Assembly (NCBI RefSeq): GCF_025370775.1
Contig: NZ_JAMXEX010000001.1
Location: forward strand, 682,001 to 746,000
DNA: 64,000 bases
Direction of reading: 5' to 3'
From: Ancylothrix sp. D3o
GTDB lineage: Bacteria > Cyanobacteriota > Cyanobacteriia > Cyanobacteriales > Oscillatoriaceae
The position numbers and the translations under genes are program-made. Below the pieces are notes generated by a model, which worked only from the letters and a program-made list of their open reading frames with translations, was not told where the DNA came from and did not search any database. The first letter of the stretch is position 1. Every line of letters starts with the position of its first letter. Shown in pieces: positions 1 through 64,000 of the stretch.

Positions 1-667
1 ACAGCCAGCAAATTGTAATAAACCTTCGCATCCCAATTAGAATAACGATTATGGCGCTCAATCCAATGATAAATATCCCTATAATCTTCGTGGATCATAT
101 CCTGCTTTAGATAACCGGCCAGCCCTTCTAAAATAACGTGTTCGTGAACCTCATTATCCCCCGTATTCGGAATTTCCTCCGTATTTAAATTTTCATAGCG
201 ACCCAATTTATGCTGAAACAAACGTAAATTCCAATCAGGATATTTCCCACCGTGCCGAATCCAAGTACCCAAAAAATAAACCTGACGATTCAAATAAAAA
301 CCCTGATAATTCTTATTTTGGATCGCCAACTCAATCTCATCCCAAAGTTCAGGAGGAATCCGCTCATCGCAATCAACAATCAACACCCACTCATTGCGAA
401 AAGGCAAATTTTCCAAAGACCAATTCTTCTTTTTTGGCCAGCGACCATTAAAATAAAATTGAACCACCTTTGCCCCAAATTCTTCGGCAATTTCACAAGT
501 ACGATCCTTACTTTGAGAATCAACCAAGAACACCTCATCAGCCCTCACCAAACTGCTCAAACAAGCCGGTAAATTTAGCTCCTCGTCTTTAGCAGGAATG
601 AGAACAGACACCGGAATTTTAGACACATTTGCGATCATAATATCGAAAGTTTTAGAAAAATCTGGCA
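1..667 (-). CDS. Glycosyltransferase family 2, WaaE/KdtX-like (C-terminus cut by window edge)
   Basis: The reverse strand reads MPDFSKTFDIM from an ATG at 667 and stays open to the window edge, so the C-terminus is missing. The start of a GT-A fold is visible: VSVLIPAKDEELNLPACLSS (nucleotide-sugar binding strand and helix), ADEVFLVDSQSKDRT, then VLIVDCDERIP, which carries the DxD-like metal site. A later segment with IERHNRYSNWDAK resembles the tail of WaaE/KdtX-type sugar transferases. It would transfer a sugar from a nucleotide donor to a cell-surface glycan or lipid; the acceptor is unknown. It lies 40 bp downstream of another GT2 gene on the same strand, so the two are probably co-transcribed. 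A second in-frame ATG (residue 11) is an alternative start. Confidence 0.85.
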
Positions 668-707
668 TTGACAAAGCGCTACGAAGCACAAGCATTAGCA
701 AAAAAAA

Positions 708-1655
708 TCATTCCTGCTTAACCTGTCTATTTTTTTGGCCTCCCAACAAAAAACCCCCCACCACAGCGCTCAAATAACCAACTTGACCGTAACAATAAAC
801 TAAATTATCAAAGCATAAAGCCGGATCTTGAAAATATTTCAAAGATTTGTAAAGCCCCCGCACAAAACGCTCCCCACCCCGTCCAAATTGCCCCAAACCG
901 GCCTCCCCCGCCAACTGCTCACGGTAACACTCACTAATTCCCTGCCACCAACCCCGACGCAGAAACCAAGAACGCCGAATTCGCTCAGGTGCAACATTAT
1001 GGCCCACCACAGCATCCGGCAAATAAGCCACCTGCTTTGCAAGTTTTAGAGCCATTTCCGTAACTTGCAATTCTTCATTAGACAATAAGTTTTTGCCAAC
1101 TCTCCCCAAATTCACATCAAAACCCCCAATTTCTTGCCAAAAAGAGCGACGAATTGCATAATTTAAACCTCTTGGAGTTAGACTTGGCTGCTCAATATAA
1201 ATCATTTTTTCTCCCAAATCATAAGCTCCTAAATTTTCCGCTAAACCCGCCGAAAGCCACTTCGGTGAAGTCAAATTATCCGGCCATAATAACGTTACTT
1301 TTCCACCGGCCACCACCACGTTTTGATAAATTTGAAACGCCCGGTATAAGCATCCCAACCAATTTTTACTCGCCACCGCATCATCATCCAAATAAGCTAA
1401 AATTTCCGCCTCCGCCATCTGCGCTCCTCTATTTCTGGCCACCGAAAGCCCCACCACCGGCTCCCAAACATACCGCAACCGCCGGTTCCCCAGTCTTTGA
1501 TTCACGACTTCTTTTGTATCATCACTTGACGCATTATCTATTACCAGCACCTCAAAATCCTCAAAATCTTGGCATAATAAACTATCAATTGCAGCCCCTA
1601 AATAGCTGCTACGATTGTAGGTACAAATAATCGCAGAAATCTGCGGTTTTGGCAT
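708..1655 (-). CDS. Glycosyltransferase family 2
   Basis: The start at 1655 (MPKPQISAIICTYNRSSYLG) is preferred because the GT-A fold begins there. An upstream in-frame ATG at 1757 would add 34 residues of non-family sequence. Visible motifs are ISAIICTYNR, VLVIDNASSDDT, the donor segment GLSVARNRG, and LAYLDDDAVASKNW with the DDD metal-binding site. The acceptor half carries NYAIRRSFWQEIGGFD and a GRVGKNLLSNEEL segment with the likely catalytic acidic pair. The C-terminal 80 residues are basic and aromatic, possibly membrane-associated. The gene is upstream of the GT2 gene at the window edge and divergent from cobU, which fits a polysaccharide locus continuing outside the window. The acceptor is unknown. 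Confidence 0.88.
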   Translation of the reverse strand: MPKPQISAIICTYNRSSYLGAAIDSLLCQDFEDFEVLVIDNASSDDTKEVVNQRLGNRRLRYVWEPVVGLSVARNRGAQMAEAEILAYLDDDAVASKNWLGCLYRAFQIYQNVVVAGGKVTLLWPDNLTSPKWLSAGLAENLGAYDLGEKMIYIEQPSLTPRGLNYAIRRSFWQEIGGFDVNLGRVGKNLLSNEELQVTEMALKLAKQVAYLPDAVVGHNVAPERIRRSWFLRRGWWQGISECYREQLAGEAGLGQFGRGGERFVRGLYKSLKYFQDPALCFDNLVYCYGQVGYLSAVVGGFLLGGQKNRQVKQE

Positions 1656-1840
1656 AAACTTTCTCGGTTGAAAAAATGAGCGCTGTTGTTTGTCGTCACC
1701 AGTGAGGTTGCCATGCCTAGAAGGGGCGGATTTTTCCATCCGAACCCCAACTTTCATACAACCCCGATGCTCCCTCGCTGATAATTAACCATTAGGTAAT
1801 ATCAATCTCAGTTTAACCTTACTGCACGCTGATCCTAGTA

Positions 1841-2392
1841 GTGAAAAACCAACTCAGCCTTGTAACCGGCCCCGCACGCTCTGGCAAAAGTGAATGGGCC
1901 GAATATCTCGCCCAAAATTCCGCCAAGTCAGTCATCTACCTAGCCACCTCTACCCTTGACGCCTCCGATGGCGAATGGATCTCTCGCATTGATCTCCACC
2001 GCCAGCGACGACCGGCCAATTGGACAACTGTAGAAGTGCCGGTGGAACTGTCAGCCGCACTCCGCCTCAATGCCGGCCCCGAAAATTGTCTACTCGTGGA
2101 CTCGCTTGGCACCTGGGTAGCTAATCTTTTAGAACTTGACAATGCCTCCTGGGAGTCTACCCTCAGCGATTTAATTTTAAGTGCCGGTCAACTAGCGGGG
2201 GAAATTATTTTTGTAGCTGAAGAAACCGGCTGGGGAGTGGTGCCGGCCTACCCTGCTGGCCGGTTATTCCGTGACCGCTTGGGAACCCTCTCTCGTCGCT
2301 TAGGAACCATCGCTGATGCGGTTTATCTTGTTACTGGTGGTCATGTTTTAAACTTGAGTTTATTGGGGCATAAATTGCCGGGGAGCAAATGA
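1841..2392 (+). CDS. cobU: Bifunctional adenosylcobinamide kinase / adenosylcobinamide-phosphate guanylyltransferase
   Basis: This 183-residue protein has the CobU/CobP hallmarks. VTGPARSGKSEWAE near the N-terminus is the P-loop, VIYLATSTL follows, and EWISRIDLHRQRRPANWTTVE contains the H-x-x-x-R-P segment with the histidine that is guanylylated in this family. LLVDSLGTWVANLL is the Walker B-like strand, and the C-terminal VYLVTGGHVLNL is typical. It phosphorylates adenosylcobinamide and then forms adenosylcobinamide-GDP in the nucleotide-loop assembly of cobalamin (pseudocobalamin in many cyanobacteria). The start is a GTG. Length matches the family. No cobalamin riboswitch is visible in the short upstream gap. 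It is divergent from the glycosyltransferase genes. Confidence 0.92.
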   Translation: MKNQLSLVTGPARSGKSEWAEYLAQNSAKSVIYLATSTLDASDGEWISRIDLHRQRRPANWTTVEVPVELSAALRLNAGPENCLLVDSLGTWVANLLELDNASWESTLSDLILSAGQLAGEIIFVAEETGWGVVPAYPAGRLFRDRLGTLSRRLGTIADAVYLVTGGHVLNLSLLGHKLPGSK

Positions 2393-2987
2393 TCAACCGC
2401 TACGTTATTGAAAAATATTTTTGCCTTGCTCAGGGTTTTTTAAGTCAACTCTCTTTTCGGGTTCGCTATCATAGAAGCAAGTGATCAACTTGCCTTGTTT
2501 TGGTCTTTCTTAAGATAAACCGGCCTGATGCCAAACCGTTGAATAAATCTTAAGTCTTTCTTAAATTTCCAGCCCTTCGACTCAAACAAAGTCAAGATGG
2601 GTTACGACTTTTGGAACTTTTTATGATTTTTAAAAAGATGACAGCAAGCTTGGCTGTTTTTTAAGCGCCAGCTTTTTCCAAAAATTATCTATCCTAAAAG
2701 TAAAGTCTTGAAAATGTGGAGATTATCTTCGCCAAAACAGCGTAAATTATTAGATAAATTAGATGAAAGTTGCTAATCTTTAGCTAAGAATGACTAAAAA
2801 TAAAGTTATTCTCGCCTTGGTCATAGGAGCCTCCTAAGATTTTGAAATTTTTGGTAATAATTCCTCCTTTAAACTCAACCAAAACCGAAAAATGTAAAAA
2901 ATTTAATAAACATAAAACTAAGAACTTAAAACTCTTAAAAAATCCATCTTCAATCGCCCACTTATATCCACCCCAACTCAATTATTT
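2393..2987. other. Intergenic region, no gene recognised
   Basis: This is about 595 bp of AT-rich sequence between cobU and the hypothetical gene at 2988. Repeated TCTTAAG-type motifs occur at about 2507-2565 (TTTCTTAAG, ATCTTAAGTCTTTCTTAA). No credible protein, tRNA or strong hairpin with a T-run was seen. It probably holds the promoter of the downstream gene, but no convincing -35/-10 pair could be assigned. Confidence 0.5.
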
Positions 2988-3542
2988 ATGGCATCAGAAC
3001 ATCAAATCAGACAATATCTCGCCTATTGGCTTCAGTTAGGGAAAAAAGTTGTTATTAACAACGGAAAACAACCCTTATTACCGGAACCAGTGATCGAAGG
3101 CGACCGTTACAGCAAAGAATTTGAAGAATGCTGGCAAAAAATCCTTGACCCCAGTTCAGGAGACTCTTACCTAGAAGGTACAGAAGAAACCATCAAAGAA
3201 CTACTCACACCGGCCTGGGAAATGATGATTTGTGCACGCTGTCCCATGCCGGTACCGGTGCGCGTCCAAGGAATGCCAGCAGCAGTGTGTCCTTGTCATA
3301 ACCTCCTCAACTGGCCGAACACAGAACTACCCTTACCGCGACCCCCGATCAGTTCCCAAAACCACCTAACGGTGATTCGCAACCGCTTACTGAGAACCGC
3401 CCAAAGCCCCCAAGATCCGCAAGAACCACAACCGGCCCATAAATTCGGTACGCTGATTCCATTGTCATTAGATTTTCCAGGCTGTCCGGGGGAAAGCACC
3501 GGCCCAGACGACCATCATCAAGACACAGCACAAAGCGGTTAA
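2988..3542 (+). CDS. Conserved-looking hypothetical protein with a CxxC/CxCH putative zinc site
   Basis: This 184-residue soluble protein is not one I can name. Residues 1-80 are mixed helical sequence (EHQIRQYLAYWLQLGKKVV). Residues 82-104 hold Cys82, Cys85, Cys101, Cys103 and His104 (ICARCPMPVP, then AAVCPCHNLLNWP), a spacing that suggests a zinc ribbon or knuckle. The tail from about residue 112 is rich in Pro and polar residues and ends in a His/Asp-rich stretch, likely disordered. It is convergent with RNase Z, whose stop lies 7 bp away. Codon use and the frequent CCGG motif match the neighbours, so it looks native. Metal binding is inference only. Confidence 0.7.
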   Translation: MASEHQIRQYLAYWLQLGKKVVINNGKQPLLPEPVIEGDRYSKEFEECWQKILDPSSGDSYLEGTEETIKELLTPAWEMMICARCPMPVPVRVQGMPAAVCPCHNLLNWPNTELPLPRPPISSQNHLTVIRNRLLRTAQSPQDPQEPQPAHKFGTLIPLSLDFPGCPGESTGPDDHHQDTAQSG

Positions 3543-3548
3543 AAAAGC

Positions 3549-4502
3549 CTATTTACTAGGCACTAAAGACTCGCGCCGGCGCGGAACCTCATAACTCAGG
3601 AAATCATAAGCCATCATAGTTTTGGGAAAAATCGCCCGCGCCTCTTGCAGCAAATCATCCAAAACCTGAGTATTTCCGGGGGCATAGCGCGGACTAAAAT
3701 GCGTCATAATAAGCTGCTCAACCTTGGCATTTAAAGCCACCTGCGCCGCCATCGTCGAAGTCGAGTGTAAGCGGTCAATAGCCATTTGAGCATCTTGGTG
3801 AGAGAAAGTTGCCTCGTGGATTAAAACATCAGCATCACGCGCCAACTCAACAGCCCCCGGACAATAAACAGTATCAGTGCAATAGGCAATTTTGCGGCCT
3901 ACTTGCACCGGCCCACATAAATCGGCCCCATTAACTTTGCGGCCATCTGGCAGAGAAATCACTTCACCGCGCTTAAGTTGAGCATAAACCGGCCCTGGGG
4001 GGATACCCAAAGCCTTAGCTTGTTCGACATCAAAATGACCTGGCCGATTTTTTTCCTCAATGCGGTAGCCAAAAGCCGTAACGCGATGTTCCAGACGACC
4101 GCAAACTACCACATACTCATCATCCTCATAAACCACCCCAGGGCGAACCGAATGAACTTTAATCGGATAAGAAAAATGAGTATGAGAATAACGTTGACAA
4201 GAGCGGAGATAATCTTCTAAACCCGTCGGCCCATAAATATCAATACGATTGGGATTGCCGGCCAAACCAATACTCGCCAAAAGCCCCATCAAGCCAAAAA
4301 TATGATCACCGTGTGTATGGGTAATAAAAATCCGGCGAATTTGACTAACCTTGAGATCGCTCCGTAAAAATTGATGCTGGGTGCCTTCGCCACAATCAAA
4401 CAGCCAAACTTCCGCACGTTGGGGCAAACGCAAAGCTACGCCCGAAACATTCCGAGAGCGTGTGGGAACACCAGAGCTAGTACCTAAAAATGTAATTTGC
4501 AC
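3549..4502 (-). CDS. rnz: Ribonuclease Z (tRNA 3' endonuclease)
   Basis: This 317-residue metallo-beta-lactamase fold nuclease matures tRNA 3' ends. The first strand is [20 protein letters not shown], the usual RNase Z start. The metal motif [11 protein letters not shown] gives His62, His64, Asp66 and His67. The flexible-arm region lies around residues 150-180 (GIPPGP, then [12 protein letters not shown]). Further metal ligands are in CTDTVYC and LIHEATF, and MTHFSPRY carries the last histidine. The length fits the bacterial short form. Since the tRNA-Thr in this window has no encoded CCA, such an enzyme would be needed to process tRNAs of that type. Its 3' end faces the hypothetical gene at 2988. 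Confidence 0.95.
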
Positions 4503-5082
4503 GTTTTTTGGCTAAACAGAAAATCAAGGCAATCGATGAAAACTTAAAGAGGGATGCCGACAACGGCCATTAATTTTGCCCCTCCTGTCTGGAAAAATTC
4601 TAACACTTGAAAGCCGCACCCTGCCTATTTCTGGCTTTCTATCAACCCCATAACAGTCTTAAATAAAGATTGTTGTGAGCGAATGGGACAGCTTTTTTTT
4701 ATTTGGGGAAGCATTTCATTTTTGTAATGAGCGGAAGCGGGGGGGAAATTTTTTGCCATCAATGACTGGCATTTTGGCAATTTTGGAACCAATAAGTTAG
4801 ATTCTTTGGCGCTTATCGGGTTTGTTTTTTCCCCATAACCGCCTCTGGGGGAGCAAACCGGCACTCCTTTACTGATTTGTCTTTTATGGGAGAAAATTTT
4901 GAGCCAAACAACGGCCACGCGCTCATTCCCCAGGGAGATCGACGCTTGAGAGCAAGGAGTCATAACAAAAAGCGATCACTAAAATGCGTTGTGTCCTCAC
5001 AGTGGTCGATAATGAAAAACTAGCCGTCACAGACATAGGGGAAGCCTGCGGCTTGTATCTCGATCCCCCTGGATAGTAATTC
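4503..5082. other. Divergent region between rnz and pyk, with a doubtful 30-codon ORF
   Basis: This 580-bp region holds the start regions of rnz (minus) and pyk (plus). The visible strand composition changes here from C/A-rich on the left to G/T-rich on the right. A short ORF at 4984-5076 reads MRCVLTVVDNEKLAVTDIGE and ends at a TAG 6 bp before the pyk ATG. It has no clear Shine-Dalgarno sequence, so it may be chance or a leader peptide. Longer antisense frames look like random translation. Confidence 0.4.
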
Positions 5083-6867
5083 ATGCAACTGCGAAAACTC
5101 CAACGTCGGACAAAAATAGTAGCCACCATTGGCCCTGCCACCAGTAGCCCAGAGGTATTACGGGCCTTAATCGAGGCCGGTGCCAATACCCTGAGACTTA
5201 ACTTTTCTCACGGCTCTCACGACGATCACCAGCGCAGTATCCGTTTGATCCGGCAAACTTCCTTTGAACTCAACCAGCCCGTCGGTATTTTACAAGACTT
5301 ACAAGGCCCAAAAATTCGCTTAGGCCGGTTTGAAAATGGTTCTATCGTCCTCCAAAAAGGCGATCCATACATTTTAACCAGTCACCCAATGCCCGGAAAT
5401 CAGAAAATGTCTTGTGTCACCTACCAACTTCTCGCGGATGAGGTGCCGGAGGGGGCCACGATTATGCTGGACGATGGTAAAGTCGAGATGCGCGTCGAAA
5501 AAGTTGACCGCGCCGCCAAAGAGTTGCACTGCCGGACTGTAGTCGGCGGCCCTTTATCTAATAATAAAGGTGTTAACTTCCCTGGTGTTTATCTTTCGAT
5601 TAAGGCATTGACTGATAAAGACCGGCAAGATTTATTGTTTGGTCTTGATCAAGGTGTTGACTGGGTGGCGCTGTCTTTTGTCCGCAACCCCGAAGACGTC
5701 CTTGAAATCAAGGAAATTATTTCCAATGCCGGTAAGCAAGTGCCGGTGATTGTCAAAATTGAAAAGCACGAAGCCATTGAGCAAATGGAAGCGATCTTAT
5801 CGCTTTCTAATGGCGTGATGGTGGCGCGGGGCGATTTGGGGGTAGAGTTGCCGGCAGAAGATGTGCCAATTTTACAAAAAAGACTGATTACTACGGCCAA
5901 CCGGCTCGGCATTCCGGTGATTACGGCCACCCAAATGTTAGACAGTATGGTAAATAACCCCCGCCCCACTCGTGCCGAAATTTCCGATGTGGCGAATGCA
6001 ATTTTAGACGGCACCGATGCGGTGATGCTCTCTAATGAAACGGCGGTGGGTAAATATCCGGTGGAAGCTGTCGAAACAATGGCCCGCATCGCGGTTCGCA
6101 TTGAGCAAGAAGAAATTACTCAAAATGTTTCGGGTAAGGAAACTAAGGGCCGATCTATTCCTAATGCCATTAGTCAAGGGGTTGGTCAAATTGCTGAACA
6201 GCTTAATGCTTCTGCAATTATGACTTTAACTAAAACCGGCGCTACCGCTCGCAATGTCTCGAAGTTTCGCCCCTATACTCCCATTTTGGCGGTGACTCCT
6301 CACGTTGATGTTGCCCGTCAATTACAATTGGTTTGGGGTGTGAAACCTTTGCTGGTGTTGGATTTGCCTTCGACTGCCCAAACTTTTCAAGCGGCTATGA
6401 GTGTGGCTCAAGAGAAGGAGTTGGTTTCTGATGGCGATTTGGTGGTGATGACTGCTGGTACTCTCCAAGGGGTGGCCGGTTCAACTGATTTAATTAAGGT
6501 TGAGGTTGTAACTGCTGTTTTGGGTAAGGGCACCAGTATCGGTCAAGGTGCTATTAGCGGTCGCGCACGGGTGGCCAACACCCCGGCGGATGTGGGCAAT
6601 TTTAATGCTGGCGATATTTTGGTTGTCCCCCGCACTGGTGCTGAGTTTGTCGAGGCGATGCGAAAAGCTGGCGGTGTGATTACTGAAGATGACAGTCTTA
6701 CTTCTCATGCGGCTGTGATTGGTTTGCGTCTTGGTGTGCCGGTTATTGTTGGAGTCAAAAATGCCACGAAAACAATTCGCTCTGGAGCCATGTTAACGCT
6801 GGATATGCAGCGGGGTTTAGTCTATTCTGGGGTGATTGGTTTAAACCAAAATGGCTTGACTACTTAA
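5083..6867 (+). CDS. pyk: Pyruvate kinase with C-terminal PEP-utilizer domain
   Basis: This enzyme converts phosphoenolpyruvate and ADP to pyruvate and ATP, the last step of glycolysis. At 594 residues it is the long cyanobacterial/Bacillus form. The N-terminal part has RRTKIVATIGPATSSPEVL and LRLNFSHGSHDDH, then ILQDLQGPKIR. The active-site helix region includes VIVKIEKHEAIEQ, VMVARGDLGVELP and VITATQMLDSM. The allosteric C domain spans roughly 350-470. An extra domain at about 490-590 (GRARVANTPADV, DDSLTSHAAVIGLRLG) is the mobile PEP-utilizing domain with its histidine. The start ATG follows a purine-poor leader. A 10-bp inverted repeat just after the stop separates it from tRNA-Thr. Confidence 0.96.
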   Translation: MQLRKLQRRTKIVATIGPATSSPEVLRALIEAGANTLRLNFSHGSHDDHQRSIRLIRQTSFELNQPVGILQDLQGPKIRLGRFENGSIVLQKGDPYILTSHPMPGNQKMSCVTYQLLADEVPEGATIMLDDGKVEMRVEKVDRAAKELHCRTVVGGPLSNNKGVNFPGVYLSIKALTDKDRQDLLFGLDQGVDWVALSFVRNPEDVLEIKEIISNAGKQVPVIVKIEKHEAIEQMEAILSLSNGVMVARGDLGVELPAEDVPILQKRLITTANRLGIPVITATQMLDSMVNNPRPTRAEISDVANAILDGTDAVMLSNETAVGKYPVEAVETMARIAVRIEQEEITQNVSGKETKGRSIPNAISQGVGQIAEQLNASAIMTLTKTGATARNVSKFRPYTPILAVTPHVDVARQLQLVWGVKPLLVLDLPSTAQTFQAAMSVAQEKELVSDGDLVVMTAGTLQGVAGSTDLIKVEVVTAVLGKGTSIGQGAISGRARVANTPADVGNFNAGDILVVPRTGAEFVEAMRKAGGVITEDDSLTSHAAVIGLRLGVPVIVGVKNATKTIRSGAMLTLDMQRGLVYSGVIGLNQNGLTT

Positions 6868-6877
6868 ATTTTTTGCA

Positions 6878-6904
6878 GATTGCTGGATACAATTTCCAGC
6901 AATC
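6878..6904. terminator. Inverted repeat after pyk
   Basis: GATTGCTGGA (6878-6887) and TCCAGCAATC (6895-6904) form a perfect 10-bp stem with a 7-base loop. There is no T-run on the + side, so it may act in RNA processing or as a weak terminator rather than as a classic intrinsic one. A TATAAT at 6909-6914 follows at once and is a likely -10 box for the tRNA. Confidence 0.5.
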
Positions 6905-6908
6905 ATGC

Positions 6909-6914
6909 TATAAT
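6909..6914 (+). promoter_or_regulatory. Putative -10 box of tRNA-Thr
   Basis: TATAAT sits 14 bases before the first tRNA base, a good distance for a -10 element. No good -35 hexamer was found at 17 bp, so the call rests on the -10 alone. Confidence 0.4.
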
Positions 6915-6928
6915 CAACAATTGTGAAT

Positions 6929-7000
6929 GCCGATGTAGCTCAGTGGTAGAGCACTCGATTCGTAATCGAGCGGCCGTGAGTTCAAATCTCATCATCGGCT
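6929..7000 (+). tRNA. tRNA-Thr (anticodon CGT)
   Basis: The 72-base cloverleaf reads as follows: acceptor GCCGATG pairing with CATCGGC (6993-6999), D arm TAGCTCAGTGGTAGAGCA, anticodon stem CTCGA/TCGAG enclosing TTCGTAA with CGT as the anticodon, and T arm with GTTCAAATC. The discriminator base is T and CCA is not encoded, as is usual in cyanobacteria. It decodes ACG. An integrase gene begins about 190 bp downstream, so this tRNA may be the attachment site of an integrated element. Confidence 0.95.
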
Positions 7001-7017
7001 TACTAAATCTGTAATGC

Positions 7018-7053
7018 AAACCCTAGATTCCATAAGGTTTCTAGGGTTTTTTC
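7018..7053 (+). terminator. Intrinsic terminator after tRNA-Thr
   Basis: AAACCCTAGA (7018-7027) pairs with TCTAGGGTTT (7040-7049), a 10-bp stem with a 12-base loop. The T-rich tract TTTTTT follows directly. It should end the tRNA transcript. Confidence 0.75.
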
Positions 7054-7117
7054 GTTTCTTACAAGTCATAGGAGACTTGTTACCAACATCCGAAAACTGG
7101 TAAGAATTCCATGAAAA

Positions 7118-7136
7118 TGACTACGAAATGACTACG
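7118..7136 (+). repeat. Paired TGACTACG direct repeat upstream of the integrase
   Basis: TGACTACG occurs at 7118-7125 and again at 7129-7136, an 11-bp period. The same doublet with the same spacing recurs at 8767-8785, beyond the integrase gene. Arm-type integrase binding sites or operator sites are the obvious candidates. Confidence 0.6.
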
Positions 7137-7186
7137 GCAGTCAACTAAGATGGAGGAAGATCATCTGAACTAGAGGGGTTTTGGTT

Positions 7187-8338
7187 ATGCAAAGCGGTCG
7201 CTATGCCTCTAAAGGATCGGTAAGTATTGAAAATCACGAAGGTCGTCTTAGGCTGCGCTTACCTCGTCAACTCTATGGAGGTAAGCAGAAGTATTTAACG
7301 CTCGGTTTAGATGACACTCCTGGAAATAGGGTGATCGCTCAAGCAAAGGTTAAGCAGATTGAATCGGATATCACCTATGAGCGGTTTGATCTAACGCTTA
7401 ACAAGTACCGTCCTGAGCACATGAGGATGGTCAACGCTGAACAGACCGCAACCTTCACAGATAAAAATCTCAAGGAAGTGTGGAGAGAATTTGCAGCAAC
7501 CAAGAAGAACAACTGTGCGCCTGGTACTTGGAAGAACGGCTATATGGTTATTACCAGCCACCTGAGCAGATGCCCTTACAACACAGTTGACGACGCTCCA
7601 AAAATTTCAGATTGGGCCCAGGCAAATCTCACACCAGATACAGCTAAACGGTTTCTCATGCAGTTATCCGCTTGCTGTAACTGGGCAGTTAAATTAAATC
7701 TTGTCAGGAAAAACCCCTTTGATGGGATGGCTAGTGAGATCAAAATAAAGAAGAAGAGTAACGAAGATAAGGAGATTGATCCGTTTACTGCTGATGAACG
7801 TGATCGAATCATTGAAGAGTTCTCGAAAAATCGTTACTACTCCTACTATGCCAACTATGTCAAATTCTTGTTCTATTCAGGTTGCAGACCGTCTGAAGCT
7901 GTTGGACTGCAATGGAAACATATAAGCCCTGACTTTACTACTATTACTTTTGAGCAGTCAGTGGTAATGGGAGCAAATGGATTAGAGCTAAAGAAGGGAT
8001 TGAAGACACAAGACAGGCGAGCATTTCCTATCAACTCACAGTTAAAGGAAATCTTGGGAGCAATTGGTAGGCAAAATTCTGAAGCATTAGTCTTTCCTGC
8101 GCCCGAAGGTGGATGGATTGATATCCACAACTTTAGAAATAGAGCATGGAAGAGAGTCCTAAGCAATCTTGATATTAAGTATCGCAAGCCATATCAAACA
8201 CGCCATACGTTCATCACTTTATGCGTTTTGGCAAATGTACCAGTGAAGAGAATCGCTAGTTGGGTAGGCAATAGTCCATCTGTCATCATGCAGCATTACA
8301 CAGGAAAGCTTGATCACATACAAGTCCCAGAAATTTAG
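7187..8338 (+). CDS. Tyrosine recombinase / phage-type integrase
   Basis: This 383-residue site-specific recombinase probably integrates or excises an element at the neighbouring tRNA-Thr. The ATG at 7187 is preferred over the TTG two codons upstream. Residues 1-85 resemble an arm-binding N-terminal domain (GRLRLRLPRQLYGGKQKYLTL). A core-binding SAM-like domain follows (ATFTDKNLKEVWREF). The catalytic domain shows the first Arg in YSGCRPSEAVGLQW, the box 2 Arg in YQTRHTFITL (box 2 His replaced by Tyr, as in some phage integrases), Trp in ASWVGNSP, and the Tyr nucleophile in MQHYTGK. The gene has no CCGG, unlike its flanks, and sits between two TGACTACG doublets. No excisionase was recognised. 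Confidence 0.92.
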   Translation: MQSGRYASKGSVSIENHEGRLRLRLPRQLYGGKQKYLTLGLDDTPGNRVIAQAKVKQIESDITYERFDLTLNKYRPEHMRMVNAEQTATFTDKNLKEVWREFAATKKNNCAPGTWKNGYMVITSHLSRCPYNTVDDAPKISDWAQANLTPDTAKRFLMQLSACCNWAVKLNLVRKNPFDGMASEIKIKKKSNEDKEIDPFTADERDRIIEEFSKNRYYSYYANYVKFLFYSGCRPSEAVGLQWKHISPDFTTITFEQSVVMGANGLELKKGLKTQDRRAFPINSQLKEILGAIGRQNSEALVFPAPEGGWIDIHNFRNRAWKRVLSNLDIKYRKPYQTRHTFITLCVLANVPVKRIASWVGNSPSVIMQHYTGKLDHIQVPEI

Positions 8339-8413
8339 TTGAAAGCCCATTGCAAAATTGTAAAGAACTAGAAGCTACTCTTAAATCCCCGTTGCTGGAT
8401 ACCTTTCAACCTT

Positions 8414-8484
8414 GATAGAGAGTATTTTGAAATTCTCAGAATATTTTTAATAAAATTTTTTAGAAATAAAAAATACTCTCTATC
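8414..8484. repeat. 15-bp perfect inverted repeat downstream of the integrase
   Basis: GATAGAGAGTATTTT (8414-8428) and AAAATACTCTCTATC (8470-8484) are perfectly complementary across a 41-base AT-rich loop. ACCTTT (8401-8406) and AAAGGT (8487-8492) extend the symmetry. It may be a terminator on either strand or part of a recombination site. Confidence 0.6.
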
Positions 8485-8572
8485 GTAAAGGTTTAATATT
8501 AATTCTTGAAAATAAAACTACAAAATAATTGGTATAATAGCACTGTCTTATCAGTTCATTATAGATTTGCTA

Positions 8573-8722
8573 ATGAGTGAAAAAAGTAAAAAATTTCTTA
8601 CTTCACAAATAAACAAGGTCGCTGTGTTTCGTCAAGCACTAACGTCCGAATCCCCCAAAGGGACAGGTAGCCTAGCTACTCGCATGAGATTATTAAGAAC
8701 TCCTGTAAGGCTTGTTATGTAG
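8573..8722 (+). CDS. Small ORF, 49 residues, function unknown
   Basis: The ATG at 8573 opens a 49-codon frame, MSEKSKKFLTSQINKVAVFR and onwards, ending with TAG at 8720. The product would be small, basic and possibly helical. A TATAAT box at 8533-8538 lies 35 bp upstream; the TTGAAA at 8506 is too far (21 bp) for a standard promoter. There is no strong Shine-Dalgarno sequence. The frame contains the first halves of the interleaved inverted repeats described nearby, so the conserved object here may be an RNA rather than a protein. I recognise no family. Confidence 0.3.
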   Translation: MSEKSKKFLTSQINKVAVFRQALTSESPKGTGSLATRMRLLRTPVRLVM

Positions 8723-8759
8723 ACTTGCTGAGCAGTTTAGGGGGATTGTCTACCTGTCC
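8649..8759 (+). other. Interleaved inverted repeats (possible pseudoknot RNA or recombination site)
   Basis: Two perfect complementary pairs cross each other. AATCCCCC (8649-8656) pairs with GGGGGATT (8740-8747), and GGACAGGTAG (8661-8670) pairs with CTACCTGTCC (8750-8759). The order A, B, A', B' would give an H-type pseudoknot enclosing about 70 bases if transcribed. It lies in the gene-poor part of the putative integrated element, next to the second TGACTACG doublet. I cannot assign it to a named RNA class. Confidence 0.5.
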
Positions 8760-8766
8760 TGAGTAT

Positions 8767-8785
8767 TGACTACGGACTGACTACG
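8767..8785 (+). repeat. Second paired TGACTACG direct repeat
   Basis: TGACTACG at 8767-8774 and 8778-8785, again with an 11-bp period. It mirrors the doublet at 7118-7136 in the same orientation, so the pairs bracket the integrase gene. Confidence 0.6.
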
Positions 8786-8791
8786 ATCAGC

Positions 8792-8825
8792 TTCTTAGAA
8801 GTGAGATCGATTTCTTAGAAGTGAG
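8792..8825 (+). repeat. TTCTTAGAAGTGAG direct repeat (two copies)
   Basis: Identical 14-base copies at 8792-8805 and 8812-8825 have a 20-bp period, close to two helical turns. Each holds the near-palindrome TTCTTAGAA. It could be an operator or integrase/excisionase site. Confidence 0.55.
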
Positions 8826-8839
8826 TTCGGCTTTGTTTT

Positions 8840-9040
8840 TTAGCAGTCCCGATAACATACTCGGTCTTTGGCTCCGTGCAGGTATCCCACTACATACTCT
8901 GGATTTTTGGAGTTTTGTCTTTGGTGTGTGTATGCGTCTTTATATCCCTGCTGGAAGTCAGGCGAGTTGAGTAAGCCTTTGTTCGTTTCTAAACAAGGTA
9001 GGTTATAGGTTTTATTGAGGCTATTAGTGTTGAGTTGCAT
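8840..9040 (-). CDS. Small hypothetical protein, 66 residues
   Basis: The reverse strand encodes MQLNTNSLNKTYNLPCLETN at the N-terminus, then FQQGYKDAYTHQRQNSKN and PEYVVGYLHGAKDRV. The paired GY-x-D/H-G-like turns (GYKDAY, GYLHGA) resemble small phage-type or cyanobacterial proteins with repeated GYxxG motifs, so it looks better than a chance frame. A weak GGATAA lies upstream of the start. It sits in the gene-poor part of the putative integrated element and points back towards the integrase. Function is unknown. Confidence 0.5.
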   Translation of the reverse strand: MQLNTNSLNKTYNLPCLETNKGLLNSPDFQQGYKDAYTHQRQNSKNPEYVVGYLHGAKDRVCYRDC

Positions 9041-9789
9041 GGTTATTATCCAGGGTTCGTTTGGTAGTTGGGGATGGCTTTGTTATTGGCTTGGGATGCC
9101 AAAATCAAAGCGTTTCGGAATTCGTCAGATGAGAGTGCTTATATGGGCCTGTCTCTTGGTTCTGACTAGGGATCTTTTCTTAAATGAAGCATTTTTATTT
9201 TGCAACGGCAACTATTCCTTGTCAGGATTGCAAAAATTTAACTTGGAGATGAGCAGTTCGCTCACCCGCTTCTTGCCGCTGTCCTTGAGGCTTTCAGGTG
9301 TATTGGCTGAATACGGCTATCAATAAATAATCCGATATCTCGGCAATTTTCTATGGTTATCCAAATATTATTTGAACTATTCCGGGGCCGGCTTATCTGT
9401 CCACTTATCACCCCTTTAAATATTCATCTTCTGCTGAATGATGGGATTTTTAAGCGCCTCCGGCTATCGCATTCTGCTTATGTTTAGCCTGGCTGGCCGT
9501 TTGTTAAAATAATTTGACGCTTAAAAAGTAGTTCTTGAAAATCTTCACATCTTGCCGGTGGGCCCAATTCATTGTTCGACAAACTCAAGAGTAATTTAGC
9601 TGTCATCTCGGATCAGCCACAATCAAGCCATTTGCCCTTGCTGTTTCCAATCTCAACACCCTCCGTATTTTCACGGATAGAGATACTACGGAGTTAGAGA
9701 GGCATAAAAATTAGCGCTTCCTCTGATGGCACAAGGACTATCTAAAGTCAAAATTTTAATAAGTCTACCAGTAAAAGGAACTCTCATAA
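9041..9789. other. Gene-poor region, probable decayed sequence
   Basis: About 750 bp with no convincing gene. Short open stretches in several frames (for example a frame with FAHPLLAAVLEAFRC around 9255-9310) are broken by stops, which could mean decayed coding sequence. The first CCGG after the tRNA appears near 9381, so the edge of the putative foreign segment may lie close to 9.3-9.4 kb. A 7-bp stem CTCCGTA/TACGGAG occurs near 9658-9692. No direct copy of the tRNA 3' end (attR) was found. Confidence 0.45.
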
Positions 9790-10017
9790 ATGATTCTCAC
9801 AAACCGGGTTTGCCATCTTCCCAGCGTTTTTCAACCATCGCCCACAACTTTAGAGGATCTGTTTGGCAAAATCCTCCTGTGTGGGTTTATTTCCCACTCC
9901 GATAGACACAAGCTGAAAGTGCTACTCCTAGAAGAATCTCTTAGCGATGAGCATCACGCGATCATCAATCGCCTGCTTTACGGAGTCCGGCGAGGCTTTT
10001 TGAGGATCACAATGTAA
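9790..10017 (+). CDS. Small cyanobacterial hypothetical protein, 75 residues
   Basis: A frame of 75 codons starts at an ATG preceded by AAAAGGAACT at good Shine-Dalgarno distance. The C-terminal half reads SHSDRHKLKVLLLEESLSDE and INRLLYGVRRGFLRI. This resembles a group of short cyanobacterial proteins with the pattern 'I-R-D-R-L...LSEEE..I-R-L...R-G-L-R', often annotated as hypothetical. It is likely a small helical bundle. It is well placed as an independent gene upstream of argS, in sequence where CCGG motifs have returned. No function can be given. Confidence 0.65.
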   Translation: MILTNRVCHLPSVFQPSPTTLEDLFGKILLCGFISHSDRHKLKVLLLEESLSDEHHAIINRLLYGVRRGFLRITM

Positions 10018-10306
10018 AGAATTATAAAGGAAGGGTGGCAATTTTGGGAACCCCTAAGCAAAAAATTTTGAGTGATGAGCATGAAAAACGCCACCAACGC
10101 GCTTTTATCTGCTAAATAGCAGGATGTTTTGATGACGGCTGACTGTGGGCCCAAAAATTTTTGTGCATATAAATACAGAAATGTTTTATGTCAAGGCCGG
10201 TGGGGCAAAATCGGTACTTGTAAGTTTTTAATGGTAAAATTATCAACCTCCTATATTTAAATAGGCAACGCAGCCCTATCGGCTCGTGGATGCCCTTATT
10301 CGCAAC

Positions 10307-12082
10307 ATGACTTCTACCCTTAACCAGCTTAAAGCCCGTTTTGACAAAGCATTTACCGCCGCGTTTGGTGCAGACTTGACCGGCACTGATCCAATGCTTG
10401 TGCTTGCGACTAACCCGAAATTTGGCGATTACCAATCAAACGCTGCCATGTCTCTTGCCAAAAAACTTGGCATGAAACCCCGCGATATTGCCCTCCGGGT
10501 TGTGGAAAATTTAGAAATATCTGATATTTGTCAACCGCCAGAAATTGCCGGCCCTGGTTTTATTAACCTTACCCTTAAACCGGCCTATCTGGAATCTCAA
10601 CTTACGGCAATGCAGTCAGACAGCCGGTTGGGTGTTCCCTTGGCAGAAAATCCCCAACGGGTGGTGGTAGATTTTTCTAGCCCGAATATTGCTAAAGAAA
10701 TGCACGTCGGACACTTGCGGTCTACGATTATTGGAGACAGCATTGCCCGCATTTTAGAATTTTTTGGTCACGATGTTTTAAGACTCAATCATGTAGGTGA
10801 TTGGGGAACGCAATTCGGGATGCTGATTGCTTATTTAAGAGAGGTTTACCCAGAGGCGCTGACAACAGCCAATGCTTTAGATATCGGGGATTTGGTGGCG
10901 TTTTATAAGAAAGCCAAACAGCGCTTTGATGAAGATGAAATTTTCCAAGAAACGGCTCGGCAAGAAGTGGTGAAATTACAGGCCGGTGCTGAAGATACTC
11001 GCCGCGCTTGGCAGCTTTTGTGTGAGCAATCTCGCCGGGAATTTCAGGTTATTTATGATTGGCTAGATATTAATTTAACCGAACGGGGAGAATCTTTTTA
11101 TAACCCCCTTTTAGCGGCGGTGGTAGAAGATTTAGAAAAAACCGGCCTGCTGGTAGAAAATCAAGGCGCAAAATGTGTATTTTTAGACGGATTTTCTAAT
11201 AAGGAAGGGGAACCGTTGCCGCTGATTGTCAAAAAATCTGATGGCGGTTATAACTATGCGACAACGGATTTAGCAGCTTTGCGTTACCGAATAGAAAAAG
11301 ATGGGGCAACTCGAATTATTTATGTAACTGATTCTGGTCAATCTTCGCATTTTGCTCAATTTTTCCAAGTGGCAAAACGGGCCGGTTGGTTGCCAGAAAA
11401 TGTTGAGATTGTTCATGTTCCCTTTGGCTTGGTTTTGGGCGAGGATGGCAAAAAAATTAAAACTCGTGCTGGGGATACAGTGCGATTGAAAGATTTGCTG
11501 AATGAGGCAATCGAACGAGCGGAAAAAGATTTACAAACCAGGCTGAAAGAAGAAGGACGGACAGAGGAAGAAGGGTTTATTAAGAATGTGGCAAAAGTGG
11601 TGGGTTTAAGTGCGGTTAAATATGCCGACTTGAGCCAAAACCGCAACAGCAATTACATTTTTAGTTTTGATAAAATGCTTGCTCTGCAAGGCAATACGGC
11701 TCCTTATATGCTTTATGCTTATGTGCGAGTTCAAGGTATCGGACGGAAGGGAGAAATTGATTTTGATACGGTGGGAGATGAGGCAAAAGTTGTTTTGACG
11801 GAAGAATCAGAGTTAACTCTGGCTAAACATTTGTTGCAACTTACGGAAATTTTAAACGGGGTAGAAATTGATTTGCTTCCTCATCGTTTGTGTGAGTATT
11901 TGTTTGAGTTGAGTAAAAAGTTTAACCAGTTTTACGAACAGTGTCCGGTGTTGAAAAGTAAAGATGGTTCGGCTTTTGACGAGTCTCAACGGATGTCTCG
12001 CTTGATGGTATGCGATTTGACAGCTAAAACGCTTAAACTGGGATTATCTTTGTTAGGTATTTCGGTTGTTGATCGGATGTAA
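10307..12082 (+). CDS. argS: Arginyl-tRNA synthetase
   Basis: This class I aminoacyl-tRNA synthetase charges tRNA-Arg. The ATG at 10307 ([16 protein letters not shown]) is preferred; a GTG at 10286 would add 7 residues. The N-terminal additional domain includes [20 protein letters not shown]. The HIGH motif is in [40 protein letters not shown] and [19 protein letters not shown] are typical; ArgS usually lacks a canonical KMSKS. The C-terminal anticodon-binding DALR domain ends in [21 protein letters not shown]. Length (591) is normal. The TauE-like gene starts only 3 bp downstream, suggesting co-transcription. Confidence 0.96.
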
Positions 12083-12085
12083 TTT

Positions 12086-12880
12086 ATGCACATTGAGCCG
12101 GTTACGTTGGGGTTGCTTCTGCTGTTGGGAGGGTTCACCGGCTTTCTGTCGGGAATTTTGGGGGTGAGTGGCGGGTTTTTGATGGTGCCTGCTCTCACTT
12201 TGATGGGGGTGCCGGTGGTGAAGGCGGCAGCTACCAGTTTGGTGAGTATTTTTTTGAGTGTTTCTTCGGCAAGTATCCGCACTTGGTTGAGGGGAGATTT
12301 TAATTTTCGCGCTTCTTGGCAACTTGCTTTGTTAGGAATTCCGGCGGCTCAGTTGGGCGCTTTTTTGGCCGGTTTGTTGCCAGATTCTTTGTTGTCTGGC
12401 GGTTATGCGATCATGCTTTTGGTGACGATTTATTTGATGAATTTACGGCAAAGTTTGTCTGAAAAGTTTAAGGCAGAAGAATCTGTTTCTGATGAGGTTG
12501 AATCTGGGAAAGGTTGGGAGTTTGCCAAAATTGGTTTGGCGGCGGGGTTGATGTCGGGGTTGTTTGGCATTGGCGGGGGTATTGTGATTGTGCCAATGGA
12601 AATTATTTTTATCGGGGTACCTTTGCCTTTGGCTGTTTCTCACAGTTTGGGGGCGATGGTGGCTATTTCGGCTTCGGGTTTGACTCAACACGCTTTAAAT
12701 GCTCATGTGTTGTGGTTGCCTGGTTTTTGTTTGGGGGCTGGGGGTATTTTGGGTTCTCAAATTGGTAGCCGGTTGTTGCACAAGTGGCCGGCTAATGTTT
12801 TGAATAAGTTTTTACAAGTTTTGTTGTTGGCTTTGGCAGTTTATATGACGGGCCGGTGTTTTTGGGGTTATTTAGTTTAA
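12086..12880 (+). CDS. TauE/SafE family sulfite/anion permease
   Basis: A 264-residue inner-membrane protein with about eight hydrophobic helices in two related halves, each opening with a glycine-rich motif: LGGFTGFLSGILGVSGGFL near residue 12 and GLAAGLMSGLFGIGGGIVIVP near residue 150. The paired G-x-x-G-G-G loops are characteristic of TauE/SafE (formerly DUF81) transporters, which export sulfite, sulfoacetate or other small anions; the substrate here is unknown. It starts 3 bp after argS. A half-length homologue follows at 13018, so the two may act together or be a duplication. Confidence 0.88.
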   Translation: MHIEPVTLGLLLLLGGFTGFLSGILGVSGGFLMVPALTLMGVPVVKAAATSLVSIFLSVSSASIRTWLRGDFNFRASWQLALLGIPAAQLGAFLAGLLPDSLLSGGYAIMLLVTIYLMNLRQSLSEKFKAEESVSDEVESGKGWEFAKIGLAAGLMSGLFGIGGGIVIVPMEIIFIGVPLPLAVSHSLGAMVAISASGLTQHALNAHVLWLPGFCLGAGGILGSQIGSRLLHKWPANVLNKFLQVLLLALAVYMTGRCFWGYLV

Positions 12881-13017
12881 AATTTTTAGGAAAAAATAAG
12901 GGTTGTGGTCTATGCTTGGTATTTTTTAATTAAGAGGATAGGAATTTAACTTTTTATGAAAAAATAGGTGGTGGTGGGATGGAACCCACTCCGTTTTTAA
13001 ATTAGTAGGATCAGAAT

Positions 13018-13401
13018 ATGTCTACAACTTTGCTGCAACTTTTGGCGATTGGTTTGGTGGCTGGGGTGGCCGGTGGGATGTTTGGCATTGGTGGTGGGGC
13101 TATTATGGTGCCGGCGATGGTTTTGCTGATGGGGATGGATCAAAAGTTCGCCACCGGCACGTCAATTGCGGCTCAAATTTTGCCGATAGGAATTTTAGGG
13201 GCCATTGTTTATTACAAAAACAATAATCTCAATATTTCCCACGCTTTGGTTATTGCTTTAGGGTTGGTTCTTGGTAATTTCGTTGGGGCTTTGTTTGGCA
13301 ATCAGCCTTATATTAGCAGCGAGTTGATGAAGAAGCTTTACGGTCTTTTTCTGTTTTTGATTGGGTTTCGTTATTTGTTTCCGCAGTTTTTTACTCGGTA
13401 G
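13018..13401 (+). CDS. Half-length TauE/SafE family membrane protein
   Basis: A 127-residue protein with about four transmembrane helices. The N-terminal LVAGVAGGMFGIGGGAIMVPA is the TauE glycine motif; it is followed by FATGTSIAAQILPIGILGA and ends in LFLFLIGFRYLFP. Full TauE proteins have two such halves, so this is either a functional half-transporter that dimerises or pairs with the preceding full-length gene, or the survivor of a truncated gene. The frame is clean with a normal ATG and AGGATC-type upstream purines, which argues against decay. A hairpin terminator follows 15 bp after the stop. Confidence 0.85.
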   Translation: MSTTLLQLLAIGLVAGVAGGMFGIGGGAIMVPAMVLLMGMDQKFATGTSIAAQILPIGILGAIVYYKNNNLNISHALVIALGLVLGNFVGALFGNQPYISSELMKKLYGLFLFLIGFRYLFPQFFTR

Positions 13402-13415
13402 AACAGCGATTAAAA

Positions 13416-13443
13416 AAAGCCGGTTTTTTAATAAATCGGCTTT
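13416..13443. terminator. Bidirectional terminator between converging genes
   Basis: AAAGCCG (13416-13422) pairs with CGGCTTT (13437-13443) around a T/A-rich loop. A-runs and T-runs lie on both sides. It separates the half TauE gene from the TPR gene on the other strand. Confidence 0.65.
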
Positions 13444-13452
13444 GAAAATAAT

Positions 13453-14838
13453 TTATCTTTTTTTTCGCCGCCGGCTGGAACGACTGCTGTTATTACTGCT
13501 ACTGGCAGATGTTTTATTTGGGTCATTTTGAACGACAGTAGGTTGTGGGTAATAATATCTCTTGCGCCGGCGTTTGATTTCTATCTCTGGAAAGTAACAA
13601 GGTAGTAAGGGATAGTTTGACTGCCATTGCCATTCTTCGCATTCTTTTTCTTTTTCCTCATCTTTATTGCTGGTTTCCGCCGGTAGGGGTGTGAGGGCTA
13701 CTCCCCATTGGTTTAGCAAGTTTTGCGCTAATTTTAAATTATTTGTATCGCCTGTTTCTGTAAAAATTTGAGCGGCTTTTTGGGCGTCGGTTTCGGCTTG
13801 ACTTACCAATTTGATTTGATGGCGAAGCACAGCCCGATCTAAATAAGCTCTACCGTGATTTGGGTTAATTTGCAAAACGCGGTCTATGTCTTGGATAGCT
13901 TGTTGAGAATTGCCTAATTTATGATAAGATAAACCACGACTTAAATAAGCGTCTGCATAGTTGGGATTGAGTTTGATGGCTTGGTCATATTCTTTGATGG
14001 CTTGTGGATACTCTCTGCGACTCAGATAAACAAATCCTCTTCCTGCATAGGCTTCTGGGATAGGATTTAAACGAATTGCCAAATTAAGATATTTTAAGGA
14101 TCGCTCTGTATCTCCTTTTATGACGGCTTCTATGCCCCGATTATTAAAGTCTAGGGCTTTTTTTGATAGTTCTACTCTTTTACTAATGATTGCAAAATTT
14201 GAGCGATAATTTGCAAGTTTATTTTGCGCTTGTGGTTCCCAGGGATTCATCGAGGGGATGGTTTGTAATAATGTTATAGCTTGCTGCCATTTTTGTTGTG
14301 CTTGCTGCCAAATTTCCGGCGGATGGGGGGGGTTCTGGACTAAAACTGCGGCTTCCATTGCTAATTTTTCCGCTGCTTTTAGGGTTTCTAGGGCTTGGGT
14401 GTTTTGCTCTAAAATGTTTAAGCTAGAGCGTAATTCTGGTAGATTTGTTTGTGCTTGTTGGTAAGCAAATCCAGGCAAATTGGGTATTTTTTCAAGATTA
14501 GTAATGTTTTGTTTGAGAAATTGTTGGGTGTTTTTTAAAGTTTGAATATCCGAAATGTTTTTAACTTTTTCTGCGCTGGCAATTAGAGTTTTTGATTGAG
14601 AAAGGGCCGATGCTTCTTGGGATTTAAAGAAGGTTAAAATGCCGGTGCCAAATAATCCGCCAAGTATTAGGGCAGTAATTAATAGTTTGGGGCGGGAATT
14701 GTTTGCTTTTTTGGCTGGGGTTTGGGGGGTTTGGTTTTGCGGCTCAAAACTTTCTATTTTTGGCGTTTCGGGTTTGAGTTGTTGACGCAGTTGCTCTAAT
14801 TCTGCTTCGATGTCAAAGTCTGGATTGTTGTTAGCCAT
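13453..14838 (-). CDS. Membrane-anchored TPR repeat protein
   Basis: The start at 14838 (MANNNPDFDIEAELEQLRQQ) is preferred over an upstream frame extension to 14859. The protein has 461 residues. A short acidic/Pro-rich cytoplasmic tail precedes one transmembrane helix near residues 50-73 (LLITALILGGLFGTGIL). A long helical region follows, then three or more TPR units around residues 230-345 (AYAGRGFVYLSRREYPQAIK, AYLSRGLSYHKLGNSQQAIQ, AYLDRAVLRHQIK). The C-terminus is strongly basic and Ser-rich (EIEIKRRRKRYYYPQ, ending in SRRRKKR), possibly nucleic-acid or membrane-surface binding. TPRs usually bind protein partners; none is indicated here. Confidence 0.82.
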   Translation of the reverse strand: MANNNPDFDIEAELEQLRQQLKPETPKIESFEPQNQTPQTPAKKANNSRPKLLITALILGGLFGTGILTFFKSQEASALSQSKTLIASAEKVKNISDIQTLKNTQQFLKQNITNLEKIPNLPGFAYQQAQTNLPELRSSLNILEQNTQALETLKAAEKLAMEAAVLVQNPPHPPEIWQQAQQKWQQAITLLQTIPSMNPWEPQAQNKLANYRSNFAIISKRVELSKKALDFNNRGIEAVIKGDTERSLKYLNLAIRLNPIPEAYAGRGFVYLSRREYPQAIKEYDQAIKLNPNYADAYLSRGLSYHKLGNSQQAIQDIDRVLQINPNHGRAYLDRAVLRHQIKLVSQAETDAQKAAQIFTETGDTNNLKLAQNLLNQWGVALTPLPAETSNKDEEKEKECEEWQWQSNYPLLPCYFPEIEIKRRRKRYYYPQPTVVQNDPNKTSASSSNNSSRSSRRRKKR

Positions 14839-14955
14839 ACACCCCCGCCCGCTAATCACGACGTTTATTTGGGCTTGATCTTACCAGGTTTAAATAGGGC
14901 TAACAATGCGTATTTTTACTGAATTTTGGCTCAGGAAGGGTCTGGCTGGTAATGA

Positions 14956-15489
14956 TTAGGGAACGATTCGTTTTTGATATTCTTCCTCGGAGATTAAATC
15001 TTCGGGGTTTTCTACACGATCAATAAATAAAATGCCGTCTAAATGGTCGTATTCGTGCTGAAAAATTCGAGCGACAAAATCGGTTAACTGTTGCCGGCAT
15101 TTATTCCCTTTTCTATCAAAATATTCTACTTCAATTGTTTTAAATCTTGGCACCAAACCCCGCACTCCGGGGACACTTAAACACCCTTCCCAGTCTTTCA
15201 CAATTTCATCAGAATGGGCGATAATTTGGGGGTTAATCATCGCCGTTGGTTCCATTGTAGAGGCGTGGGGATAACGCAAATTTGGACGCGATGCTACAAT
15301 AAACAAGCGCACAGATTCAGCTACCTGGGGTGCAGCAATGCCTACTCCGTTTGCCTGGCGACCCGTAGCAATTAAATTATCTATAAGCTGTTGAATGCGC
15401 TTGTCTTGAAAATTTGTAACCGGCCCGGCTGAACCTCGCAAAATTGCATCGCCAATTTGACAAATATTGAGAAAAGTCTCCGAACTCAT
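14956..15489 (-). CDS. def: Peptide deformylase
   Basis: Removes the N-formyl group from new proteins using Fe/Zn. The start at 15489 (MSSETFLNICQIGDAILRG) gives 177 residues, the normal length; the open frame runs further upstream without family sequence. The three PDF motifs are present: GVGIAAPQVAESVR (GxGxAAxQ), WEGCLSVPGVRGLVPR (EGCLS with the metal Cys), and IFQHEYDHLDGILFIDR (HExDH). The gene is divergent from the small membrane protein at 15672, with a 180-bp shared promoter region. Confidence 0.96.
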   Translation of the reverse strand: MSSETFLNICQIGDAILRGSAGPVTNFQDKRIQQLIDNLIATGRQANGVGIAAPQVAESVRLFIVASRPNLRYPHASTMEPTAMINPQIIAHSDEIVKDWEGCLSVPGVRGLVPRFKTIEVEYFDRKGNKCRQQLTDFVARIFQHEYDHLDGILFIDRVENPEDLISEEEYQKRIVP

Positions 15490-15671
15490 CAGACAAAACT
15501 CCACAAATTCGTTATTACCACAATTAGGGGGGAACAGCAACCGGCACAGGGAAAGAAATTTTATGTAAATTTTTGTAAAGTCTGTGAAATTGCTGCGGAA
15601 AAGGAGGCAATTATGGGCATGATAAAAAAGCCAGCCCGGATGGGCAATTTTGCCAACTAACCCTAAAGCCA

Positions 15672-16106
15672 ATGCTACAAGAAGAATTAACTCCCTGCGC
15701 TAATTTGTTATACCAGTGGATCTTGCGGAAAGTGAGCGGCCCAAGTCTGGTAAAAGTTGATATACGCGACTTTCAAGCATGGAGTGCTGAGTTTAAAGAA
15801 TTTCCTTACAGTGAAAGAGAAATATTCCAAGCTCTGCGACAGTTAAAACAACTTGAACTTATTAATGTTGCTAAAACCGAACTGACGATTCGGGCAAGAG
15901 GCTCCGAGAGCCAAGGAGTTAAACCAAAATTAAATAATGCTAAACTTTTGTTTGGCCGGTTAGCTCTGAATCCTTACCCTTATATAGGTTTGATGGTAGT
16001 TGCGTTATGTTTAAGTGCCTTAAAATTTGCTCCACTTCCCCAAACTCGCTCGACTCAACAACCTCAAACTCAAAGTCAAAATTTCCTCAATCCAGGGAAT
16101 AAATGA
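15672..16106 (+). CDS. Hypothetical protein with C-terminal membrane anchor
   Basis: A 144-residue protein. Residues 1-75 look like a winged-helix-type fold (LYQWILRKVSGPSLVKVDIR, REIFQALRQLKQLELINVA). A likely single transmembrane helix lies near residues 102-118 (YIGLMVVALCLSALKF), followed by a Gln/Thr/Pro-rich tail. A membrane-anchored DNA- or protein-binding role is only a guess. It is divergent from def and convergent with the HtrA gene, with a shared hairpin at its end. Confidence 0.7.
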   Translation: MLQEELTPCANLLYQWILRKVSGPSLVKVDIRDFQAWSAEFKEFPYSEREIFQALRQLKQLELINVAKTELTIRARGSESQGVKPKLNNAKLLFGRLALNPYPYIGLMVVALCLSALKFAPLPQTRSTQQPQTQSQNFLNPGNK

Positions 16107-16189
16107 GCGATGATGGGGGAGGAGCAAACACTTAATTTTTTTTGCAATTATTCCTAAAGCAATTTCGATAACTGCTCCCCCATCACTCA
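16104..16189. terminator. Shared hairpin between converging genes
   Basis: The left arm TGAGCGATGATGGGGGAGG (from 16104) and the right arm TGCTCCCCCATCACTCA (16173-16189) pair with small bulges. The arms reach into the ends of both flanking genes, including the stop of the HtrA gene. It probably ends transcription both ways. Confidence 0.6.
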
Positions 16190-17433
16190 GGACGCACCGG
16201 CATTTTTCCAGGGCGGACTTCTAATTTTACGGGTTGTCCGCTGCGGTTGATTTCAATAGGTAAGGGATTGCCAATTTGAGTGCCTTGGACGATTTGCTGG
16301 ACATCTTCGGCTTTGGCAACCGGCTTATTGCCAACTTTTTGAATGACATCTCCGGCCCGAATTCCTGCTTTAGCTGCCGGTGAATCTTCGACTATTCGGG
16401 CAATAACAACTCCCTGCTGAACGGCAATGCGAATTCCACTGTTTGGGTTGTTGTTGATTTGTTGTTTTAATTCCGAAGTCAGCGTTCGCATTTCAATTCC
16501 TAAATAGGGGTGTTCAGCGCTGCCGGTTTTGATGAGTTGTTGAGAAATTTGCTCAACGGTATTGATGGGAATGGCAAAACCTAAACCTTGAGCACCGCTG
16601 ATAATTGCCGTATTCATGCCAATGACTTCTCCCGCTGCATTGAGAAGTGGCCCCCCGGAATTCCCAGGATTAATGGCGGCATCAGTTTGAATAAAACCAA
16701 CTCGTTTATCGGGGACACCGACTTGGGAACTTGACCGGCCGGTGGCGCTAATAATGCCGGCGGTGACGGTATTATCTAAACCCATAGGGTTGCCAATGGC
16801 AATGGCCCATTCTCCGGGTTGGAGTTGGGTTGAGTCGCCAAAGGCCACGACCGGCAAATCGGTAGATTCAATTTTTACGACTGCAACATCGGTGACGGGA
16901 TCTTCGCCCAGGACGGTGCCGGTGAAAGTGCGGCCATCTTTAAGCGTTACTTCTACGGTATCTGCACCATCAATAACGTGGGCGTTGGTAACAATTTGGC
17001 CTTTCGAGGAAATAATAAAACCTGAGCCGGTACCACGCTCAACTCGTTGGTCTGGCGGAACTTGACCGCGACCAAAAAACCGCCGCAGAGGGTCTTCAAA
17101 AACATCAGGCCGGTTGCGGGAAACTGTTCTGGAGGCGTTGATGCGTACCACTGCCGGGCCAACTTTTTCCACTGCTTCAACAATAAAGTTAGAGTCTTGG
17201 GAGGTTCTTGATTGGTCGGCGAGTTGTTCTTGTTCAACTTGACGAGCGACGGGAAGCGGAATTTGTTGGGCTGGTGGGGCGTCGTTGATGGAAAATAAAC
17301 GGGGGTTGGCTTTGATAAGGCGAGTGCCTAAAAACGTCCCACCGGCACCCATCAACAGCAGCAACAGGAAAACCGCCGGTTGCTTCCAAGAGGGTTTTTT
17401 AGTGACCTGGCTTTTGCTGGTTGAACTATCCAT
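16183..17433 (-). CDS. HtrA/Deg family serine protease (HhoA/HhoB/HtrA type)
   Basis: A 416-residue trypsin-like protease with a PDZ domain, acting in the periplasm or at the membrane in protein quality control. The start at 17433 (MDSSTSKSQVTKKPSW) puts a signal-anchor helix at about residues 19-40 (PAVFLLLLLMGAGGTFLGT). The catalytic triad is His in VTNAHVIDGA, Asp in DPVTDVAVVKIE, and Ser in NPGNSGGPLLNAAG. The PDZ domain includes GVVIARIVEDSPAAKAGIRA. Cyanobacteria carry several paralogues (HtrA, HhoA, HhoB), which cannot be told apart here. The gene is divergent from dnaA. Confidence 0.94.
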   Translation of the reverse strand: MDSSTSKSQVTKKPSWKQPAVFLLLLLMGAGGTFLGTRLIKANPRLFSINDAPPAQQIPLPVARQVEQEQLADQSRTSQDSNFIVEAVEKVGPAVVRINASRTVSRNRPDVFEDPLRRFFGRGQVPPDQRVERGTGSGFIISSKGQIVTNAHVIDGADTVEVTLKDGRTFTGTVLGEDPVTDVAVVKIESTDLPVVAFGDSTQLQPGEWAIAIGNPMGLDNTVTAGIISATGRSSSQVGVPDKRVGFIQTDAAINPGNSGGPLLNAAGEVIGMNTAIISGAQGLGFAIPINTVEQISQQLIKTGSAEHPYLGIEMRTLTSELKQQINNNPNSGIRIAVQQGVVIARIVEDSPAAKAGIRAGDVIQKVGNKPVAKAEDVQQIVQGTQIGNPLPIEINRSGQPVKLEVRPGKMPVRPE

Positions 17434-17646
17434 TACAAAGGTACTCGGCTGGTTGATTGAGTTAAAAAAATTATAGAGACAATCGCAACAATTGCAAGGC
17501 GATTGTTGCCTGTGCTTGACTTCATTATAAATGAGAGGGATTCCGGCGCAGTTCGTCAAGGGCTTTGGACATCGATGCAACGCCGCCAAAGGTTGCGGTC
17601 GTTTAAAATAAAAAAGTTGGGCACACTCAGCAGTCGAGGAAGCGCG

Positions 17647-19023
17647 GTGACTCCTTTGGAAACTCTGTGGAATGAAGTTTTAGAGCGGTTACAGCTTCAA
17701 CTGAGCCGGCCTACGTTTGAAACTTGGATCAAAACGGCAAGGGCGGAACAGTTGGAAAATAACTGTTTGGTGATCCGTACTCCTAACCCGTTTGCGCGCA
17801 ATTGGTTACAAAAATATTATCTGAAAACGATAGCTGATGTGGTGCGGGATGTTTTGGGAAAAGAAGTGGAAATTTATATCACTACAGAACAAGCTGTTAA
17901 TGCGGCATCCCAAAATTCGCTAGACTTGGCCGGGGAAACGCAATTATTATGGCAGTCTGCAAGTATTTCTGAACCGGCTTTACTACGCCACAAACCAACG
18001 GATCTCAATCCTAAATATGTTTTTTCGCGGTTTGTTGTTGGCTCAAATAATCGCATGGCGCACGCGGCGTCTTTGGCGGTGGCGGAGTCGCCGGGGCGAG
18101 AGTTTAATCCGTTGTTTTTGTGTGGTGGGGTGGGTTTAGGTAAAACTCATTTAATGCAAGCAATTGGTCATTATCGTTTGGAAATTGACCCGACAGCGAA
18201 AATTTTTTATGTTTCAACGGAAAAATTTACAAATGATTTAATTGCGGCGATTCGTAAAGATAGTATGCAAAGTTTTCGTGAGCATTATCGGGCGGCGGAT
18301 GTTTTGTTGGTGGATGATATTCAGTTTATTGAGGGGAAAGAATATACTCAAGAGGAGTTTTTTTATACGTTTAATACGCTGCATGAGGCCGGTAAACAAG
18401 TGGTGTTGGTTTCTGACCGGCCTCCGAATCAAATTCCGCGCTTGCAAGAGCGTCTTTGTTCGCGGTTTTCGATGGGTTTGATTGCGGATATTCAGTCTCC
18501 TGATTTGGAAACTCGGATGGCAATTTTGCAGAAAAAAGCTGAGTATGAAAATGTGCGTTTGCCGCGTGAGGTTGTGGAGTATATTGCGGCAAGATATACG
18601 TCGAATATTCGGGAGTTGGAGGGGGCTTTAATTCGGGTTGTGGCTTATCTTTCGATTTCGGGTTTGCCGATGACGGTGGAGAATATTGCGCCGATTTTGA
18701 ATCCGCAGGGGGAAAAGGTGGTGGCGTCGCCGGCGGCGGTGATGATGGCTGTGGCGGATATGTTTGATGTTTCTATTGAGGATTTGAAGAGTAATTCTCG
18801 ACGCCGGGAAATTAGCCAGGCGAGGCAAATTGGGATGTATTTGATGCGGTTACATACGGATTTAAGTTTGCCGAAAATTGGGGAGGAGTTTGGGGGTAAG
18901 GATCATACGACGGTGATGTATAGTTGTGAAAAGGTTGCTTTGTTAAAAGATAGTGATCCAACGATGGCGCAGACTTTGAGGCAGTTGGCTGATAAAATTG
19001 GTTTTATGACTCGCCAAAATTAG
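17647..19023 (+). CDS. dnaA: Chromosomal replication initiator protein DnaA
   Basis: Binds DnaA boxes, melts oriC and loads the helicase. The GTG at 17647 (reading [16 protein letters not shown]) is preferred; the open frame extends 48 codons upstream with basic, non-family sequence that overlaps the HtrA promoter region. Domain I is at 1-80, a short linker follows, and domain III carries Walker A in [17 protein letters not shown] and Walker B in [16 protein letters not shown]. Domain IV ends with the signature [15 protein letters not shown]. Length (458) is normal. dnaN follows after 307 bp that contain DnaA boxes. Confidence 0.96.
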
Positions 19024-19330
19024 TTGGGAGGGTTTAGTGAGGGTTTTTTATGTGTTTTTAATGCAGAGGTGGAGGGGGTTGGCTAGAGGGGGTTTTTGTA
19101 AGGTGTTTTAAGGAAAGAAAGTGGTTTTTCCACAGGATGAGGGTGGTTGGGGTTTAGATGGAATGGGGGTTTGAGTGGTTTTTCCACAGTTTCCACAGGC
19201 TATTGTGAGTGGGGGTTGGGTTTTGTTGATGTGTGGTTTGGGGATGGCGAAGGGTGATAGTATTTTTTTCCGGGCTTTTTTGCTTGGTTAGGTTTTGTGC
19301 TGTTTAAGGTAGTAATCAGTTAGGGTATTT
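19024..19330. other. Probable chromosomal origin (oriC) with DnaA boxes
   Basis: The dnaA-dnaN spacer holds TTTTCCACA at 19126-19134 and 19180-19188, and the one-mismatch GTTTCCACA at 19189-19197. TTTTCCACA is the known cyanobacterial DnaA box type, and the dnaA-dnaN gap is a common oriC site. The region is markedly G-rich on the + strand. Only three boxes are visible, so it may also be an autoregulatory region or a vestigial origin. Confidence 0.65.
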
Positions 19331-20518
19331 ATGAAGTTGGTTTGTGCTCAAAGTGATCTCAGTTCGCATCTTTCTTTGGTGAGTCGTGCGGTTCCTAGTC
19401 GTCCAACTCATCCGGTTTTGGCTAATGTTTTGTTGACTGCGGATGCGGATACGCAGCGGGTTCAGCTAACGGGTTTTGATTTAAGCCTTGGAATTCGTAC
19501 TTCTTTTCCGGCTACTGTGACGACGGGGGGGGCTATTACGTTGCCGGCTAAGCTTTTAAATGATATTATTTCTCGTCTTGCGGATGGGGAAATTACGCTG
19601 GATGATGAATCGCCTGCTGTGGGAAAAATTGCGGGTCCAGAGGTAGGAATTGTGGCGACTATTACTTCAAGTTCTGGTCGTTATCAGGTGCGAGCAATGG
19701 GTGCGGAAGAGTATCCTGAGTTGCCGGTGATTGAGAATGAGGTTTCGGTGAGGTTGCCGGCGTCAAAGTTGATTGAGGGTTTGCGTGGTTGTTTGTTTGC
19801 AACTTCTGCGGATGAGACGAAGCAAATTTTGACGGGGGTGCATTTGAAGGTTCAAAAAGATGGTTTGGAGTTTGCTGCTACGGATGGGCACCGGCTTGCG
19901 GTTCTGGAGACGAGTAAGCAGAATTCTTCGGAGGAGGAAATCGAGTCGGCTGAGGATATTCAGGAGTTTTCTGTGACTGTGCCGGCAAGGGCTTTGCGTG
20001 AGTTGGAGAGAATGCTTGCTCAGCGTCAAGGTTCGGAGGCGGTTGGGCTTTATTTTGATCAGGGTCAAATTGTTTTTGAGTGGGGTGATCAACGGTTGAC
20101 TTCGCGGAAGTTGGAGGGTCAATATCCGAATTATCGGCAGTTGCTTCCGCGTTCTTTTGGCAATCAAATTAATTTGGATCGCAAGCAGTTTGTGGGGGCG
20201 CTAGAGCGAATTGCGGTGCTTGCGGATCAAAAGAATCATATTGTTAAGTGTTCGATTAATCAGGAGAATCAGGAGATTTCTTTGTCGGTTGAGGCGGCGG
20301 ATGTTGGCAGTGGTCGTGAGTCTGTTGCGGCTCAAATTTCTTCGGGTGAACCGCCGGAGATTGCTTTTAATGTTAAGTATTTGTTGGATGGTTTAAAGGT
20401 GATTAGTGCTTCGGAGATTTCGATTAAGTTGAATGATCCGATGAAGCCGGTTGTGGTGATGCCTTTGGGTGAGGTGAAGATGACTTATTTGGTGATGCCG
20501 GTGCAGTTGCGGTCTTAA
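19331..20518 (+). CDS. dnaN: DNA polymerase III subunit beta (sliding clamp)
   Basis: A 395-residue clamp that tethers the replicative polymerase. The start MKLVCAQSDLSSHLSLVSRAVPSR and LANVLLTAD match the first clamp domain; FAATDGHRLAVLETSK is the second domain hallmark; the C-terminus KPVVVMPLGEVKMTYLVMPVQLRS holds the M-P-V-Q-L/R-like end that forms the peptide-binding pocket. It lies directly downstream of the DnaA-box region and ends 10 bp before a strong hairpin terminator, which separates it from the large unknown gene at 20601. Confidence 0.96.
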   Translation: MKLVCAQSDLSSHLSLVSRAVPSRPTHPVLANVLLTADADTQRVQLTGFDLSLGIRTSFPATVTTGGAITLPAKLLNDIISRLADGEITLDDESPAVGKIAGPEVGIVATITSSSGRYQVRAMGAEEYPELPVIENEVSVRLPASKLIEGLRGCLFATSADETKQILTGVHLKVQKDGLEFAATDGHRLAVLETSKQNSSEEEIESAEDIQEFSVTVPARALRELERMLAQRQGSEAVGLYFDQGQIVFEWGDQRLTSRKLEGQYPNYRQLLPRSFGNQINLDRKQFVGALERIAVLADQKNHIVKCSINQENQEISLSVEAADVGSGRESVAAQISSGEPPEIAFNVKYLLDGLKVISASEISIKLNDPMKPVVVMPLGEVKMTYLVMPVQLRS

Positions 20519-20527
20519 TTTGTTTTT

Positions 20528-20557
20528 GGCCGGCTTCTGGCCGGTCACTTTTTTTTG
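20528..20557 (+). terminator. Intrinsic terminator of dnaN
   Basis: GGCCGGC (20528-20534) pairs with GCCGGTC (20540-20546), with one G-T pair and loop TTCTG. ACTTTTTTTT follows. It should isolate dnaN from the next gene pair. Confidence 0.75.
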
Positions 20558-20600
20558 TTGAAAAATGTACAATTTTTGTTAAGCAGGGAGGGTATGAAAA

Positions 20601-23600
20601 ATGGTGAATGATATTAGGTTTGGTCGTGATGATTTGCCTTATGTTGATTATTCGGATTTGCTTGAGAAGATTTTACAGGTTTTGCGAAATGCGCCGGCAA
20701 ATTTGTTTAAGTTGTCTGAGGATGGCAATCGTTTGATTGTGGATTTTGATGAGGTTGCGGCTCAGGTGGCGATGTTGAAGCCGGCTAATCCTTTGGGGGC
20801 TTCTGCTAATAGTGTGAAAGCTGCAACAGTGAATTTTAGTCCGGGTTTTGAAGAAAGTTTTCCTAAAAAAATAGGTTTAATTAAAAGACGGTTACAAGAG
20901 TTATTGCAGGGGTTTTTAAATAGTGGGGGTACGGAAATTACAATTGAGAATTTTGTGGGGAGTTTGTTGACGGATTTACAGCAATTTAAGAGTAATAATG
21001 CGAATTTGGATTTAAGTTATTCTTTTGGCAACTATCCAGGTTTACAAAAACGACGCTTGACTTTAGAAAAAGAGGCAGCGAATCAGCAGTTATTGAAGTT
21101 TCATAAGTTAACGGTGACTGTGAGAAATTCTCAGGAATTTAATGGACAATTGCGGGAGGGTATTCAAAGGTATATTCAGGCAAAGTTTGCAGGGGAAGAT
21201 GAGGGGGATTTGGAAGAGTTAGAGGATATTTTAGCGGACTTAGAAAGCCATTCAGATTTTAAAAAGCTTAAGGGTATTGTTGACAGAGATACGCTGGGTA
21301 AATTGAAGCGTCAGGGGATGATTTTTTATTTAAAGTTTTTGCGGAATAATGCCTACATCGGCGGGAGTAACCCAAATCCGCAAGGTATTCTATGGTTAGA
21401 TGTTTTAATTTCTCGTTTGCAGCGAATTGAAAGTTATATTAATGATGTGAATCGCGGGGATGGTCATTATTTGGTGAATTATGCCGGTGTGCAGTTAAAT
21501 TATCGAGATTTCTTTGCGCGTGCGGAGGCGTTTGATATGTTGCCGGTGATACCTAAAATAGATGGGTATTTGGGAGAAACAAAGAATGAAAGTAACGGAG
21601 AGTTGAACTTTATTTTAGGCTTAAAGTTAAAGTTCGATGGAGAAGTGCAAGCGCATGGCAATGATAAGGGGAAAAAGGTTTTTGATTATTATACTACTTT
21701 GCTTGATCCCAATAGTAAAGAGCATCAAAGAGAAATTTCTGACCCCCAACGGCGAGAGATTTTTGCTAGAAAAGTGTTGCGGATTGTGTTTTTGTATTAT
21801 TTTGTGTTTGCGGGGAATAAACCAGCAACAGAGGGTTATCCTGAGTCAGATTTAAATTATGATCCGGTGGTTCGTTTTGAAACAGCGGTATTGCCGGTTT
21901 TACAAGGAGGAGATGATGAGGCAAAAAGAACTCTATTCGGCAATATTTTAAGAGGGTTTGAACAGTATAAGATAACAGAAAGGATTAAGGAAGTTAAAAC
22001 TTTACTCAAAAAAGTTATTGAGCGAAAAACCACTTTTGCGGCACAGGAAGAAGCGGTACATATTGATGTGAGTCGGAGTATTCTTGAGGATAATATAGAG
22101 CGAATTATAAACCGCAGTACATTTTTTAAAGACGAAGAATTTAGCCAAGCTAGTCCCAAACAAGTTTTAAAGTATTTGACAGTAGGGGATGCAAATTTGG
22201 CAGCAAATTCTTTGCTTAGTTTGCGGGGTAGTTTGCGTATTGATGAGGTGAATTATTATGGAACAGATGACCAGCAAAGTTTTACGATGCAGTATGATGA
22301 GATTGATAAAATAAAAGCCTTGCCGGTGGTTTTTTTGTCACGAGATGAGCTTGCGCGTCAAGTTTATAATGAGCAATTGAACAACCGCAAATTAGTAGCA
22401 TTTCCCTATAAGTTAGAAAGAGATAATTTAGAACCCCCTGATTTTTTTGCGTATAAATTTATATTTTCTTTATTGGTTTATATTTTCTTGAAGCTTTTGT
22501 TGGGTAAAAATCGTTTATTTGTGCCACTTTTGCGGTTACAAGTGAGCAACAAGGATGATAGTTTACCTATTGAGAAATTTATCTTAGATTTCTCGATAGT
22601 TTTGGCGCATTTATTAAATCAAGAATATCGCGCCAATGCTCAGGGAATTGATATCAGAACTTACGGAACAAATACGTTTAGTTTTAAACTTAAAAATGCG
22701 ATGAGTTCGCTGTATTCTGTGTTGCCGAAAAAGTTTATCTTGCCTCCAAAACTACTACCTCAACTGGATAAATTAGGCATTGTGATTGTTTCGAGTCGGG
22801 AATGCGATAAAAGTTGGAGAAGTAATCAAAAAATCTCTAATTTGATGGGAGAGATCCTCGTCGGTGTGAAACAAGAAGAAGGGATACAAATTCGGCAAAT
22901 TAGAACGTTCTCAGGGAATTACGAACATCAGGAAATGTTCCAGCGTCCCCAGGCAATTATTGATCAGATCCATGATTTGTATAAACGAGGAGTTCGACAT
23001 TTTTTATATATTGCAAAGGCTCCCTATTCGAGTACATTACATCTGACGAGAGAGGAAGATGACGATGGCTTATTTTTCATGTCTAAGGAAGTAATTAAGA
23101 ATCTCAAAGGAAGCTATGAAGATATTAAGATTTACCCGATGTTTTTTGACAAATATTATGCTGTCAACTTGCAAAACCTAAAAGCACAATCTTTGTATAT
23201 TCAGGATACAAGCGAATTAACTGCATTGCTAGATGATCGCAATCAGCAGTGTGTCGTGTTTTTCAATTTATTTAATGGCATTTCTGTAGGGAATGATCGC
23301 AATTATAATGGGGTTATTTCCTATGCAACGCTGTTAAATTTTTATGGAGAAATTATGCCAACAGCGAATATTTATGAGGGTTTGATTTCGGATACACCAC
23401 TTAAGGAAGACATTTTGCAGTATTTAAGTTTGTTTCATTTTTCCCGGTATGAAGCAACAGCCAGAAGAGATCAACCGATTAATTTTAAACTAGATCCTTA
23501 TCAAAATTTAATAGGGGATTTTTCTGTTGGTGCGTTTTCGTCTTATGAGCACATGACAGGCAAAGGAACATTTAACTCTTTGGCATTTTTAACCAGAGTA

Positions 23601-23624
23601 AAAAGTTGTTTGGATATTCAATAA
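20601..23624 (+). CDS. Large protein of unknown function (1007 residues), first gene of a two-gene unit
   Basis: I do not recognise a family. The ATG at 20601 follows a strong GGGAGGG Shine-Dalgarno sequence. A 5-codon upstream frame (ATG 20594) overlaps the start. Residues 1-250 are helical and charged, including an acidic segment (GEDEGDLEELEDILADLE). A hydrophobic stretch at about 614-635 (KFIFSLLVYIFLKLLLG) could be membrane-associated or buried. The C-terminal 280 residues alternate predicted strands and helices: GIVIVSSRECD at 726-736, RGVRHFLYIAKAPYSSTLHL at 796-815, then CVVFFNLFNGISVG. This order is loosely reminiscent of an RNase H/PIWI-like lobe, but no catalytic tetrad is evident. 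The gene sits 15 bp before a helicase-like ATPase, so the two very likely work together. Base and motif use match the host. Confidence 0.8.
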   Translation: MVNDIRFGRDDLPYVDYSDLLEKILQVLRNAPANLFKLSEDGNRLIVDFDEVAAQVAMLKPANPLGASANSVKAATVNFSPGFEESFPKKIGLIKRRLQELLQGFLNSGGTEITIENFVGSLLTDLQQFKSNNANLDLSYSFGNYPGLQKRRLTLEKEAANQQLLKFHKLTVTVRNSQEFNGQLREGIQRYIQAKFAGEDEGDLEELEDILADLESHSDFKKLKGIVDRDTLGKLKRQGMIFYLKFLRNNAYIGGSNPNPQGILWLDVLISRLQRIESYINDVNRGDGHYLVNYAGVQLNYRDFFARAEAFDMLPVIPKIDGYLGETKNESNGELNFILGLKLKFDGEVQAHGNDKGKKVFDYYTTLLDPNSKEHQREISDPQRREIFARKVLRIVFLYYFVFAGNKPATEGYPESDLNYDPVVRFETAVLPVLQGGDDEAKRTLFGNILRGFEQYKITERIKEVKTLLKKVIERKTTFAAQEEAVHIDVSRSILEDNIERIINRSTFFKDEEFSQASPKQVLKYLTVGDANLAANSLLSLRGSLRIDEVNYYGTDDQQSFTMQYDEIDKIKALPVVFLSRDELARQVYNEQLNNRKLVAFPYKLERDNLEPPDFFAYKFIFSLLVYIFLKLLLGKNRLFVPLLRLQVSNKDDSLPIEKFILDFSIVLAHLLNQEYRANAQGIDIRTYGTNTFSFKLKNAMSSLYSVLPKKFILPPKLLPQLDKLGIVIVSSRECDKSWRSNQKISNLMGEILVGVKQEEGIQIRQIRTFSGNYEHQEMFQRPQAIIDQIHDLYKRGVRHFLYIAKAPYSSTLHLTREEDDDGLFFMSKEVIKNLKGSYEDIKIYPMFFDKYYAVNLQNLKAQSLYIQDTSELTALLDDRNQQCVVFFNLFNGISVGNDRNYNGVISYATLLNFYGEIMPTANIYEGLISDTPLKEDILQYLSLFHFSRYEATARRDQPINFKLDPYQNLIGDFSVGAFSSYEHMTGKGTFNSLAFLTRVKSCLDIQ

Positions 23625-23639
23625 TAAAAGGAGGGAAAT

Positions 23640-26600
23640 ATGGCTGGAAAAATTGCTGAAGAATTAGGCCGGCTTTTTGAAGTTGGGTTTAATATTGGCA
23701 TTTTGGCTTGTATCCAGAAAAACAAAATTAAACATAAGTTTGGCAATTTGTATTTAAAAGATTTGCAAGAACTCAAATTGCCTAAAATTTTGCGAGAAAT
23801 TGCTAATAAAACCACAAGCAGCGTACAGCGAGAAATAGCAGAAAAGTGGACATTATTTTTCCTACAAAAAGGCTTTGTGGCGGGGTTAAATTTCTTTCAG
23901 GAATATCTAAAAGCAGCCGGTTGGACAGAAAAACGGCTTCGCTATTTAGAAATATCTTATTATCAGTGTTCTTTTTGGGGAGATAACAGCATTGGTACAG
24001 TTTTAAAAAATGAGCAAGTTTGGCAGGGGCAACTTTTGGGGCAATTTGAGCAACTGGATGCTAAACAAATCGAAACAACAATTGCTAAATATTTCAACGC
24101 AAAAGGAGAATTTTTAAAGGCAGACACTTTAATGCTTTTGCAATATAAACAAAAAGAAGTTAGGGTTTTGTCAGTAGATTTATCGGTGTTTTCCGGTTAT
24201 TCTGAGCAACAAATTGAGGATTTAAGTTTTGTTGATATTTTGCGGAAGCAGTTAAACCGCGATATTAAGTATTTACGTTCTAAAAGCTTCTTTTCCAAGT
24301 TGCGGATAGATACGCAAAATTTAGGGGTGGAATTTTCCGAAGATTTGAAGACTTATTTTAAGCTTTTTAAAGTCAAAGATAAAGAGACATCAAAGTTAAT
24401 TCAAGCCGCTAGTTATGCTTACAGTTTTTATGGCTTTTTGCAAGAAAATAAGCTTTTGCCAGAAAACAGTTCTATACTTTTTAACGTTCTTGGATATAGT
24501 GATCGCGCCATGAGTTCGATGGCGGTGGAAGAAGGCAATTTAGATATCTTAAAAAGCTGTTATGAAATTTATCGATATAAGGACGAAGAAGAAATTAAAG
24601 ATGCACGTTATAAGGTTTTACGGAAAATTAAAAGCAGTGCAGCAAGAAGCTTTAATGATGGCAAAAAATTGGTAGAAGCATTGTTAGCAATTCCCCCGGA
24701 TGCTGTTACATCTATTACTCACACAGAACGCCTAGAAGAATTTGTAAATACTGTTGGAGAAGTGCCGGCAGCTTTGATGAAAGATTTGGGTTTAACGGGT
24801 TCTTTAAACCTCCGACAAGCTCATGCTGAATTAATTATAAAAGCGCTCGAAAGTGAGGCAGCTTATTTATTTTTAACCGGCAACCCCGGAATAGGTAAAA
24901 CCACAGCTATTGTTACTTTTTTGAAAAAGCATTTAGATGAAGGTTGCTTGTTTTTATATGCCAGTCCACGCAAACAAGTAAATCTCGACATTATTGAAAA
25001 ATTTAAAGATCAAGAAACCCCAGAAAAATTATGTGATGATCGGCTCGTTTGTCTCAACACAAATGCTAACTTTATTCGAGATAACAATGAGTTGTGTTCT
25101 TATCCAGTTCAATATGTAGCAAATCAACCGATTTTAGGCGATTATCCAGTAACTTTTATTCCTGCCAATTCTACAGAAGAAAACCAAGGGGGAAGATCAA
25201 ACCGGCTCAACAGAATCGCCGATGATACAATAATAGATACGGGGGCAAAAACTCGCGGCGTTTTGAATAGTATCTGCCAAGGAATTTATACTCTTATTAG
25301 CCAAAAAATTACCAACAATATTGTTGCCACTGTTTCGATTCAATCTTTGAAGAAAACAGACACCGGCAACACTTTAAAACACCTCTGCAAAATATTTCAA
25401 GATGCCTATAACGAGAAAGCAGACACAATTATCACCAGTGAAATGCAAGCAATTTCTCAACGGATCAAGCACATATTTATAATGATTGATGAAATCACCG
25501 GCGATGAGGGAGGTGCAGAATTTTTACATGGTATCGATGAAATTATAGAAAAATACAAACTCACCAATCCTGAATATGGATTTAACACCAAAGTTATTGT
25601 AGCGGATGCGTCAATTGTAGACAAAGATGTGATTACTCAACATCTTGCTGATGCCTCACCGGAACCTGATAAAATTTATTTCAGGAAAGCAAAAAATGCC
25701 GGTTTACCTTTATCACAAGAAGCCTTTGAATTTAAGAAAAAATCAGCCTTAATAATCAATGCCAACTCTTACCCAGCGAGTGCCTTAAATCTCTCTTATA
25801 AAATAATTTTAGAATCCTGTCGTTTTGATTTAGAAGAAAGCAGGAAACAAAAAGACTCTATAACAGAAAACCTGCAAACCGAAATTTTGAAAGACTTACA
25901 AAATCTCTACAATCAACCAGACGTTAACCAAATTATTGTTTACATTCAAGATAAACCAAGATTAGCCCAACTCATTGAAAAAATAGCAGAATATAGAGGA
26001 AAATTCAAGAAAAATGAAGACTACATCGAAATTCATGCTAACCTTTCTGAAATAGAAAAGCAAGAAGTTAACAAATATAAAAATAACGTTAAAATCATTT
26101 TTATGACTGCATCTGGCAGTAGGGGTTTATCTTTTCCAACTGCCAAACATATTTTAGTAGAAATACCCCGTTTTGAAATAGAAAAAAACCTCATGGAAGT
26201 GATACAAGTTATTTATCGAGGGAGGGGAGAAGATAGCTTTGACTCGCAAGAAAAACACTTAACTTTTTATTTAGGAGATCGCGCCGTTTATTATGACAAT
26301 CCCCAAGACTCTTTACAAGAAAGCATATTGAGTTTTTTAAACTTATTAATAATTTTGAAAGCCTCAATAATGACCCGTATTTGTGGGGCCGGTCAAATTG
26401 GACGTGACAAATTTTTAATGATACCTATTGGCGGCAAATCTATCTCAGCAGCAGGGGAAAGCTTTTCTAGTCAAATGGCAAACTTAATCAGAGAATTAAA
26501 ACGAGAATATAACCGCAACAAAAAAGACCGTAAATTGCAGCACGTCTATCTTAGCCTCGAAAAACTCTTAGGAAATTCGGATTTTGTCATCAAAAACCAA

Positions 26601-27287
26601 GCCGAATCAACTCTGATTAGCAGCCTTTCTTACTTAGAAGTAAGAGAGTTTTTTAACCAACAGTTTCCCCAACTAATTACCAAAGGCTTTGATAGCTTAT
26701 TAAACTTAGGAAATCTTGAATTTGGCTATGTCAGTGGGGCGTTGCTTGTTGTGCCAATTGCTGATCAAACCTTAGAAGAAACCTATTTGATGAGCATCCT
26801 TGATATTGCCGATGTAGTCAATTCTCATCTGTGGCGAGATATGAAATTTATCAGCAGCGATTTGAATTACCCAGAAAATTTACGCAGCGCCCTTAAAAAT
26901 GCCATTGAACTCATTAATAAACTCAATTTTGGTGCAGAAAAAAGTCAGCGCTTTGAGCAAAAAACCCAGCGCGTTGACCAATATTACGCTTTTCCTTTAT
27001 TCAGTTTTATTGCCGGTGATGTGTTAAAAGCTTATTTTGATTCCAAACAAGAAGAACCCGAAGATAACCGATTTCGAGATATTTTAGCAGCCTATGTTCG
27101 GAATTTATACCCTGTTGGTAACGTCCTACCCATAGGAACTCAATATCAAGAATTTCCCTTTGTAGTTTTTAGAAGTTACAGTTTAGAAGAAATGCGCTTA
27201 AAAATGTTCACCGGCAAATATCTTTTAAACTCCAACGAATTAAACGTTTTAAATATGATCTTAGCCAAAGATATAATCGAGGAATGA
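23640..27287 (+). CDS. SF2 helicase-like ATPase (1215 residues), second gene of a two-gene unit
   Basis: The ATG at 23640 follows AAGGAGGG. Residues 1-400 are an unrecognised, mostly helical region. The P-loop GNPGIGKTT lies at 414-422, with FLYASPRKQVN after it. Walker B is FIMIDEITGDEGG, Asp617-Glu618. VIVADASI is a motif III-like segment. The second lobe has IFMTASGSRGLSFPTA (about 820-834) and QVIYRGRG at 856-863, matching SF2 motif VI (Q-x-x-x-R-x-R). A 190-residue insert separates Walker A and B, and about 350 residues follow motif VI. Nucleic-acid translocation is expected; the substrate is unknown. It lies 15 bp after the 1007-residue gene and 20 bp before the adaptor gene. Strand composition switches from G-rich to C-rich inside this gene. 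Confidence 0.85.
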   Translation: MAGKIAEELGRLFEVGFNIGILACIQKNKIKHKFGNLYLKDLQELKLPKILREIANKTTSSVQREIAEKWTLFFLQKGFVAGLNFFQEYLKAAGWTEKRLRYLEISYYQCSFWGDNSIGTVLKNEQVWQGQLLGQFEQLDAKQIETTIAKYFNAKGEFLKADTLMLLQYKQKEVRVLSVDLSVFSGYSEQQIEDLSFVDILRKQLNRDIKYLRSKSFFSKLRIDTQNLGVEFSEDLKTYFKLFKVKDKETSKLIQAASYAYSFYGFLQENKLLPENSSILFNVLGYSDRAMSSMAVEEGNLDILKSCYEIYRYKDEEEIKDARYKVLRKIKSSAARSFNDGKKLVEALLAIPPDAVTSITHTERLEEFVNTVGEVPAALMKDLGLTGSLNLRQAHAELIIKALESEAAYLFLTGNPGIGKTTAIVTFLKKHLDEGCLFLYASPRKQVNLDIIEKFKDQETPEKLCDDRLVCLNTNANFIRDNNELCSYPVQYVANQPILGDYPVTFIPANSTEENQGGRSNRLNRIADDTIIDTGAKTRGVLNSICQGIYTLISQKITNNIVATVSIQSLKKTDTGNTLKHLCKIFQDAYNEKADTIITSEMQAISQRIKHIFIMIDEITGDEGGAEFLHGIDEIIEKYKLTNPEYGFNTKVIVADASIVDKDVITQHLADASPEPDKIYFRKAKNAGLPLSQEAFEFKKKSALIINANSYPASALNLSYKIILESCRFDLEESRKQKDSITENLQTEILKDLQNLYNQPDVNQIIVYIQDKPRLAQLIEKIAEYRGKFKKNEDYIEIHANLSEIEKQEVNKYKNNVKIIFMTASGSRGLSFPTAKHILVEIPRFEIEKNLMEVIQVIYRGRGEDSFDSQEKHLTFYLGDRAVYYDNPQDSLQESILSFLNLLIILKASIMTRICGAGQIGRDKFLMIPIGGKSISAAGESFSSQMANLIRELKREYNRNKKDRKLQHVYLSLEKLLGNSDFVIKNQAESTLISSLSYLEVREFFNQQFPQLITKGFDSLLNLGNLEFGYVSGALLVVPIADQTLEETYLMSILDIADVVNSHLWRDMKFISSDLNYPENLRSALKNAIELINKLNFGAEKSQRFEQKTQRVDQYYAFPLFSFIAGDVLKAYFDSKQEEPEDNRFRDILAAYVRNLYPVGNVLPIGTQYQEFPFVVFRSYSLEEMRLKMFTGKYLLNSNELNVLNMILAKDIIEE

Positions 27288-27307
27288 AACCCACCGGCCT
27301 CTAAAAA

Positions 27308-28879
27308 ATGCGTGACAAAGGCAAAAAACCCCTAAAAACCGGCCTAAAATGGTTAACCGTCTCAGGAACCTTAGCCGCCATTAGCACCGGCGGATGGCTT
27401 GTTTACGCCCAAATAATCAACCGGCCCCCCGAAGCGGTTCCCGTGCGCCTTCTCAAAGTTGAAAAAGACACCATAGAAATCCCCATTAACACCAGCGGAA
27501 CCATCGAATTACGCGGACAACAAACACTAAAAGCCCCCGCAGACGTAACAGTAGATAGCATCTTTGTCGGCGTCGGAAATCGCGTTTCCAAAAGTCAAGA
27601 ATTGCTCGTATTAAGAGACTCAGAAACCGAAGCCAACCGCAACAGCCAAAAAGCAAAAATTCGCCAAGAAGAAATCAGCCTCAGCGCCAACCGCGAAAAA
27701 GTTTATACCGCCACAGAAAAACTTAAAACCGCCGAACAAAACCTGCAAGACATAATTACCCAACGCGACAGCGAAAAACAAACCCGCCTCCAAGAATTAC
27801 AAGTAAAACTCCAAAAACAAGAACTCACCCTCCAATCAAGAGAGCAAAACATCCTCGATAAAAAACAAGACCTAGAAGAACAACAACGCGAACTCACAAC
27901 CGTAGAAGAACTCGACCAAAAAGGCTTTATTGCCAAAACAGAACTCAATAAACAACAGCAAACAGTCCGCGCAGCCGAAGCCGCCTTGCGAGAGAGCCAA
28001 ACAGAATTAAACCAACAAAAATTAGAACTGCAAAACCTCCAATTAGAAGCCCAAAAAATCGAGCAAGAATTTCAACAAAAAGCCCAACAAGATGAAGAAA
28101 AACTCAAAACAGCCAGAGAACAAAAACGTCAAGCAGAAGCCGAATTAAAAGAAGCAACAACTAACGTTACCACCAGCACCCTAACCCTCCAACAAGCAAA
28201 AATAACCCTCCAAGGAATCGAACAAAAATTGCAAGATAATATCGTCACCTCTCCTATTGATGGAGTCGTCTTAGAAGTGAAAGTAAAAGCCGGTGATGGA
28301 GTCAAAGTTTCCGAAGAATTACTAACCTTGGGCGACCCTTCCCAAGAATTTGTAAAACTACAACTTACTACCTTAGATGCTGCAAAAATTCGCCCCAATC
28401 AAGAAGCTAGAATTAGCGTCATTGGGCCGCAAGCACAACAATATAAAGGACAGGTAAAAAGCTTATCACCAATTGCCAGCACCGGCACCTCAAACAATAC
28501 AGAAGGAGGCACTCAAACCGGCACAGCCACCGTATCCGCAACCGTCCAATTAGACACTCCCAGCCGCACATTAATTCCGGGCGGTTTAGTCAGCGTAGAA
28601 ATTATTACCCAAAAAATTAGTAACATTATTTCTTTGCCGATAGAAGCCCTACAACGAGAGGGGCCATCCGCCTTTGTATGGGTACGCGACAATCAAAATA
28701 AAGCCAAAAAAAAGCCCGTCAAATTAGGATTAGAAGGCTTAACCTCCATCGAAATAAAATCAGGACTACAAGCCGGAGAAGAAGTAATCTTACCCCCACC
28801 CGAACCCCCTTTAGAAGAAGGAATGCCCCTCATAATTGAAACCGAAACCAAACCATCCAAAACCAGAAAAAAAACTTAA
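27308..28879 (+). CDS. HlyD/MacA-type periplasmic adaptor (membrane fusion protein)
   Basis: A 523-residue adaptor linking an inner-membrane transporter to an outer-membrane channel. One N-terminal transmembrane helix lies near residues 10-33 (GTLAAISTGGWLVYAQII). The first lipoyl half is near 70-100 (DVTVDSIFVGVGNRVSKSQE). A long Gln/Glu/Lys-rich coiled coil spans about 110-310 and is unusually long. The second lipoyl half is IVTSPIDGVVLEVKVKAGDG, followed by a beta-barrel and membrane-proximal domain. Permease and TolC-type genes follow, giving a DevBC/MacAB-like exporter. It begins 20 bp after the helicase-like gene, so read-through is possible. The + strand is very C/A-rich here. Confidence 0.9.
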   Translation: MRDKGKKPLKTGLKWLTVSGTLAAISTGGWLVYAQIINRPPEAVPVRLLKVEKDTIEIPINTSGTIELRGQQTLKAPADVTVDSIFVGVGNRVSKSQELLVLRDSETEANRNSQKAKIRQEEISLSANREKVYTATEKLKTAEQNLQDIITQRDSEKQTRLQELQVKLQKQELTLQSREQNILDKKQDLEEQQRELTTVEELDQKGFIAKTELNKQQQTVRAAEAALRESQTELNQQKLELQNLQLEAQKIEQEFQQKAQQDEEKLKTAREQKRQAEAELKEATTNVTTSTLTLQQAKITLQGIEQKLQDNIVTSPIDGVVLEVKVKAGDGVKVSEELLTLGDPSQEFVKLQLTTLDAAKIRPNQEARISVIGPQAQQYKGQVKSLSPIASTGTSNNTEGGTQTGTATVSATVQLDTPSRTLIPGGLVSVEIITQKISNIISLPIEALQREGPSAFVWVRDNQNKAKKKPVKLGLEGLTSIEIKSGLQAGEEVILPPPEPPLEEGMPLIIETETKPSKTRKKT

Positions 28880-28883
28880 AAAT

Positions 28884-30065
28884 ATGGCTTTATCTTTTTT
28901 AGATTTATTCTCCCTAACTTGGAATTCCTTAAGCGGAAATCCCTTGCGATCTGCCTTAACAACATTAGGCGTATTTATGGGAGTAGGAGCAGTCAGCGCC
29001 ACCCTACAAGTCGGAAACATTAGCCGCGCCGTCATAGAAAAAGAACTCGCAGAAAGAGAAGCCCCCCAAGTTTCCCTTTTTGTATTTCAAGAAGAAAGCG
29101 GGCCGGTGATGAAACTAGAAGATATCGACTTTCTCCAAAAAAGACTATCAGGAATCAAAGCAATTAGTGGCTCAAATTGGTTTGGTTTTGGAGAAGGAAA
29201 CGTTATCTTTCAAAACGAAAAAGCCGACCCCAGTATGTCAGCAGTCACCCTTAATCATTTTGAAACATCAGGCCGGCGCAAAATAGAAGGCCGGTATTTC
29301 ACCCCCGCCGATTTTGAAAACTTCCGCCCCGTCGTTGTCATTGATGAAATTTTAAAAGAAAAACTATTTAGCCAAACCGCGCCAATCAACAAACGAATTT
29401 ATATTGATAACCGGCCTTACAGCGTAATCGGAATCATGGAAACAAAAGGCCCCTTTCGCGGCGAACCCAAAGGGGAATTAGTCGTCCCGATAACCATTTA
29501 TAATGCCATGACCGGCAGGCAAGAAATATTGGAAATATCCATCCGTCCCAACAGCTTAGAAGACATCAAACCCCTAGAAGAAAAAATCCAAAAAATAATG
29601 AAACAACGCTTTCCCAAAGCTACCATTTATGCCAGGAACAATGTTAGGGAAATACTTCAACAACGCGAAACATTAGAAATGACATCGCGCGCCTTATTAG
29701 CCGTCGGAGGAATCGCCCTCTTGGTTGGCGGCGTCGGAATTGCTAACATTACAATTGCCGCCGTCATAGAACGCACCCCAGAAATCGGTTTAAGAAAAGC
29801 CATCGGAGCCACCCAAAGTGATATTATGTTGCAATTTATTCTCGAAGCCGGCATACTCAGCCTAGTAGGAGGAATTGCAGCCATCATCACAGTACATAGC
29901 ATCACCATTGTCGTCGCCGAAAGCTTCAAATTACCCTACGAATTTGACTCAAATACCGCCTTAATTGCCTTAAGTTCAGCCTTATTTGTTGGTGTAGGAG
30001 CCTGTCTTATTCCCGCCGTCCGAGCCAGCAAACTCGATCCCGTAAAAGCCCTACGATCCGAATAA
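28884..30065 (+). CDS. MacB/DevC-type ABC transporter permease
   Basis: A 393-residue FtsX-like permease. The ATG at 28884 (MALSFLDLFSLTWNSL) is chosen; the open frame extends upstream into the adaptor gene. Topology fits MacB/DevC: one N-terminal helix (RSALTTLGVFMGVGAVSATL), a large periplasmic domain of about 220 residues, and three C-terminal helices starting at ALLAVGGIALLVGGVGIANI, with the conserved ERTPEIGLRKAIGAT coupling region. The end DPVKALRSE is typical. There is no ATP-binding cassette domain and no ATPase gene beside it, so a DevA/MacB-type ATPase must be supplied from elsewhere. Confidence 0.92.
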   Translation: MALSFLDLFSLTWNSLSGNPLRSALTTLGVFMGVGAVSATLQVGNISRAVIEKELAEREAPQVSLFVFQEESGPVMKLEDIDFLQKRLSGIKAISGSNWFGFGEGNVIFQNEKADPSMSAVTLNHFETSGRRKIEGRYFTPADFENFRPVVVIDEILKEKLFSQTAPINKRIYIDNRPYSVIGIMETKGPFRGEPKGELVVPITIYNAMTGRQEILEISIRPNSLEDIKPLEEKIQKIMKQRFPKATIYARNNVREILQQRETLEMTSRALLAVGGIALLVGGVGIANITIAAVIERTPEIGLRKAIGATQSDIMLQFILEAGILSLVGGIAAIITVHSITIVVAESFKLPYEFDSNTALIALSSALFVGVGACLIPAVRASKLDPVKALRSE

Positions 30066-30093
30066 AAAATATTAGCAAAACCCCTTAAAAAAA

Positions 30094-31980
30094 ATGAAAA
30101 AAACCTCCCAAAATCAAAATTATCCTCCTTCTCCGATGGAACCCCGCTTTCTTTCACCCAGCCTCCTACGCCCCTTAATCTTAGTCATTCTCAGCATAGC
30201 AATACCCCTGACAACAAGCCTCGCCCTCAAATCAGAACCCCGCACAAAAAAACCCTCTAAAACCTCACCAAGCCCCCAAATAACCCCCCAAAATATCCCC
30301 TTTTTTTCCCTCTTCCCCCAACCCCAACCAACCCAAACTCAAACACCAAAACAGCCCGAAACTATCAATAAATCCGCTCCAAACGTACCAGCCTCACAAC
30401 CCGCCACCCCCCAAAACCCTCAACCAAATAACCCCATTAAAAACCAAACCAACCGGCCCCACAAACTCTTTAGCAATTCATTTACAAATAACCCCAAACC
30501 AGAAACAATCATCGCCCAAACCAACACCACCAACCCAACCCAACAAACGCCAAAAAAAATCAAACAAAACCCACAATCAAATCCACAATCAAACCCACCA
30601 TCAATACCTGAAAATAGGCCCATTCAATTAACCCTTTCGGACACCATAATCTTAGCCCTGCAAAACAACCGCGACATCAAAAACGCCTACCTTAATCGCC
30701 TAGCCGAAACACAAGAACTCGCCACAGAAGAAGGAAAATTTCGCCCCACATTCACCCCCGAAATAGCCATAAACCTCAACCGCAATGTGTTCGGAATAGC
30801 TAACAATAACAACAATCAACTATCCATCGGTGCAGATATTTCTGTTAAAATGCCAGCCGGGGGAGAATTTAGCTTTGGATGGGTAGGAGCAGCCCGCAAC
30901 AACTACACAAACAACTTTCCCACCAACACAGAATTAGCCAGAGCTGAACAAAACCTAAAACTACAATTTACTCAACCATTAATGCGCGGCTTTGGAGTTG
31001 AAATCAACCGCGCCTCAATAGAAATAGCCCGCATCCGAGAACAAATTAATATTATCACCTTAAAATCCACCCTAAGCGACACAATTACCCGCGTTATCTT
31101 TGCTTACCGAACATTACAGCAAGCCGCTGAACGAGTAAAAATAGAAACCCAATTCCTCGAACTAGCAAAACAGCGAAAAGCAGAATTTCAAATATTAATC
31201 GAAGCCGGTAGACAAGCCCCCGTTGACATCCTCCCCTACGAAAAAGCCATAGCCGACAGAGAAGGAATCTTATTAGCAGCAGAAAACAACCGCCAACAAG
31301 CAATAGCAAACCTTCTCCAAATATTAGATATAGACCGCGAAATTAACATCCTACCCACCGACAGCCCTACCCCCGAAATAAACCTACCAGAGCCAAAAAA
31401 CATCCAACAAATCGCCCTAGAAAACAACCCCAACTACCTCAGTTCAATCTTAGATCGCGACATCTTCAAACTCAACTTACTTCTAGCCGAAGATAACCAA
31501 CGTTGGAACCTAGACTTTAACGCCAGCTATGACGGAATTTCTAACAACGCCACCGACACCAACCAAAACCTAACCGTCGGCATAACATTAAGCCGCGAAT
31601 TTGGCAACCTCAGCTTAAAAAGCGACGTAGAAAGAAGCAAAGTAAACCTACTTAAAGCCGAAAACACATTAAAAGACAACCGCGCCAACCTAGAAATAGA
31701 AATTCAAAACCAGCTACGCGATATTAACCTAAAACTAAAACAAATCGAACTCGCCAAAAACACCACTCAACTAGCAGAAAAACAACTCGACATCGAACAA
31801 CAAAAACTACGACTAGGAAGAAGTACAAGCCGCGAAATTGTCAGATTTCAAGACGAACTAATTTTTGCCAAAAATCAAGAACTTAACGCCCAAATTGACT
31901 ATTTAAACGCCCTAACCAACCTTCAAAAAACTCTTGGAACCACCCTAAACACCTGGAACATCACCATAGAAACTCCCTAA
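30094..31980 (+). CDS. TolC-family outer membrane efflux channel
   Basis: A 628-residue channel protein. An N-terminal hydrophobic segment (PLILVILSIAIPLTTSLAL) is a probable signal peptide. About 110 residues of Pro/Thr/Asn/Gln-rich low-complexity linker follow, then the outer-membrane efflux domain beginning at PIQLTLSDTIILALQNNRDI. The duplicated helical hairpin repeats are visible (EARNS-like AENNRQQAIANLLQIL and LAEKQLDIEQQKLRLGRSTS). It completes an export system with the adaptor and permease upstream. The linker's C-rich codons show extreme strand bias (one 60-base row, 30301-30360, has 27 C and 2 G). Confidence 0.9.
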   Translation: MKKTSQNQNYPPSPMEPRFLSPSLLRPLILVILSIAIPLTTSLALKSEPRTKKPSKTSPSPQITPQNIPFFSLFPQPQPTQTQTPKQPETINKSAPNVPASQPATPQNPQPNNPIKNQTNRPHKLFSNSFTNNPKPETIIAQTNTTNPTQQTPKKIKQNPQSNPQSNPPSIPENRPIQLTLSDTIILALQNNRDIKNAYLNRLAETQELATEEGKFRPTFTPEIAINLNRNVFGIANNNNNQLSIGADISVKMPAGGEFSFGWVGAARNNYTNNFPTNTELARAEQNLKLQFTQPLMRGFGVEINRASIEIARIREQINIITLKSTLSDTITRVIFAYRTLQQAAERVKIETQFLELAKQRKAEFQILIEAGRQAPVDILPYEKAIADREGILLAAENNRQQAIANLLQILDIDREINILPTDSPTPEINLPEPKNIQQIALENNPNYLSSILDRDIFKLNLLLAEDNQRWNLDFNASYDGISNNATDTNQNLTVGITLSREFGNLSLKSDVERSKVNLLKAENTLKDNRANLEIEIQNQLRDINLKLKQIELAKNTTQLAEKQLDIEQQKLRLGRSTSREIVRFQDELIFAKNQELNAQIDYLNALTNLQKTLGTTLNTWNITIETP

Positions 31981-31982
31981 AA

Positions 31983-31999
31983 GGTGGGCTTTGCCCACC
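31983..31999. terminator. Bidirectional terminator between the channel gene and arsA-like gene
   Basis: GGTGGGC (31983-31989) and GCCCACC (31993-31999) form a 7-bp stem with a 3-base loop. TATTTT follows on the + strand and A-rich sequence precedes it. The two genes converge here. Confidence 0.65.
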
Positions 32000-32004
32000 C
32001 TATT

Positions 32005-33192
32005 TTAAACCTTAGCCCCACCGGCAAAACGAATTTTCAAATAATCATCTTCCATCTTCGCCCCAGCCGGCTGCAACGCCGCCAAAGCCTGCGGTAAAAC
32101 CAAATTTCGCCGGTGATTACCAATCGTAATATTCAACTCATCCCCAGTTTTAGAAAGCTGAATCTGATCCTTAGACATTCCCGGCAAATACAACTCAAGC
32201 CGGTACTCATTCTTATCCTGAACCACCCGCACCGTCGTTTCCTTATAATAAACCTGAGCCGGATCTTCATCCGCATAAAGCGTATCTTTCAACCGTTCCA
32301 AAGCCGGCAAACCGCACATTTCCTCAGAATAAAGCGGCACTTCCTTAACCGGCAACGGCATAAAATTATCATGGATTTCTTGGCGATACTGCTTTTGATT
32401 TTCCTTCCAACGAGCAAAAAACGGATCATTAACCGACTCAGGAATAATCCGATTAGCCACAATCAAATCCGTTGAAACATTATACAAACTCAAATAAGCA
32501 TGAGCCCTCAAAGACTCCTTAATCACCATCTTTTCAGGATTAGTAACCAACCGAACAGTCGTCTTAGAATTATCCGTCAAAACCTTTTCCAGAGCCTCAA
32601 TTTGCTCATAAAACTCATAAGGAGCATCCATCACCTCCTTATCCGGCAAAGAAAACCCAGCAATCGGTCTAAAAAACGGTTCAACCAAAGGTCTTAACGC
32701 CACAGAAACCTGTTGCAAAGGCTTATAAAACCGGCGCATATACCAACCAGAAACCTCCGGCAAACTTAACAACCGTAAAGCCGTACCCGTCGGCGCAGAA
32801 TCAATAATCAAAACATCAAACTCCCCCTCATCATAATGACGTTTCATCCGCACCAAACCAAAAATCTCATCCATCCCCGGCAAAATCGCCAACTCCTCAG
32901 CCTGCACACCCTCCAAACCCCGCGCCTGCAAAACCTGAGTAATATAACGCTTAACAGCCCCCCAATTGCCCTCTAATTCCATCAGCGCATCCAATTCCGC
33001 CCCCCATAAATTCGGGCGAACCAAACGCGGCTCATGGCTCAATTCCATATCAAAACTATCAGCCAAAGAGTGCGCCGGATCGGTACTCAAAACCAAAGTT
33101 TTATAACCCAATTCTGCACAACGTAACCCCGTCGCCGCAGCAACCGAAGTCTTCCCCACACCACCCTTACCGGTCATCAAAATTAAACGCAT
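32005..33192 (-). CDS. ArsA/GET3-family ATPase with C-terminal Hsp20-like domain
   Basis: A 395-residue P-loop ATPase. [22 protein letters not shown] is the deviant Walker A (KGGVGKT). [15 protein letters not shown] is the switch I region and [16 protein letters not shown] the switch II/Walker B segment. The C-terminal 85 residues ([20 protein letters not shown], then [18 protein letters not shown]) are an alpha-crystallin-like domain found in cyanobacterial and plant ArsA homologues. A role in arsenite resistance is doubtful because no arsB or arsR is near; targeting or chaperone roles are more plausible. Upstream on the same strand lies the DUF2358 gene, 44 bp away. Confidence 0.9.
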
Positions 33193-33236
33193 AAATGTGT
33201 AAACCCCTCTTTTAAAAAAAATAACACCTTCTTACT

Positions 33237-33632
33237 TTAGCGGTTTTTTCCAAACCACAGTTGCTTCACCACATCCCACCGCGAACAATCCCAGTAATCA
33301 ACGTGAGAAACAATCAAACCTTCCCCATTAACCTTTAACTCACTCCAACCCGAAATAGATATCCGAGGTTTCCAAGGCAAAGGAACATTCCAACTCAACC
33401 TCCAGCGAGTTAAAATCTTCTCACCCTCTTGCTCAATCTCATACAAATCCATCTTCGTATCAACAAACCATCTTTGAATAAACCCAATCATTTCCCGATA
33501 ACGTTTCACCCCCCGAAACTCATTCAAAGGATCTTTAAAAAAAACATCCTCAGCATAAATATCAAAACTTTGATTCTCAGGAAACCGCAAATAATCATCC
33601 CTCAAAACCTCAACAATCTCCCTTGCCATCAA
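33237..33632 (-). CDS. DUF2358 (SnoaL/NTF2-like) protein
   Basis: A 131-residue protein whose order of elements fits DUF2358: an N-terminal helix (IVEVLRDDYLRFPENQSFDI), YAEDVFFKDPLNEFRGVKRY, a helix around MIGFIQRWF, and strands such as EKILTRWRLSWNVPLPW and VSHVDYWDCSRW. The family is found in cyanobacteria and plants and has an NTF2-like fold with no settled function. It lies upstream of the ArsA-like gene on the same strand and may be co-transcribed with it. Confidence 0.8.
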   Translation of the reverse strand: MMAREIVEVLRDDYLRFPENQSFDIYAEDVFFKDPLNEFRGVKRYREMIGFIQRWFVDTKMDLYEIEQEGEKILTRWRLSWNVPLPWKPRISISGWSELKVNGEGLIVSHVDYWDCSRWDVVKQLWFGKNR

Positions 33633-33673
33633 AACCTCAACTTAAACTAAAAAACATCCCTCTTCATCTGTGG

Positions 33674-33692
33674 AGCAGGCATCCTGCCTGCT
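33674..33692. repeat. Perfect 8-bp hairpin in a short interspersed repeat
   Basis: AGCAGGCA (33674-33681) and TGCCTGCT (33685-33692) enclose TCC. The flanks carry CATCTG and ATCTGCGGTTAAAA, fragments that recur at 46490-46525 and 48920-48980. It looks like an intergenic repeat, and it may act as a terminator for the gene at 33713. Confidence 0.55.
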
Positions 33693-33712
33693 TGACATCT
33701 GCGGTTAAAAAA

Positions 33713-34276
33713 CTACTCCACCTCACCCCACAAACGCTCTAATTGATAACGCCAAGCCCCCAAAGTTCCCTCCCGCGCCTCAGCCCCCGAAGCCATATCC
33801 CCCATCAAACCCTCCTGATAAAAACGATCCAAACTTTGCATAGTCGCCTCCAAAGATTGCCCATTCATTTTAGCCGCCTTAATAATTTGAACAATCCGCA
33901 CCTCCACAAAATCATTAAAACTCGACGATAACCCCCGTTCGTGCAAAGAAACCAACCGGCCCACAGCCCCCGTAAAATCAGCCGCAGTTAAACTTGCCGA
34001 AGCGTGTTGAAAAACACCCCACAAAACATCCTCATAAATAGCATAGCGAGCCTCTTGAGTAACATCAAAATTCGACTGCATAAGCTGCTCTAAAAAAGGC
34101 AAAGCCTCAGCCGCCGGCGCAATAGGAATTAAAAGCCGCAACCAAGAACCATCATCCGAAAGCAAAACCAACAAGCGAAACTTATCAGTTTCCACCTGCC
34201 AAGAACCCGCAGACGGCACCTGAACCGCCTCCCCAAAAAGCTCGTTAAGCGATTGATTAATTTCTTCTGAATTCAT
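33713..34276 (-). CDS. Conserved-looking hypothetical protein (YbjN/secretion-chaperone-like)
   Basis: A 187-residue acidic soluble protein. The first 120 residues alternate strands and helices (WQVETDKFRLLVLLSDDGSW, LRLLIPIAPAAEALPFLEQL, ARYAIYEDVLWGVFQHASAS), a pattern like the YbjN / type III chaperone-like fold. The last 60 residues are helical (LEATMQSLDRFYQEGLMGDM). No membrane segment or catalytic motif is seen. It lies on the same strand as the DUF2358 and ArsA-like genes, separated by a hairpin repeat. The fold comparison is by eye and uncertain. Confidence 0.7.
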   Translation of the reverse strand: MNSEEINQSLNELFGEAVQVPSAGSWQVETDKFRLLVLLSDDGSWLRLLIPIAPAAEALPFLEQLMQSNFDVTQEARYAIYEDVLWGVFQHASASLTAADFTGAVGRLVSLHERGLSSSFNDFVEVRIVQIIKAAKMNGQSLEATMQSLDRFYQEGLMGDMASGAEAREGTLGAWRYQLERLWGEVE

Positions 34277-34568
34277 ATTAATTTTATTTTCCTAAAATCC
34301 AAGATTTTCACTTTAGCATATTTAATTCATTGATAGCACAACGTAAAAAAATCAGTTCCGTCCAAAAAATAATTAAAAATGAATAAACATATTGTATCTT
34401 AGCAATTTCACAAATCAGACAATCATAAGGATGATTCTATCTTCCCTCAAAAATCGCAAATCTAAAATCCCAAATCCCTAATCCAAAAAAATAATCCCCC
34501 GGCAACTGTCGGGGGATAGATTTCATTTGCAGCTAAGAGTTAATTTAAAACTCAAAACTCTCAATAAT

Positions 34569-36326
34569 TTAAGACAGCCATTCCAAAACAGCCTCGTCCT
34601 TCGTATTCGTATTCCGAGAAGGAGTTTCGCGGGTAAACTTCATGTGAATCGAGCGAGTTTGCTCACCATCAGCCGCCACTGCCATAATCGGATAATCGAT
34701 TACACCATCTTGGAAAGACATCTGGAAGCGGAAAGTCCCATCAGCATTAAGTTTAATCGGGCTGCCGCCAATCGTCACCGTAGCATCCGGTTCAGTTGCA
34801 CCATAGATAATCAGTTCAGCATCCGCAATCAGCCAGAACTCGCGGGGGCGAATCGGAGGAGCCGAAGCCGAGAAACCAACCCCAGACATATTGATACCAG
34901 ACATCGTAGGTACGCCCCACATCCCGATACCAGAAGCGAACACATAAGAACTGAGCGACTGTTCCGACATCATGTGGCCCGAACCAGTAATCATGTGGCC
35001 CGAACCAGTAATCATCTGGCCCGAACCAGTCACCATTTGACCCGAACCCGGAATCATGTGCATTGAACCAGGAATCATCTGGCCGGAACCCATGACCATT
35101 TGGCCGGAACCCATCACCATCTGACCTGAACCAGTCACCATCTGACCTGAACCCATCACCATCTGACCCGAACCCGGAATCATGTGCATTGAACCGGGAA
35201 TCATCTGGCCGGAACCCATGACCATTTGGCCGGAACCAGTCACCATCTGACCTGAACCCATGACCATTTGGCCGGAACCCATGACCATTTGGCCGGAACC
35301 TGTCACCATTTGGCCGGAACCCATGACCATCTGACCTGAACCTGTCACCATTTGACCTGAACCTGTCACCATTTGACCTGAACCTGTCACCATTTGGCCG
35401 GAACCTGTCACCATTTGGCCGGAACCTGTCACCATTTGACCTGAACCTGTCACCATTTGACCTGAACCTGTCACCATTTGACCTGAACCTGTCACCATTT
35501 GAGCCGAACCGGGTGCAACCGACCCAGGGACGTGCGGCATAGAGCCAAACACAGAACCGGCAACCCGTGCAGCTTCCGCCTCTTGGGCCATGCCAAACAC
35601 TTGCTCATAAACCGGCCCTGAAGCAACCTTAGACCCCGGTGCAACAAGTTCCAAGACAGTTTTACCGCGTAAATCTTCTTCCCAAGCCACACTAATAAAG
35701 TGGTCTTCGATCCAATCAGAAGGATAAACCGGCGGAACATGAACCCGCGCCGACCGGCCCAAAACCAACCAGCGACCATCAGCACAGCGATAACCAATAT
35801 CCACCACATAATGCCGGTCACTTACTGGGATAGGCAAATACCACTCGCGGGCAAGCTCATCACAGGGATACTCTTGGATACTGTGGGGACGCTGGAACTC
35901 TATATTAATATCCGTCACATCATAGAGACGCAGAGCAAGCTGCTGGCCTCCGAGCCGACGTAACTCTTCCTTGTGGTCATTGGGGATATCCCAATAGGTA
36001 TAAGCCCACTGAGGGTCACGAGGCATCAGCACAATGCGCGTCTCCCCATAACCAGCCGGCAGATCCGCCAGTCCCTCATCCACCGACGAGAGTTCCCCTG
36101 ACATCCGATCTTCTTGCCCCAGTTCAAATTTTGCTGCTTCCACTTCTTCTTGCGCCTCTAAGTTACGAGATGGATTAACAGAAAGCTTGGTACGTTCGAT
36201 TTCTTGAATTGATGCCAGCAGTTGCGATTTACGCATCCGGCTATAACGAGAGATGCCATATTCACTTGCAACTCTACGAAGTTGCCGTAATGTCATCTCT
36301 TCTAAGGGCGGACGTTCTTTTACCAT
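34569..36326 (-). CDS. DUF4912 protein with a long heptad repeat
   Basis: The ATG at 36326 (MVKERPPLEEMTLRQLRRVA) is chosen because GGAG lies 8 bases upstream; a GTG at 36365 is the alternative. Residues 1-45 resemble a SAP/Rho-N-like helical domain (YGISRYSRMRKSQLLASIQE). The DUF4912 domain follows at about 90-230 (TRIVLMPRDPQWAYTYWDIP, SDRHYVVDIGYRCADGRWLV). About 182 residues of 26 tandem heptads of the GSGQMVT type come next, and a C-terminal beta domain (PREFWLIADAELIIYGATEP) ends with KDEAVLEWLS. DUF4912 has no settled function. The Met/Gly/Ser repeat is unlike anything else in the window and is likely disordered or a flexible spacer. Confidence 0.88.
   Translation of the reverse strand: MVKERPPLEEMTLRQLRRVASEYGISRYSRMRKSQLLASIQEIERTKLSVNPSRNLEAQEEVEAAKFELGQEDRMSGELSSVDEGLADLPAGYGETRIVLMPRDPQWAYTYWDIPNDHKEELRRLGGQQLALRLYDVTDINIEFQRPHSIQEYPCDELAREWYLPIPVSDRHYVVDIGYRCADGRWLVLGRSARVHVPPVYPSDWIEDHFISVAWEEDLRGKTVLELVAPGSKVASGPVYEQVFGMAQEAEAARVAGSVFGSMPHVPGSVAPGSAQMVTGSGQMVTGSGQMVTGSGQMVTGSGQMVTGSGQMVTGSGQMVTGSGQMVTGSGQMVMGSGQMVTGSGQMVMGSGQMVMGSGQMVTGSGQMVMGSGQMIPGSMHMIPGSGQMVMGSGQMVTGSGQMVMGSGQMVMGSGQMIPGSMHMIPGSGQMVTGSGQMITGSGHMITGSGHMMSEQSLSSYVFASGIGMWGVPTMSGINMSGVGFSASAPPIRPREFWLIADAELIIYGATEPDATVTIGGSPIKLNADGTFRFQMSFQDGVIDYPIMAVAADGEQTRSIHMKFTRETPSRNTNTKDEAVLEWLS
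34965..35510 (-). repeat. 21-bp coding minisatellite, 26 units
   Basis: Twenty-six consecutive 21-base units encode GSGQMVT, GSGQMVM, GSGQMIP, GSMHMIP and close variants. A higher-order block (MVM-MVT-MVM-[MVM]-MIP-MHMIP) occurs twice, pointing to recent segmental duplication. The eight units at the 35344-35510 end are nearly identical to each other. Confidence 0.92.
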
Positions 36327-36365
36327 GTCTTGGTCTCCGTACTGAATAGACGGCTGTACTTTCAC

Positions 36366-36880
36366 CGTTAATTTAAAAAAAACACCTGGTCTGAAAATTC
36401 CCCTAGTGCGAGCAGTGCAATCTTACAAGCTGGTATTAAGTCATAACGATTACGATCCGTAAGCCTTGAATAAGGCAACCTCGTCGCAAAAGCGGGCGCT
36501 GTTTCCTTACCTTTTTAACTCCCTAAAATGCTCGACCACAGCATCTTTTTGGAATCGCGGGGATCGACAAGTTAACTTATATGTTGCTCAAAAGCCCCAG
36601 TTCGGTCAAGTGTTTCTTAGCCTTATTCTAGGCACTTTTACGCATTTACAGGCAAAAGTGGGATCACTTTGTTATCAAACCATGACAAAAAGCCACGCTT
36701 GATCCCGACCGGGGCGGCAGGAAATATCAAAATTTGCTGACATTCAGCGCCGTAGACAAGAAAGCTGCCCAAATTAATCAACCGAAAATCAAAAAACCCA
36801 GCGTCTTTGCCGACACCAGGTTTCGATAGAAGCAGTAGATGGGACATCTTGACAAAAAAGATCCCCAATCTAACAACTTT
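36366..36880. other. Intergenic region, no gene recognised
   Basis: A 515-bp gap between the DUF4912 gene and the Ftn2 gene. It should hold the DUF4912 promoter and the end of the Ftn2 transcript. Short frames on both strands lack family features. No strong hairpin was seen. Confidence 0.5.
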
Positions 36881-39244
36881 CTAGCGAACGACCTCCCAAT
36901 CTTGAATACGCCACCGGCCATCCTTGCGAACCAAATCATAGCGAACAACCATGTTGTCATCACGCTGATCCGCCAACTTACCCCCCTCGAAAATTTCCAC
37001 CGCTTCGCTGACGGAAGCTTCAGCCTTAGCGCGATTCGGATCATCCTTACTCGGATCAACAGACTTCACAGACAAACTGTGCTTGTACTTTTGGTAAGAA
37101 TTACTTTGCTTAGCTTCATTAGCCCACTGTTGCCACTTTGCCAAAGCCGGCCCGGTCAAAATTTCCCCCAACCGGCCCACAGCGTGATTTGGCCCTAAAG
37201 CATCTCGTTTCACAGAAAACCAAGTCTCAACCGCACGCTGCGCCACAGGTTCAGTTAGCGGCCCCTCGGCTGCCAGCAGGTCAGCCTCTAGCTTTGGAAT
37301 CGGCACCGGCGGCCCATCCAATCTCACCGCCGGCTGATCTTTTGCCAAAGTCGGGCCAGAACCCCCCCTTAACAAACCAGCCAACAACCCCCAAGTAGCC
37401 GAAGTCAAAAACCAAAGCAACCCCAAGCCCACCACAGCAGCCAGACCCAACAGAACCAACCGATCCATCTTCAAAGATTGCAGCAATGTGGTTGTAGATC
37501 GCTGCCAAGACCGGCGGTTTTGTCGTCCCGCTTCCGGTGCCGGTCGTTCAGTTGTTCCCCCACTGCGTATTCTGGAATTACGGCGCTCTGCCGAACTGCT
37601 ACTGCGGCTGGCCGTTGGTGTGACTCGTTGGGCCGGTGGAGCAGTTCCTAAATTCGTTGTTGACACAGCCATCGTCGGTGGTAACGCCAGAGACGGTGAA
37701 GGTGTGCGCTGGGATCGCGATGCACTTTGCTCATTGTCTGGCTCGGTCGCCAAATTCATACTCGAATCCGGCAAAGCCGAAACACCATCAGACGACGAAG
37801 CTCTGAGCGAGGGAGATACTGACCGAGAAGCCACCGCCACCTCCGGCTCAACAGTTGGCACCGCCCTAGCTTCGAGAACCTTGGGAACCGGTGTCAACAC
37901 CGACTGCACAGGAAACCACTCAAAAGCCGCCTCTTCCTCTTGTGTCGGCAGCGTTTCCAAATAAGCCTGGACGCCAACATCGGCAAAATAATCTTTTAGC
38001 GAAACCTCAGTCCCCGCCAGATCCCGAAAATGCGGAAAAACCTCATCCTGTAACCAACGTTCCCCATACAAACAAAGACCGGGCAACAAATCTGGTGACG
38101 ATAATGAATTTTGGCGAATAAAATCCAGCGTTTCGTATTCTTGACTCAATTCCAGCGACTGTGAAGCCTCGGTTGTTTGACCCAAAAGCATCGCACAGAT
38201 AGCTTTTTCCAAATTCACATCTTGGCGCTTGCCTAGACGCTGTAACATCAACTTCGCTTGCCGAATTAAAGCCGGTTGTCTCTCAAAAAACCCGCGTGCA
38301 ATCAAAGCATAAACCGCTAAATAAGTCCCCACCGCACTAGGCCGGCGAGCTTCAGCTTCAAATAAATTTTGCTGTTCTTCCACCGTCAGCAAAGAGCGCA
38401 ACTGCTGAATAAACCGCAAAAAGTCATCAACACTCAACCCCGACTGGTCATCGCCACTGCCATCAATTCCGCCGCGTTCTGTCAGCATATCTTGCAAAAG
38501 TTGTAAACCCTTGCGGCGTTCAGTTGGTTGAGATCCCGATTCCTCCAGCAGTTCCAGAATGCGATAAGGACGCAGTTTGTATAAATCTGCCTGCATTTCA
38601 CCTCGCAGTATCGGAAATAAACCTTCACTAAGTAGCAAATCTTGGCCGGTTTCCAGTGATGCGGCTGCATTTTCATACTGACCGCCGTGCCATTGTTCTC
38701 GGCCTAATTCCAGCAGCGCCAGGGCGACCGTTAAAATTATATCTGGCCCTACAAGTTGCGGTTCACCCAATTGGCCCAATTTTAATTTAAACCGGCCATT
38801 ACTCAAGTAAGGTTGGCTAAGTTTCAATACCAGTTCATATTCTCCCAACTCCTGCAAAATCAACAGCGCCCCCACCAGTTGCTTATCTTCAATATCAATA
38901 GTGGGAGTATGTGTGTCGGAGCCAGAGTGATATCCATTCTCGCTGACAGCGGCAGAGGGGCCATTGGCGTTTTCTGATGGCCGTGCTGAGTTGGCAATGA
39001 CGCTGTTTAATTCGTAAGTTTTTGAGAGAAATCCAGCATCATAAGCTTGATGCTGTTCCGGGTCACTGAGAACGCTATAAGCTTCATCAACTAGCTGTTT
39101 ACGAGCGACTATCGCCACTTCTGAATATTCCCGTCGCGGTAGTTGCACGGAACGGTCACGATGAGCCTGCTGCAATTGTTCGGCAGTGGCCTGAATCGGT
39201 AAGCCTAAAATTCGGTAATAATCGAGTGGGATACGCACAGTCAC
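36881..39244 (-). CDS. ftn2: Cell division protein Ftn2/ZipN (ARC6 homologue)
   Basis: A 787-residue divisome protein that anchors FtsZ at the membrane in cyanobacteria. The N-terminal J-like domain (LDYYRILGLPIQATAEQLQQ, AYSVLSDPEQHQAYD) is followed by a long helical middle with tandem hairpins. A Ser/Pro/Thr-rich linker at about 450-605 leads to a transmembrane helix near 625-650 (LVLLGLAAVVGLGLLWFL). The C-terminal IMS/DUF4101 domain (TEPVAQRAVETWFSVKRDAL, ending RKDGRWRIQDWEVVR) lies outside in the periplasm, where it binds partners in plastids. It is monocistronic by spacing, with pdhA divergent. Confidence 0.93.
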   Translation of the reverse strand: MTVRIPLDYYRILGLPIQATAEQLQQAHRDRSVQLPRREYSEVAIVARKQLVDEAYSVLSDPEQHQAYDAGFLSKTYELNSVIANSARPSENANGPSAAVSENGYHSGSDTHTPTIDIEDKQLVGALLILQELGEYELVLKLSQPYLSNGRFKLKLGQLGEPQLVGPDIILTVALALLELGREQWHGGQYENAAASLETGQDLLLSEGLFPILRGEMQADLYKLRPYRILELLEESGSQPTERRKGLQLLQDMLTERGGIDGSGDDQSGLSVDDFLRFIQQLRSLLTVEEQQNLFEAEARRPSAVGTYLAVYALIARGFFERQPALIRQAKLMLQRLGKRQDVNLEKAICAMLLGQTTEASQSLELSQEYETLDFIRQNSLSSPDLLPGLCLYGERWLQDEVFPHFRDLAGTEVSLKDYFADVGVQAYLETLPTQEEEAAFEWFPVQSVLTPVPKVLEARAVPTVEPEVAVASRSVSPSLRASSSDGVSALPDSSMNLATEPDNEQSASRSQRTPSPSLALPPTMAVSTTNLGTAPPAQRVTPTASRSSSSAERRNSRIRSGGTTERPAPEAGRQNRRSWQRSTTTLLQSLKMDRLVLLGLAAVVGLGLLWFLTSATWGLLAGLLRGGSGPTLAKDQPAVRLDGPPVPIPKLEADLLAAEGPLTEPVAQRAVETWFSVKRDALGPNHAVGRLGEILTGPALAKWQQWANEAKQSNSYQKYKHSLSVKSVDPSKDDPNRAKAEASVSEAVEIFEGGKLADQRDDNMVVRYDLVRKDGRWRIQDWEVVR

Positions 39245-39588
39245 TTCCCCAGCAGTAGTCTGAAATTGATCCCTAATGATAAGGCATCCATACCAAAAAT
39301 TGCTTTCACCGGCCCCTTAGTCGCGTCTTGACCACGCCTGAGAAGGACGCGCTCAAGCTGGCTTCCTTGGTTGAAAGCGAGGCTTTATAAGTTTAAAAGC
39401 GCCTTTCCTACAAGATAATATAAGTTCAAACAATTTACTAACAAGGGTTGCTCTGGCGGGTTGCTATGTCGTTTAAACTACAGTTTGCCAGACTTGCATC
39501 TGAGGAATTTGCCGGTTTTGTTTGGAAACGGCAATTGTACAGAAATTCAGCCTGAGTTTTGAGTATTATTCAAAGGACGCACACGATA
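39245..39588. other. Divergent promoter region between ftn2 and pdhA
   Basis: A 344-bp gap holding the promoters of two divergent genes. No RNA gene or repeat was recognised. The pdhA start follows CAAAGGACGC, with AAAGGA as a Shine-Dalgarno sequence. Confidence 0.5.
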
Positions 39589-40623
39589 ATGATTGGGGAA
39601 CGCGCTGTACCGGCATTTGACACAAGTTCGGCAAAAATCACTAAAGAGGAAGGACTACGCCTTTACGAGGATATGGTTTTAGGGCGCTTGTTTGAAGACA
39701 AGTGCGCTGAAATGTACTATCGAGGCAAAATGTTCGGTTTTGTCCACCTCTACAACGGCCAAGAGGCTGTATCAAGCGGTATTCTGGGAGCCATGCGTCC
39801 GGGTGAGGATTATGTTTCGAGCACCTACCGCGATCACGTCCACGCTTTGAGTGCTGGGGTGCCGGCGCGGGAAGTGATGGCAGAATTATTCGGCAAGGAA
39901 ACCGGCTGTAGCAAGGGACGCGGCGGTTCTATGCACATGTTCTCTTCTAAGCACCGCTTACTCGGTGGTTATGCTTTTGTCGCCGAAGGCATTCCGGTTG
40001 CGACGGGTGTGGCTTTTCAAAACAAGTACCGCCGCGAAGCAATGGGTGATGAAACTTCCGATCAAGTGACGGCTTGTTTCTTTGGCGATGGCGCTTGCAA
40101 TAATGGTCAGTTTTACGAGTGCTTGAATATGGCGGCGCTTTGGAATTTGCCGATTTTGTTTGTGGTGGAAAACAATAAGTGGGCTATTGGTATGTCCCAC
40201 GAACGGGCAACTTCTGAACCGGAAATTTTCAAGAAGGGGCCGGCTTTTGGGATGCCTGGTGTAGAAGTTGATGGCATGGATGTGCTGGCTGTCTATTCTG
40301 TGGCTAAAGAAGCGGTTGCACGGGCGCGGGCCGGTGAGGGGCCAACTTTAATTGAGGCGCTGACTTACCGTTTCCGGGGTCACTCTTTGGCTGATCCTGA
40401 TGAGTTGCGTTCTAAGGAAGAAAAAGAGTATTGGTTCCCCCGCGATCCCATTAAGCGTTTTTCGGCTTATTTGACTGAGCAAAATTTGGTTCCTGCTGAT
40501 GAGTTAACGGCTATTGATCGCAAAATTCAGGCGGTTGTTGATGATGCGGTGAAGTTTGCTGAAGAAAGTCCTGAACCTGATCCGCGTGACCTCTACAAAT
40601 ATATTTTTGCTGAGGATGAGTAA
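39589..40623 (+). CDS. pdhA: Pyruvate dehydrogenase E1 component alpha subunit
   Basis: The thiamine-diphosphate subunit of the pyruvate dehydrogenase complex, converting pyruvate to acetyl-CoA with PdhB, E2 and E3. The ATG at 39589 ([18 protein letters not shown]) matches the cyanobacterial N-terminus; an upstream TTG at 39559 is unlikely. [20 protein letters not shown] and [11 protein letters not shown] are typical. The ThDP motif runs from [20 protein letters not shown] to [10 protein letters not shown]. The phosphorylation-loop region [19 protein letters not shown] is conserved. Length (344) fits the plastid-like type. pdhB is not adjacent. A strong terminator follows 50 bp after the stop. 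Confidence 0.96.
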
Positions 40624-40673
40624 TTTGTTTGTTTTTTAGAGGCCGGTTATTTTGCTCTGTCTCTACCAGTTTG

Positions 40674-40707
40674 GAGGGGATCTTTTAGGTTTTCCCCTCT
40701 TTTTTTT
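40674..40707 (+). terminator. Intrinsic terminator of pdhA
   Basis: GAGGGGA (40674-40680) pairs with TCCCCTC (40693-40699) and is followed by eight T. Classic form. Confidence 0.85.
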
Positions 40708-40850
40708 GCTCTGTTAGATATGGCGAAAAAAGACTCTGATCGGCCTCTTTTTTTCTGTTCGTTATTTCCCCCTTTTTGGGGCTGCTGCGTGTATCCCTTT
40801 TTACGGGTGCTGGGGGTCTCTCTGTTGCACTTCATCACTACCAATGCTAT

Positions 40851-41006
40851 TATCTATTAAATTTACTTAATTACACTAAAAGTGTAATGTAGGTTGGGTA
40901 GAGGAACGAAACCCAACACTCTCCAGGCTTTGATGGGTTTCGCTTACGCTCTACCCATCCTACAAATAATTAAGTGGTTCTACTTATCTATTAAATTTAC
41001 TTAATT
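40851..41006. mobile_element. Palindromic MITE-like element flanked by 22-bp direct repeats
   Basis: An identical 22-base sequence beginning TATCTATTAAATTT occurs at 40851-40872 and 40985-41006. Between them, GTAGGTTGGGTAGAGGAACG and the later TGGGTTTCGC...CTCTACCCATCCTAC form a long imperfect palindrome. The GTAGGTTGGGT...ACGAAACCCAAC theme is a familiar cyanobacterial interspersed repeat. The direct repeats may be a target duplication, although 22 bp is long for one. No transposase is present. Confidence 0.6.
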
Positions 41007-41121
41007 TCAAAAATTAAGATATGAAAAATTTTCATCTTTTCTATTTAATGAATTCCCTAAAACTCTTCCCGCAAAATACCAATATCTTTTTCCTCTAATT
41101 TCTAATGCTTTAGGAGAGTTT

Positions 41122-41790
41122 TTGACAAAAAAACAGTCGATTACAAATTGGGATAATCGATTGCTTGGTTTAACTGAATACCCCATCCAAACTATTTTTG
41201 ATATCGGGGCAAATAATGGTCAATCTACTAAAAAACTACATCAACTTTTCCCGAATGCGAATATTTACGCTTTTGAACCGGTCGATACTGCTTTTTCTAA
41301 GCTAAAGCGTTTTGCTGAGGGTTCTTCTAAAATTAAGGCTTATAATCTGGCTGTAGGTGATGAAAATACCACCGTTAAGTTTAATAAACATCCCTACTTT
41401 ACTTTGTCTTCTTCGGTGTTAAAAACTACTGATAGCTGTGCATAATCTTATCCAATTTTGGCTTATCAAGAAGTTGTGGAGGTTTCTCAGGTTACTTTGG
41501 ATTATATTACTCCTAGTCTCAATATTAAAGAGGATATTTTAATTAAAATTGATGTCCAGGGTTATGAATATAAGGTTTTAGAAGGTGCTCTAAGCTTTTT
41601 AGACTCTGTGCTGGCTTGTATTGTCGAAGTTTCTATGATGCCAGTTTATGAGGATCAAGCAAGTTTTGATATGATATATCGCCTTTTGGTTTCTAAGGGG
41701 TTTTGTTTTGTGGGAATGATTGATCAAGCAAAAATGCCTTCGGGAGTGGTGGAATATTTTGATGCGGTGTTTATAAATAAAAACCGTTAG
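41122..41790 (+). pseudogene. FkbM-family methyltransferase broken by one in-frame stop
   Basis: A TTG at 41122 with AGGAGA upstream opens a frame with the SAM-binding motif IFDIGANNGQSTKKLHQLFP and IYAFEPVDTAF. It stops at TAA (41443-41445) right after KTTDSCA. The same frame resumes at once (SYPILAYQEVVEVSQVTLDY) and continues through ILIKIDVQGYEYKVLEGALS, the second FkbM motif, to MPSGVVEYFDAVFINKNR and a stop at 41788. No frameshift is needed: one codon change would restore about 222 residues, a normal length. It is therefore a very recent pseudogene, a read-through gene or a sequencing error. FkbM enzymes O-methylate sugars or polyketides; the substrate here is unknown. Confidence 0.85.
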
Positions 41791-42922
41791 ACGCTAACAA
41801 CATCAATAAACCCCGGAAAAATCTGGTTTTCCTCAGACATAGGTTGAAGACAGGCAGTTTCTTTATAAAGTCGCCTGTCTGGTTAAATTAATAGACGGTC
41901 GGGCTATACTATAAAAAAATTAATTTATTACAAATTGTTACAAGCTGGCTGAGAAAAAAAGGTATTAGGGGAGGGCTGCGTGTGGGTGTGGGAGAAATCA
42001 GATTTTTGTTTATTAGGACATCTATCTATAGATAGATATAGAGAGGAGGAGCTAATTATGAAGTATTGTTGCCGGTCTAACCTTGGGATTAAGTGTGGGA
42101 TCAAATCATGGGTGGTGGTTAGCTGGCGGTAAGAAAAGTGCTGGAAACTCTCTTTGTGCTTGGTATTGACGGAGAGTTTGGCGAAGGCAAATGGGGAGGG
42201 TAACTTTGAGAAAGTGCAGAGTTGATTGAGTACAATTGCTTAGGTAAAAACTGGGAAATATTAAAAAAATATAAAAACTGAATAAATTTTACAAAACTTA
42301 ATAAAAAGCCGAGCAATAGCAGTGTATAAAAATAACCGGAAGGGTTGAAACGGCAGACCACAGGCAAAAAAAATGATCCGACCAAGTTTTACAAATTCTC
42401 ATAAAACTTGGTACAGTCATAAAAGCTTGTGAAAGAGACTGTGAAGCAAGACCTAGCCGATTAAAGCTGTTGGCATCCTGAAATAGCCGTTTGCGAAAAG
42501 CGGGAAATAGAGGGAAAAGCAACAGAAGGCGAGGAAAGCGTAACAGAAACTCATGCAAGGGAGTGGTTTGTCGAGAGGTTTTTTGATTCCGTAGAGGAGA
42601 AAAAAACCAAGGCGAGTGACATAGCCTAGAGAAGCAAAAAGTCGTGCCAAAAAGCGCGACGTGATTGCCCACTCTAAAAAATTCTGACCTTGAAAAACAA
42701 GGAAAGAAATTGTCAAAAAAAAGTAAAAATTTTTCCCCAAAAATGCTTAAATGTTGATATGCTTAAAAACAAGAAGTGAATCAGCATTTAAGACCGGCAA
42801 AAGCCAAAGTTTAGGCCAAGTCTGTCCCAAACACTTCTAGGCTGGTAATGCAGCTAAAGATGGCTGAAAGCAAAACAGATACAAACCAAAAAAAAGACCA
42901 ATCTACTTAGGAGATAGAGTCC
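41791..42922 (+). promoter_or_regulatory. Long leader/promoter region of the cpc operon
   Basis: About 1.1 kb without a normal gene upstream of cpcB. It holds the palindrome TCTATCTATAGATAGA (about 42021-42036), a small ORF at 42058, and a stem AACTCTC/GAGAGTT near 42148-42178. The last part is A-rich and ends with TTAGGAGATAGAGTCC before the cpcB ATG. Phycocyanin operons commonly have long leaders with several promoters. No -35/-10 pair could be fixed with confidence. Antisense frames of up to 124 codons here look like chance. Confidence 0.55.
42058..42132 (+). CDS. Small ORF (24 residues) with a strong ribosome binding site
   Basis: ATG at 42058 follows GAGGAGGAGC at ideal spacing (8 bases), stronger than most genes in this window. 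It encodes MKYCCRSNLGIKCGIKSWVV plus VSWR, with three Cys, four Lys/Arg and three Trp/Tyr-type aromatics. It could be a leader peptide affecting cpc expression, a small independent peptide, or chance. It resembles no family I know. Confidence 0.35.
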   Translation: MKYCCRSNLGIKCGIKSWVVVSWR

Positions 42923-43441
42923 ATGCTAGATGCATTTTCCAAGGTTGTCGCTCAAGCTGATGCTCGTGGTGAGTTCCTGAGCAGCGCTCAATTTGATGCA
43001 CTGTCCAACTTGGTCAAAGAAGGCAACAAGCGTCTGGATACCGTAAACCGGATCACCAGCAACGCTTCCACCATCGTTTCTTCTGCCGCACGCGCTTTGT
43101 TCGCAGAACAGCCTCAGTTAATTCAACCAGGTGGAAACGCATACACCAACCGTCGCATGGCTGCTTGCTTGCGCGACATGGAAATCATCTTGCGCTATGT
43201 CACCTACGCAGCAATTGCTGGTGATGCAAGCGTTCTCGATGATCGTTGCTTGAATGGTCTTCGTGAAACCTACCAAGCTTTGGGCGTTCCTGGTGGTTCT
43301 GTAGCTACCGGCGTTCAAAAAATGAAAGAAGCTGCTCTCAAAGTTGCTAACGATCCGGCTGGAGTCACCCCTGGTGATTGCAGTGCCTTGATGTCTGAGT
43401 TGGCAAGCTACTTTGATCGTGCTGCCTCTGCTGTGGGCTAA
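42923..43441 (+). CDS. cpcB: C-phycocyanin beta subunit
   Basis: A 172-residue phycobiliprotein that pairs with CpcA in the rods of the phycobilisome. [20 protein letters not shown] and [20 protein letters not shown] are typical. The bilin sites are the Cys in [19 protein letters not shown] (Cys84 type) and in [17 protein letters not shown] (Cys155 type). The Cys50/61 pair of phycoerythrin beta is absent, and the partner alpha subunit is of the phycocyanin type, which favours CpcB over CpeB or PecB. GGAGAT precedes the start. First gene of cpcBACDEF. Confidence 0.96.
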
Positions 43442-43518
43442 TTGCCTGAAGTCGTAGGCTCAAACTTTTTAAATTGACTGTAACTGTGTAGGAAAACCAT
43501 TCAGGAGATACCGAGACA

Positions 43519-44007
43519 ATGAAAACCCCTATTACCGAAGCCATCTCTGCTGCCGATACACAAGGCCGTTTTTTGGGCAACACCGAATTGCAAGCCGTTG
43601 ACGGTCGTTTCAAACGCGCCGCTGCTAGCATGGAAGCTGCTCGCGCTTTGACCAACAACGCTCAAAGCTTGATCAACGGTGCCGCACAAGCCGTGTACAA
43701 CAAATTCCCGTACACCACCCAAATGCAAGGCTCCAACTACGCCTCTACCCAAACCGGCAAAGACAAGTGTGCTCGTGACATCGGCTACTACCTCCGTATG
43801 GTCACTTACTGCTTGGTTGCTGGTGGAACCGGCCCGATGGATGAATACTTGATTGCTGGTTTGGCAGAAATCAACAGCACCTTTGAATTGTCTCCTAGCT
43901 GGTACATTGAAGCCCTCAAGTACGTCAAATCCAATCATGGTTTGTCTGGCCAAGCCGCTACCGAAGCTAACACCTACATCGACTACGCTATCAACGCCCT
44001 GAGCTAA
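43519..44007 (+). CDS. cpcA: C-phycocyanin alpha subunit
   Basis: A 162-residue partner of Cpc[41 protein letters not shown] and [14 protein letters not shown] are CpcA hallmarks. The single phycocyanobilin site is the Cys in [18 protein letters not shown] (Cys84 type). The end [10 protein letters not shown] is typical. The '[20 protein letters not shown]' stretch separates it from phycoerythrocyanin alpha. It lies 77 bp after cpcB with its own GGAGAT. A large stem-loop follows before cpcC. Confidence 0.97.
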
Positions 44008-44065
44008 TTAACGGTTATCCAGAGCGTCGAGCGCGGGCTAAAGTCTAATGCTTAGTCCGACAACG

Positions 44066-44128
44066 GATGTCCGGGTAGGTAGGCAGGTGCTAGCGCAAGG
44101 CTAGTAGTTGTTTACCTCTCCGGGCATC
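44066..44128 (+). promoter_or_regulatory. Stem-loop between cpcA and cpcC
   Basis: GATGTCCGGGTAGG (44066-44079) pairs with CCTCTCCGGGCATC (44115-44128) with few mismatches. An inner stem CTAGC/GCTAG (44090-44104) sits on top. TTTGTATATC follows. Such structures commonly reduce read-through or stabilise the abundant cpcBA message, so linker genes are expressed less. Confidence 0.65.
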
Positions 44129-44219
44129 TTTGTATATCTACAGTTTCAAGGCTGGTAAAAAAGCTGGAAAAACACAGAGAGATTGCTGTAAACGGTTGTT
44201 AGTGTTGGGAGATTATTAA

Positions 44220-45080
44220 ATGGCTATTACAACAGCAGGAGCCCGTTTGGGAACCTCCGCATTTTTGGATGCCCCCCGTGTAGAACTGCGTTCAAACAGG
44301 TCAGCGGAAGATGTTGAAGCGGTAATTCGCGCTGTCTACCGGCAAGTTTTGGGCAACGATTACATCATGGCTTCCGAGCGTCTTGTCTCTGCGGAATCGC
44401 TGCTCAAAAATGGCAGCATCACCGTGCGAGAATTCGTGCGTTCTGTTGCAAAATCTGAACTTTACAAGACCAAATTTCTCTACAACAATTTTCAAACCCG
44501 CGTCATCGAACTGAACACCAAGCACTTGCTAGGTCGTGCTCCTTACGATGAGTCTGAGGTAATTGAACACCTCGACATTTACGAAACCCAAGGGTTTGAT
44601 GCCGAGATCGATTCCTATATCGACTCTCAAGAATATCAAGACAATTTTGGCGAAAATATCGTCCCTTATTATCGCGGTTTCCAAACCCAAACAGGCCAAA
44701 AAACCGTAGGGTTTACCCGGATGTTCCGGTTGTATCGTGGCTATGCCAACAGCGACCGCGCTCAACTAGAAGGTAGCAAAACTCGCTTGGCCCGCGAACT
44801 GGGACAAAACCGTGCCTCGGCTGTGGTTGCGCCTTCTGGCACTGCCAATGGTTGGGCCTACCGCTCTAGCAGTGACTCTACACCAAACACAGCTTTGGGT
44901 GGAGCATTTGTTGGTTTCGGGGAAGACGGCAAAGTCTACCGCCTAGAAGTCACCTGGTCAAACACCAAAGGTGTCCGCCGTAGTACCGCCAGCTTCCTTG
45001 TTCCCTATAGCCAGTTAACCACAAAGCTACAGCAAATTCTCCGCCAAGGCGGCAAAATTGCTAGCGTCACCACTGCTTAA
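44220..45080 (+). CDS. cpcC: Phycobilisome rod linker polypeptide
   Basis: A 286-residue linker joining phycocyanin hexamers in the rod. The N-terminal PBS-linker domain includes [40 protein letters not shown] and [20 protein letters not shown]. The C-terminal CpcD-like domain ([40 protein letters not shown]) is present, as expected for CpcC. An Ala/Ser/Gly hinge separates the domains at about 200-225. It lies in the cpc operon after the stem-loop. Confidence 0.95.
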
Positions 45081-45197
45081 GAAATAACGTCGAGTTTTGA
45101 GTTTTGGGTTTTGAGCTTTGGGTCAAAAATGACTCAGAATTAAAAACTCAAAATTCAAAACCATTGTTTTAAGTACACCCGTTAAGGAGATACAAAT

Positions 45198-45461
45198 ATG
45201 CTAGGTCAAGCTGCATACGGTAAGGCAAGTAATAGCCTTTCTGCAAGCCGGTATTATCGCTATGAAGTGGTCGGTTTAGCACAAAACGATCAAACCGATA
45301 AAAGAAATTTCCCCATCCGCAATAGTGGCAGCGTGTTTATCACGGTTCCCTATAGCAAAATGAATGAAGAAATGCAGCGGATTACTCGTTTGGGTGGCAA
45401 AATTGTCAATATTACAGCCATCAACGGCGACGAAGTTTCTCATAACTCGTCTGAAGAGTAG
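45198..45461 (+). CDS. cpcD: Rod-capping linker (CpcD)
   Basis: An 87-residue small linker that caps the outer end of phycocyanin rods. RYYRYEVVGLAQNDQTDKRN and GSVFITVPYSKMNEEMQRIT, then RLGGKIVNITAIN are the CpcD fold signature, homologous to the end of CpcC. AAGGAGAT precedes its ATG. The gap before it carries a GAGTTTTGAGTTTT...AAAACTC palindromic repeat. Confidence 0.95.
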   Translation: MLGQAAYGKASNSLSASRYYRYEVVGLAQNDQTDKRNFPIRNSGSVFITVPYSKMNEEMQRITRLGGKIVNITAINGDEVSHNSSEE

Positions 45462-45534
45462 ACAAAAAAGTATTTGCTTTCTGGCAAATCTTTAAAAAAA
45501 TTCCCAATTTCCAATAGCTAATCACCAGTGCCAA

Positions 45535-46368
45535 ATGCGCGAAGAGTTTGAACCGACACCGCCAGAAAATGGTGGAGAACCTTTAACCACTGAACAGGCA
45601 ATTAAAAACCTGCAAGGCGATGATACAGGTTTAAGATATTATGCGGCTTGGTGGCTGGGTAGATTTCGAGTCAGCGAACCGGCAGCCATAGAAGCTTTGC
45701 TGGCGGCGCTAGAGGATGAGTCTGATCGCACAGAGGATGGTGGCTATCCTTTACGGCGTAATGCTGCGCGAGCTTTGGGCAAGCTGGGAAACCACTGCGC
45801 TGTACCGGCTTTGATTGGCTGTTTGGAAAGTTCCGACTACTACTTACGGGAAGCAGCCGCACAGGCGTTAGAAATGTTGGGTAATCAATCTTGCATTCCG
45901 GCGCTTATGGGGTTGCTTTCCGGGGGAGTAGAGGCGGCGGTACAGGTGCCGGGAAAACCGCATTTAGCAGAACCTTATGATGCCGTTTTAGAAGCATTAG
46001 GAACCCTCGACGCCAAAGAGGCTATCGACTTAATAAAACCTTTTGTCGAACATCCGGTTAAGCGGGTGCAATATGCGGCAGCGCGGGCGATGTATCAACT
46101 TACAAAGGATGTGAGTTATGGCAATCGATTGGTGGAAGCATTGCAAGGAAAAGAATTACAATTGCGCCGGTCAGCTTTAATGGATTTAGGAGCAATTGGT
46201 TATTTGCCTGCGGCTGAGGCAATTGCCGAAACTTTCGCCGAAAATAGTATTAAAATTATGGCACTTAAAGGAATTCTTGAAAATACTTTAGAAACTGAAG
46301 AGACAGAATTGCCAAAACTTTCCGATGAAGCAATACGGGTAATGAGTTTGATGGATTCGCTGTTGTGA
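45535..46368 (+). CDS. cpcE: Phycocyanobilin lyase subunit alpha (CpcE)
   Basis: A 277-residue HEAT-like repeat protein. With CpcF it forms the lyase that attaches phycocyanobilin to Cys84 of CpcA. The N-terminus LTTEQAIKNLQGDDTGLRYY and AAWWLGRFRV is the CpcE signature. Repeats include DGGYPLRRNAARALGKLGNH, ALIGCLESSDYYLREAAAQA and HPVKRVQYAAARAMYQLTKD. Placement directly after cpcD and before cpcF confirms the assignment. Confidence 0.95.
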   Translation: MREEFEPTPPENGGEPLTTEQAIKNLQGDDTGLRYYAAWWLGRFRVSEPAAIEALLAALEDESDRTEDGGYPLRRNAARALGKLGNHCAVPALIGCLESSDYYLREAAAQALEMLGNQSCIPALMGLLSGGVEAAVQVPGKPHLAEPYDAVLEALGTLDAKEAIDLIKPFVEHPVKRVQYAAARAMYQLTKDVSYGNRLVEALQGKELQLRRSALMDLGAIGYLPAAEAIAETFAENSIKIMALKGILENTLETEETELPKLSDEAIRVMSLMDSLL

Positions 46369-46535
46369 TATAAAAGGGCGAGAGGGAAAACTACACCCTT
46401 AACAATCCCCCCTAGCGCGCCGAAGAGCGAGGGAAACAGGAAAAGTTATTACAAAAATATGTAATTCTAATAAAAATATCTATAAAAAAACATCTGCGTT
46501 AATCTGCGTTCATCTGCGGTTAAAATTTCCAAAAA

Positions 46536-47174
46536 ATGACAAATGATCAAATCCAAAAATTAATAGAAGCCGTTGAAGAAGCCTATTCAGCGGATGGATT
46601 ATTTCGAGCAGTTAAAGCACTGGCTGAAACAAAAGATCCGGCAGGAATTCCAACTTTAATAAAAGTTTTAGGCTATAACAACCCAGGCGCCGCCGTTGCT
46701 GCGGTTGATGGACTGATTGCAATGGGAGAACCGGCAGCAGAGCAAATTTTAGAATGCCTCGATGGTTACAATTATGGGGCGCGTTCTTGGGCGGTGCGTG
46801 CCCTCGCCGGTATTGGCGATCCGCGTGGCTTAGAATTGCTGCTAGTGGCCGCAGAAAGCGATTTTGCGTTGAGTGTGCGCCGCGCCGCTGCGAGAGGGTT
46901 GGGAAATTTGCGCTGGGAGAAGTTGCCGGCACCGGCTCGCGCTGAGGCCCAAACGCAGACGCACAGCACACTTGCACTTGTTTGTCAAGATCCGGAGTGG
47001 GTTGTCAGGTATGCCGGTGTTGTCGGGTTAGAGGGGTTGGCTGCGGCGGTAAAATCTGATCAGCCGGTGTGGTTTAATGATCTGAAAATGCAGTTAGAAA
47101 AAATTGCTTTAACTGATAGTGTAATGGCAGTTCGTGCTCGCGCTTTGTGGGCGATGAAAAACTGCGGATTTTGA
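46536..47174 (+). CDS. cpcF: Phycocyanobilin lyase subunit beta (CpcF)
   Basis: A 212-residue HEAT-like repeat protein and partner of CpcE. Repeats include DPAGIPTLIKVLGYNNPGAA, GYNYGARSWAVRALAGIGDP and DFALSVRRAAARGLGNLRWE. The upstream 167-bp gap contains the interspersed ATCTGCG...ATCTGCGGTTAAAA repeat. Last recognisable cpc gene in the run. Confidence 0.94.
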   Translation: MTNDQIQKLIEAVEEAYSADGLFRAVKALAETKDPAGIPTLIKVLGYNNPGAAVAAVDGLIAMGEPAAEQILECLDGYNYGARSWAVRALAGIGDPRGLELLLVAAESDFALSVRRAAARGLGNLRWEKLPAPARAEAQTQTHSTLALVCQDPEWVVRYAGVVGLEGLAAAVKSDQPVWFNDLKMQLEKIALTDSVMAVRARALWAMKNCGF

Positions 47175-47194
47175 GGTTATGAGGAGAAAAAACA

Positions 47195-47497
47195 ATGATT
47201 AAACATATTGTGATGTGGCGGTTAAAAGATGAGGCGGAAGGTGTTAGCAAGGCTGAAAATGCAGTCAAAATAAAGGAAATGTTAGAAGCTTTAATCGGGG
47301 TTATTCCGGAAATTAAAGCTTTGGAAGTTGGGTTTAATGTGTTGGAGTCACCGGCTGGTTTTGATGTGGTGCTTTATTCAGAGTTTGCAAGTTTGGAAGA
47401 TTTGAGTGCTTATCAGGTGCATCCCGAACATGAGAAGTGTAAAGATTTTATTGGGGAAATTGTCAGTGATCGGGCTGTGGTTGATTATGAAGTGTGA
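47195..47497 (+). CDS. Dabb (stress-responsive A/B barrel) domain protein
   Basis: A 100-residue ferredoxin-like fold protein: MIKHIVMWRLKDEAEG is the standard Dabb opening, followed by IKALEVGFNVLESPAGFDVV and a C-terminal YQVHPEHEKCKDFIGEIVSD with the conserved H-P-x-H. Dabb proteins work as dimers with varied, often unknown roles. GAGGAGAAA precedes the ATG. It lies 20 bp after cpcF, so it may be in the same transcript, and its stop lies 23 bp before the DUF815 gene start. Confidence 0.88.
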   Translation: MIKHIVMWRLKDEAEGVSKAENAVKIKEMLEALIGVIPEIKALEVGFNVLESPAGFDVVLYSEFASLEDLSAYQVHPEHEKCKDFIGEIVSDRAVVDYEV

Positions 47498-47520
47498 GAC
47501 TGTCTCACCGGGATTTTTTT

Positions 47521-48843
47521 ATGTTAATGCCAAAAACTCCGACTATTCTTTCTGTTGAAAATTTAAACGGCTGTGCTGCGTCGCTGTTACTTTATCAAGG
47601 CGTGTGCAGCGGTGAGATGGGTCAAAGTTTTTTAAATTTTTTGAGTTTTCTGCAACAACTGAACCCAGATAAAAATCAGTGTTTGCAAGCTTATGGCAGT
47701 TTTTTTCGGGCACTGGCGGCGGAAAATATAAGCTGGCAAAACTATTTAATGGGGCAAATTTTGATAGATGAAAACCCCTTTAGTTTCCAAGCCCAAAAGG
47801 CGGATTTTAGGGAGATTCCAGCCCCATTAATTGCGGCAGCAAAGCATGATTTAGAAGCCCTACAAAGTTTATATGAATGCACCTGTGAAGAGGTGAGTCG
47901 GTGGGTGCAAGGCGTTTTTAATTTAGAGAATGTGCCGGTTTTTTGGCCTGATGAACCGTTGCAAAATCCTGAGACTCCAAAAGCAAGAATGATGGAGATT
48001 TTGCGAAGTTCTAAAAGCTGGGCAGATACGGTGGAAAAGTTAGCAGCATATTACCGACAATATGGAACAGGAATTTTTGCTCAATATATAGCTTTTCGCT
48101 GGCAGGCAGGCGAGTTTGTAAGTATTAAAAATCCTGATGTTGTTAGATTGGAGAATTTAACCGGCTATGAATTACAAAAAGAAGCATTATTGAAGAATAC
48201 GGAGTTTTTGCTGGCCGGTTTTCCTGCTTTGCACGTTTTGCTTTATGGAAGTCGGGGAAGTGGGAAATCTTCTTTAGTAAAGGCGTTGTTAAATGAGTAT
48301 GGCGAACGCGGTTTAAGGTTGATTGAGGTTTCTAAAGCGGATTTAAAAGACTTACCGCTTATTGTGGAAAAGTTAAGGAATGTACCACAGAAATTTATTA
48401 TTTTTGTTGATGATCTTTCCTTTGAAGAAGACGATGATGCCTTTAAATCTTTAAAAGTAGTTTTAGAAGGAAGTTTAACCGCAAGACCGCAAAATGTGGT
48501 AGTTTATGCAACATCAAACCGGCGTCATTTAATCCGCGAATTTTTTGATGACCGGCCTCGTCCGAAAGATAGTGATGAAATTCACGCTTGGGATACCGTG
48601 CAAGAAAAACTGTCATTTAGTGATAGATTTGGATTAACTTTAACCTTTGAACCGGCCAATCAAGACACATATTTAACCATTGTTCAGCATTTATCAGAAC
48701 AAGCAAATATCCCTCTTTCCTGGGAACAAATTAAACCGCGTGCCCTACAATGGGCAACTCGTCATAATGGCCGGTCGGGGCGTACAGCAAGACAATTTGT
48801 AGACTTTCTCACCGCCGAAATAGAAATGAGTAAAAACCCATAA
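47521..48843 (+). CDS. DUF815-type AAA ATPase
   Basis: A 440-residue P-loop ATPase. The ATG at 47521 (MLMPKTPTILSVENL) is chosen; 47527 is also possible. Residues 1-210 are a helical N-terminal region. The AAA core has Walker A GSRGSGKSS at 243-251, FIIFVDDLSFEEDDDAF as Walker B, and VVVYATSNRRHLIREFFDDR as sensor 1. YELQKEALLKNTEFLLAGFP before the P-loop is typical of DUF815. The role of the family is not settled. Codon use matches the cpc genes upstream. Confidence 0.88.
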   Translation: MLMPKTPTILSVENLNGCAASLLLYQGVCSGEMGQSFLNFLSFLQQLNPDKNQCLQAYGSFFRALAAENISWQNYLMGQILIDENPFSFQAQKADFREIPAPLIAAAKHDLEALQSLYECTCEEVSRWVQGVFNLENVPVFWPDEPLQNPETPKARMMEILRSSKSWADTVEKLAAYYRQYGTGIFAQYIAFRWQAGEFVSIKNPDVVRLENLTGYELQKEALLKNTEFLLAGFPALHVLLYGSRGSGKSSLVKALLNEYGERGLRLIEVSKADLKDLPLIVEKLRNVPQKFIIFVDDLSFEEDDDAFKSLKVVLEGSLTARPQNVVVYATSNRRHLIREFFDDRPRPKDSDEIHAWDTVQEKLSFSDRFGLTLTFEPANQDTYLTIVQHLSEQANIPLSWEQIKPRALQWATRHNGRSGRTARQFVDFLTAEIEMSKNP

Positions 48844-48917
48844 AAAACCCGTAGAAGGACGGGCATCTTGCCCCTCCCACTCGTCATTAAAAAATCATTT
48901 CTCAAACAAAAAACCCA

Positions 48918-48976
48918 TCCCATTCATCTGCGTTCATCTGCGTAGCGCTACGCGCGGCTACGCCTAACATCTGCGG
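48918..48976. repeat. Interspersed ATCTGCG repeat with nested palindrome
   Basis: TTCATCTGCGTTCATCTGCG is followed by GTAGCGCTACGCGCGGCTACGC and then ATCTGCGGTTAAAAAATCC. The same ATCTGCGTT(C/A)ATCTGCGGTTAAAA core occurs at about 46490-46525, and part at 33698-33711. The nested GTAGCGCTACGC block looks like an insertion into the core. It overlaps the end of the acyltransferase gene. Confidence 0.65.
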
Positions 48977-49802
48977 TTAAAAAATCCAACTCCCGCTGCA
49001 TAACAAAGCGAACCTTCTCATAACAAGCATTAACATAATCCCGATCAGCGGCAGCCTTGCGACCATATCTTTCAAAAACAATAGGAGGACAAACCCGCGT
49101 ATGAATAGAAACCGGCAAAGGAAAATTCGGTAAAGGGCCCAGACTTAACCCCCAAGGTAAACCCAAATAAATGGGAAAAACGACAGGATCGACATTAAAT
49201 AACCAAGGCATTCCCCACTCGTGAAGTTGCTTTACATATTCGTAGAAATCTGCTAATACTAAGAGAGTATCGTGGGCGCCGGTGGAGATAGCTGGAACGA
49301 TAGGGACTTCTTCTCTTAAGGCTAATTTAATAAAGCCTTTTCTGCCGGCAAAATAGATTTGATCACGCAAATTGTAGGGGCGAAAAACGTCTTCAGCACC
49401 ACCAGGATAAACGAGTACGGCAGCATTTTTTTGTAAGGCGGCGATGCCCATTTTTGGATGTGCTTGAATGGCACCACAATTAACAGCTAAACGAGCAATT
49501 TCTGGTACAACTTTCCAGACGGTGGGGTGCATTAATCCGTAGGCGGGCCGGTCGGTTCCATAGCGGCGAAACCAGTCATACATAAACATGAACATATCGG
49601 GTGCAGCTAAACCGCCGTTGTGGGAACCGACAATGAGCATTTTGTTGTTGTCGGGTATGTTTTCCCAGCCGTCGGTTTTGACGCGAAAATAATGGTCGTA
49701 AAGCCATCCCCAAATGGGTAGGAATGCTTTTATGACGTTGGGATCTCGTTCGTCTAATGACCAACCATCAAAGGGTTTGCGAGAAATCAGGTTTTCTGCC
49801 AC
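48948..49802 (-). CDS. LPLAT/DGAT-like acyltransferase
   Basis: A 284-residue acyltransferase starting at a GTG (reading MAENLISRKPFDGWSLDE). The acyl acceptor motif is in MLIVGSHNGGLAAPDMFMF (H-N-G-G..D in place of HxxxxD), and VLVYPGGAEDVFRP is the GGA motif of the monoacyl/diacylglycerol acyltransferase branch. RKGFIKLALREEVPIVPAIS is another family block. Cyanobacterial relatives such as Slr2103 make acylated plastoquinol or triacylglycerol-like lipids; that role here is inference. The last residues (FLTADVRRSRA) are encoded by the interspersed repeat, so the native C-terminus may be altered. Confidence 0.82.
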   Translation of the reverse strand: MAENLISRKPFDGWSLDERDPNVIKAFLPIWGWLYDHYFRVKTDGWENIPDNNKMLIVGSHNGGLAAPDMFMFMYDWFRRYGTDRPAYGLMHPTVWKVVPEIARLAVNCGAIQAHPKMGIAALQKNAAVLVYPGGAEDVFRPYNLRDQIYFAGRKGFIKLALREEVPIVPAISTGAHDTLLVLADFYEYVKQLHEWGMPWLFNVDPVVFPIYLGLPWGLSLGPLPNFPLPVSIHTRVCPPIVFERYGRKAAADRDYVNACYEKVRFVMQRELDFLTADVRRSRA

Positions 49803-49966
49803 GATTTTTTAAGGATTTTTCACACCACAGGTAATTATCATCTCATGTTGTGGTGGTTGGGTGGAGAGGTTTTTTGTTTTGATGAGTTTTGGAAATACTA
49901 TTTGGGCTGTTTTATAATGTATGTGTGGCGATTGTGGGTTGTTTATTTGAGGGATAGGTGTTGATT

Positions 49967-50536
49967 ATGGCGATTAATTTGATGAGAAAATTGTTTACTG
50001 TAAGGGATTTTAATCGCATGGTTGAGGCGGGAATACTGACAAAATATGATAGGGTGGAGTTAATTCGGGGAGAAATTGTTGAGATGGCGCCGGTTGGCAG
50101 AAGAGAGGCTGCTTGTAGGAGTCGTTTAAATAAAGTTTTTTATGAAAGATTAGGGGATAAAGTTTTAGTTGGCATTCAAGATGCGGTGGAGTTAAATGAT
50201 GTTTCTCAACCTCAGCCTGATGTTTGTTGGTTGCGATTTCGTGAGGATTTTTATGAGTCGGGACATCCGCAAGTAAGGGATATTTTTTTGTTGGTTGAGG
50301 TGGCGGATACGACGGTTGAGTTTGATAGGGAGGTGAAGATTCCTTTGTATGCTGATGCGGGTATTTGTGAGGTTTGGTTGGTGGATATTCAGGGGGAGTG
50401 TTTGGAGGTTTACCGGCATCCTTTGGGGGGGAAATATGAGGAGGTTTTGAAGTTTTTTCGGGGGGATAGGGTGGGGGTTTCTGCTTTTTCAGATGTGGAG
50501 TTTGGGGTGGATGAGGTTTTGGGTAGTGGGGGTTGA
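49967..50536 (+). CDS. Uma2 family (DUF820) putative endonuclease
   Basis: A 189-residue protein of the PD-(D/E)XK-like Uma2 family, very common in filamentous cyanobacteria. The ATG at 49967 (MAINLMRKLFTVRDFNRMVE) is preferred; a TTG at 49958 is possible. YDRVELIRGEIVEMAPVGRR is the family opening, QPQPDVCWLRF carries the conserved P-D, DIFLLVEVADTTVEFDREVK contains the E-V-x-D-S-like core, and YADAGICEVWLVD follows. The cellular role is not known; these genes multiply like selfish or regulatory elements. An interspersed repeat lies just after its stop. Confidence 0.88.
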   Translation: MAINLMRKLFTVRDFNRMVEAGILTKYDRVELIRGEIVEMAPVGRREAACRSRLNKVFYERLGDKVLVGIQDAVELNDVSQPQPDVCWLRFREDFYESGHPQVRDIFLLVEVADTTVEFDREVKIPLYADAGICEVWLVDIQGECLEVYRHPLGGKYEEVLKFFRGDRVGVSAFSDVEFGVDEVLGSGG

Positions 50537-50554
50537 TGGTGCCGGTTGATGGTG

Positions 50555-50656
50555 CCGGTTGAAACAGGAATAAAATCCCTCCGGGGTTGAAGAGAATTTG
50601 ATTTTCTAGTCCGTTAGGACTTATTTCATGTAGACGCCGGTTTCAACCGGTGGCTT
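50555..50656. repeat. Interspersed repeat element, copy 1
   Basis: Inverted ends CCGGTTGAAAC (50555-50565) and GTTTCAACCGG (50640-50650) bracket an AT-rich body with internal hairpins (AGTCC/GGACT). The 89 bases at 50568-50656 match 52233-52321 except for two positions. Its right edge carries the stop codon of the gene at 50655. Confidence 0.75.
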
Positions 50657-51152
50657 ACTTTGGCAAAGAATGTGGCGGTGGCGGAAGCGGAGGCGGAGAA
50701 GGTCGAGAAATAGAAATAGGTTTCGGACGACAAGCTTCTATAACAGCACTTCTAAATTGTTCTACCCGTTCCGATTTTTGATAGAACAAAATCAGAGTAG
50801 TTCTAGTGGTATAAATGGCAATATAGCGCTGTTTGATAATAAGGGCTAAAACAATGAAGATAATACCAATAAAGGCCAAATTGGAGATCATCGGCAAGGA
50901 GGCGAAGAGGAAGACGGTAGGGATTGCTAACCAAAATAGCGACCAAGTACAGCCTTCTCCAATTTCAACTCCTTTGACATCTTGAATCGGAACGACGATT
51001 TCTTTAGTTTCTAATCCAAAAAATTCTTCAGATTTAGTTTGTAGAGTGTCGCCGACAAGTTTTATAGTTAGGCTGCCATTGGTTTGGACGGCCACTACGC
51101 CGACAAGTTTACCAGTATTACCGCTGATCTGCGGGATTGAATTAGCTTTCAT
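50655..51152 (-). CDS. Hypothetical membrane protein
   Basis: A 165-residue protein not recognised. Residues 1-62 look like a beta-rich soluble domain (GKLVGVVAVQTNGSLTIKLV). Two adjacent hydrophobic helices lie at about 69-109 (WSLFWLAIPTVFLFASLPMI, LAFIGIIFIVLALIIK). A short domain follows (YIAIYTTRTTLILFYQKSER) and a Pro-rich tail (SRPSPPPLPPPPHS). The stop overlaps the end of repeat copy 1, so the Pro-rich tail may have been shaped by that insertion. A bacterial PH-like role is possible but unproved. Confidence 0.65.
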   Translation of the reverse strand: MKANSIPQISGNTGKLVGVVAVQTNGSLTIKLVGDTLQTKSEEFFGLETKEIVVPIQDVKGVEIGEGCTWSLFWLAIPTVFLFASLPMISNLAFIGIIFIVLALIIKQRYIAIYTTRTTLILFYQKSERVEQFRSAVIEACRPKPISISRPSPPPLPPPPHSLPK

Positions 51153-51695
51153 TGTTGTAGTTTTTTAATATAAGAAAGAATGGATATAATAAGCATCAAT
51201 GGAACCGCAAAAGCTAAGATTGAAACTATATGAGCATTTATCTACCAACCGCTTATATTCCGAACAGCCTAACCGGCACTAAACGCTCACAAAAACCCTA
51301 TCATCAGCCGAAAAGCCTTAAATTTGTTACAAAATTTTACCTTTTTTGTCCTCTCCCTGATCAGAGGCCCAATTTTATCGCTTAAAGATGATTTTCTCCA
51401 TCTCCCACAGCAAGCCAAGCCCAAAAGCAAATTCCAACTTGCCAATAATGTCATGTACTTGAGTATCTGAATTCAAATTTCTAACGCTTTGGGCCACTTT
51501 TTCCCCTTAATTTTTACTGAAACCGCTTTTGTATAACCTATATGATAGCTGGATAGCTCAAAAAGACAAGGCTTGAAAAGTTGGCAAAAGTTGGAAAAAG
51601 TTGGGATTTTATAAAATTCTGAGAGAAGGTGGAAAAAGGTGGAAAAGGTTGGGAAAAGTTGGGTACAATAATCAAAATTATCCCAATTTTAACCG
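51153..51695. other. Intergenic region with imperfect AAAAGTTGG tandem repeats
   Basis: A 543-bp gap. From about 51577 to 51664 it holds seven or so imperfect copies of AAAAGTTGG/AAAAGGTGG with a roughly 10-12 bp period, close to one helical turn, just upstream of the gene at 51696. These could be activator-binding sites or phased curved DNA. A TACAAT at 51664-51669 may be a -10 box. No gene was seen in the rest. Confidence 0.45.
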
Positions 51696-52217
51696 ATGGA
51701 AATTCCTCAGATATTGCAGTTTGTCGATGACGCTGTTTACCAAATAAAGAATAAACATCTCAACGATATTCAGCGTCGAATTATCACCGGCATCCTAAAC
51801 CGACAAAAATATCAACAGATTGGGGAAACCTACGGTTACAGTGAAAAACATATAAAAAAAACCAGTCACGAACTTTTACAAATATTATCCGAAGTGTTTG
51901 GCGAAAAAGTTAGGAGAAGTAATCTCGAATCAGTCTTAGAACGGCAAATAAATGTTCATATAAACTTAGGGAATAAAAATAGTCGTAATAAAAATACTGT
52001 AAATATAGCTTCTCTCAACAAATGCCCCGATAGTTCAACAGCAACCCCACACAAAACCCCGCCTCTAACTCCTAACTCGCCACAGCACAAACCGCCTCAA
52101 ATTAACCTTGAAAGCATTAATAAATTCCGACAATTTGGCTTAAGCGATGAGCAAATAGCAGACGCACTAGGGATACCTTTGGAGGCGCTTGTACAAATCG
52201 ATTTAAGTGCCGGTTAA
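51696..52217 (+). CDS. Stand-alone vMAP-type N-terminal HTH domain protein
   Basis: A 173-residue protein. Residues 1-88 (ILQFVDDAVYQIKNKHLNDI, QRRIITGILNRQKYQQIGET, YGYSEKHIKKTSHELLQILS) match the helix-turn-helix domain found at the N-terminus of many cyanobacterial NB-ARC/AAA STAND and vWA-MoxR-associated proteins. Here no ATPase follows. A Pro/Thr/Asn-rich linker leads to a short helical end (INKFRQFGLSDEQIADALGI). It may be a truncated regulator or a small stand-alone one. Its stop codon lies inside the left inverted end of repeat copy 2, so the original protein could have been longer. Confidence 0.72.
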   Translation: MEIPQILQFVDDAVYQIKNKHLNDIQRRIITGILNRQKYQQIGETYGYSEKHIKKTSHELLQILSEVFGEKVRRSNLESVLERQINVHINLGNKNSRNKNTVNIASLNKCPDSSTATPHKTPPLTPNSPQHKPPQINLESINKFRQFGLSDEQIADALGIPLEALVQIDLSAG

Positions 52218-52321
52218 AACCGGCACCTACAAGAATAAAACCCCTCCGGGGTTGAAGAGAATTTGATTTTCTAGTCCGTTAGGACTTATTTCATGTAGAC
52301 GCCGGTTTTAACCGGTGGCTT
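52210..52321. repeat. Interspersed repeat element, copy 2
   Basis: Inverted ends CCGGTTAAAAC (52210-52220) and GTTTTAACCGG (52305-52315) bracket the same body as copy 1. The G-to-A change in the left end is matched by a C-to-T change in the right end, keeping the pairing. GTGCCGG...CCGGCAC adds a small local hairpin at the left. Confidence 0.75.
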
Positions 52322-52368
52322 CTTTCTTCAACCAACGGCAAATACCACTTTCAAAATCCCCAAACCCA

Positions 52369-54015
52369 TCACCGTAACCTCCCCGATCTCAAAATACTCA
52401 CAATCAACCACAACCCCAAAAAACTCGCCGCATAAAACAACGCACTACTCACAAAAGCCAGCTGAGTACCCCCACTAGAAAACGTAATCGCCGCCCCAAT
52501 AATTAACGACCCCACCACAATACTAAAAGACAACCTATTAGCAGAATCATCCATACTCCGCCGCACCCCATCCAAATCCTTTAAAGTCAAATTCCAGCGC
52601 AACGTTTCCGACGTCAAACCCTCTAATAATAACTCCACTTGACGCGGCGATTGTAACGACAAACTCTTAAGATCCAACGCCGTCCTTAACACCGTTTGCA
52701 TCGGATCATCTCCAAACAATTGCCGGCGAAATAAATCCGTCATTAACGGTTTCACCTCATCCAACAAATTCACCTCCGGGTCAAATTGTCTCGCCACCCC
52801 CTCTAAATTTGCAATTGCCTTCGCATACAACCCCATATTACTCGGCAACTTAATCTTATTCACCCGCGCCACTTGTAAAAGTTCATAAAACACCTGCGAA
52901 AAATTCAATTGCGACAAACTCATGTTATAATATTTCCGCAACATTCGCGCCAAATCATTCTCTAAATTTGACAACTTTTCCGCTTGGGCTGTATCCGAAA
53001 GTTGCACCGTTAATTGAGCCAATCTCGACGCATCTAAATCCACCACCGCTAACAACATCTCCGTTAAAATTGTCTGCGATTTTGGATCAAGCCGGCCCAT
53101 CATTCCACAATCCAAAATCGCCACCCTTCCATCTGCTAAATAAAACAAATTCCCTGGATGTGGATCAGCATGAAAAAATCCATCAATATAAATCTGCTGG
53201 AAAAAAGCCCTAAACAAAATTCGTGTTAATTCCCGCCGTCTTTCTGCTGCACTTACAGTTGGATTATTGCTTCTAACTTCTCCCAACAACAACGGCACAC
53301 CTTCCAACCATTCTAAAACTAAAATCTTTTGGCTTGTGTATTCCCAGTAAATCTCAGGCACTAACAATTGCGTTGTATCAAACCATTTAGTCGCCGCTAA
53401 ATTCCGCCGCAATTGATTAGCATATCTGCCTTCTTGAGTAAAATCTAACTCTGCTAAAATTGCCGTAGTAAATTCCTCAGCAAGCCCCACAACATCATAC
53501 TCTTTGCCAAAATCTGTTAGCGCCATTAATTCAGCAATTGCTCGAATTAACAAAAGATCCTGCTCAACTAAAACATCAATCCCCGGACGTTGAACTTTTA
53601 AAGCAACTTGTTGACCATTTTTTAAAATTGCTTTGTGAGTTTGGGCAATCGAACCGGCAGCAATTGCTCTGGGTGTTATACTATTAAAAACTTCTTCTAT
53701 AGGCCGGCCTAATTCTTGTCTAATTAATTCTCGGACAGCCGGCCAATCCACAGGCGGTACATTCGCCTGCAAATCTGTCAGCGCCACAATATAATCTCCG
53801 GGTAACAAATCAGGACGAGTGCTTAAAAGTTGTCCCAACTTCACATAAACCGGCCCCAATTCTATCAAAATATTTCGCAAAACTGCCGGCGTTGGTAATT
53901 GCGGTGCATCCGTCTTGCTTCCCGTCAGGACTCCTCGCATATAGTCCCAACCATTGCGAAACAAAACTTCTAAAATTTCACCTTGTCGGTTCGTTGTTTT
54001 TGTTAGTGAGAACAT
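52369..54015 (-). CDS. ABC1/AarF/UbiB-family atypical kinase
   Basis: A 548-residue protein of the ABC1K family, linked in cyanobacteria and plastids to prenylquinone metabolism. The KxGQ motif is in VYVKLGQLLSTRPDLLP, the Ala-rich nucleotide loop in AAGSIAQTHKA, the ATP-binding Lys in QVALKVQRPG, and the catalytic HADPHPGNLF with Asp in VAILDCGMMGR. Two hydrophobic helices close the protein (SFSIVVGSLIIGAAITF, SALFYAASFLGLWLIVSIL). Two or more paralogues are usual. It is followed by repeat copy 2 and preceded by manC on the same strand. Confidence 0.94.
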   Translation of the reverse strand: MFSLTKTTNRQGEILEVLFRNGWDYMRGVLTGSKTDAPQLPTPAVLRNILIELGPVYVKLGQLLSTRPDLLPGDYIVALTDLQANVPPVDWPAVRELIRQELGRPIEEVFNSITPRAIAAGSIAQTHKAILKNGQQVALKVQRPGIDVLVEQDLLLIRAIAELMALTDFGKEYDVVGLAEEFTTAILAELDFTQEGRYANQLRRNLAATKWFDTTQLLVPEIYWEYTSQKILVLEWLEGVPLLLGEVRSNNPTVSAAERRRELTRILFRAFFQQIYIDGFFHADPHPGNLFYLADGRVAILDCGMMGRLDPKSQTILTEMLLAVVDLDASRLAQLTVQLSDTAQAEKLSNLENDLARMLRKYYNMSLSQLNFSQVFYELLQVARVNKIKLPSNMGLYAKAIANLEGVARQFDPEVNLLDEVKPLMTDLFRRQLFGDDPMQTVLRTALDLKSLSLQSPRQVELLLEGLTSETLRWNLTLKDLDGVRRSMDDSANRLSFSIVVGSLIIGAAITFSSGGTQLAFVSSALFYAASFLGLWLIVSILRSGRLR

Positions 54016-54025
54016 AATTAGGTAA

Positions 54026-54042
54026 GGTGGGCAAAGCCCACC
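54026..54042. terminator. Hairpin between manC and the ABC1 kinase gene
   Basis: GGTGGGC (54026-54032) pairs with GCCCACC (54036-54042), loop AAA. It is nearly the reverse of the hairpin at 31983-31999. It could stop or slow transcription from manC into the kinase gene. Confidence 0.5.
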
Positions 54043-54076
54043 AGGTTATAATGACAATGATGGGCCGAAAATTGCC

Positions 54077-55138
54077 CTACAGTAAATCTTGATACTTTGG
54101 ATTTTCTTGGAGAGTTTTTAAGACTTGCTTGATTTCTTGAGTTCGGTCTTTTTTGACAATTAATGTCGCATTTCCATCTCGCACAACCACTAAATCTTCT
54201 ATCCCAATTGTAACAATCACTTCCTCAGAATTGCTGCTATAAAGAATACTATTTGTCGTATCCAATCCAACATGAGAAGCGAGTTCAACGTTAACATTAT
54301 CGCCTTTTAACAAGCGTTCAATGGCATTCCAGTCTCCTAAATCATCCCAACCAAAAGCAGCCGGCAAAACATACGCCAATTGCGTTTTTTCCATTAAAGC
54401 GTAGTCGATGCTTTTCTTTTCTAATTGCGGATAAGACGCGACACCTTTTTCTTTCAAAGCATTGATGATGGCCGGTGCATGAATTTCCAGTTCTTTTAAA
54501 ACAACACCGGCCCGAAAAATAAACATCCCACTATTCCAACTAAACCGGCCCGTTGCTAGAAATTGTTCGGCTGTTTCTCGGTCGGGTTTTTCCGTAAACC
54601 GGCTCACTTTATACACCGGCAAATCTTCAAAATTTCCTGCCACAGAACCTTGTTCAATGTAACCATATCCCGTTGACGGATAACTTGGTTTTACCCCCAA
54701 CGTCACAATCGCCGCCTCCGAACTAGCTAACTGTGCAGCAGCATAGATAGTTTTTTGAAAAGCCGGCTCGTCTCCTATCCAGTGATCCGCTGGAAAAAAC
54801 CCGATAACCGTCTCCTCTCCCGAAGCTTTGGCAATCTCCAAAGTCGCCCAAGCAACCGCAGGAGCAGTATCACGACCTTCTGGTTCAACCAAGATGTTTT
54901 TATCCGGTAATTGCGGTAATTGCTCACGCACACCCTCGGCAAGTTGAGCAGAAGTGATGACCCACAAATCATCCCAACTGCCGGCCAAGGGTAACAAGCG
55001 GTCTGCCGTTGCTTGTAGGAGACTTTTACCGCTGCCATCAAGAGACAAAAATTGTTTGGGCCGGTGGCGACGGGAAAGGGGCCAAAAGCGCTCGCCTTTG
55101 CCACCGGCCAATATTACAGGGGTAATCGGAGAATTCAT
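54077..55138 (-). CDS. manC: Mannose-1-phosphate guanylyltransferase
   Basis: A 353-residue enzyme making GDP-mannose from mannose-1-phosphate and GTP for polysaccharides and glycolipids. The start at 55138 (MNSPITPVILAGGKGERFWP) matches the family; the open frame begins at 55165. The nucleotide loop is GGKGERFWPLSRRHRPKQFL. Other blocks are ILVEPEGRDTAPAVAWA, VIGFFPADHWIGD, and FTEKPDRETAEQFLATGRFS with WNSGMFIF. FGWDDLGDWNAIERLL is typical. The isomerase domain of bifunctional ManC is absent, as usual in cyanobacteria. The divergent LCP gene also works on surface glycans. Confidence 0.94.
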   Translation of the reverse strand: MNSPITPVILAGGKGERFWPLSRRHRPKQFLSLDGSGKSLLQATADRLLPLAGSWDDLWVITSAQLAEGVREQLPQLPDKNILVEPEGRDTAPAVAWATLEIAKASGEETVIGFFPADHWIGDEPAFQKTIYAAAQLASSEAAIVTLGVKPSYPSTGYGYIEQGSVAGNFEDLPVYKVSRFTEKPDRETAEQFLATGRFSWNSGMFIFRAGVVLKELEIHAPAIINALKEKGVASYPQLEKKSIDYALMEKTQLAYVLPAAFGWDDLGDWNAIERLLKGDNVNVELASHVGLDTTNSILYSSNSEEVIVTIGIEDLVVVRDGNATLIVKKDRTQEIKQVLKTLQENPKYQDLL

Positions 55139-55294
55139 GGTTTTTGTTCCTCGTTGATAGTTCATTGCTCATTGTTGATTGTTTTGCCAGAAAGCATCAA
55201 CCATGAACCCTAAAGCTCGATATATAATCATTGCGGTTGTGTGAACAGCGCAACAAGACAAAAAGCTGATAGTGTGCCGGTGAGGTAAATTCAG

Positions 55295-56728
55295 GTGGTG
55301 GATGGAGTCGAACCCTCAAAAGACGTAACAGAAGAGTCAACAGCAGCCAAGCGACCGAGAAGGCAATGGCAGACACAACTAGAATTTGCCCTGCCTAAAA
55401 TGGCGGCTGTCACTGGCCGGTCGGTATTCTGGGGGTTTGGCCTGCTGGTAACCGCCGCAATGTCAGCTACCCTTGGCGCCACTTTGGCCTTAATGACACC
55501 CTTATCATTGCCCATTTCTGACTTCTCAGGAAAACCTTCCTTACGCGAAATTTGGCAAAAAAACTTTCAATACCGGATCACCCGTCCCGTTAATGTTTTA
55601 ATTATGGGAATTGACCGGCTAAATGAAACTCCCCTAAATCGAGAAAGCATTTTTGAAGGCAACAGCGACACCTTATTACTGTTGGGAATTAACCCCAGCA
55701 ATAAAACCGTAAATATGCTTTCCATTCCCAGGGATACCCAAGTAGAAATTCCCGGCATTGGAATCGATAAAATTAATGATGCCAACGTCAAAGGTGGGCC
55801 GGCCTTAGCGGCTCGCGTCCTTAGCAGCAATCTTAATGATATTGCTATTGATCGCTACGTTCGGATTAGCACCGGCGCGTTTCGAGAATTAGTAGATTTA
55901 TTAGGGGGAGTGGATGTTTTTGTTCCCTATCCCATGCAGTATGTTGATGAGACTCAAAAACTCAAAATTGATTTGCCCCAAGGTTGGCAAACTCTCAATG
56001 GAGATCAAGCCGAACAATTTGCCCGTTTTCGCAACGATAATAAAGGAGATATTGGCCGAGTTCAGCGTCAACAAGCTTTATTTAAAGAATTAAAAAATAG
56101 GCTGACCAGTCCCGCAGTTTTGCCTCGCTTACCTGAAATTATTAGGGCGATGCAAAAGTATATCGACACGAATCTCAGCTTTGAGGAAATGCTTTCTCTG
56201 GTGAATTTTTCTTTGAATTTGCAACCAGAAAATTTTAAAATGGTGATGTTACCCGGACGTTTTAGCTCTCCCGATGAGTTTAAGGCGAGTTATTGGTTAA
56301 TGGATACCGAAGAGCGAGATCGGGTGATGCTTGATTATTTCCAGGTGTCTCCCAAACAAAAGACTGCTCAAGAGGATGCAGTGGAAAATTTGCCCCCAGA
56401 GCCACGTTCCTCGAAAATAAAATATCTCTACAAAGTAGCGATTCAAAATGCCTCGGATTCTCCAGAAATTGCCGATAATTTGGCGAAATATTTGCAGGAT
56501 CAGGGCTATGAAAATGTTTATGTGGTTCAAGATTGGCCTGACCGGCTTTTGCAGACTCAAATTATTGTCCAAAAAGGCGATTTAGAGAGCGCTGCTAAGC
56601 TTAAACAAACTTTGGGTTTAGGAAAAATTGCCTCCGAATCTACCGGCGATCTTGAGTCAGATTTAACCATTCGGATCGGTCAAGATTGGGTCAAGGCTAA
56701 TTTACAATCTTCGCCGCTTAATCCTTAG
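55295..56728 (+). CDS. LytR-CpsA-Psr (LCP) family protein with LytR C-terminal domain
   Basis: A 477-residue membrane-anchored transferase that in other bacteria attaches glycopolymers to the wall. A GTG at 55295 is the start, though later codons are possible. The transmembrane helix is at about 46-70 (FWGFGLLVTAAMSATLGATL). The LCP core includes NVLIMGIDRLNETPLNRESI, SDTLLLLGINPSNKTVNMLS, IPRDTQVEIPGIGIDKINDA and QFARFRNDNKGDIGRVQRQQ, with the conserved Arg and Asp residues. The C-terminal LytR_C domain (KVAIQNASDSPEIADNLAKY) closes it. It is divergent from manC. Confidence 0.93.
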   Translation: MVDGVEPSKDVTEESTAAKRPRRQWQTQLEFALPKMAAVTGRSVFWGFGLLVTAAMSATLGATLALMTPLSLPISDFSGKPSLREIWQKNFQYRITRPVNVLIMGIDRLNETPLNRESIFEGNSDTLLLLGINPSNKTVNMLSIPRDTQVEIPGIGIDKINDANVKGGPALAARVLSSNLNDIAIDRYVRISTGAFRELVDLLGGVDVFVPYPMQYVDETQKLKIDLPQGWQTLNGDQAEQFARFRNDNKGDIGRVQRQQALFKELKNRLTSPAVLPRLPEIIRAMQKYIDTNLSFEEMLSLVNFSLNLQPENFKMVMLPGRFSSPDEFKASYWLMDTEERDRVMLDYFQVSPKQKTAQEDAVENLPPEPRSSKIKYLYKVAIQNASDSPEIADNLAKYLQDQGYENVYVVQDWPDRLLQTQIIVQKGDLESAAKLKQTLGLGKIASESTGDLESDLTIRIGQDWVKANLQSSPLNP

Positions 56729-56731
56729 TTT

Positions 56732-56765
56732 TAGGTTGGGTTTGGCGCTGGCTAAGCCCAACCTA
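56732..56765 (+). terminator. Hairpin terminator after the LCP gene
   Basis: TAGGTTGGGTTTGGC pairs with GCTAAGCCCAACCTA around a short loop, then ACTTTTAATT. The arm sequence shares the GTAGGTTGGGT theme of the palindromic element near 40.9 kb, so it may be a reduced copy of the same repeat family. The 290 bp that follow, up to 57057, show no gene. Confidence 0.6.
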
Positions 56766-57057
56766 CTTTTAATTGGCGATTTGTTGGGAAAACCACAAGA
56801 CAGCGTTAATATTTGTTGAGTCTGAAAAATTTTCTAAAGTTTTTTGTAAGGCAATTCACAAACTCTGGCATGATTAATTCCTTCGTTTCCCATGCTAATT
56901 AAAAGGCGATTGTTATTAAAGAATATTCTAACTAACTTTGGGTTTGGAGTTTCTAATCATGTTAAGTAATTTTCCCTGGTTGCCGGTTGTCATTGCGGAC
57001 AATCTTTTTTGAGCAAGTCAATGGTAGAATTTAAGACAGTTATAGGCTAATGAATTA

Positions 57058-57477
57058 ATGGCTTATCAATATACGCGAATTGTTCGGTTTCAAGATACGG
57101 ATGCTGCCGGTGTTGTTTATTTTGCTAATCTTTTATCTATTTGCCATGAGAGTTACGAGGCTTCTTTGGCAGAAGTGGGGATTAATTTAAAGTTATTTTT
57201 TAGCAATTCTTCGGCTCTAGCCGTTCCTATTGTTCATGCAAATATTAATTTTTTTAAACCGTTGTTTTGTGGGGATTCGCTGAGGGTAAAACTCACTCCT
57301 AAGCTTTTGAATGAAAATTCCTTTGAAATTGATTATCAAGTTTTTGGATCAGAGACTACAGAAAAATCTGCCGCCGTTGCGATTACTCGCCACGTTTGCA
57401 TCGAAACGAAAACACGCCAGCGCCACATTCTTCCTGCGGAACTACAGCAATGGCTGTGCCGGTGGCGAGACAGTTAA
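57058..57477 (+). CDS. 1,4-dihydroxy-2-naphthoyl-CoA thioesterase (hotdog fold)
   Basis: A 139-residue 4HBT-type hotdog enzyme. The opening YTRIVRFQDTDAAGVVYFAN holds the catalytic Asp (Asp15 here) in the D-T-D-x-A-G-V-V-Y-F pattern. HANINFFKPLFCGDSLRVKL is a typical second block. It closely resembles the cyanobacterial DHNA-CoA thioesterase (Slr0204 type, MenI function) of phylloquinone synthesis. The men cluster begins about 1.3 kb away, which supports this over a general acyl-CoA thioesterase. Confidence 0.88.
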   Translation: MAYQYTRIVRFQDTDAAGVVYFANLLSICHESYEASLAEVGINLKLFFSNSSALAVPIVHANINFFKPLFCGDSLRVKLTPKLLNENSFEIDYQVFGSETTEKSAAVAITRHVCIETKTRQRHILPAELQQWLCRWRDS

Positions 57478-57670
57478 GCTGTGAGTAAATACTTAAAGTT
57501 TGGAAAAAAAAATTAACAAAGAGTTTACAAAAATTTAAAACGAAATTTTATATTTATTTAATAATAATAATAATTATATATTTTGCTGCCGGTAACGAAT
57601 CGCCAACGCTTTCGCGTGCCGTAAGCTACAGGCCACAGCCCCGGCAGCAAGCGAGGAGAACACGGGAATA

Positions 57671-58018
57671 ATGACTTTAGAACAACAACTCGCGCAGCAG
57701 CTTCGTAAACTTGGTTATTGGGACTGCACTGCCATCATTAATCCGGCTAACCCAACTCATCCGCTTTCTTTGGCGTGGTCAAATCCTAATACCACAGTGG
57801 ATTCTGAGACAATGTTTCAATTAGTATGGTTATTGGCTTCTAGCACTCGCCGGCAAAGACTCAGCGCCACCGATTTACGAATTTTGGAGCGCTCGGCGGC
57901 GGAATTGGCAATGGAAGCCTACATTTTACCCGCCACTAAAACTTATGTCAATTACCTTTGGCAACAAGTTTACTGTCAAGAATGCGCTCAACATTTATTT
58001 CCGGGTGAGTCTTTTTAA
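57671..58018 (+). CDS. Conserved-looking hypothetical protein
   Basis: A 115-residue soluble protein not recognised. It is helical (TLEQQLAQQLRKLGYWDCTA, DLRILERSAAELAMEAYILP) with a C-terminal CQECAQHLFPGE, a C-x-x-C pair that may bind metal. Upstream sequence has an AATAATAATAATAAT microsatellite (about 57560-57575) and GAGGAG near the start. Its role and its link to the men or RsbW-type genes are unknown. Confidence 0.7.
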   Translation: MTLEQQLAQQLRKLGYWDCTAIINPANPTHPLSLAWSNPNTTVDSETMFQLVWLLASSTRRQRLSATDLRILERSAAELAMEAYILPATKTYVNYLWQQVYCQECAQHLFPGESF

Positions 58019-58239
58019 TTGTTGATCTCAAGTCATCGTAAACTAAAAATAGGCGTGAAGTAAGCCCTAGTAGGCTTGTGTCTGGGGCTGTCTTTCCGCT
58101 GCAATGCTTCAAGCAAAATATACCTAGCACCCGTCTCAATAGGAGGGTGAGTGAGTGATCTGAATAAATCCAAATATTTAGATACAGTTCGAGTTTAAAA
58201 AGTTCTTTTGCTAATCTGTCAATTCACCTCGGATAAGGA

Positions 58240-58746
58240 ATGGTTTCCATAATGAAAATTGCAATGCGCTTTGAAAAACCTAAAAACCACCGCACCCGAT
58301 TACATGAGCGTAAACCCGTGTCTCAAACCATTCGCCTGAAAGTAAATACTGACTTGAGCGCTTTGTCTCAAGTCTTGCAATGGTTTGACCAGTTGCAGCA
58401 ATTATCTATTCCTGAGATGGCATGGATGCAGTGCCAGCTTGCGCTTGCTGAAGCTTTTACAAATGTCGTGCGTCACGCTCATAATGGTTTGCCAAAAGAA
58501 ACTCCCATTGAAGTTGAAGCGTCGATTTTTAATGAAGCTTTGGAAATAAAAGTTTGGGACTGTGGCAAACCTTTTGATTTGGAAGCTAAGTTTCAACAAC
58601 TCCAACAACACGACGAAAAATACTGGACAACTGTTGAAGGTTCGCGGGGAATTATGTTAATGAATAAAATTACCGACCGGCTCACCTATACCCGCACTTC
58701 CGATCAGCGTAATTGTTTGGTGATGGTTAAGTCTTTGGCTGGTTAA
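58240..58746 (+). CDS. Anti-sigma regulatory factor / HATPase_c serine kinase (RsbW-like)
   Basis: A 168-residue GHKL ATPase-like protein. Start choices are ATG 58240 or ATG 58252 (MKIAMRFEKPKNHRT). The N-box is in QLALAEAFTNVVRHAHNGLP (E-A-x-x-N-x-x-x-H), and the G boxes are VWDCGKPFDL and VEGSRGIMLMNKITDRLTYT. It would phosphorylate an anti-sigma-factor antagonist of the SpoIIAA type or bind a sigma factor in partner switching. No partner gene lies beside it. Its stop overlaps the end of convergent menE by 4 bases. Confidence 0.87.
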   Translation: MVSIMKIAMRFEKPKNHRTRLHERKPVSQTIRLKVNTDLSALSQVLQWFDQLQQLSIPEMAWMQCQLALAEAFTNVVRHAHNGLPKETPIEVEASIFNEALEIKVWDCGKPFDLEAKFQQLQQHDEKYWTTVEGSRGIMLMNKITDRLTYTRTSDQRNCLVMVKSLAG

Positions 58747-60119
58747 TTGCTTATGGAGTTTTGCAGCACCGGCAAGGCAATTTTTAAGACTTCTTGCCGG
58801 TTGATTTTTCCTTGTAAGTTGCGGGGTAAAACTTCCACCGGCACCCAATATTTCGGCAATTTATATTTGCTTAATTTTCCCACAAGTGCGGTTTGCAATT
58901 CCTCTTGAGAAATATCGCTTTCTGGCACATAAACTGCTGTCACCACTTCTCCCCAATCTTTATCAGGTATCCCTACCACGCAGACATCTTTAACGCAATG
59001 TGTGGCTAAAATTGCCGCTTCTATTTCCGCCGGAAATACATTTTCTCCCCCACTGATGATTTTATCACTGCTGCGTCCGACCACATACAAATAGCCCTCG
59101 TCATCAAAATATCCCAAATCATCCGATTTGAAATTTTGCTTGGCTTCAGCTTCCCCCGGATAGTATCCGCTTAAAAGCGAGTCTGCTGTAATGATAATAT
59201 TGCCTATTTGGTTTGGGGGCAAAGTTTCGCCGCTATCATTGACAATTTTAACTGTGGCATGAGGTAAAACTTTTCCGCAACTGGTATTTCCTGCCAAAAA
59301 ATCATCGGGTTTAAGGGTAACAATTTGTGAGGCGGTTTCTGTCATGCCGTAGGTAAGGGCAAGTCGAATTTGCTGTTTTTTGGCAATTTCTAATAATTCA
59401 CTCCAAGCCGGTGCACCTCCCAGCAAAACTGTAGAAAATTTCGATAACCAGGTTGCTAAATTGGGTGTTTGTAGCAGCCGGTGTAGTTGTGTGGGGACTA
59501 GAGAAATAAAATAATTTTCGGGATTTATAAGATTATTTTCCAAATCCTTAAAAGGCAAAATGGCTAACTTTCCGCCGGTGGCAAAACAGCGTAAAAGCTG
59601 CATCAAACCGCTGACATGATAAACCGGCAAGACACAGCAAGAATTGACGAATTCAACGGCAAAATATGTGCTAAATCCTTGTACCGATGCCATCAAAGTT
59701 TCCCAAGTGTGAATAGCAAAACGAAGCTTGCCGGAAGATCCGCCGGTGGGAATCATTATAAAATTTTCGATTGGTAATTTTAGGCTATCTTTAGCAGTAT
59801 TTTTGTTTATATGGGTGAGATTTTCTTTAAAAATTAAGTCAGGTTGAACTAAATCTAAAACTTCTTGCCATTCTTTTTCCGCCGAATTGGGATTCGCTAA
59901 AAAAACCGGATATCCACAACTAACTGCTGCAAAAAAAACGCTTATAAAACCTACTGGATCGTTTTCTGCCAGAATAACTTTAGGGGATTTCTCCCCAATA
60001 CTTTTTAAATCTGCAATACATTTATCAACCTGTAACAAAAGTTGCCGATTGTCATAACCGCTTAACCAATCTGCCGGCAACCCCCCTAAATGTTCAATAA
60101 TGTTTTCTTGTTTTATCAT
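58743..60119 (-). CDS. menE: o-Succinylbenzoate-CoA ligase
   Basis: A 458-residue acyl-adenylate-forming enzyme that activates o-succinylbenzoate in phylloquinone synthesis. The P-loop-like motif IMIPTGGSSGKLRFAIHTW is clear, as are LALTYGMTETASQIVTLKPD (A5), GYFDDEGYLYVVGRSSDKII (A7/A8), GGENVFPAEIEAAI, and the C-terminal LPRNLQGKINRQEVLKI with the catalytic Lys. Length is normal. Its start overlaps the end of menC by 4 bases (ATGA), a mark of translational coupling. Confidence 0.94.
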   Translation of the reverse strand: MIKQENIIEHLGGLPADWLSGYDNRQLLLQVDKCIADLKSIGEKSPKVILAENDPVGFISVFFAAVSCGYPVFLANPNSAEKEWQEVLDLVQPDLIFKENLTHINKNTAKDSLKLPIENFIMIPTGGSSGKLRFAIHTWETLMASVQGFSTYFAVEFVNSCCVLPVYHVSGLMQLLRCFATGGKLAILPFKDLENNLINPENYFISLVPTQLHRLLQTPNLATWLSKFSTVLLGGAPAWSELLEIAKKQQIRLALTYGMTETASQIVTLKPDDFLAGNTSCGKVLPHATVKIVNDSGETLPPNQIGNIIITADSLLSGYYPGEAEAKQNFKSDDLGYFDDEGYLYVVGRSSDKIISGGENVFPAEIEAAILATHCVKDVCVVGIPDKDWGEVVTAVYVPESDISQEELQTALVGKLSKYKLPKYWVPVEVLPRNLQGKINRQEVLKIALPVLQNSISN

Positions 60120-61051
60120 AATTCTGATATTAAATTTTCGTCACTTTCTGCGAACCAATGTTCTACCCCAAACCCAACAGCGCGATTTTGTAAAGAAAGT
60201 TCTGAGGCTAAATTTAAAGCCGCATTTCTGCCAATAGAAGTTTCAAAGACTGAAGAAAAAACCGCGTCTATTTGGTAGGTTTGGCAAAATTTGCGTAACT
60301 TAGAAGGGGAACCGGCAATGCCAGGTTTAATAACATAAATTCCGCGCCATCCCTGCTGATAACAAGCCGCCATTTGACCGAGATTTGCTACAGATTCATC
60401 TAATGCCAAAGGCGTCGAATATTGCTGAGATAATTTTATCATAGCTTCGATTTGATTGACCGGCAAAGGTTGTTCTAAAAATTCTAGTTTACCCCAAGCA
60501 TCACACACTTGTAACCATTGATTTGCTGTTTGCCAATTTAAACCGCTATTGGCATCAAGTCTGAGTTTTGCAGTTGGCGGCAAATTTTGGATTAATTGCT
60601 CAAAAATCTTTAATTCTTCTTCTATTTCCGCCACCCCTATTTTCCATTTAAATGTGCAGTAATTTTGTTGCCATAAAGACTGCCAGGCGGATAAAGCAGA
60701 AATCCCACTAGGTAATAAAGCGCTGGTGTTTAAAACAAGTTTATTCAAGTTTTTTTCAGCGGTTGGTAAGGCAGATTCAAAACCAAACTGACAAGCCGGT
60801 AAACTATCGGGAATTGTCAAAATATCCTTTTGGGAAATCTTGCCTGAGAAAGCCTTACAAAACTCAAGCGCCTCCTCAATAGTTTCTGAACCAAACCAAG
60901 AAATCGGCGCAATTTCTCCTACACCAAAGTTGCCGGTTTCGTCGATAAGTTTAAGCAAAATTCCTTCTCGAAGTTCCCAAATTCCATGACTGGTTAATAA
61001 GGGATGCTTAAATTTGCGTTTGTAGGGTAAAATTTTAAGCTGATATAGCAT
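60116..61051 (-). CDS. menC: o-Succinylbenzoate synthase
   Basis: A 311-residue enolase-superfamily enzyme that dehydrates SHCHC to o-succinylbenzoate. The catalytic barrel has TFKWKIGVAEIEEELKIFEQ (the K-x-K pair), LRLDANSGLNW (metal Asp), FLEQPLP (metal Glu), PLALDESVANLGQM (metal Asp) and GIYVIKPGIAGSPSKLRKF (second catalytic Lys). It overlaps menE downstream and menH upstream (17 bases), so the three genes form one tightly coupled unit. Confidence 0.94.
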   Translation of the reverse strand: MLYQLKILPYKRKFKHPLLTSHGIWELREGILLKLIDETGNFGVGEIAPISWFGSETIEEALEFCKAFSGKISQKDILTIPDSLPACQFGFESALPTAEKNLNKLVLNTSALLPSGISALSAWQSLWQQNYCTFKWKIGVAEIEEELKIFEQLIQNLPPTAKLRLDANSGLNWQTANQWLQVCDAWGKLEFLEQPLPVNQIEAMIKLSQQYSTPLALDESVANLGQMAACYQQGWRGIYVIKPGIAGSPSKLRKFCQTYQIDAVFSSVFETSIGRNAALNLASELSLQNRAVGFGVEHWFAESDENLISEL

Positions 61052-61853
61052 TTGTTTGGAGAAAAGCAGTAATTTTTTCTATATATTCTTGGGGATTTTC
61101 CAGGTGGATATTATGGCCGGTATTGGTAATAACTTCTAAACTGGCCGGTGGACATAAATCTGCCATTTTTTGATGAATTTGCACAAATTTTTTATCCAAC
61201 TCTCCCACCAACAAAAGCAGAGGAATTTGATTTTGAGTAAGTTTTTCCCACAGAGGCGGTTGCTGGCCGGTTCCCATATAGCGCAGAGATTTTGCCAACT
61301 CCACCGGCCGGTTTTGCAAGCGTTTTTCGATTAATTGTGGCAAATTTGGATGACTTTGTAAAGACTTAAAAAGCGGTTGATTATACCAGTTTTCTAAAAA
61401 AGTTTTGAAATCACCTTTTATTAATTCTTCAGCCAATTTTTGATCTTGTTGAATACGTTGCAAGCGTTCGCTTTCAGTTGCTAAACCGGCAGAAGTTGAT
61501 TCTAAAATTACTTGCTCAAATTGCTGAGGAAAATTCAGCATCAAATAAAGTGCCAACCTCCCCCCCATTGAATAACCGCAGAGGCTACATTTAGGAATAT
61601 TTAAACGCTTCAGCAATGCAATTAAAGCCTCAGCAGTTTTTGGCATTGAATAAAATTCATCATTCCCCAAAACTTGAGTTTTTCCGTGTCCTGGTAAATC
61701 AACAGCCAAACAGCAAAAATTTTTAGATAAAACAGAGATAATTGGCAGAAAATCCTCGCTGCTACCCATAAAACCATGCAAGAATAAAATCACCGGCTGG
61801 GAGGGAGTGCCGGTGATTGAATAATGAAATTTTATGAATGGTTGATTGTTCAT
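61035..61853 (-). CDS. menH: SHCHC synthase (alpha/beta hydrolase)
   Basis: A 272-residue alpha/beta-hydrolase that removes pyruvate from SEPHCHC. The start at 61853 (MNNQPFIKFHYSITGTPSQP) is preferred over the frame opening at 61898. LFLHGFMGSSEDFLPI forms the oxyanion loop, CGYSMGGRLALYLMLNFP carries the nucleophile Ser, LLLVGELDKKF has the Asp, and TNTGHNIHLENPQEY has the His. Position between menA and menC supports MenH over other hydrolases. Confidence 0.92.
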   Translation of the reverse strand: MNNQPFIKFHYSITGTPSQPVILFLHGFMGSSEDFLPIISVLSKNFCCLAVDLPGHGKTQVLGNDEFYSMPKTAEALIALLKRLNIPKCSLCGYSMGGRLALYLMLNFPQQFEQVILESTSAGLATESERLQRIQQDQKLAEELIKGDFKTFLENWYNQPLFKSLQSHPNLPQLIEKRLQNRPVELAKSLRYMGTGQQPPLWEKLTQNQIPLLLLVGELDKKFVQIHQKMADLCPPASLEVITNTGHNIHLENPQEYIEKITAFLQTNAISA

Positions 61854-61899
61854 TGTTTGCCGGTTTCCAATCTGCCTTTCTCTCCCTTTTTCCATCAAT

Positions 61900-61918
61900 C
61901 ACAGGCCAGATGCCTGTG
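61900..61918. terminator. Short hairpin between menA and menH
   Basis: CACAGGC (61900-61906) pairs with GCCTGTG (61912-61918) with loop CAGAT. There is no long T-run, so it may only modulate transcription. Confidence 0.4.
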
Positions 61919-61923
61919 CCACT

Positions 61924-62820
61924 TCACAAAATAAATCCGAATCCAAAAAGAAGACCACTAAAAAAATGAAAAGCAATAGCAATAAACTTACAATTGCTTA
62001 CCATAGTCGGCTGATTGTGATAAGTAGAAACGTGCCGGCATAACTGAATAGCAAAAGGCAAACTCAGCAAAATAAGCAAAGTTTTCAGAGGAAAAATTCC
62101 CAAGCCAATAAATAGGCCGGTGAGAACAAAAACACTGCCACAAATCCAAGGCAATAACTGAGCACCTTTTGCCGTACCCAGACGCACAATAGGCGAACGT
62201 TTACCGGCAGCCACATCATCAGAAACCTGATGAAAATGTGAGCAAAACAAAATCAAACTCGTAGTAATGCCAATCAAAATAGAAGCAGCAATGGCTACCC
62301 AAGACCATGCCTGAGTTTGACTGTAATAAGCCGCAGCAATTGCCAAAGGGCCAAAGGTAAAAAAGCAAATAATTTCACCTAACCCTAAATATCCCAAGCG
62401 AAAAGGCGGCCCTTGGTAGGTATAGCCCAAAGCGCAGCACAGCAAAACAATAGCAATCACAGTAAAATCTTGCTGCCACCAAGCAATGCCAAAAATGCCC
62501 AAAATTCCAGCCACTAAAAATAAATTACCCAGCCCAAAAATGAAATATTTATTGCCGGTTAAATTAACCAAAGAATGGGCTTTATTTTTATCAATGCCGG
62601 TTTCCGAATCAAAGACATCATTGCTGAGATTCAACCAAGCAACAATCAAAATGGCTGAAATTAAAAAAGTAAAAAATACCCCACTATTGAGTTTTTGGGT
62701 TTCCGCCACAGCCACCGCAGTTCCCAGCCAAATCGGGATAACTGCCACACTATACATCGGCGGCTTAATTGCCGCCATCCACAATTTTCTATTGGACGGT
62801 TTTATCGTTTGAGTAGTCAT
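61924..62820 (-). CDS. menA: 1,4-Dihydroxy-2-naphthoate phytyltransferase
   Basis: A 298-residue UbiA-family membrane prenyltransferase that attaches the phytyl chain in phylloquinone synthesis. The start at 62820 (MTTQTIKPSNRKLWMAAIKP) fits the family; the frame opens at 62886. The first Asp-rich motif is in LNLSNDVFDSETGIDKNKAH (N-D-x-x-D-x-x-x-x-x-D), the second near FHQVSDDVAAGKRSPIVRLG. About nine hydrophobic helices are present. It is the first minus-strand gene of the cluster and is divergent from menF. Confidence 0.94.
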   Translation of the reverse strand: MTTQTIKPSNRKLWMAAIKPPMYSVAVIPIWLGTAVAVAETQKLNSGVFFTFLISAILIVAWLNLSNDVFDSETGIDKNKAHSLVNLTGNKYFIFGLGNLFLVAGILGIFGIAWWQQDFTVIAIVLLCCALGYTYQGPPFRLGYLGLGEIICFFTFGPLAIAAAYYSQTQAWSWVAIAASILIGITTSLILFCSHFHQVSDDVAAGKRSPIVRLGTAKGAQLLPWICGSVFVLTGLFIGLGIFPLKTLLILLSLPFAIQLCRHVSTYHNQPTMVSNCKFIAIAFHFFSGLLFGFGFIL

Positions 62821-63190
62821 CCGGCGTTCTTGATTCACATCTTGCCAGCGGATTAATTTTACGATGTCTAGGACACAAAACTGCATTCCTTAGCGCCGGT
62901 AATTTTCAGCAAATTTGTTGTCCAAGTCCAGCCTAGCGCCGCAATCAAGCCAAATAACCCGAAAATTTTTATACTATTTTGTTATAAACTTGCATTTAAT
63001 TTTTCAGCCGGTATCATCTTTATACCTAGGTTTATCCTGCTTTATTAGCCGCAACCCTAAACGAAACTTCCCCTACCTAGTTTAGCGCGAAGCTTCCAAT
63101 GGTTAGATAATAAGGAAAGCCTCAATGCTGTCAAGTTTATTAACTTTTATTGCGTAACAAATCTTCAAAAATAGCCAAAAAACCATTTTT
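62821..63190. promoter_or_regulatory. Divergent promoter region of menA and menF
   Basis: A 370-bp gap with the start regions of both men transcripts. It is AT-rich, with several TATAAT-like boxes on both strands. No hairpin or binding-site pattern stands out. No gene was recognised. Confidence 0.5.
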
Positions 63191-64000
63191 ATGCTACTCA
63201 TACCCCATCCATCAAACTTGTTTCCAGACACCAAAGCATTATTGCAAGTGCTATCTGCCGGCCTGCAAAAATCAATTGAAAGAAATCAGCCCCAAATTGT
63301 TAGCATTTCCTTGGAAATTCCAACCATTGATCCTCTTGCAGTTCTCCAAACAATTAATCAACCGGAAAAAATTCATTTTTACTTCGAGAAAAACCGCAGC
63401 CAAAATTCCTTTCGCCCCCCCGCAAGCGACCCCAAAATTATCAACCCCAGCGACGCCATCGCCGCCATCGATAGCGCCCAATCTCTTACCACAGAAGGCA
63501 CAAAAAGATTCACTCAAGCCCAAAAATTTATTCGCACTTGCCTTGCCAACACCATCACCACCGGCAACCTTAATTTACCCTATAGCGGCCCCCATTTTTT
63601 CTGTAGTTTTAGCTTTTTTGACCACAACTCCCCCCAAGATTCAAGCTTAAACGCAGCCACAATCTTTTTACCCCGCTGGCAAATTTCTCGCCACAGAGAA
63701 TGCTGCGTTTTAGTCGCCAATTTAGTGATCGAACCCAGCATCAACCTCGAAAAACTTTATAACAACTTCGTAGCAACCACCCAAAAAATTATCCAAACAC
63801 CTAAAATCATCCAGCCTTCAACAACCCACAGCTTAAACCTAACAAAACAGCCAGTCACCGAACCCGAAACTTTTAAAAAATCGGTTAAATCTGCCTTAAA
63901 CTCCATTCACAAAAACCAATATAATAAAATCGTCCTTGCCAGCGCCATTGATGTTTTTTCCCAAACTCCTTTTCAAATTATCCAATCCCTCAATAAACTC
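63191..64000 (+). CDS. menF: Isochorismate synthase (C-terminus beyond the window)
   Basis: The ATG at 63191 opens a frame (MLLIPHPSNLFPDTKALLQV) that runs 270 codons to the window edge. It resembles MenF/EntC isochorismate synthases: the N-terminal strand block VSISLEIPTIDPLAVLQTIN and KIHFYFEKNRSQNSF, and later FKKSVKSALNSIHKNQYNKI followed by VLASAIDVFS, which matches the start of the chorismate-binding domain. It converts chorismate to isochorismate, the first step of phylloquinone synthesis. It is divergent from menA, as expected for a men cluster. Confidence 0.88.
   Translation, partial: MLLIPHPSNLFPDTKALLQVLSAGLQKSIERNQPQIVSISLEIPTIDPLAVLQTINQPEKIHFYFEKNRSQNSFRPPASDPKIINPSDAIAAIDSAQSLTTEGTKRFTQAQKFIRTCLANTITTGNLNLPYSGPHFFCSFSFFDHNSPQDSSLNAATIFLPRWQISRHRECCVLVANLVIEPSINLEKLYNNFVATTQKIIQTPKIIQPSTTHSLNLTKQPVTEPETFKKSVKSALNSIHKNQYNKIVLASAIDVFSQTPFQIIQSLNKL

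What the first reader, a model, noticed from the sequence alone, without database searches (positions are those of the whole stretch)
20601..27287. Two-gene unit: 1007-residue unknown protein plus SF2-helicase-like ATPase
Two giant genes are separated by 15 bp, each with a strong AGGAGGG-type ribosome site, and set apart from dnaN by a terminator. The second has a P-loop (GNPGIGKTT, 414-422), DE-box (617-618) and motif VI (QVIYRGRG, 856-863), with large unrecognised flanks. The first matches no family I know. A large unknown protein paired with a helicase is a common design in anti-phage and DNA-processing systems. CCGG density matches the host, so it may be long resident or core-adjacent rather than newly acquired.
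Basis: partly seen in the sequence, partly recalled or inferred. Interest (0 to 1): 0.78.

Follow-up and report, generated by a model that had tools for sequence, protein, structure and literature searches.

The report
Hidden Argonaute paired with a helicase
Two neighbouring cyanobacterial genes, the first unknown to sequence libraries, appear to encode a disguised Argonaute-like protein and a helicase that are inherited together, probably an overlooked defence against plasmids and other invading DNA.

Summary
Both genes are real: A (20601-23624, 1007 aa) and B (23640-27287, 1215 aa), 15 bp apart, behind a terminator after dnaN. A has no credible match in Pfam, NCBIfam, PADLOC or PDB sequences. 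Its AlphaFold2 model (pLDDT 85.6) matches Argonautes: the 42 Foldseek hits with E<=1e-3 are Argonaute/PIWI entries, and VIA-align gives Z 11 to TtAgo. B has an SF2 helicase core and a conserved N-terminal D...(D/E)...(K/R) pattern that might be nuclease-like. Of 195 genomes of the order, 81 hold both genes, 8 one, 106 neither. The pair is an optional two-gene cassette: it sits between dnaN and macA in the window and one relative; two genomes of that relative's genus lack it. Copies lie on conjugative plasmids near defence genes, and decayed copies are common. Best reading: a guide-binding, probably non-cutting Argonaute that brings a helicase to invading DNA, working like DdmDE and ApsAB but with different helicase motifs and no C-terminal nuclease signature. 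Function is inferred; sequence kinship to DdmDE/ApsAB could not be tested, and profile comparison gives no sequence support for the Argonaute link.

The parts
20527..20557 (+). terminator-like hairpin with T tail between dnaN and gene A
20585..20592 (+). ribosome-binding-like AGGGAGGG of gene A
   Evidence: read from the sequence
20601..23624 (+). gene A: 1007-aa protein, Argonaute/PIWI fold by prediction, no sequence family
   Evidence: ORF; no family; AlphaFold2 model; Foldseek and VIA-align matches to Argonautes
22458..23615 (+). region of gene A read as MID-PIWI (about residues 620-1005), with conserved Q681-G682
   Evidence: secondary structure; aligned rows; conserved columns; limits are my reading
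23629..23635 (+). ribosome-binding-like AGGAGGG of gene B
   Evidence: read from the sequence
23640..27287 (+). gene B: 1215-aa helicase superfamily 2 protein
   Evidence: ORF; Pfam Helicase_C 6.6e-7; AlphaFold2 model of residues 1-1200; structure matches
23937..24314 (+). N-terminal part of B (about residues 100-225) with conserved D162, D/E180, K/R215: candidate PD-(D/E)xK-like domain with S in place of the motif's K
   Evidence: aligned rows; conserved columns; fold not tested on its own
24651..26429 (+). helicase core of B (about residues 338-930)
   Evidence: VIA-align matches, Z 13.8-15.3 in the 50 rows shown
24879..24905 (+). motif I / P-loop GNPGIGKTT (414-422)
   Evidence: K420 31 of 31
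25488..25493 (+). motif II DE (617-618)
   Evidence: 31 of 31
26205..26228 (+). motif VI QVIYRGRG (856-863)
   Evidence: Q856 invariant in alignment A2, R860 and R862 31 of 31

Best explanation
A and B form a self-contained two-gene defence module. A is a long, divergent Argonaute that probably does not cut; it is proposed to hold a short nucleic-acid guide in its MID-PIWI channel and find matching invading DNA (plasmids, perhaps phage). B is an SF2 helicase that A would recruit or load at the bound target; it would unwind or track along the DNA, and damage would come from B's N-terminal nuclease-like part or from host nucleases. Supported by computation: Argonaute fold of A, SF2 core of B, co-occurrence, cassette behaviour, plasmid carriage. 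Inferred: guide binding, contact of A with B, loss of cutting, any nuclease in B, and the target.
For: Fold of A: 42 Foldseek hits with E<=1e-3; 41 titles name an Argonaute or a SPARTA/SPARDA complex and the other (4kpy) is TtAgo by recall; the next hits are a retroviral reverse transcriptase (E 0.02) and endonuclease V (E 0.08), whose RNase H-fold kinship to PIWI is known (recall). VIA-align Z 11.0, rmsd 4.4 over 321 residues to TtAgo; 48 of the 50 listed titles name Argonaute/PIWI proteins. Fold of B: SF2 rows, best Z 15.3; Helicase_C at E<=0.01 in 31 of 31 members. Co-occurrence: 81 both, 2 A only, 6 B only, 106 neither, of 195. Of 118 neighbouring A/B hits in 126 loci, 114 have A first, 4 B first, all on one strand; of 89 full-length adjacent A-to-B pairs, 55 have a gap of 30 bp or less or overlap; Mantel r 0.986, kinship not removed. 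Optional: two relatives have 267 bp between dnaN and macA matches and no pair. Plasmid copies lie within about 12 kb of defence-type genes. A is only in fragments or with stops in at least 10 of 83 genomes. Systems of an Argonaute-like protein plus a helicase-nuclease remove plasmids: ApsAB and DdmDE.
Against: No experiment. Profile-profile comparison finds no sequence kinship of A to pAgos or pPIWI-RE, though the positive control is weak too (2.4%; 12%). In the two largest groups of loci the pair is beside core genes, not in defence islands, and no enrichment test was done. A keeps the Q of the MID guide-end motif but no Y-x3-K. Loss of cutting was judged by eye; D736, kept in 34 of 35 members at the end of the first PIWI strand, leaves activity open. 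The nuclease of B is a motif reading only. Med13 shows that an Argonaute fold need not bind nucleic acid (PMC12477606, passages).
Confidence: 0.64

Rival explanations
1. The pair is a cyanobacterial branch of the described ApsAB/DdmDE family, only too diverged for the libraries used here, so a member of a known system and not a new class.
For: Same logic of Argonaute-like protein plus SF2 helicase; ApsB has a conserved QG in its MID motif and A has Q681 in 34 of 35 and G682 in 35 of 35 aligned members; the ApsAB authors report ApsAB-like systems in some cyanobacteria.
Against: B has no D...(D/E)xK among its well-conserved C-terminal columns, where ApsA and DdmD carry the nuclease. Motifs I and VI differ (GNPGIGKTT and QVIYRGRG against GFGKS and QAVGRVER). 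ApsB is said to lack the RNase H fold of PIWI, while A matches Argonaute structures to its C-terminus. Sequences were not compared directly.
Confidence: 0.22
2. The pair serves the cell's own DNA or RNA metabolism (repair, replication or transcription), as its place beside dnaN, purQ or pheT might suggest, and is not for defence.
For: Same core-gene neighbours in two large groups of loci; no relative found in IMG/VR contigs (two peptide patterns each) and B not in phage records.
Against: Both genes in only 81 of 195 genomes, an optional cassette between close relatives, found on conjugative plasmids and often decayed.
Confidence: 0.1
3. A has the Argonaute fold but no guide: it is a structural, Med13-like platform, and B acts as a helicase that blocks incoming DNA.
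For: The MID guide-end motif is mostly missing, and Med13 is a precedent for loss of nucleic-acid binding.
Against: Q681, G682, R645, K724, D736 and H946 are kept in at least 34 of 35 aligned A proteins across two very distant branches, which suggests a kept site.
Confidence: 0.1

Closest known systems
ApsAB antiplasmid system of E. coli (PMC11096173)
   Same: Two genes: an Argonaute-like protein and an SF2 helicase; QG in the MID motif; patchy spread.
   Different: ApsA has a C-terminal PD-(D/E)xK and other helicase motifs; ApsB is reported to lack the PIWI RNase H fold and has Y-x3-K, which A does not keep. Direct sequence comparison not done.
DdmDE plasmid defence of Vibrio cholerae (review PMC12409362)
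   Same: Catalytically inactive long Argonaute with an SF2 helicase partner; two-gene operon.
   Different: DdmD has its nuclease at the C-terminus; B shows no such motif there and a candidate one at the N-terminus. Direct comparison not done.
pPIWI-RE / DinG / REase three-gene system (PMC3702460)
   Same: Divergent PIWI protein encoded beside an SF2 helicase; present in many cyanobacteria.
   Different: Two genes here, no separate REase gene; the pPIWI-RE model does not match at the A loci; the window's genome has two separate pPIWI-RE genes.
Classical prokaryotic Argonautes (Pfam Piwi)
   Same: Overall fold by prediction.
   Different: No sequence match; no aspartates in the usual strand positions by eye; helicase partner.

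Membership tests
Argonaute/PIWI superfamily (fold) | Argonaute fold with MID-PIWI lobe | tested here: met
   The 42 Foldseek hits with E<=1e-3 are Argonaute/PIWI entries, one by recall of its code; VIA-align Z up to 11.0. Predicted model only.
Argonaute/PIWI superfamily (sequence) | match to Pfam Piwi PF02171 or another Pfam PIWI model | tested here: not met
   None among the families shown for 35 members (25 of 27 shown, E<=0.1) or for 8 members, 7 distant and Ktedonobacter (E<=1); no Piwi hit in 195 genomes lies at an A locus.
Cutting Argonautes | DEDX catalytic tetrad in PIWI | tested here: inconclusive
   First strand reads (V)SSRxxD and fourth YIAKAPY or LLSHAYG, not the usual aspartates, but by eye from strand order, no superposition; D736 is kept in 34 of 35.
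Guide-binding Argonautes | MID 5'-end pocket Y-x3-K ... Q ... K | tested here: inconclusive
   Q681 34 of 35, G682 35 of 35; K710 in 53 of 55 closer members; no conserved Y-x3-K.
pPIWI-RE | PF13032 (RNaseH_pPIWI_RE) match | tested here: not met
   Matches in 47 of 195 genomes (44 over the cut-off), none at an A locus.
pPIWI-RE | three-gene order REase, DinG helicase, PIWI (some pPIWI-RE genes stand alone) | tested here: not met
   Two genes, Argonaute-like first in 114 of 118 neighbouring hits; cassette holds only the two.
pPIWI-RE | conserved R and E in the PIWI sheet extension | not tested
   Would need a residue-level superposition; the profile comparison gave no usable alignment.
SF2 helicase (B) | two RecA-like domains with motifs I, II and VI | tested here: met
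DdmDE / ApsAB | two-gene operon of Argonaute-like protein and SF2 helicase | tested here: met
   transcription as one unit is inferred from spacing.
DdmDE / ApsAB | PD-(D/E)xK nuclease at the C-terminus of the helicase protein | tested here: not met
   At the 90% threshold the only conserved acids after residue 930 are E1027, E1047 and E1200 in 31 diverse B proteins; more in 47 close ones, without a D...(D/E)xK pair that I could see. Sequence pattern only; the fold of this part was not tested alone.
ApsAB | helicase motifs GFGKS / DELH / SAT / QAVGRVER | tested here: not met
   B has GNPGIGKTT / DEIT / VADAS (my assignment) / QVIYRGRG; the ApsA motifs are given for one protein in PMC11096173.
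DdmDE / ApsAB | sequence or fold kinship to DdmD, DdmE, ApsA, ApsB | tested here: inconclusive
   Their sequences were not at hand; the structure tables list only the top rows.
DdmDE / ApsAB | removal of plasmids | not testable with these tools
   Needs a bench test.

The most novel reading that the evidence does not exclude
A further class of helicase-coupled Argonaute systems: an Argonaute family invisible to the sequence libraries used, found in more Cyanobacteriales genomes of this sample than classical Piwi or pPIWI-RE (A 83, Piwi 52, pPIWI-RE 47 of 195, all at E<=0.001 and fragments included; the order's name is inferred from named relatives), coupled to an SF2 helicase whose nuclease-like part is at the N-terminus, and acting as guide-directed immunity against plasmids or phage.
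Probability: 0.5. Interest if true: 0.82.

Novelty: new variant of a known kind. Interest (0 to 1): 0.74.

Why it matters
If right, a large group of cyanobacteria, including genera used in research and biotechnology, carries an unrecognised Argonaute system that may decide which plasmids they keep. It would extend the DdmDE/ApsAB idea (a non-cutting Argonaute steering a helicase) to a new family, and show that Argonautes missed by sequence can be found by fold. It gives clear tests: does A carry guides, and does the pair expel plasmids?

Tried and rejected
Known defence families: PADLOC gave nothing for A, and for B only mad8 at 0.0036 and Csf4/DinG at 0.011 and 0.068, too weak and within the helicase motifs. 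Fusion: an open frame of about 2210 aa was listed for A in two genomes; in one (L037) a TAG separates A and B, the other was not checked, so no fusion is claimed. Sequence proof of the Argonaute link: hhalign of A against cyanobacterial pPIWI-RE and pAgo gave probabilities under 1%; unrelated pairs gave the same. The positive control pPIWI-RE against pAgo gave 2.4%, and 12% when cut to the C-terminal half, while A stayed under 1% against the true profiles; reversed controls reached 1.8% and 2.0%. So the test has little power and does not support the link; the case rests on predicted structure. DdmE and DdmD do not appear by name in the 50 rows shown by Foldseek or VIA-align; no conclusion follows. 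Ktedonobacter was to be a second centre but the tool needs another handle. Viral carriage: no relative in IMG/VR (two peptide patterns each) or, for B, in phage records (A not searched there). Defence-island enrichment was not tested against a control; the plasmid contexts are examples. Across the 195 genomes the pair shows no association with pPIWI-RE (20 of 81 against 27 of 114, Fisher p 0.87) and a negative one with Piwi (13 of 81 against 39 of 114, p 0.005), uncorrected for kinship. Paper searches; none of the titles or starts of abstracts listed describes this pair, but the supplementary data of PMC11096173 could not be read here and might hold it. Two rows of alignment A1 (L051, L052) had no match to A in the single-sequence search and were put in by their place beside B; they are 53-65% identical to other distant A proteins (L046, L047, L048) that did match, or to each other.
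Full report
What is there. Gene A (20601-23624, 1007 aa) and gene B (23640-27287, 1215 aa) lie head to tail, 15 bp apart, with purine-rich ribosome sites, behind a terminator-like hairpin that follows dnaN, and before an efflux operon (HlyD/MacA-like, MacB-like, outer-membrane factor by Pfam).

Sequence libraries say little. A has no Pfam, NCBIfam or PADLOC family at E<=1 and only chance-level PDB matches (E 0.79 and 0.54). The 35 diverse members scanned one by one give scattered weak hits, none shared by more than 3 members (25 of 27 families shown); 8 further scans, 7 of distant members and one of the Ktedonobacter member, give nothing over a cut-off. B has the helicase C-terminal domain (6.6e-7; in 31 of 31 diverse members at E<=0.01) and weak P-loop hits.

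Structure. AlphaFold2 with 55 aligned A proteins from the window and named loci gives pLDDT 85.6 and pTM 0.83. Foldseek against the PDB gives 42 hits with E<=1e-3: Thermus, Rhodobacter and Marinitoga Argonautes, human Ago1/2, plant Ago10, SPARDA and SPARTA chains; one title (4kpy) names no protein and is TtAgo by recall. The next hits are a foamy-virus reverse transcriptase (E 0.02) and endonuclease V (E 0.08), which have RNase H-type folds like PIWI (recall). Of 50 VIA-align entries listed, 48 titles name Argonaute/PIWI proteins or complexes and two are generic; best Z 11.0 (rmsd 4.4, 321 residues), with most model ranges running from about 150 to about 1000. The tool's note puts the typical best Z of models without a clear match at 7-8, and 14 for mostly helical ones. 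The order of strands and helices from 620 to 1005 fits MID then PIWI (my reading). B (residues 1-1200, pLDDT 80.8, pTM 0.75) matches SF2 helicases over about 338-930: a spliceosome chain (8r09_B, Brr2 by recall) Z 15.3, Prp2 15.0, RIG-I 14.7, WRN 14.6.

Conserved residues. In 35 A proteins that include a very distant branch (15-17% identical, 7 rows), Q681 is kept in 34, G682 in 35, R645 in 34, K724 in 34, D736 in 34 and H946 in 35. The strands that carry the catalytic aspartates in cutting Argonautes read SSRxxD and YIAKAPY/LLSHAYG, so A is probably not a slicer; this is by eye, and D736 at the end of the first strand leaves it open. In 31 B proteins K420, D617, E618, R828, R860 and R862 are invariant. 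In the N-terminal part D162 is invariant, and positions 180 (D or E) and 215 (K or R) keep their charge. The local pattern (A)D-hydrophobic strand-turn-hydrophobic strand-(D/E)xS resembles PD-(D/E)xK enzymes with the lysine moved; this is a lead, not a test. After residue 930 no conserved D...(D/E)xK is seen.

Linkage and spread. Of 195 genomes of the order, A matches in 83 and B in 87, both in 81, A alone in 2, B alone in 6, neither in 106. The two A-only matches are short or broken. Of the six B-only, G021 has a distant A beside it (L051), G141 begins near a contig end, and four (G042, G045, G086, G122) are fragments or broken copies. In 126 of 127 fetched loci with a match (some genomes twice), 118 neighbouring A/B hits are on one strand: A first in 114, B first in 4; the tandems below and locus L062, where B is upstream with three ORFs between, give such cases. 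Of 89 full-length adjacent A-to-B pairs (85 distinct), 55 have gaps of 30 bp or less or overlap. Distances of A and B correlate (Mantel r 0.986; best of 999 permutations 0.285), as expected for genes that travel together, with shared descent not removed. In the phylum sample 42 of 292 genomes have B at E<=1e-20, 41 of them in the same order. Outside cyanobacteria: Ktedonobacter robiniae at 45%, and distant pairs on plasmids of Cupriavidus, Acetobacter and two Acinetobacter. In the same 195 genomes classical Piwi matches in 52 and pPIWI-RE in 47, so A is the commonest of the three in this sample.

An optional cassette. In G020 (same family) the pair sits between dnaN and macA, as in the window. 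In G087 and G069, of the same genus as G020, which have no match to A or B anywhere, the dnaN and macA matches are 267 bp apart. The G020 left flank matches the empty sites up to the dnaN stop (98.5% over 66 bp with G069) and the right flank resumes at the macA start (90.9% over 66 bp). So the two genes come or go together with no third gene, which argues that they are the whole system. Elsewhere the pair is near genes that I recognise as purQ (23 loci) and purS (19 loci), or pheT and a small YciI-like gene (22 loci each), of 127 loci, some genomes counted twice (names from recall). This points to vertical stay within those groups.

Defence setting of plasmid copies. Of 11 plasmid records with a match to B, seven are cyanobacterial. 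The four of these that I opened (Trichormus, Tolypothrix, Nostoc, Aulosira) are typed conjugative with MPF_T. Genes within about 12 kb include a cGAS-like nucleotidyltransferase with an E2 protein, a kinase and a PLD protein (Nostoc); DrmD, two weakly TmtA-like sacsin-domain proteins and a DNA methyltransferase (Trichormus); and CHAT proteins and a RelE-type toxin (Tolypothrix). On the Acinetobacter plasmids (one typed non-mobilizable, one mobilizable) there are HipA, Fic, HigB and a DUF4011 helicase with a REase domain, and HNH, methyltransferase and WYL genes. The Aulosira stretch shows mostly hypothetical proteins and transposases, and the Cupriavidus record has no annotation there. These are examples, not an enrichment test. 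Broken copies are common (at least 10 of 83 genomes: G096, G103, G111, G127, G133, G142, G168, G177, G179, G183).

Mechanism. [quoted passage not shown] DdmE, an inactive long Argonaute, binds DNA guides and recruits DdmD (review PMC12409362, passages read). ApsAB needs the helicase motifs and a MID lysine fully, its nuclease residue only in part (PMC11096173, abstract, section 11 and passages read), which fits a helicase-led mechanism such as I propose here. The pPIWI-RE system couples a PIWI protein to DinG and a REase (PMC3702460, abstract and sections 7-8 read). The present pair works most likely in that way, but does not show the C-terminal nuclease signature of DdmD/ApsA, nor the pPIWI-RE model match and gene order; kinship by direct comparison remains open.

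Limits. The fold of A is predicted, and sequence profiles do not support it. The helicase partner's nuclease is a guess from conserved columns. The structure tables show only top rows. Cyanobacterial ApsAB-like systems are mentioned in PMC11096173 and could overlap with this family.

Noticed in passing
L071:511-10683, L073:6083-15794, L123:6966-16656: A-B-A (in L071 A-B-A-B) tandem: a second A, 44-45% identical to the window's A against 53% for the first A of L071 and L073, directly follows B; the two A proteins might pair.
   Followed up: no
G000:C40:5942-6796 and G000:C29:27210-27983 (outside the window): The window's own genome has two pPIWI-RE matches and no classical Piwi match.
   Followed up: no
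L055:6375-10259, L068:10037-13999: Some B proteins are about 80-105 aa longer than the window's B, with the two matched parts broken near residues 690 or 780-790: inserted stretches of unknown kind.
   Followed up: no
L155:15680-26458 (Trichormus variabilis plasmid C): Directly after A-B: two sacsin-domain proteins of 831 and 1853 aa with weak TmtA matches, then a DrmD helicase; a DNA cytosine methyltransferase follows.
   Followed up: partly
L153:18079-23277 (Acinetobacter sp. PK01 plasmid): A 1732-aa DUF4011 helicase with a C-terminal REase_MTES_1575 domain lies directly after the distant A-B pair.
   Followed up: no
L066:7025-11966 (G142): A heavily decayed A-B locus: 25 stops in one matched stretch of A and 55 in one of B.
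   Followed up: no
L062:1731-10515 (G002): B lies upstream of A on the same strand with three ORFs on the other strand between them, the reverse of the usual order; the same genome has a second A on another contig.
   Followed up: no
window 27248-27277: A promoter-like match (10 of 12) inside the end of B, upstream of the macA-like gene; 1 found against 0.7 expected by chance.
   Followed up: no
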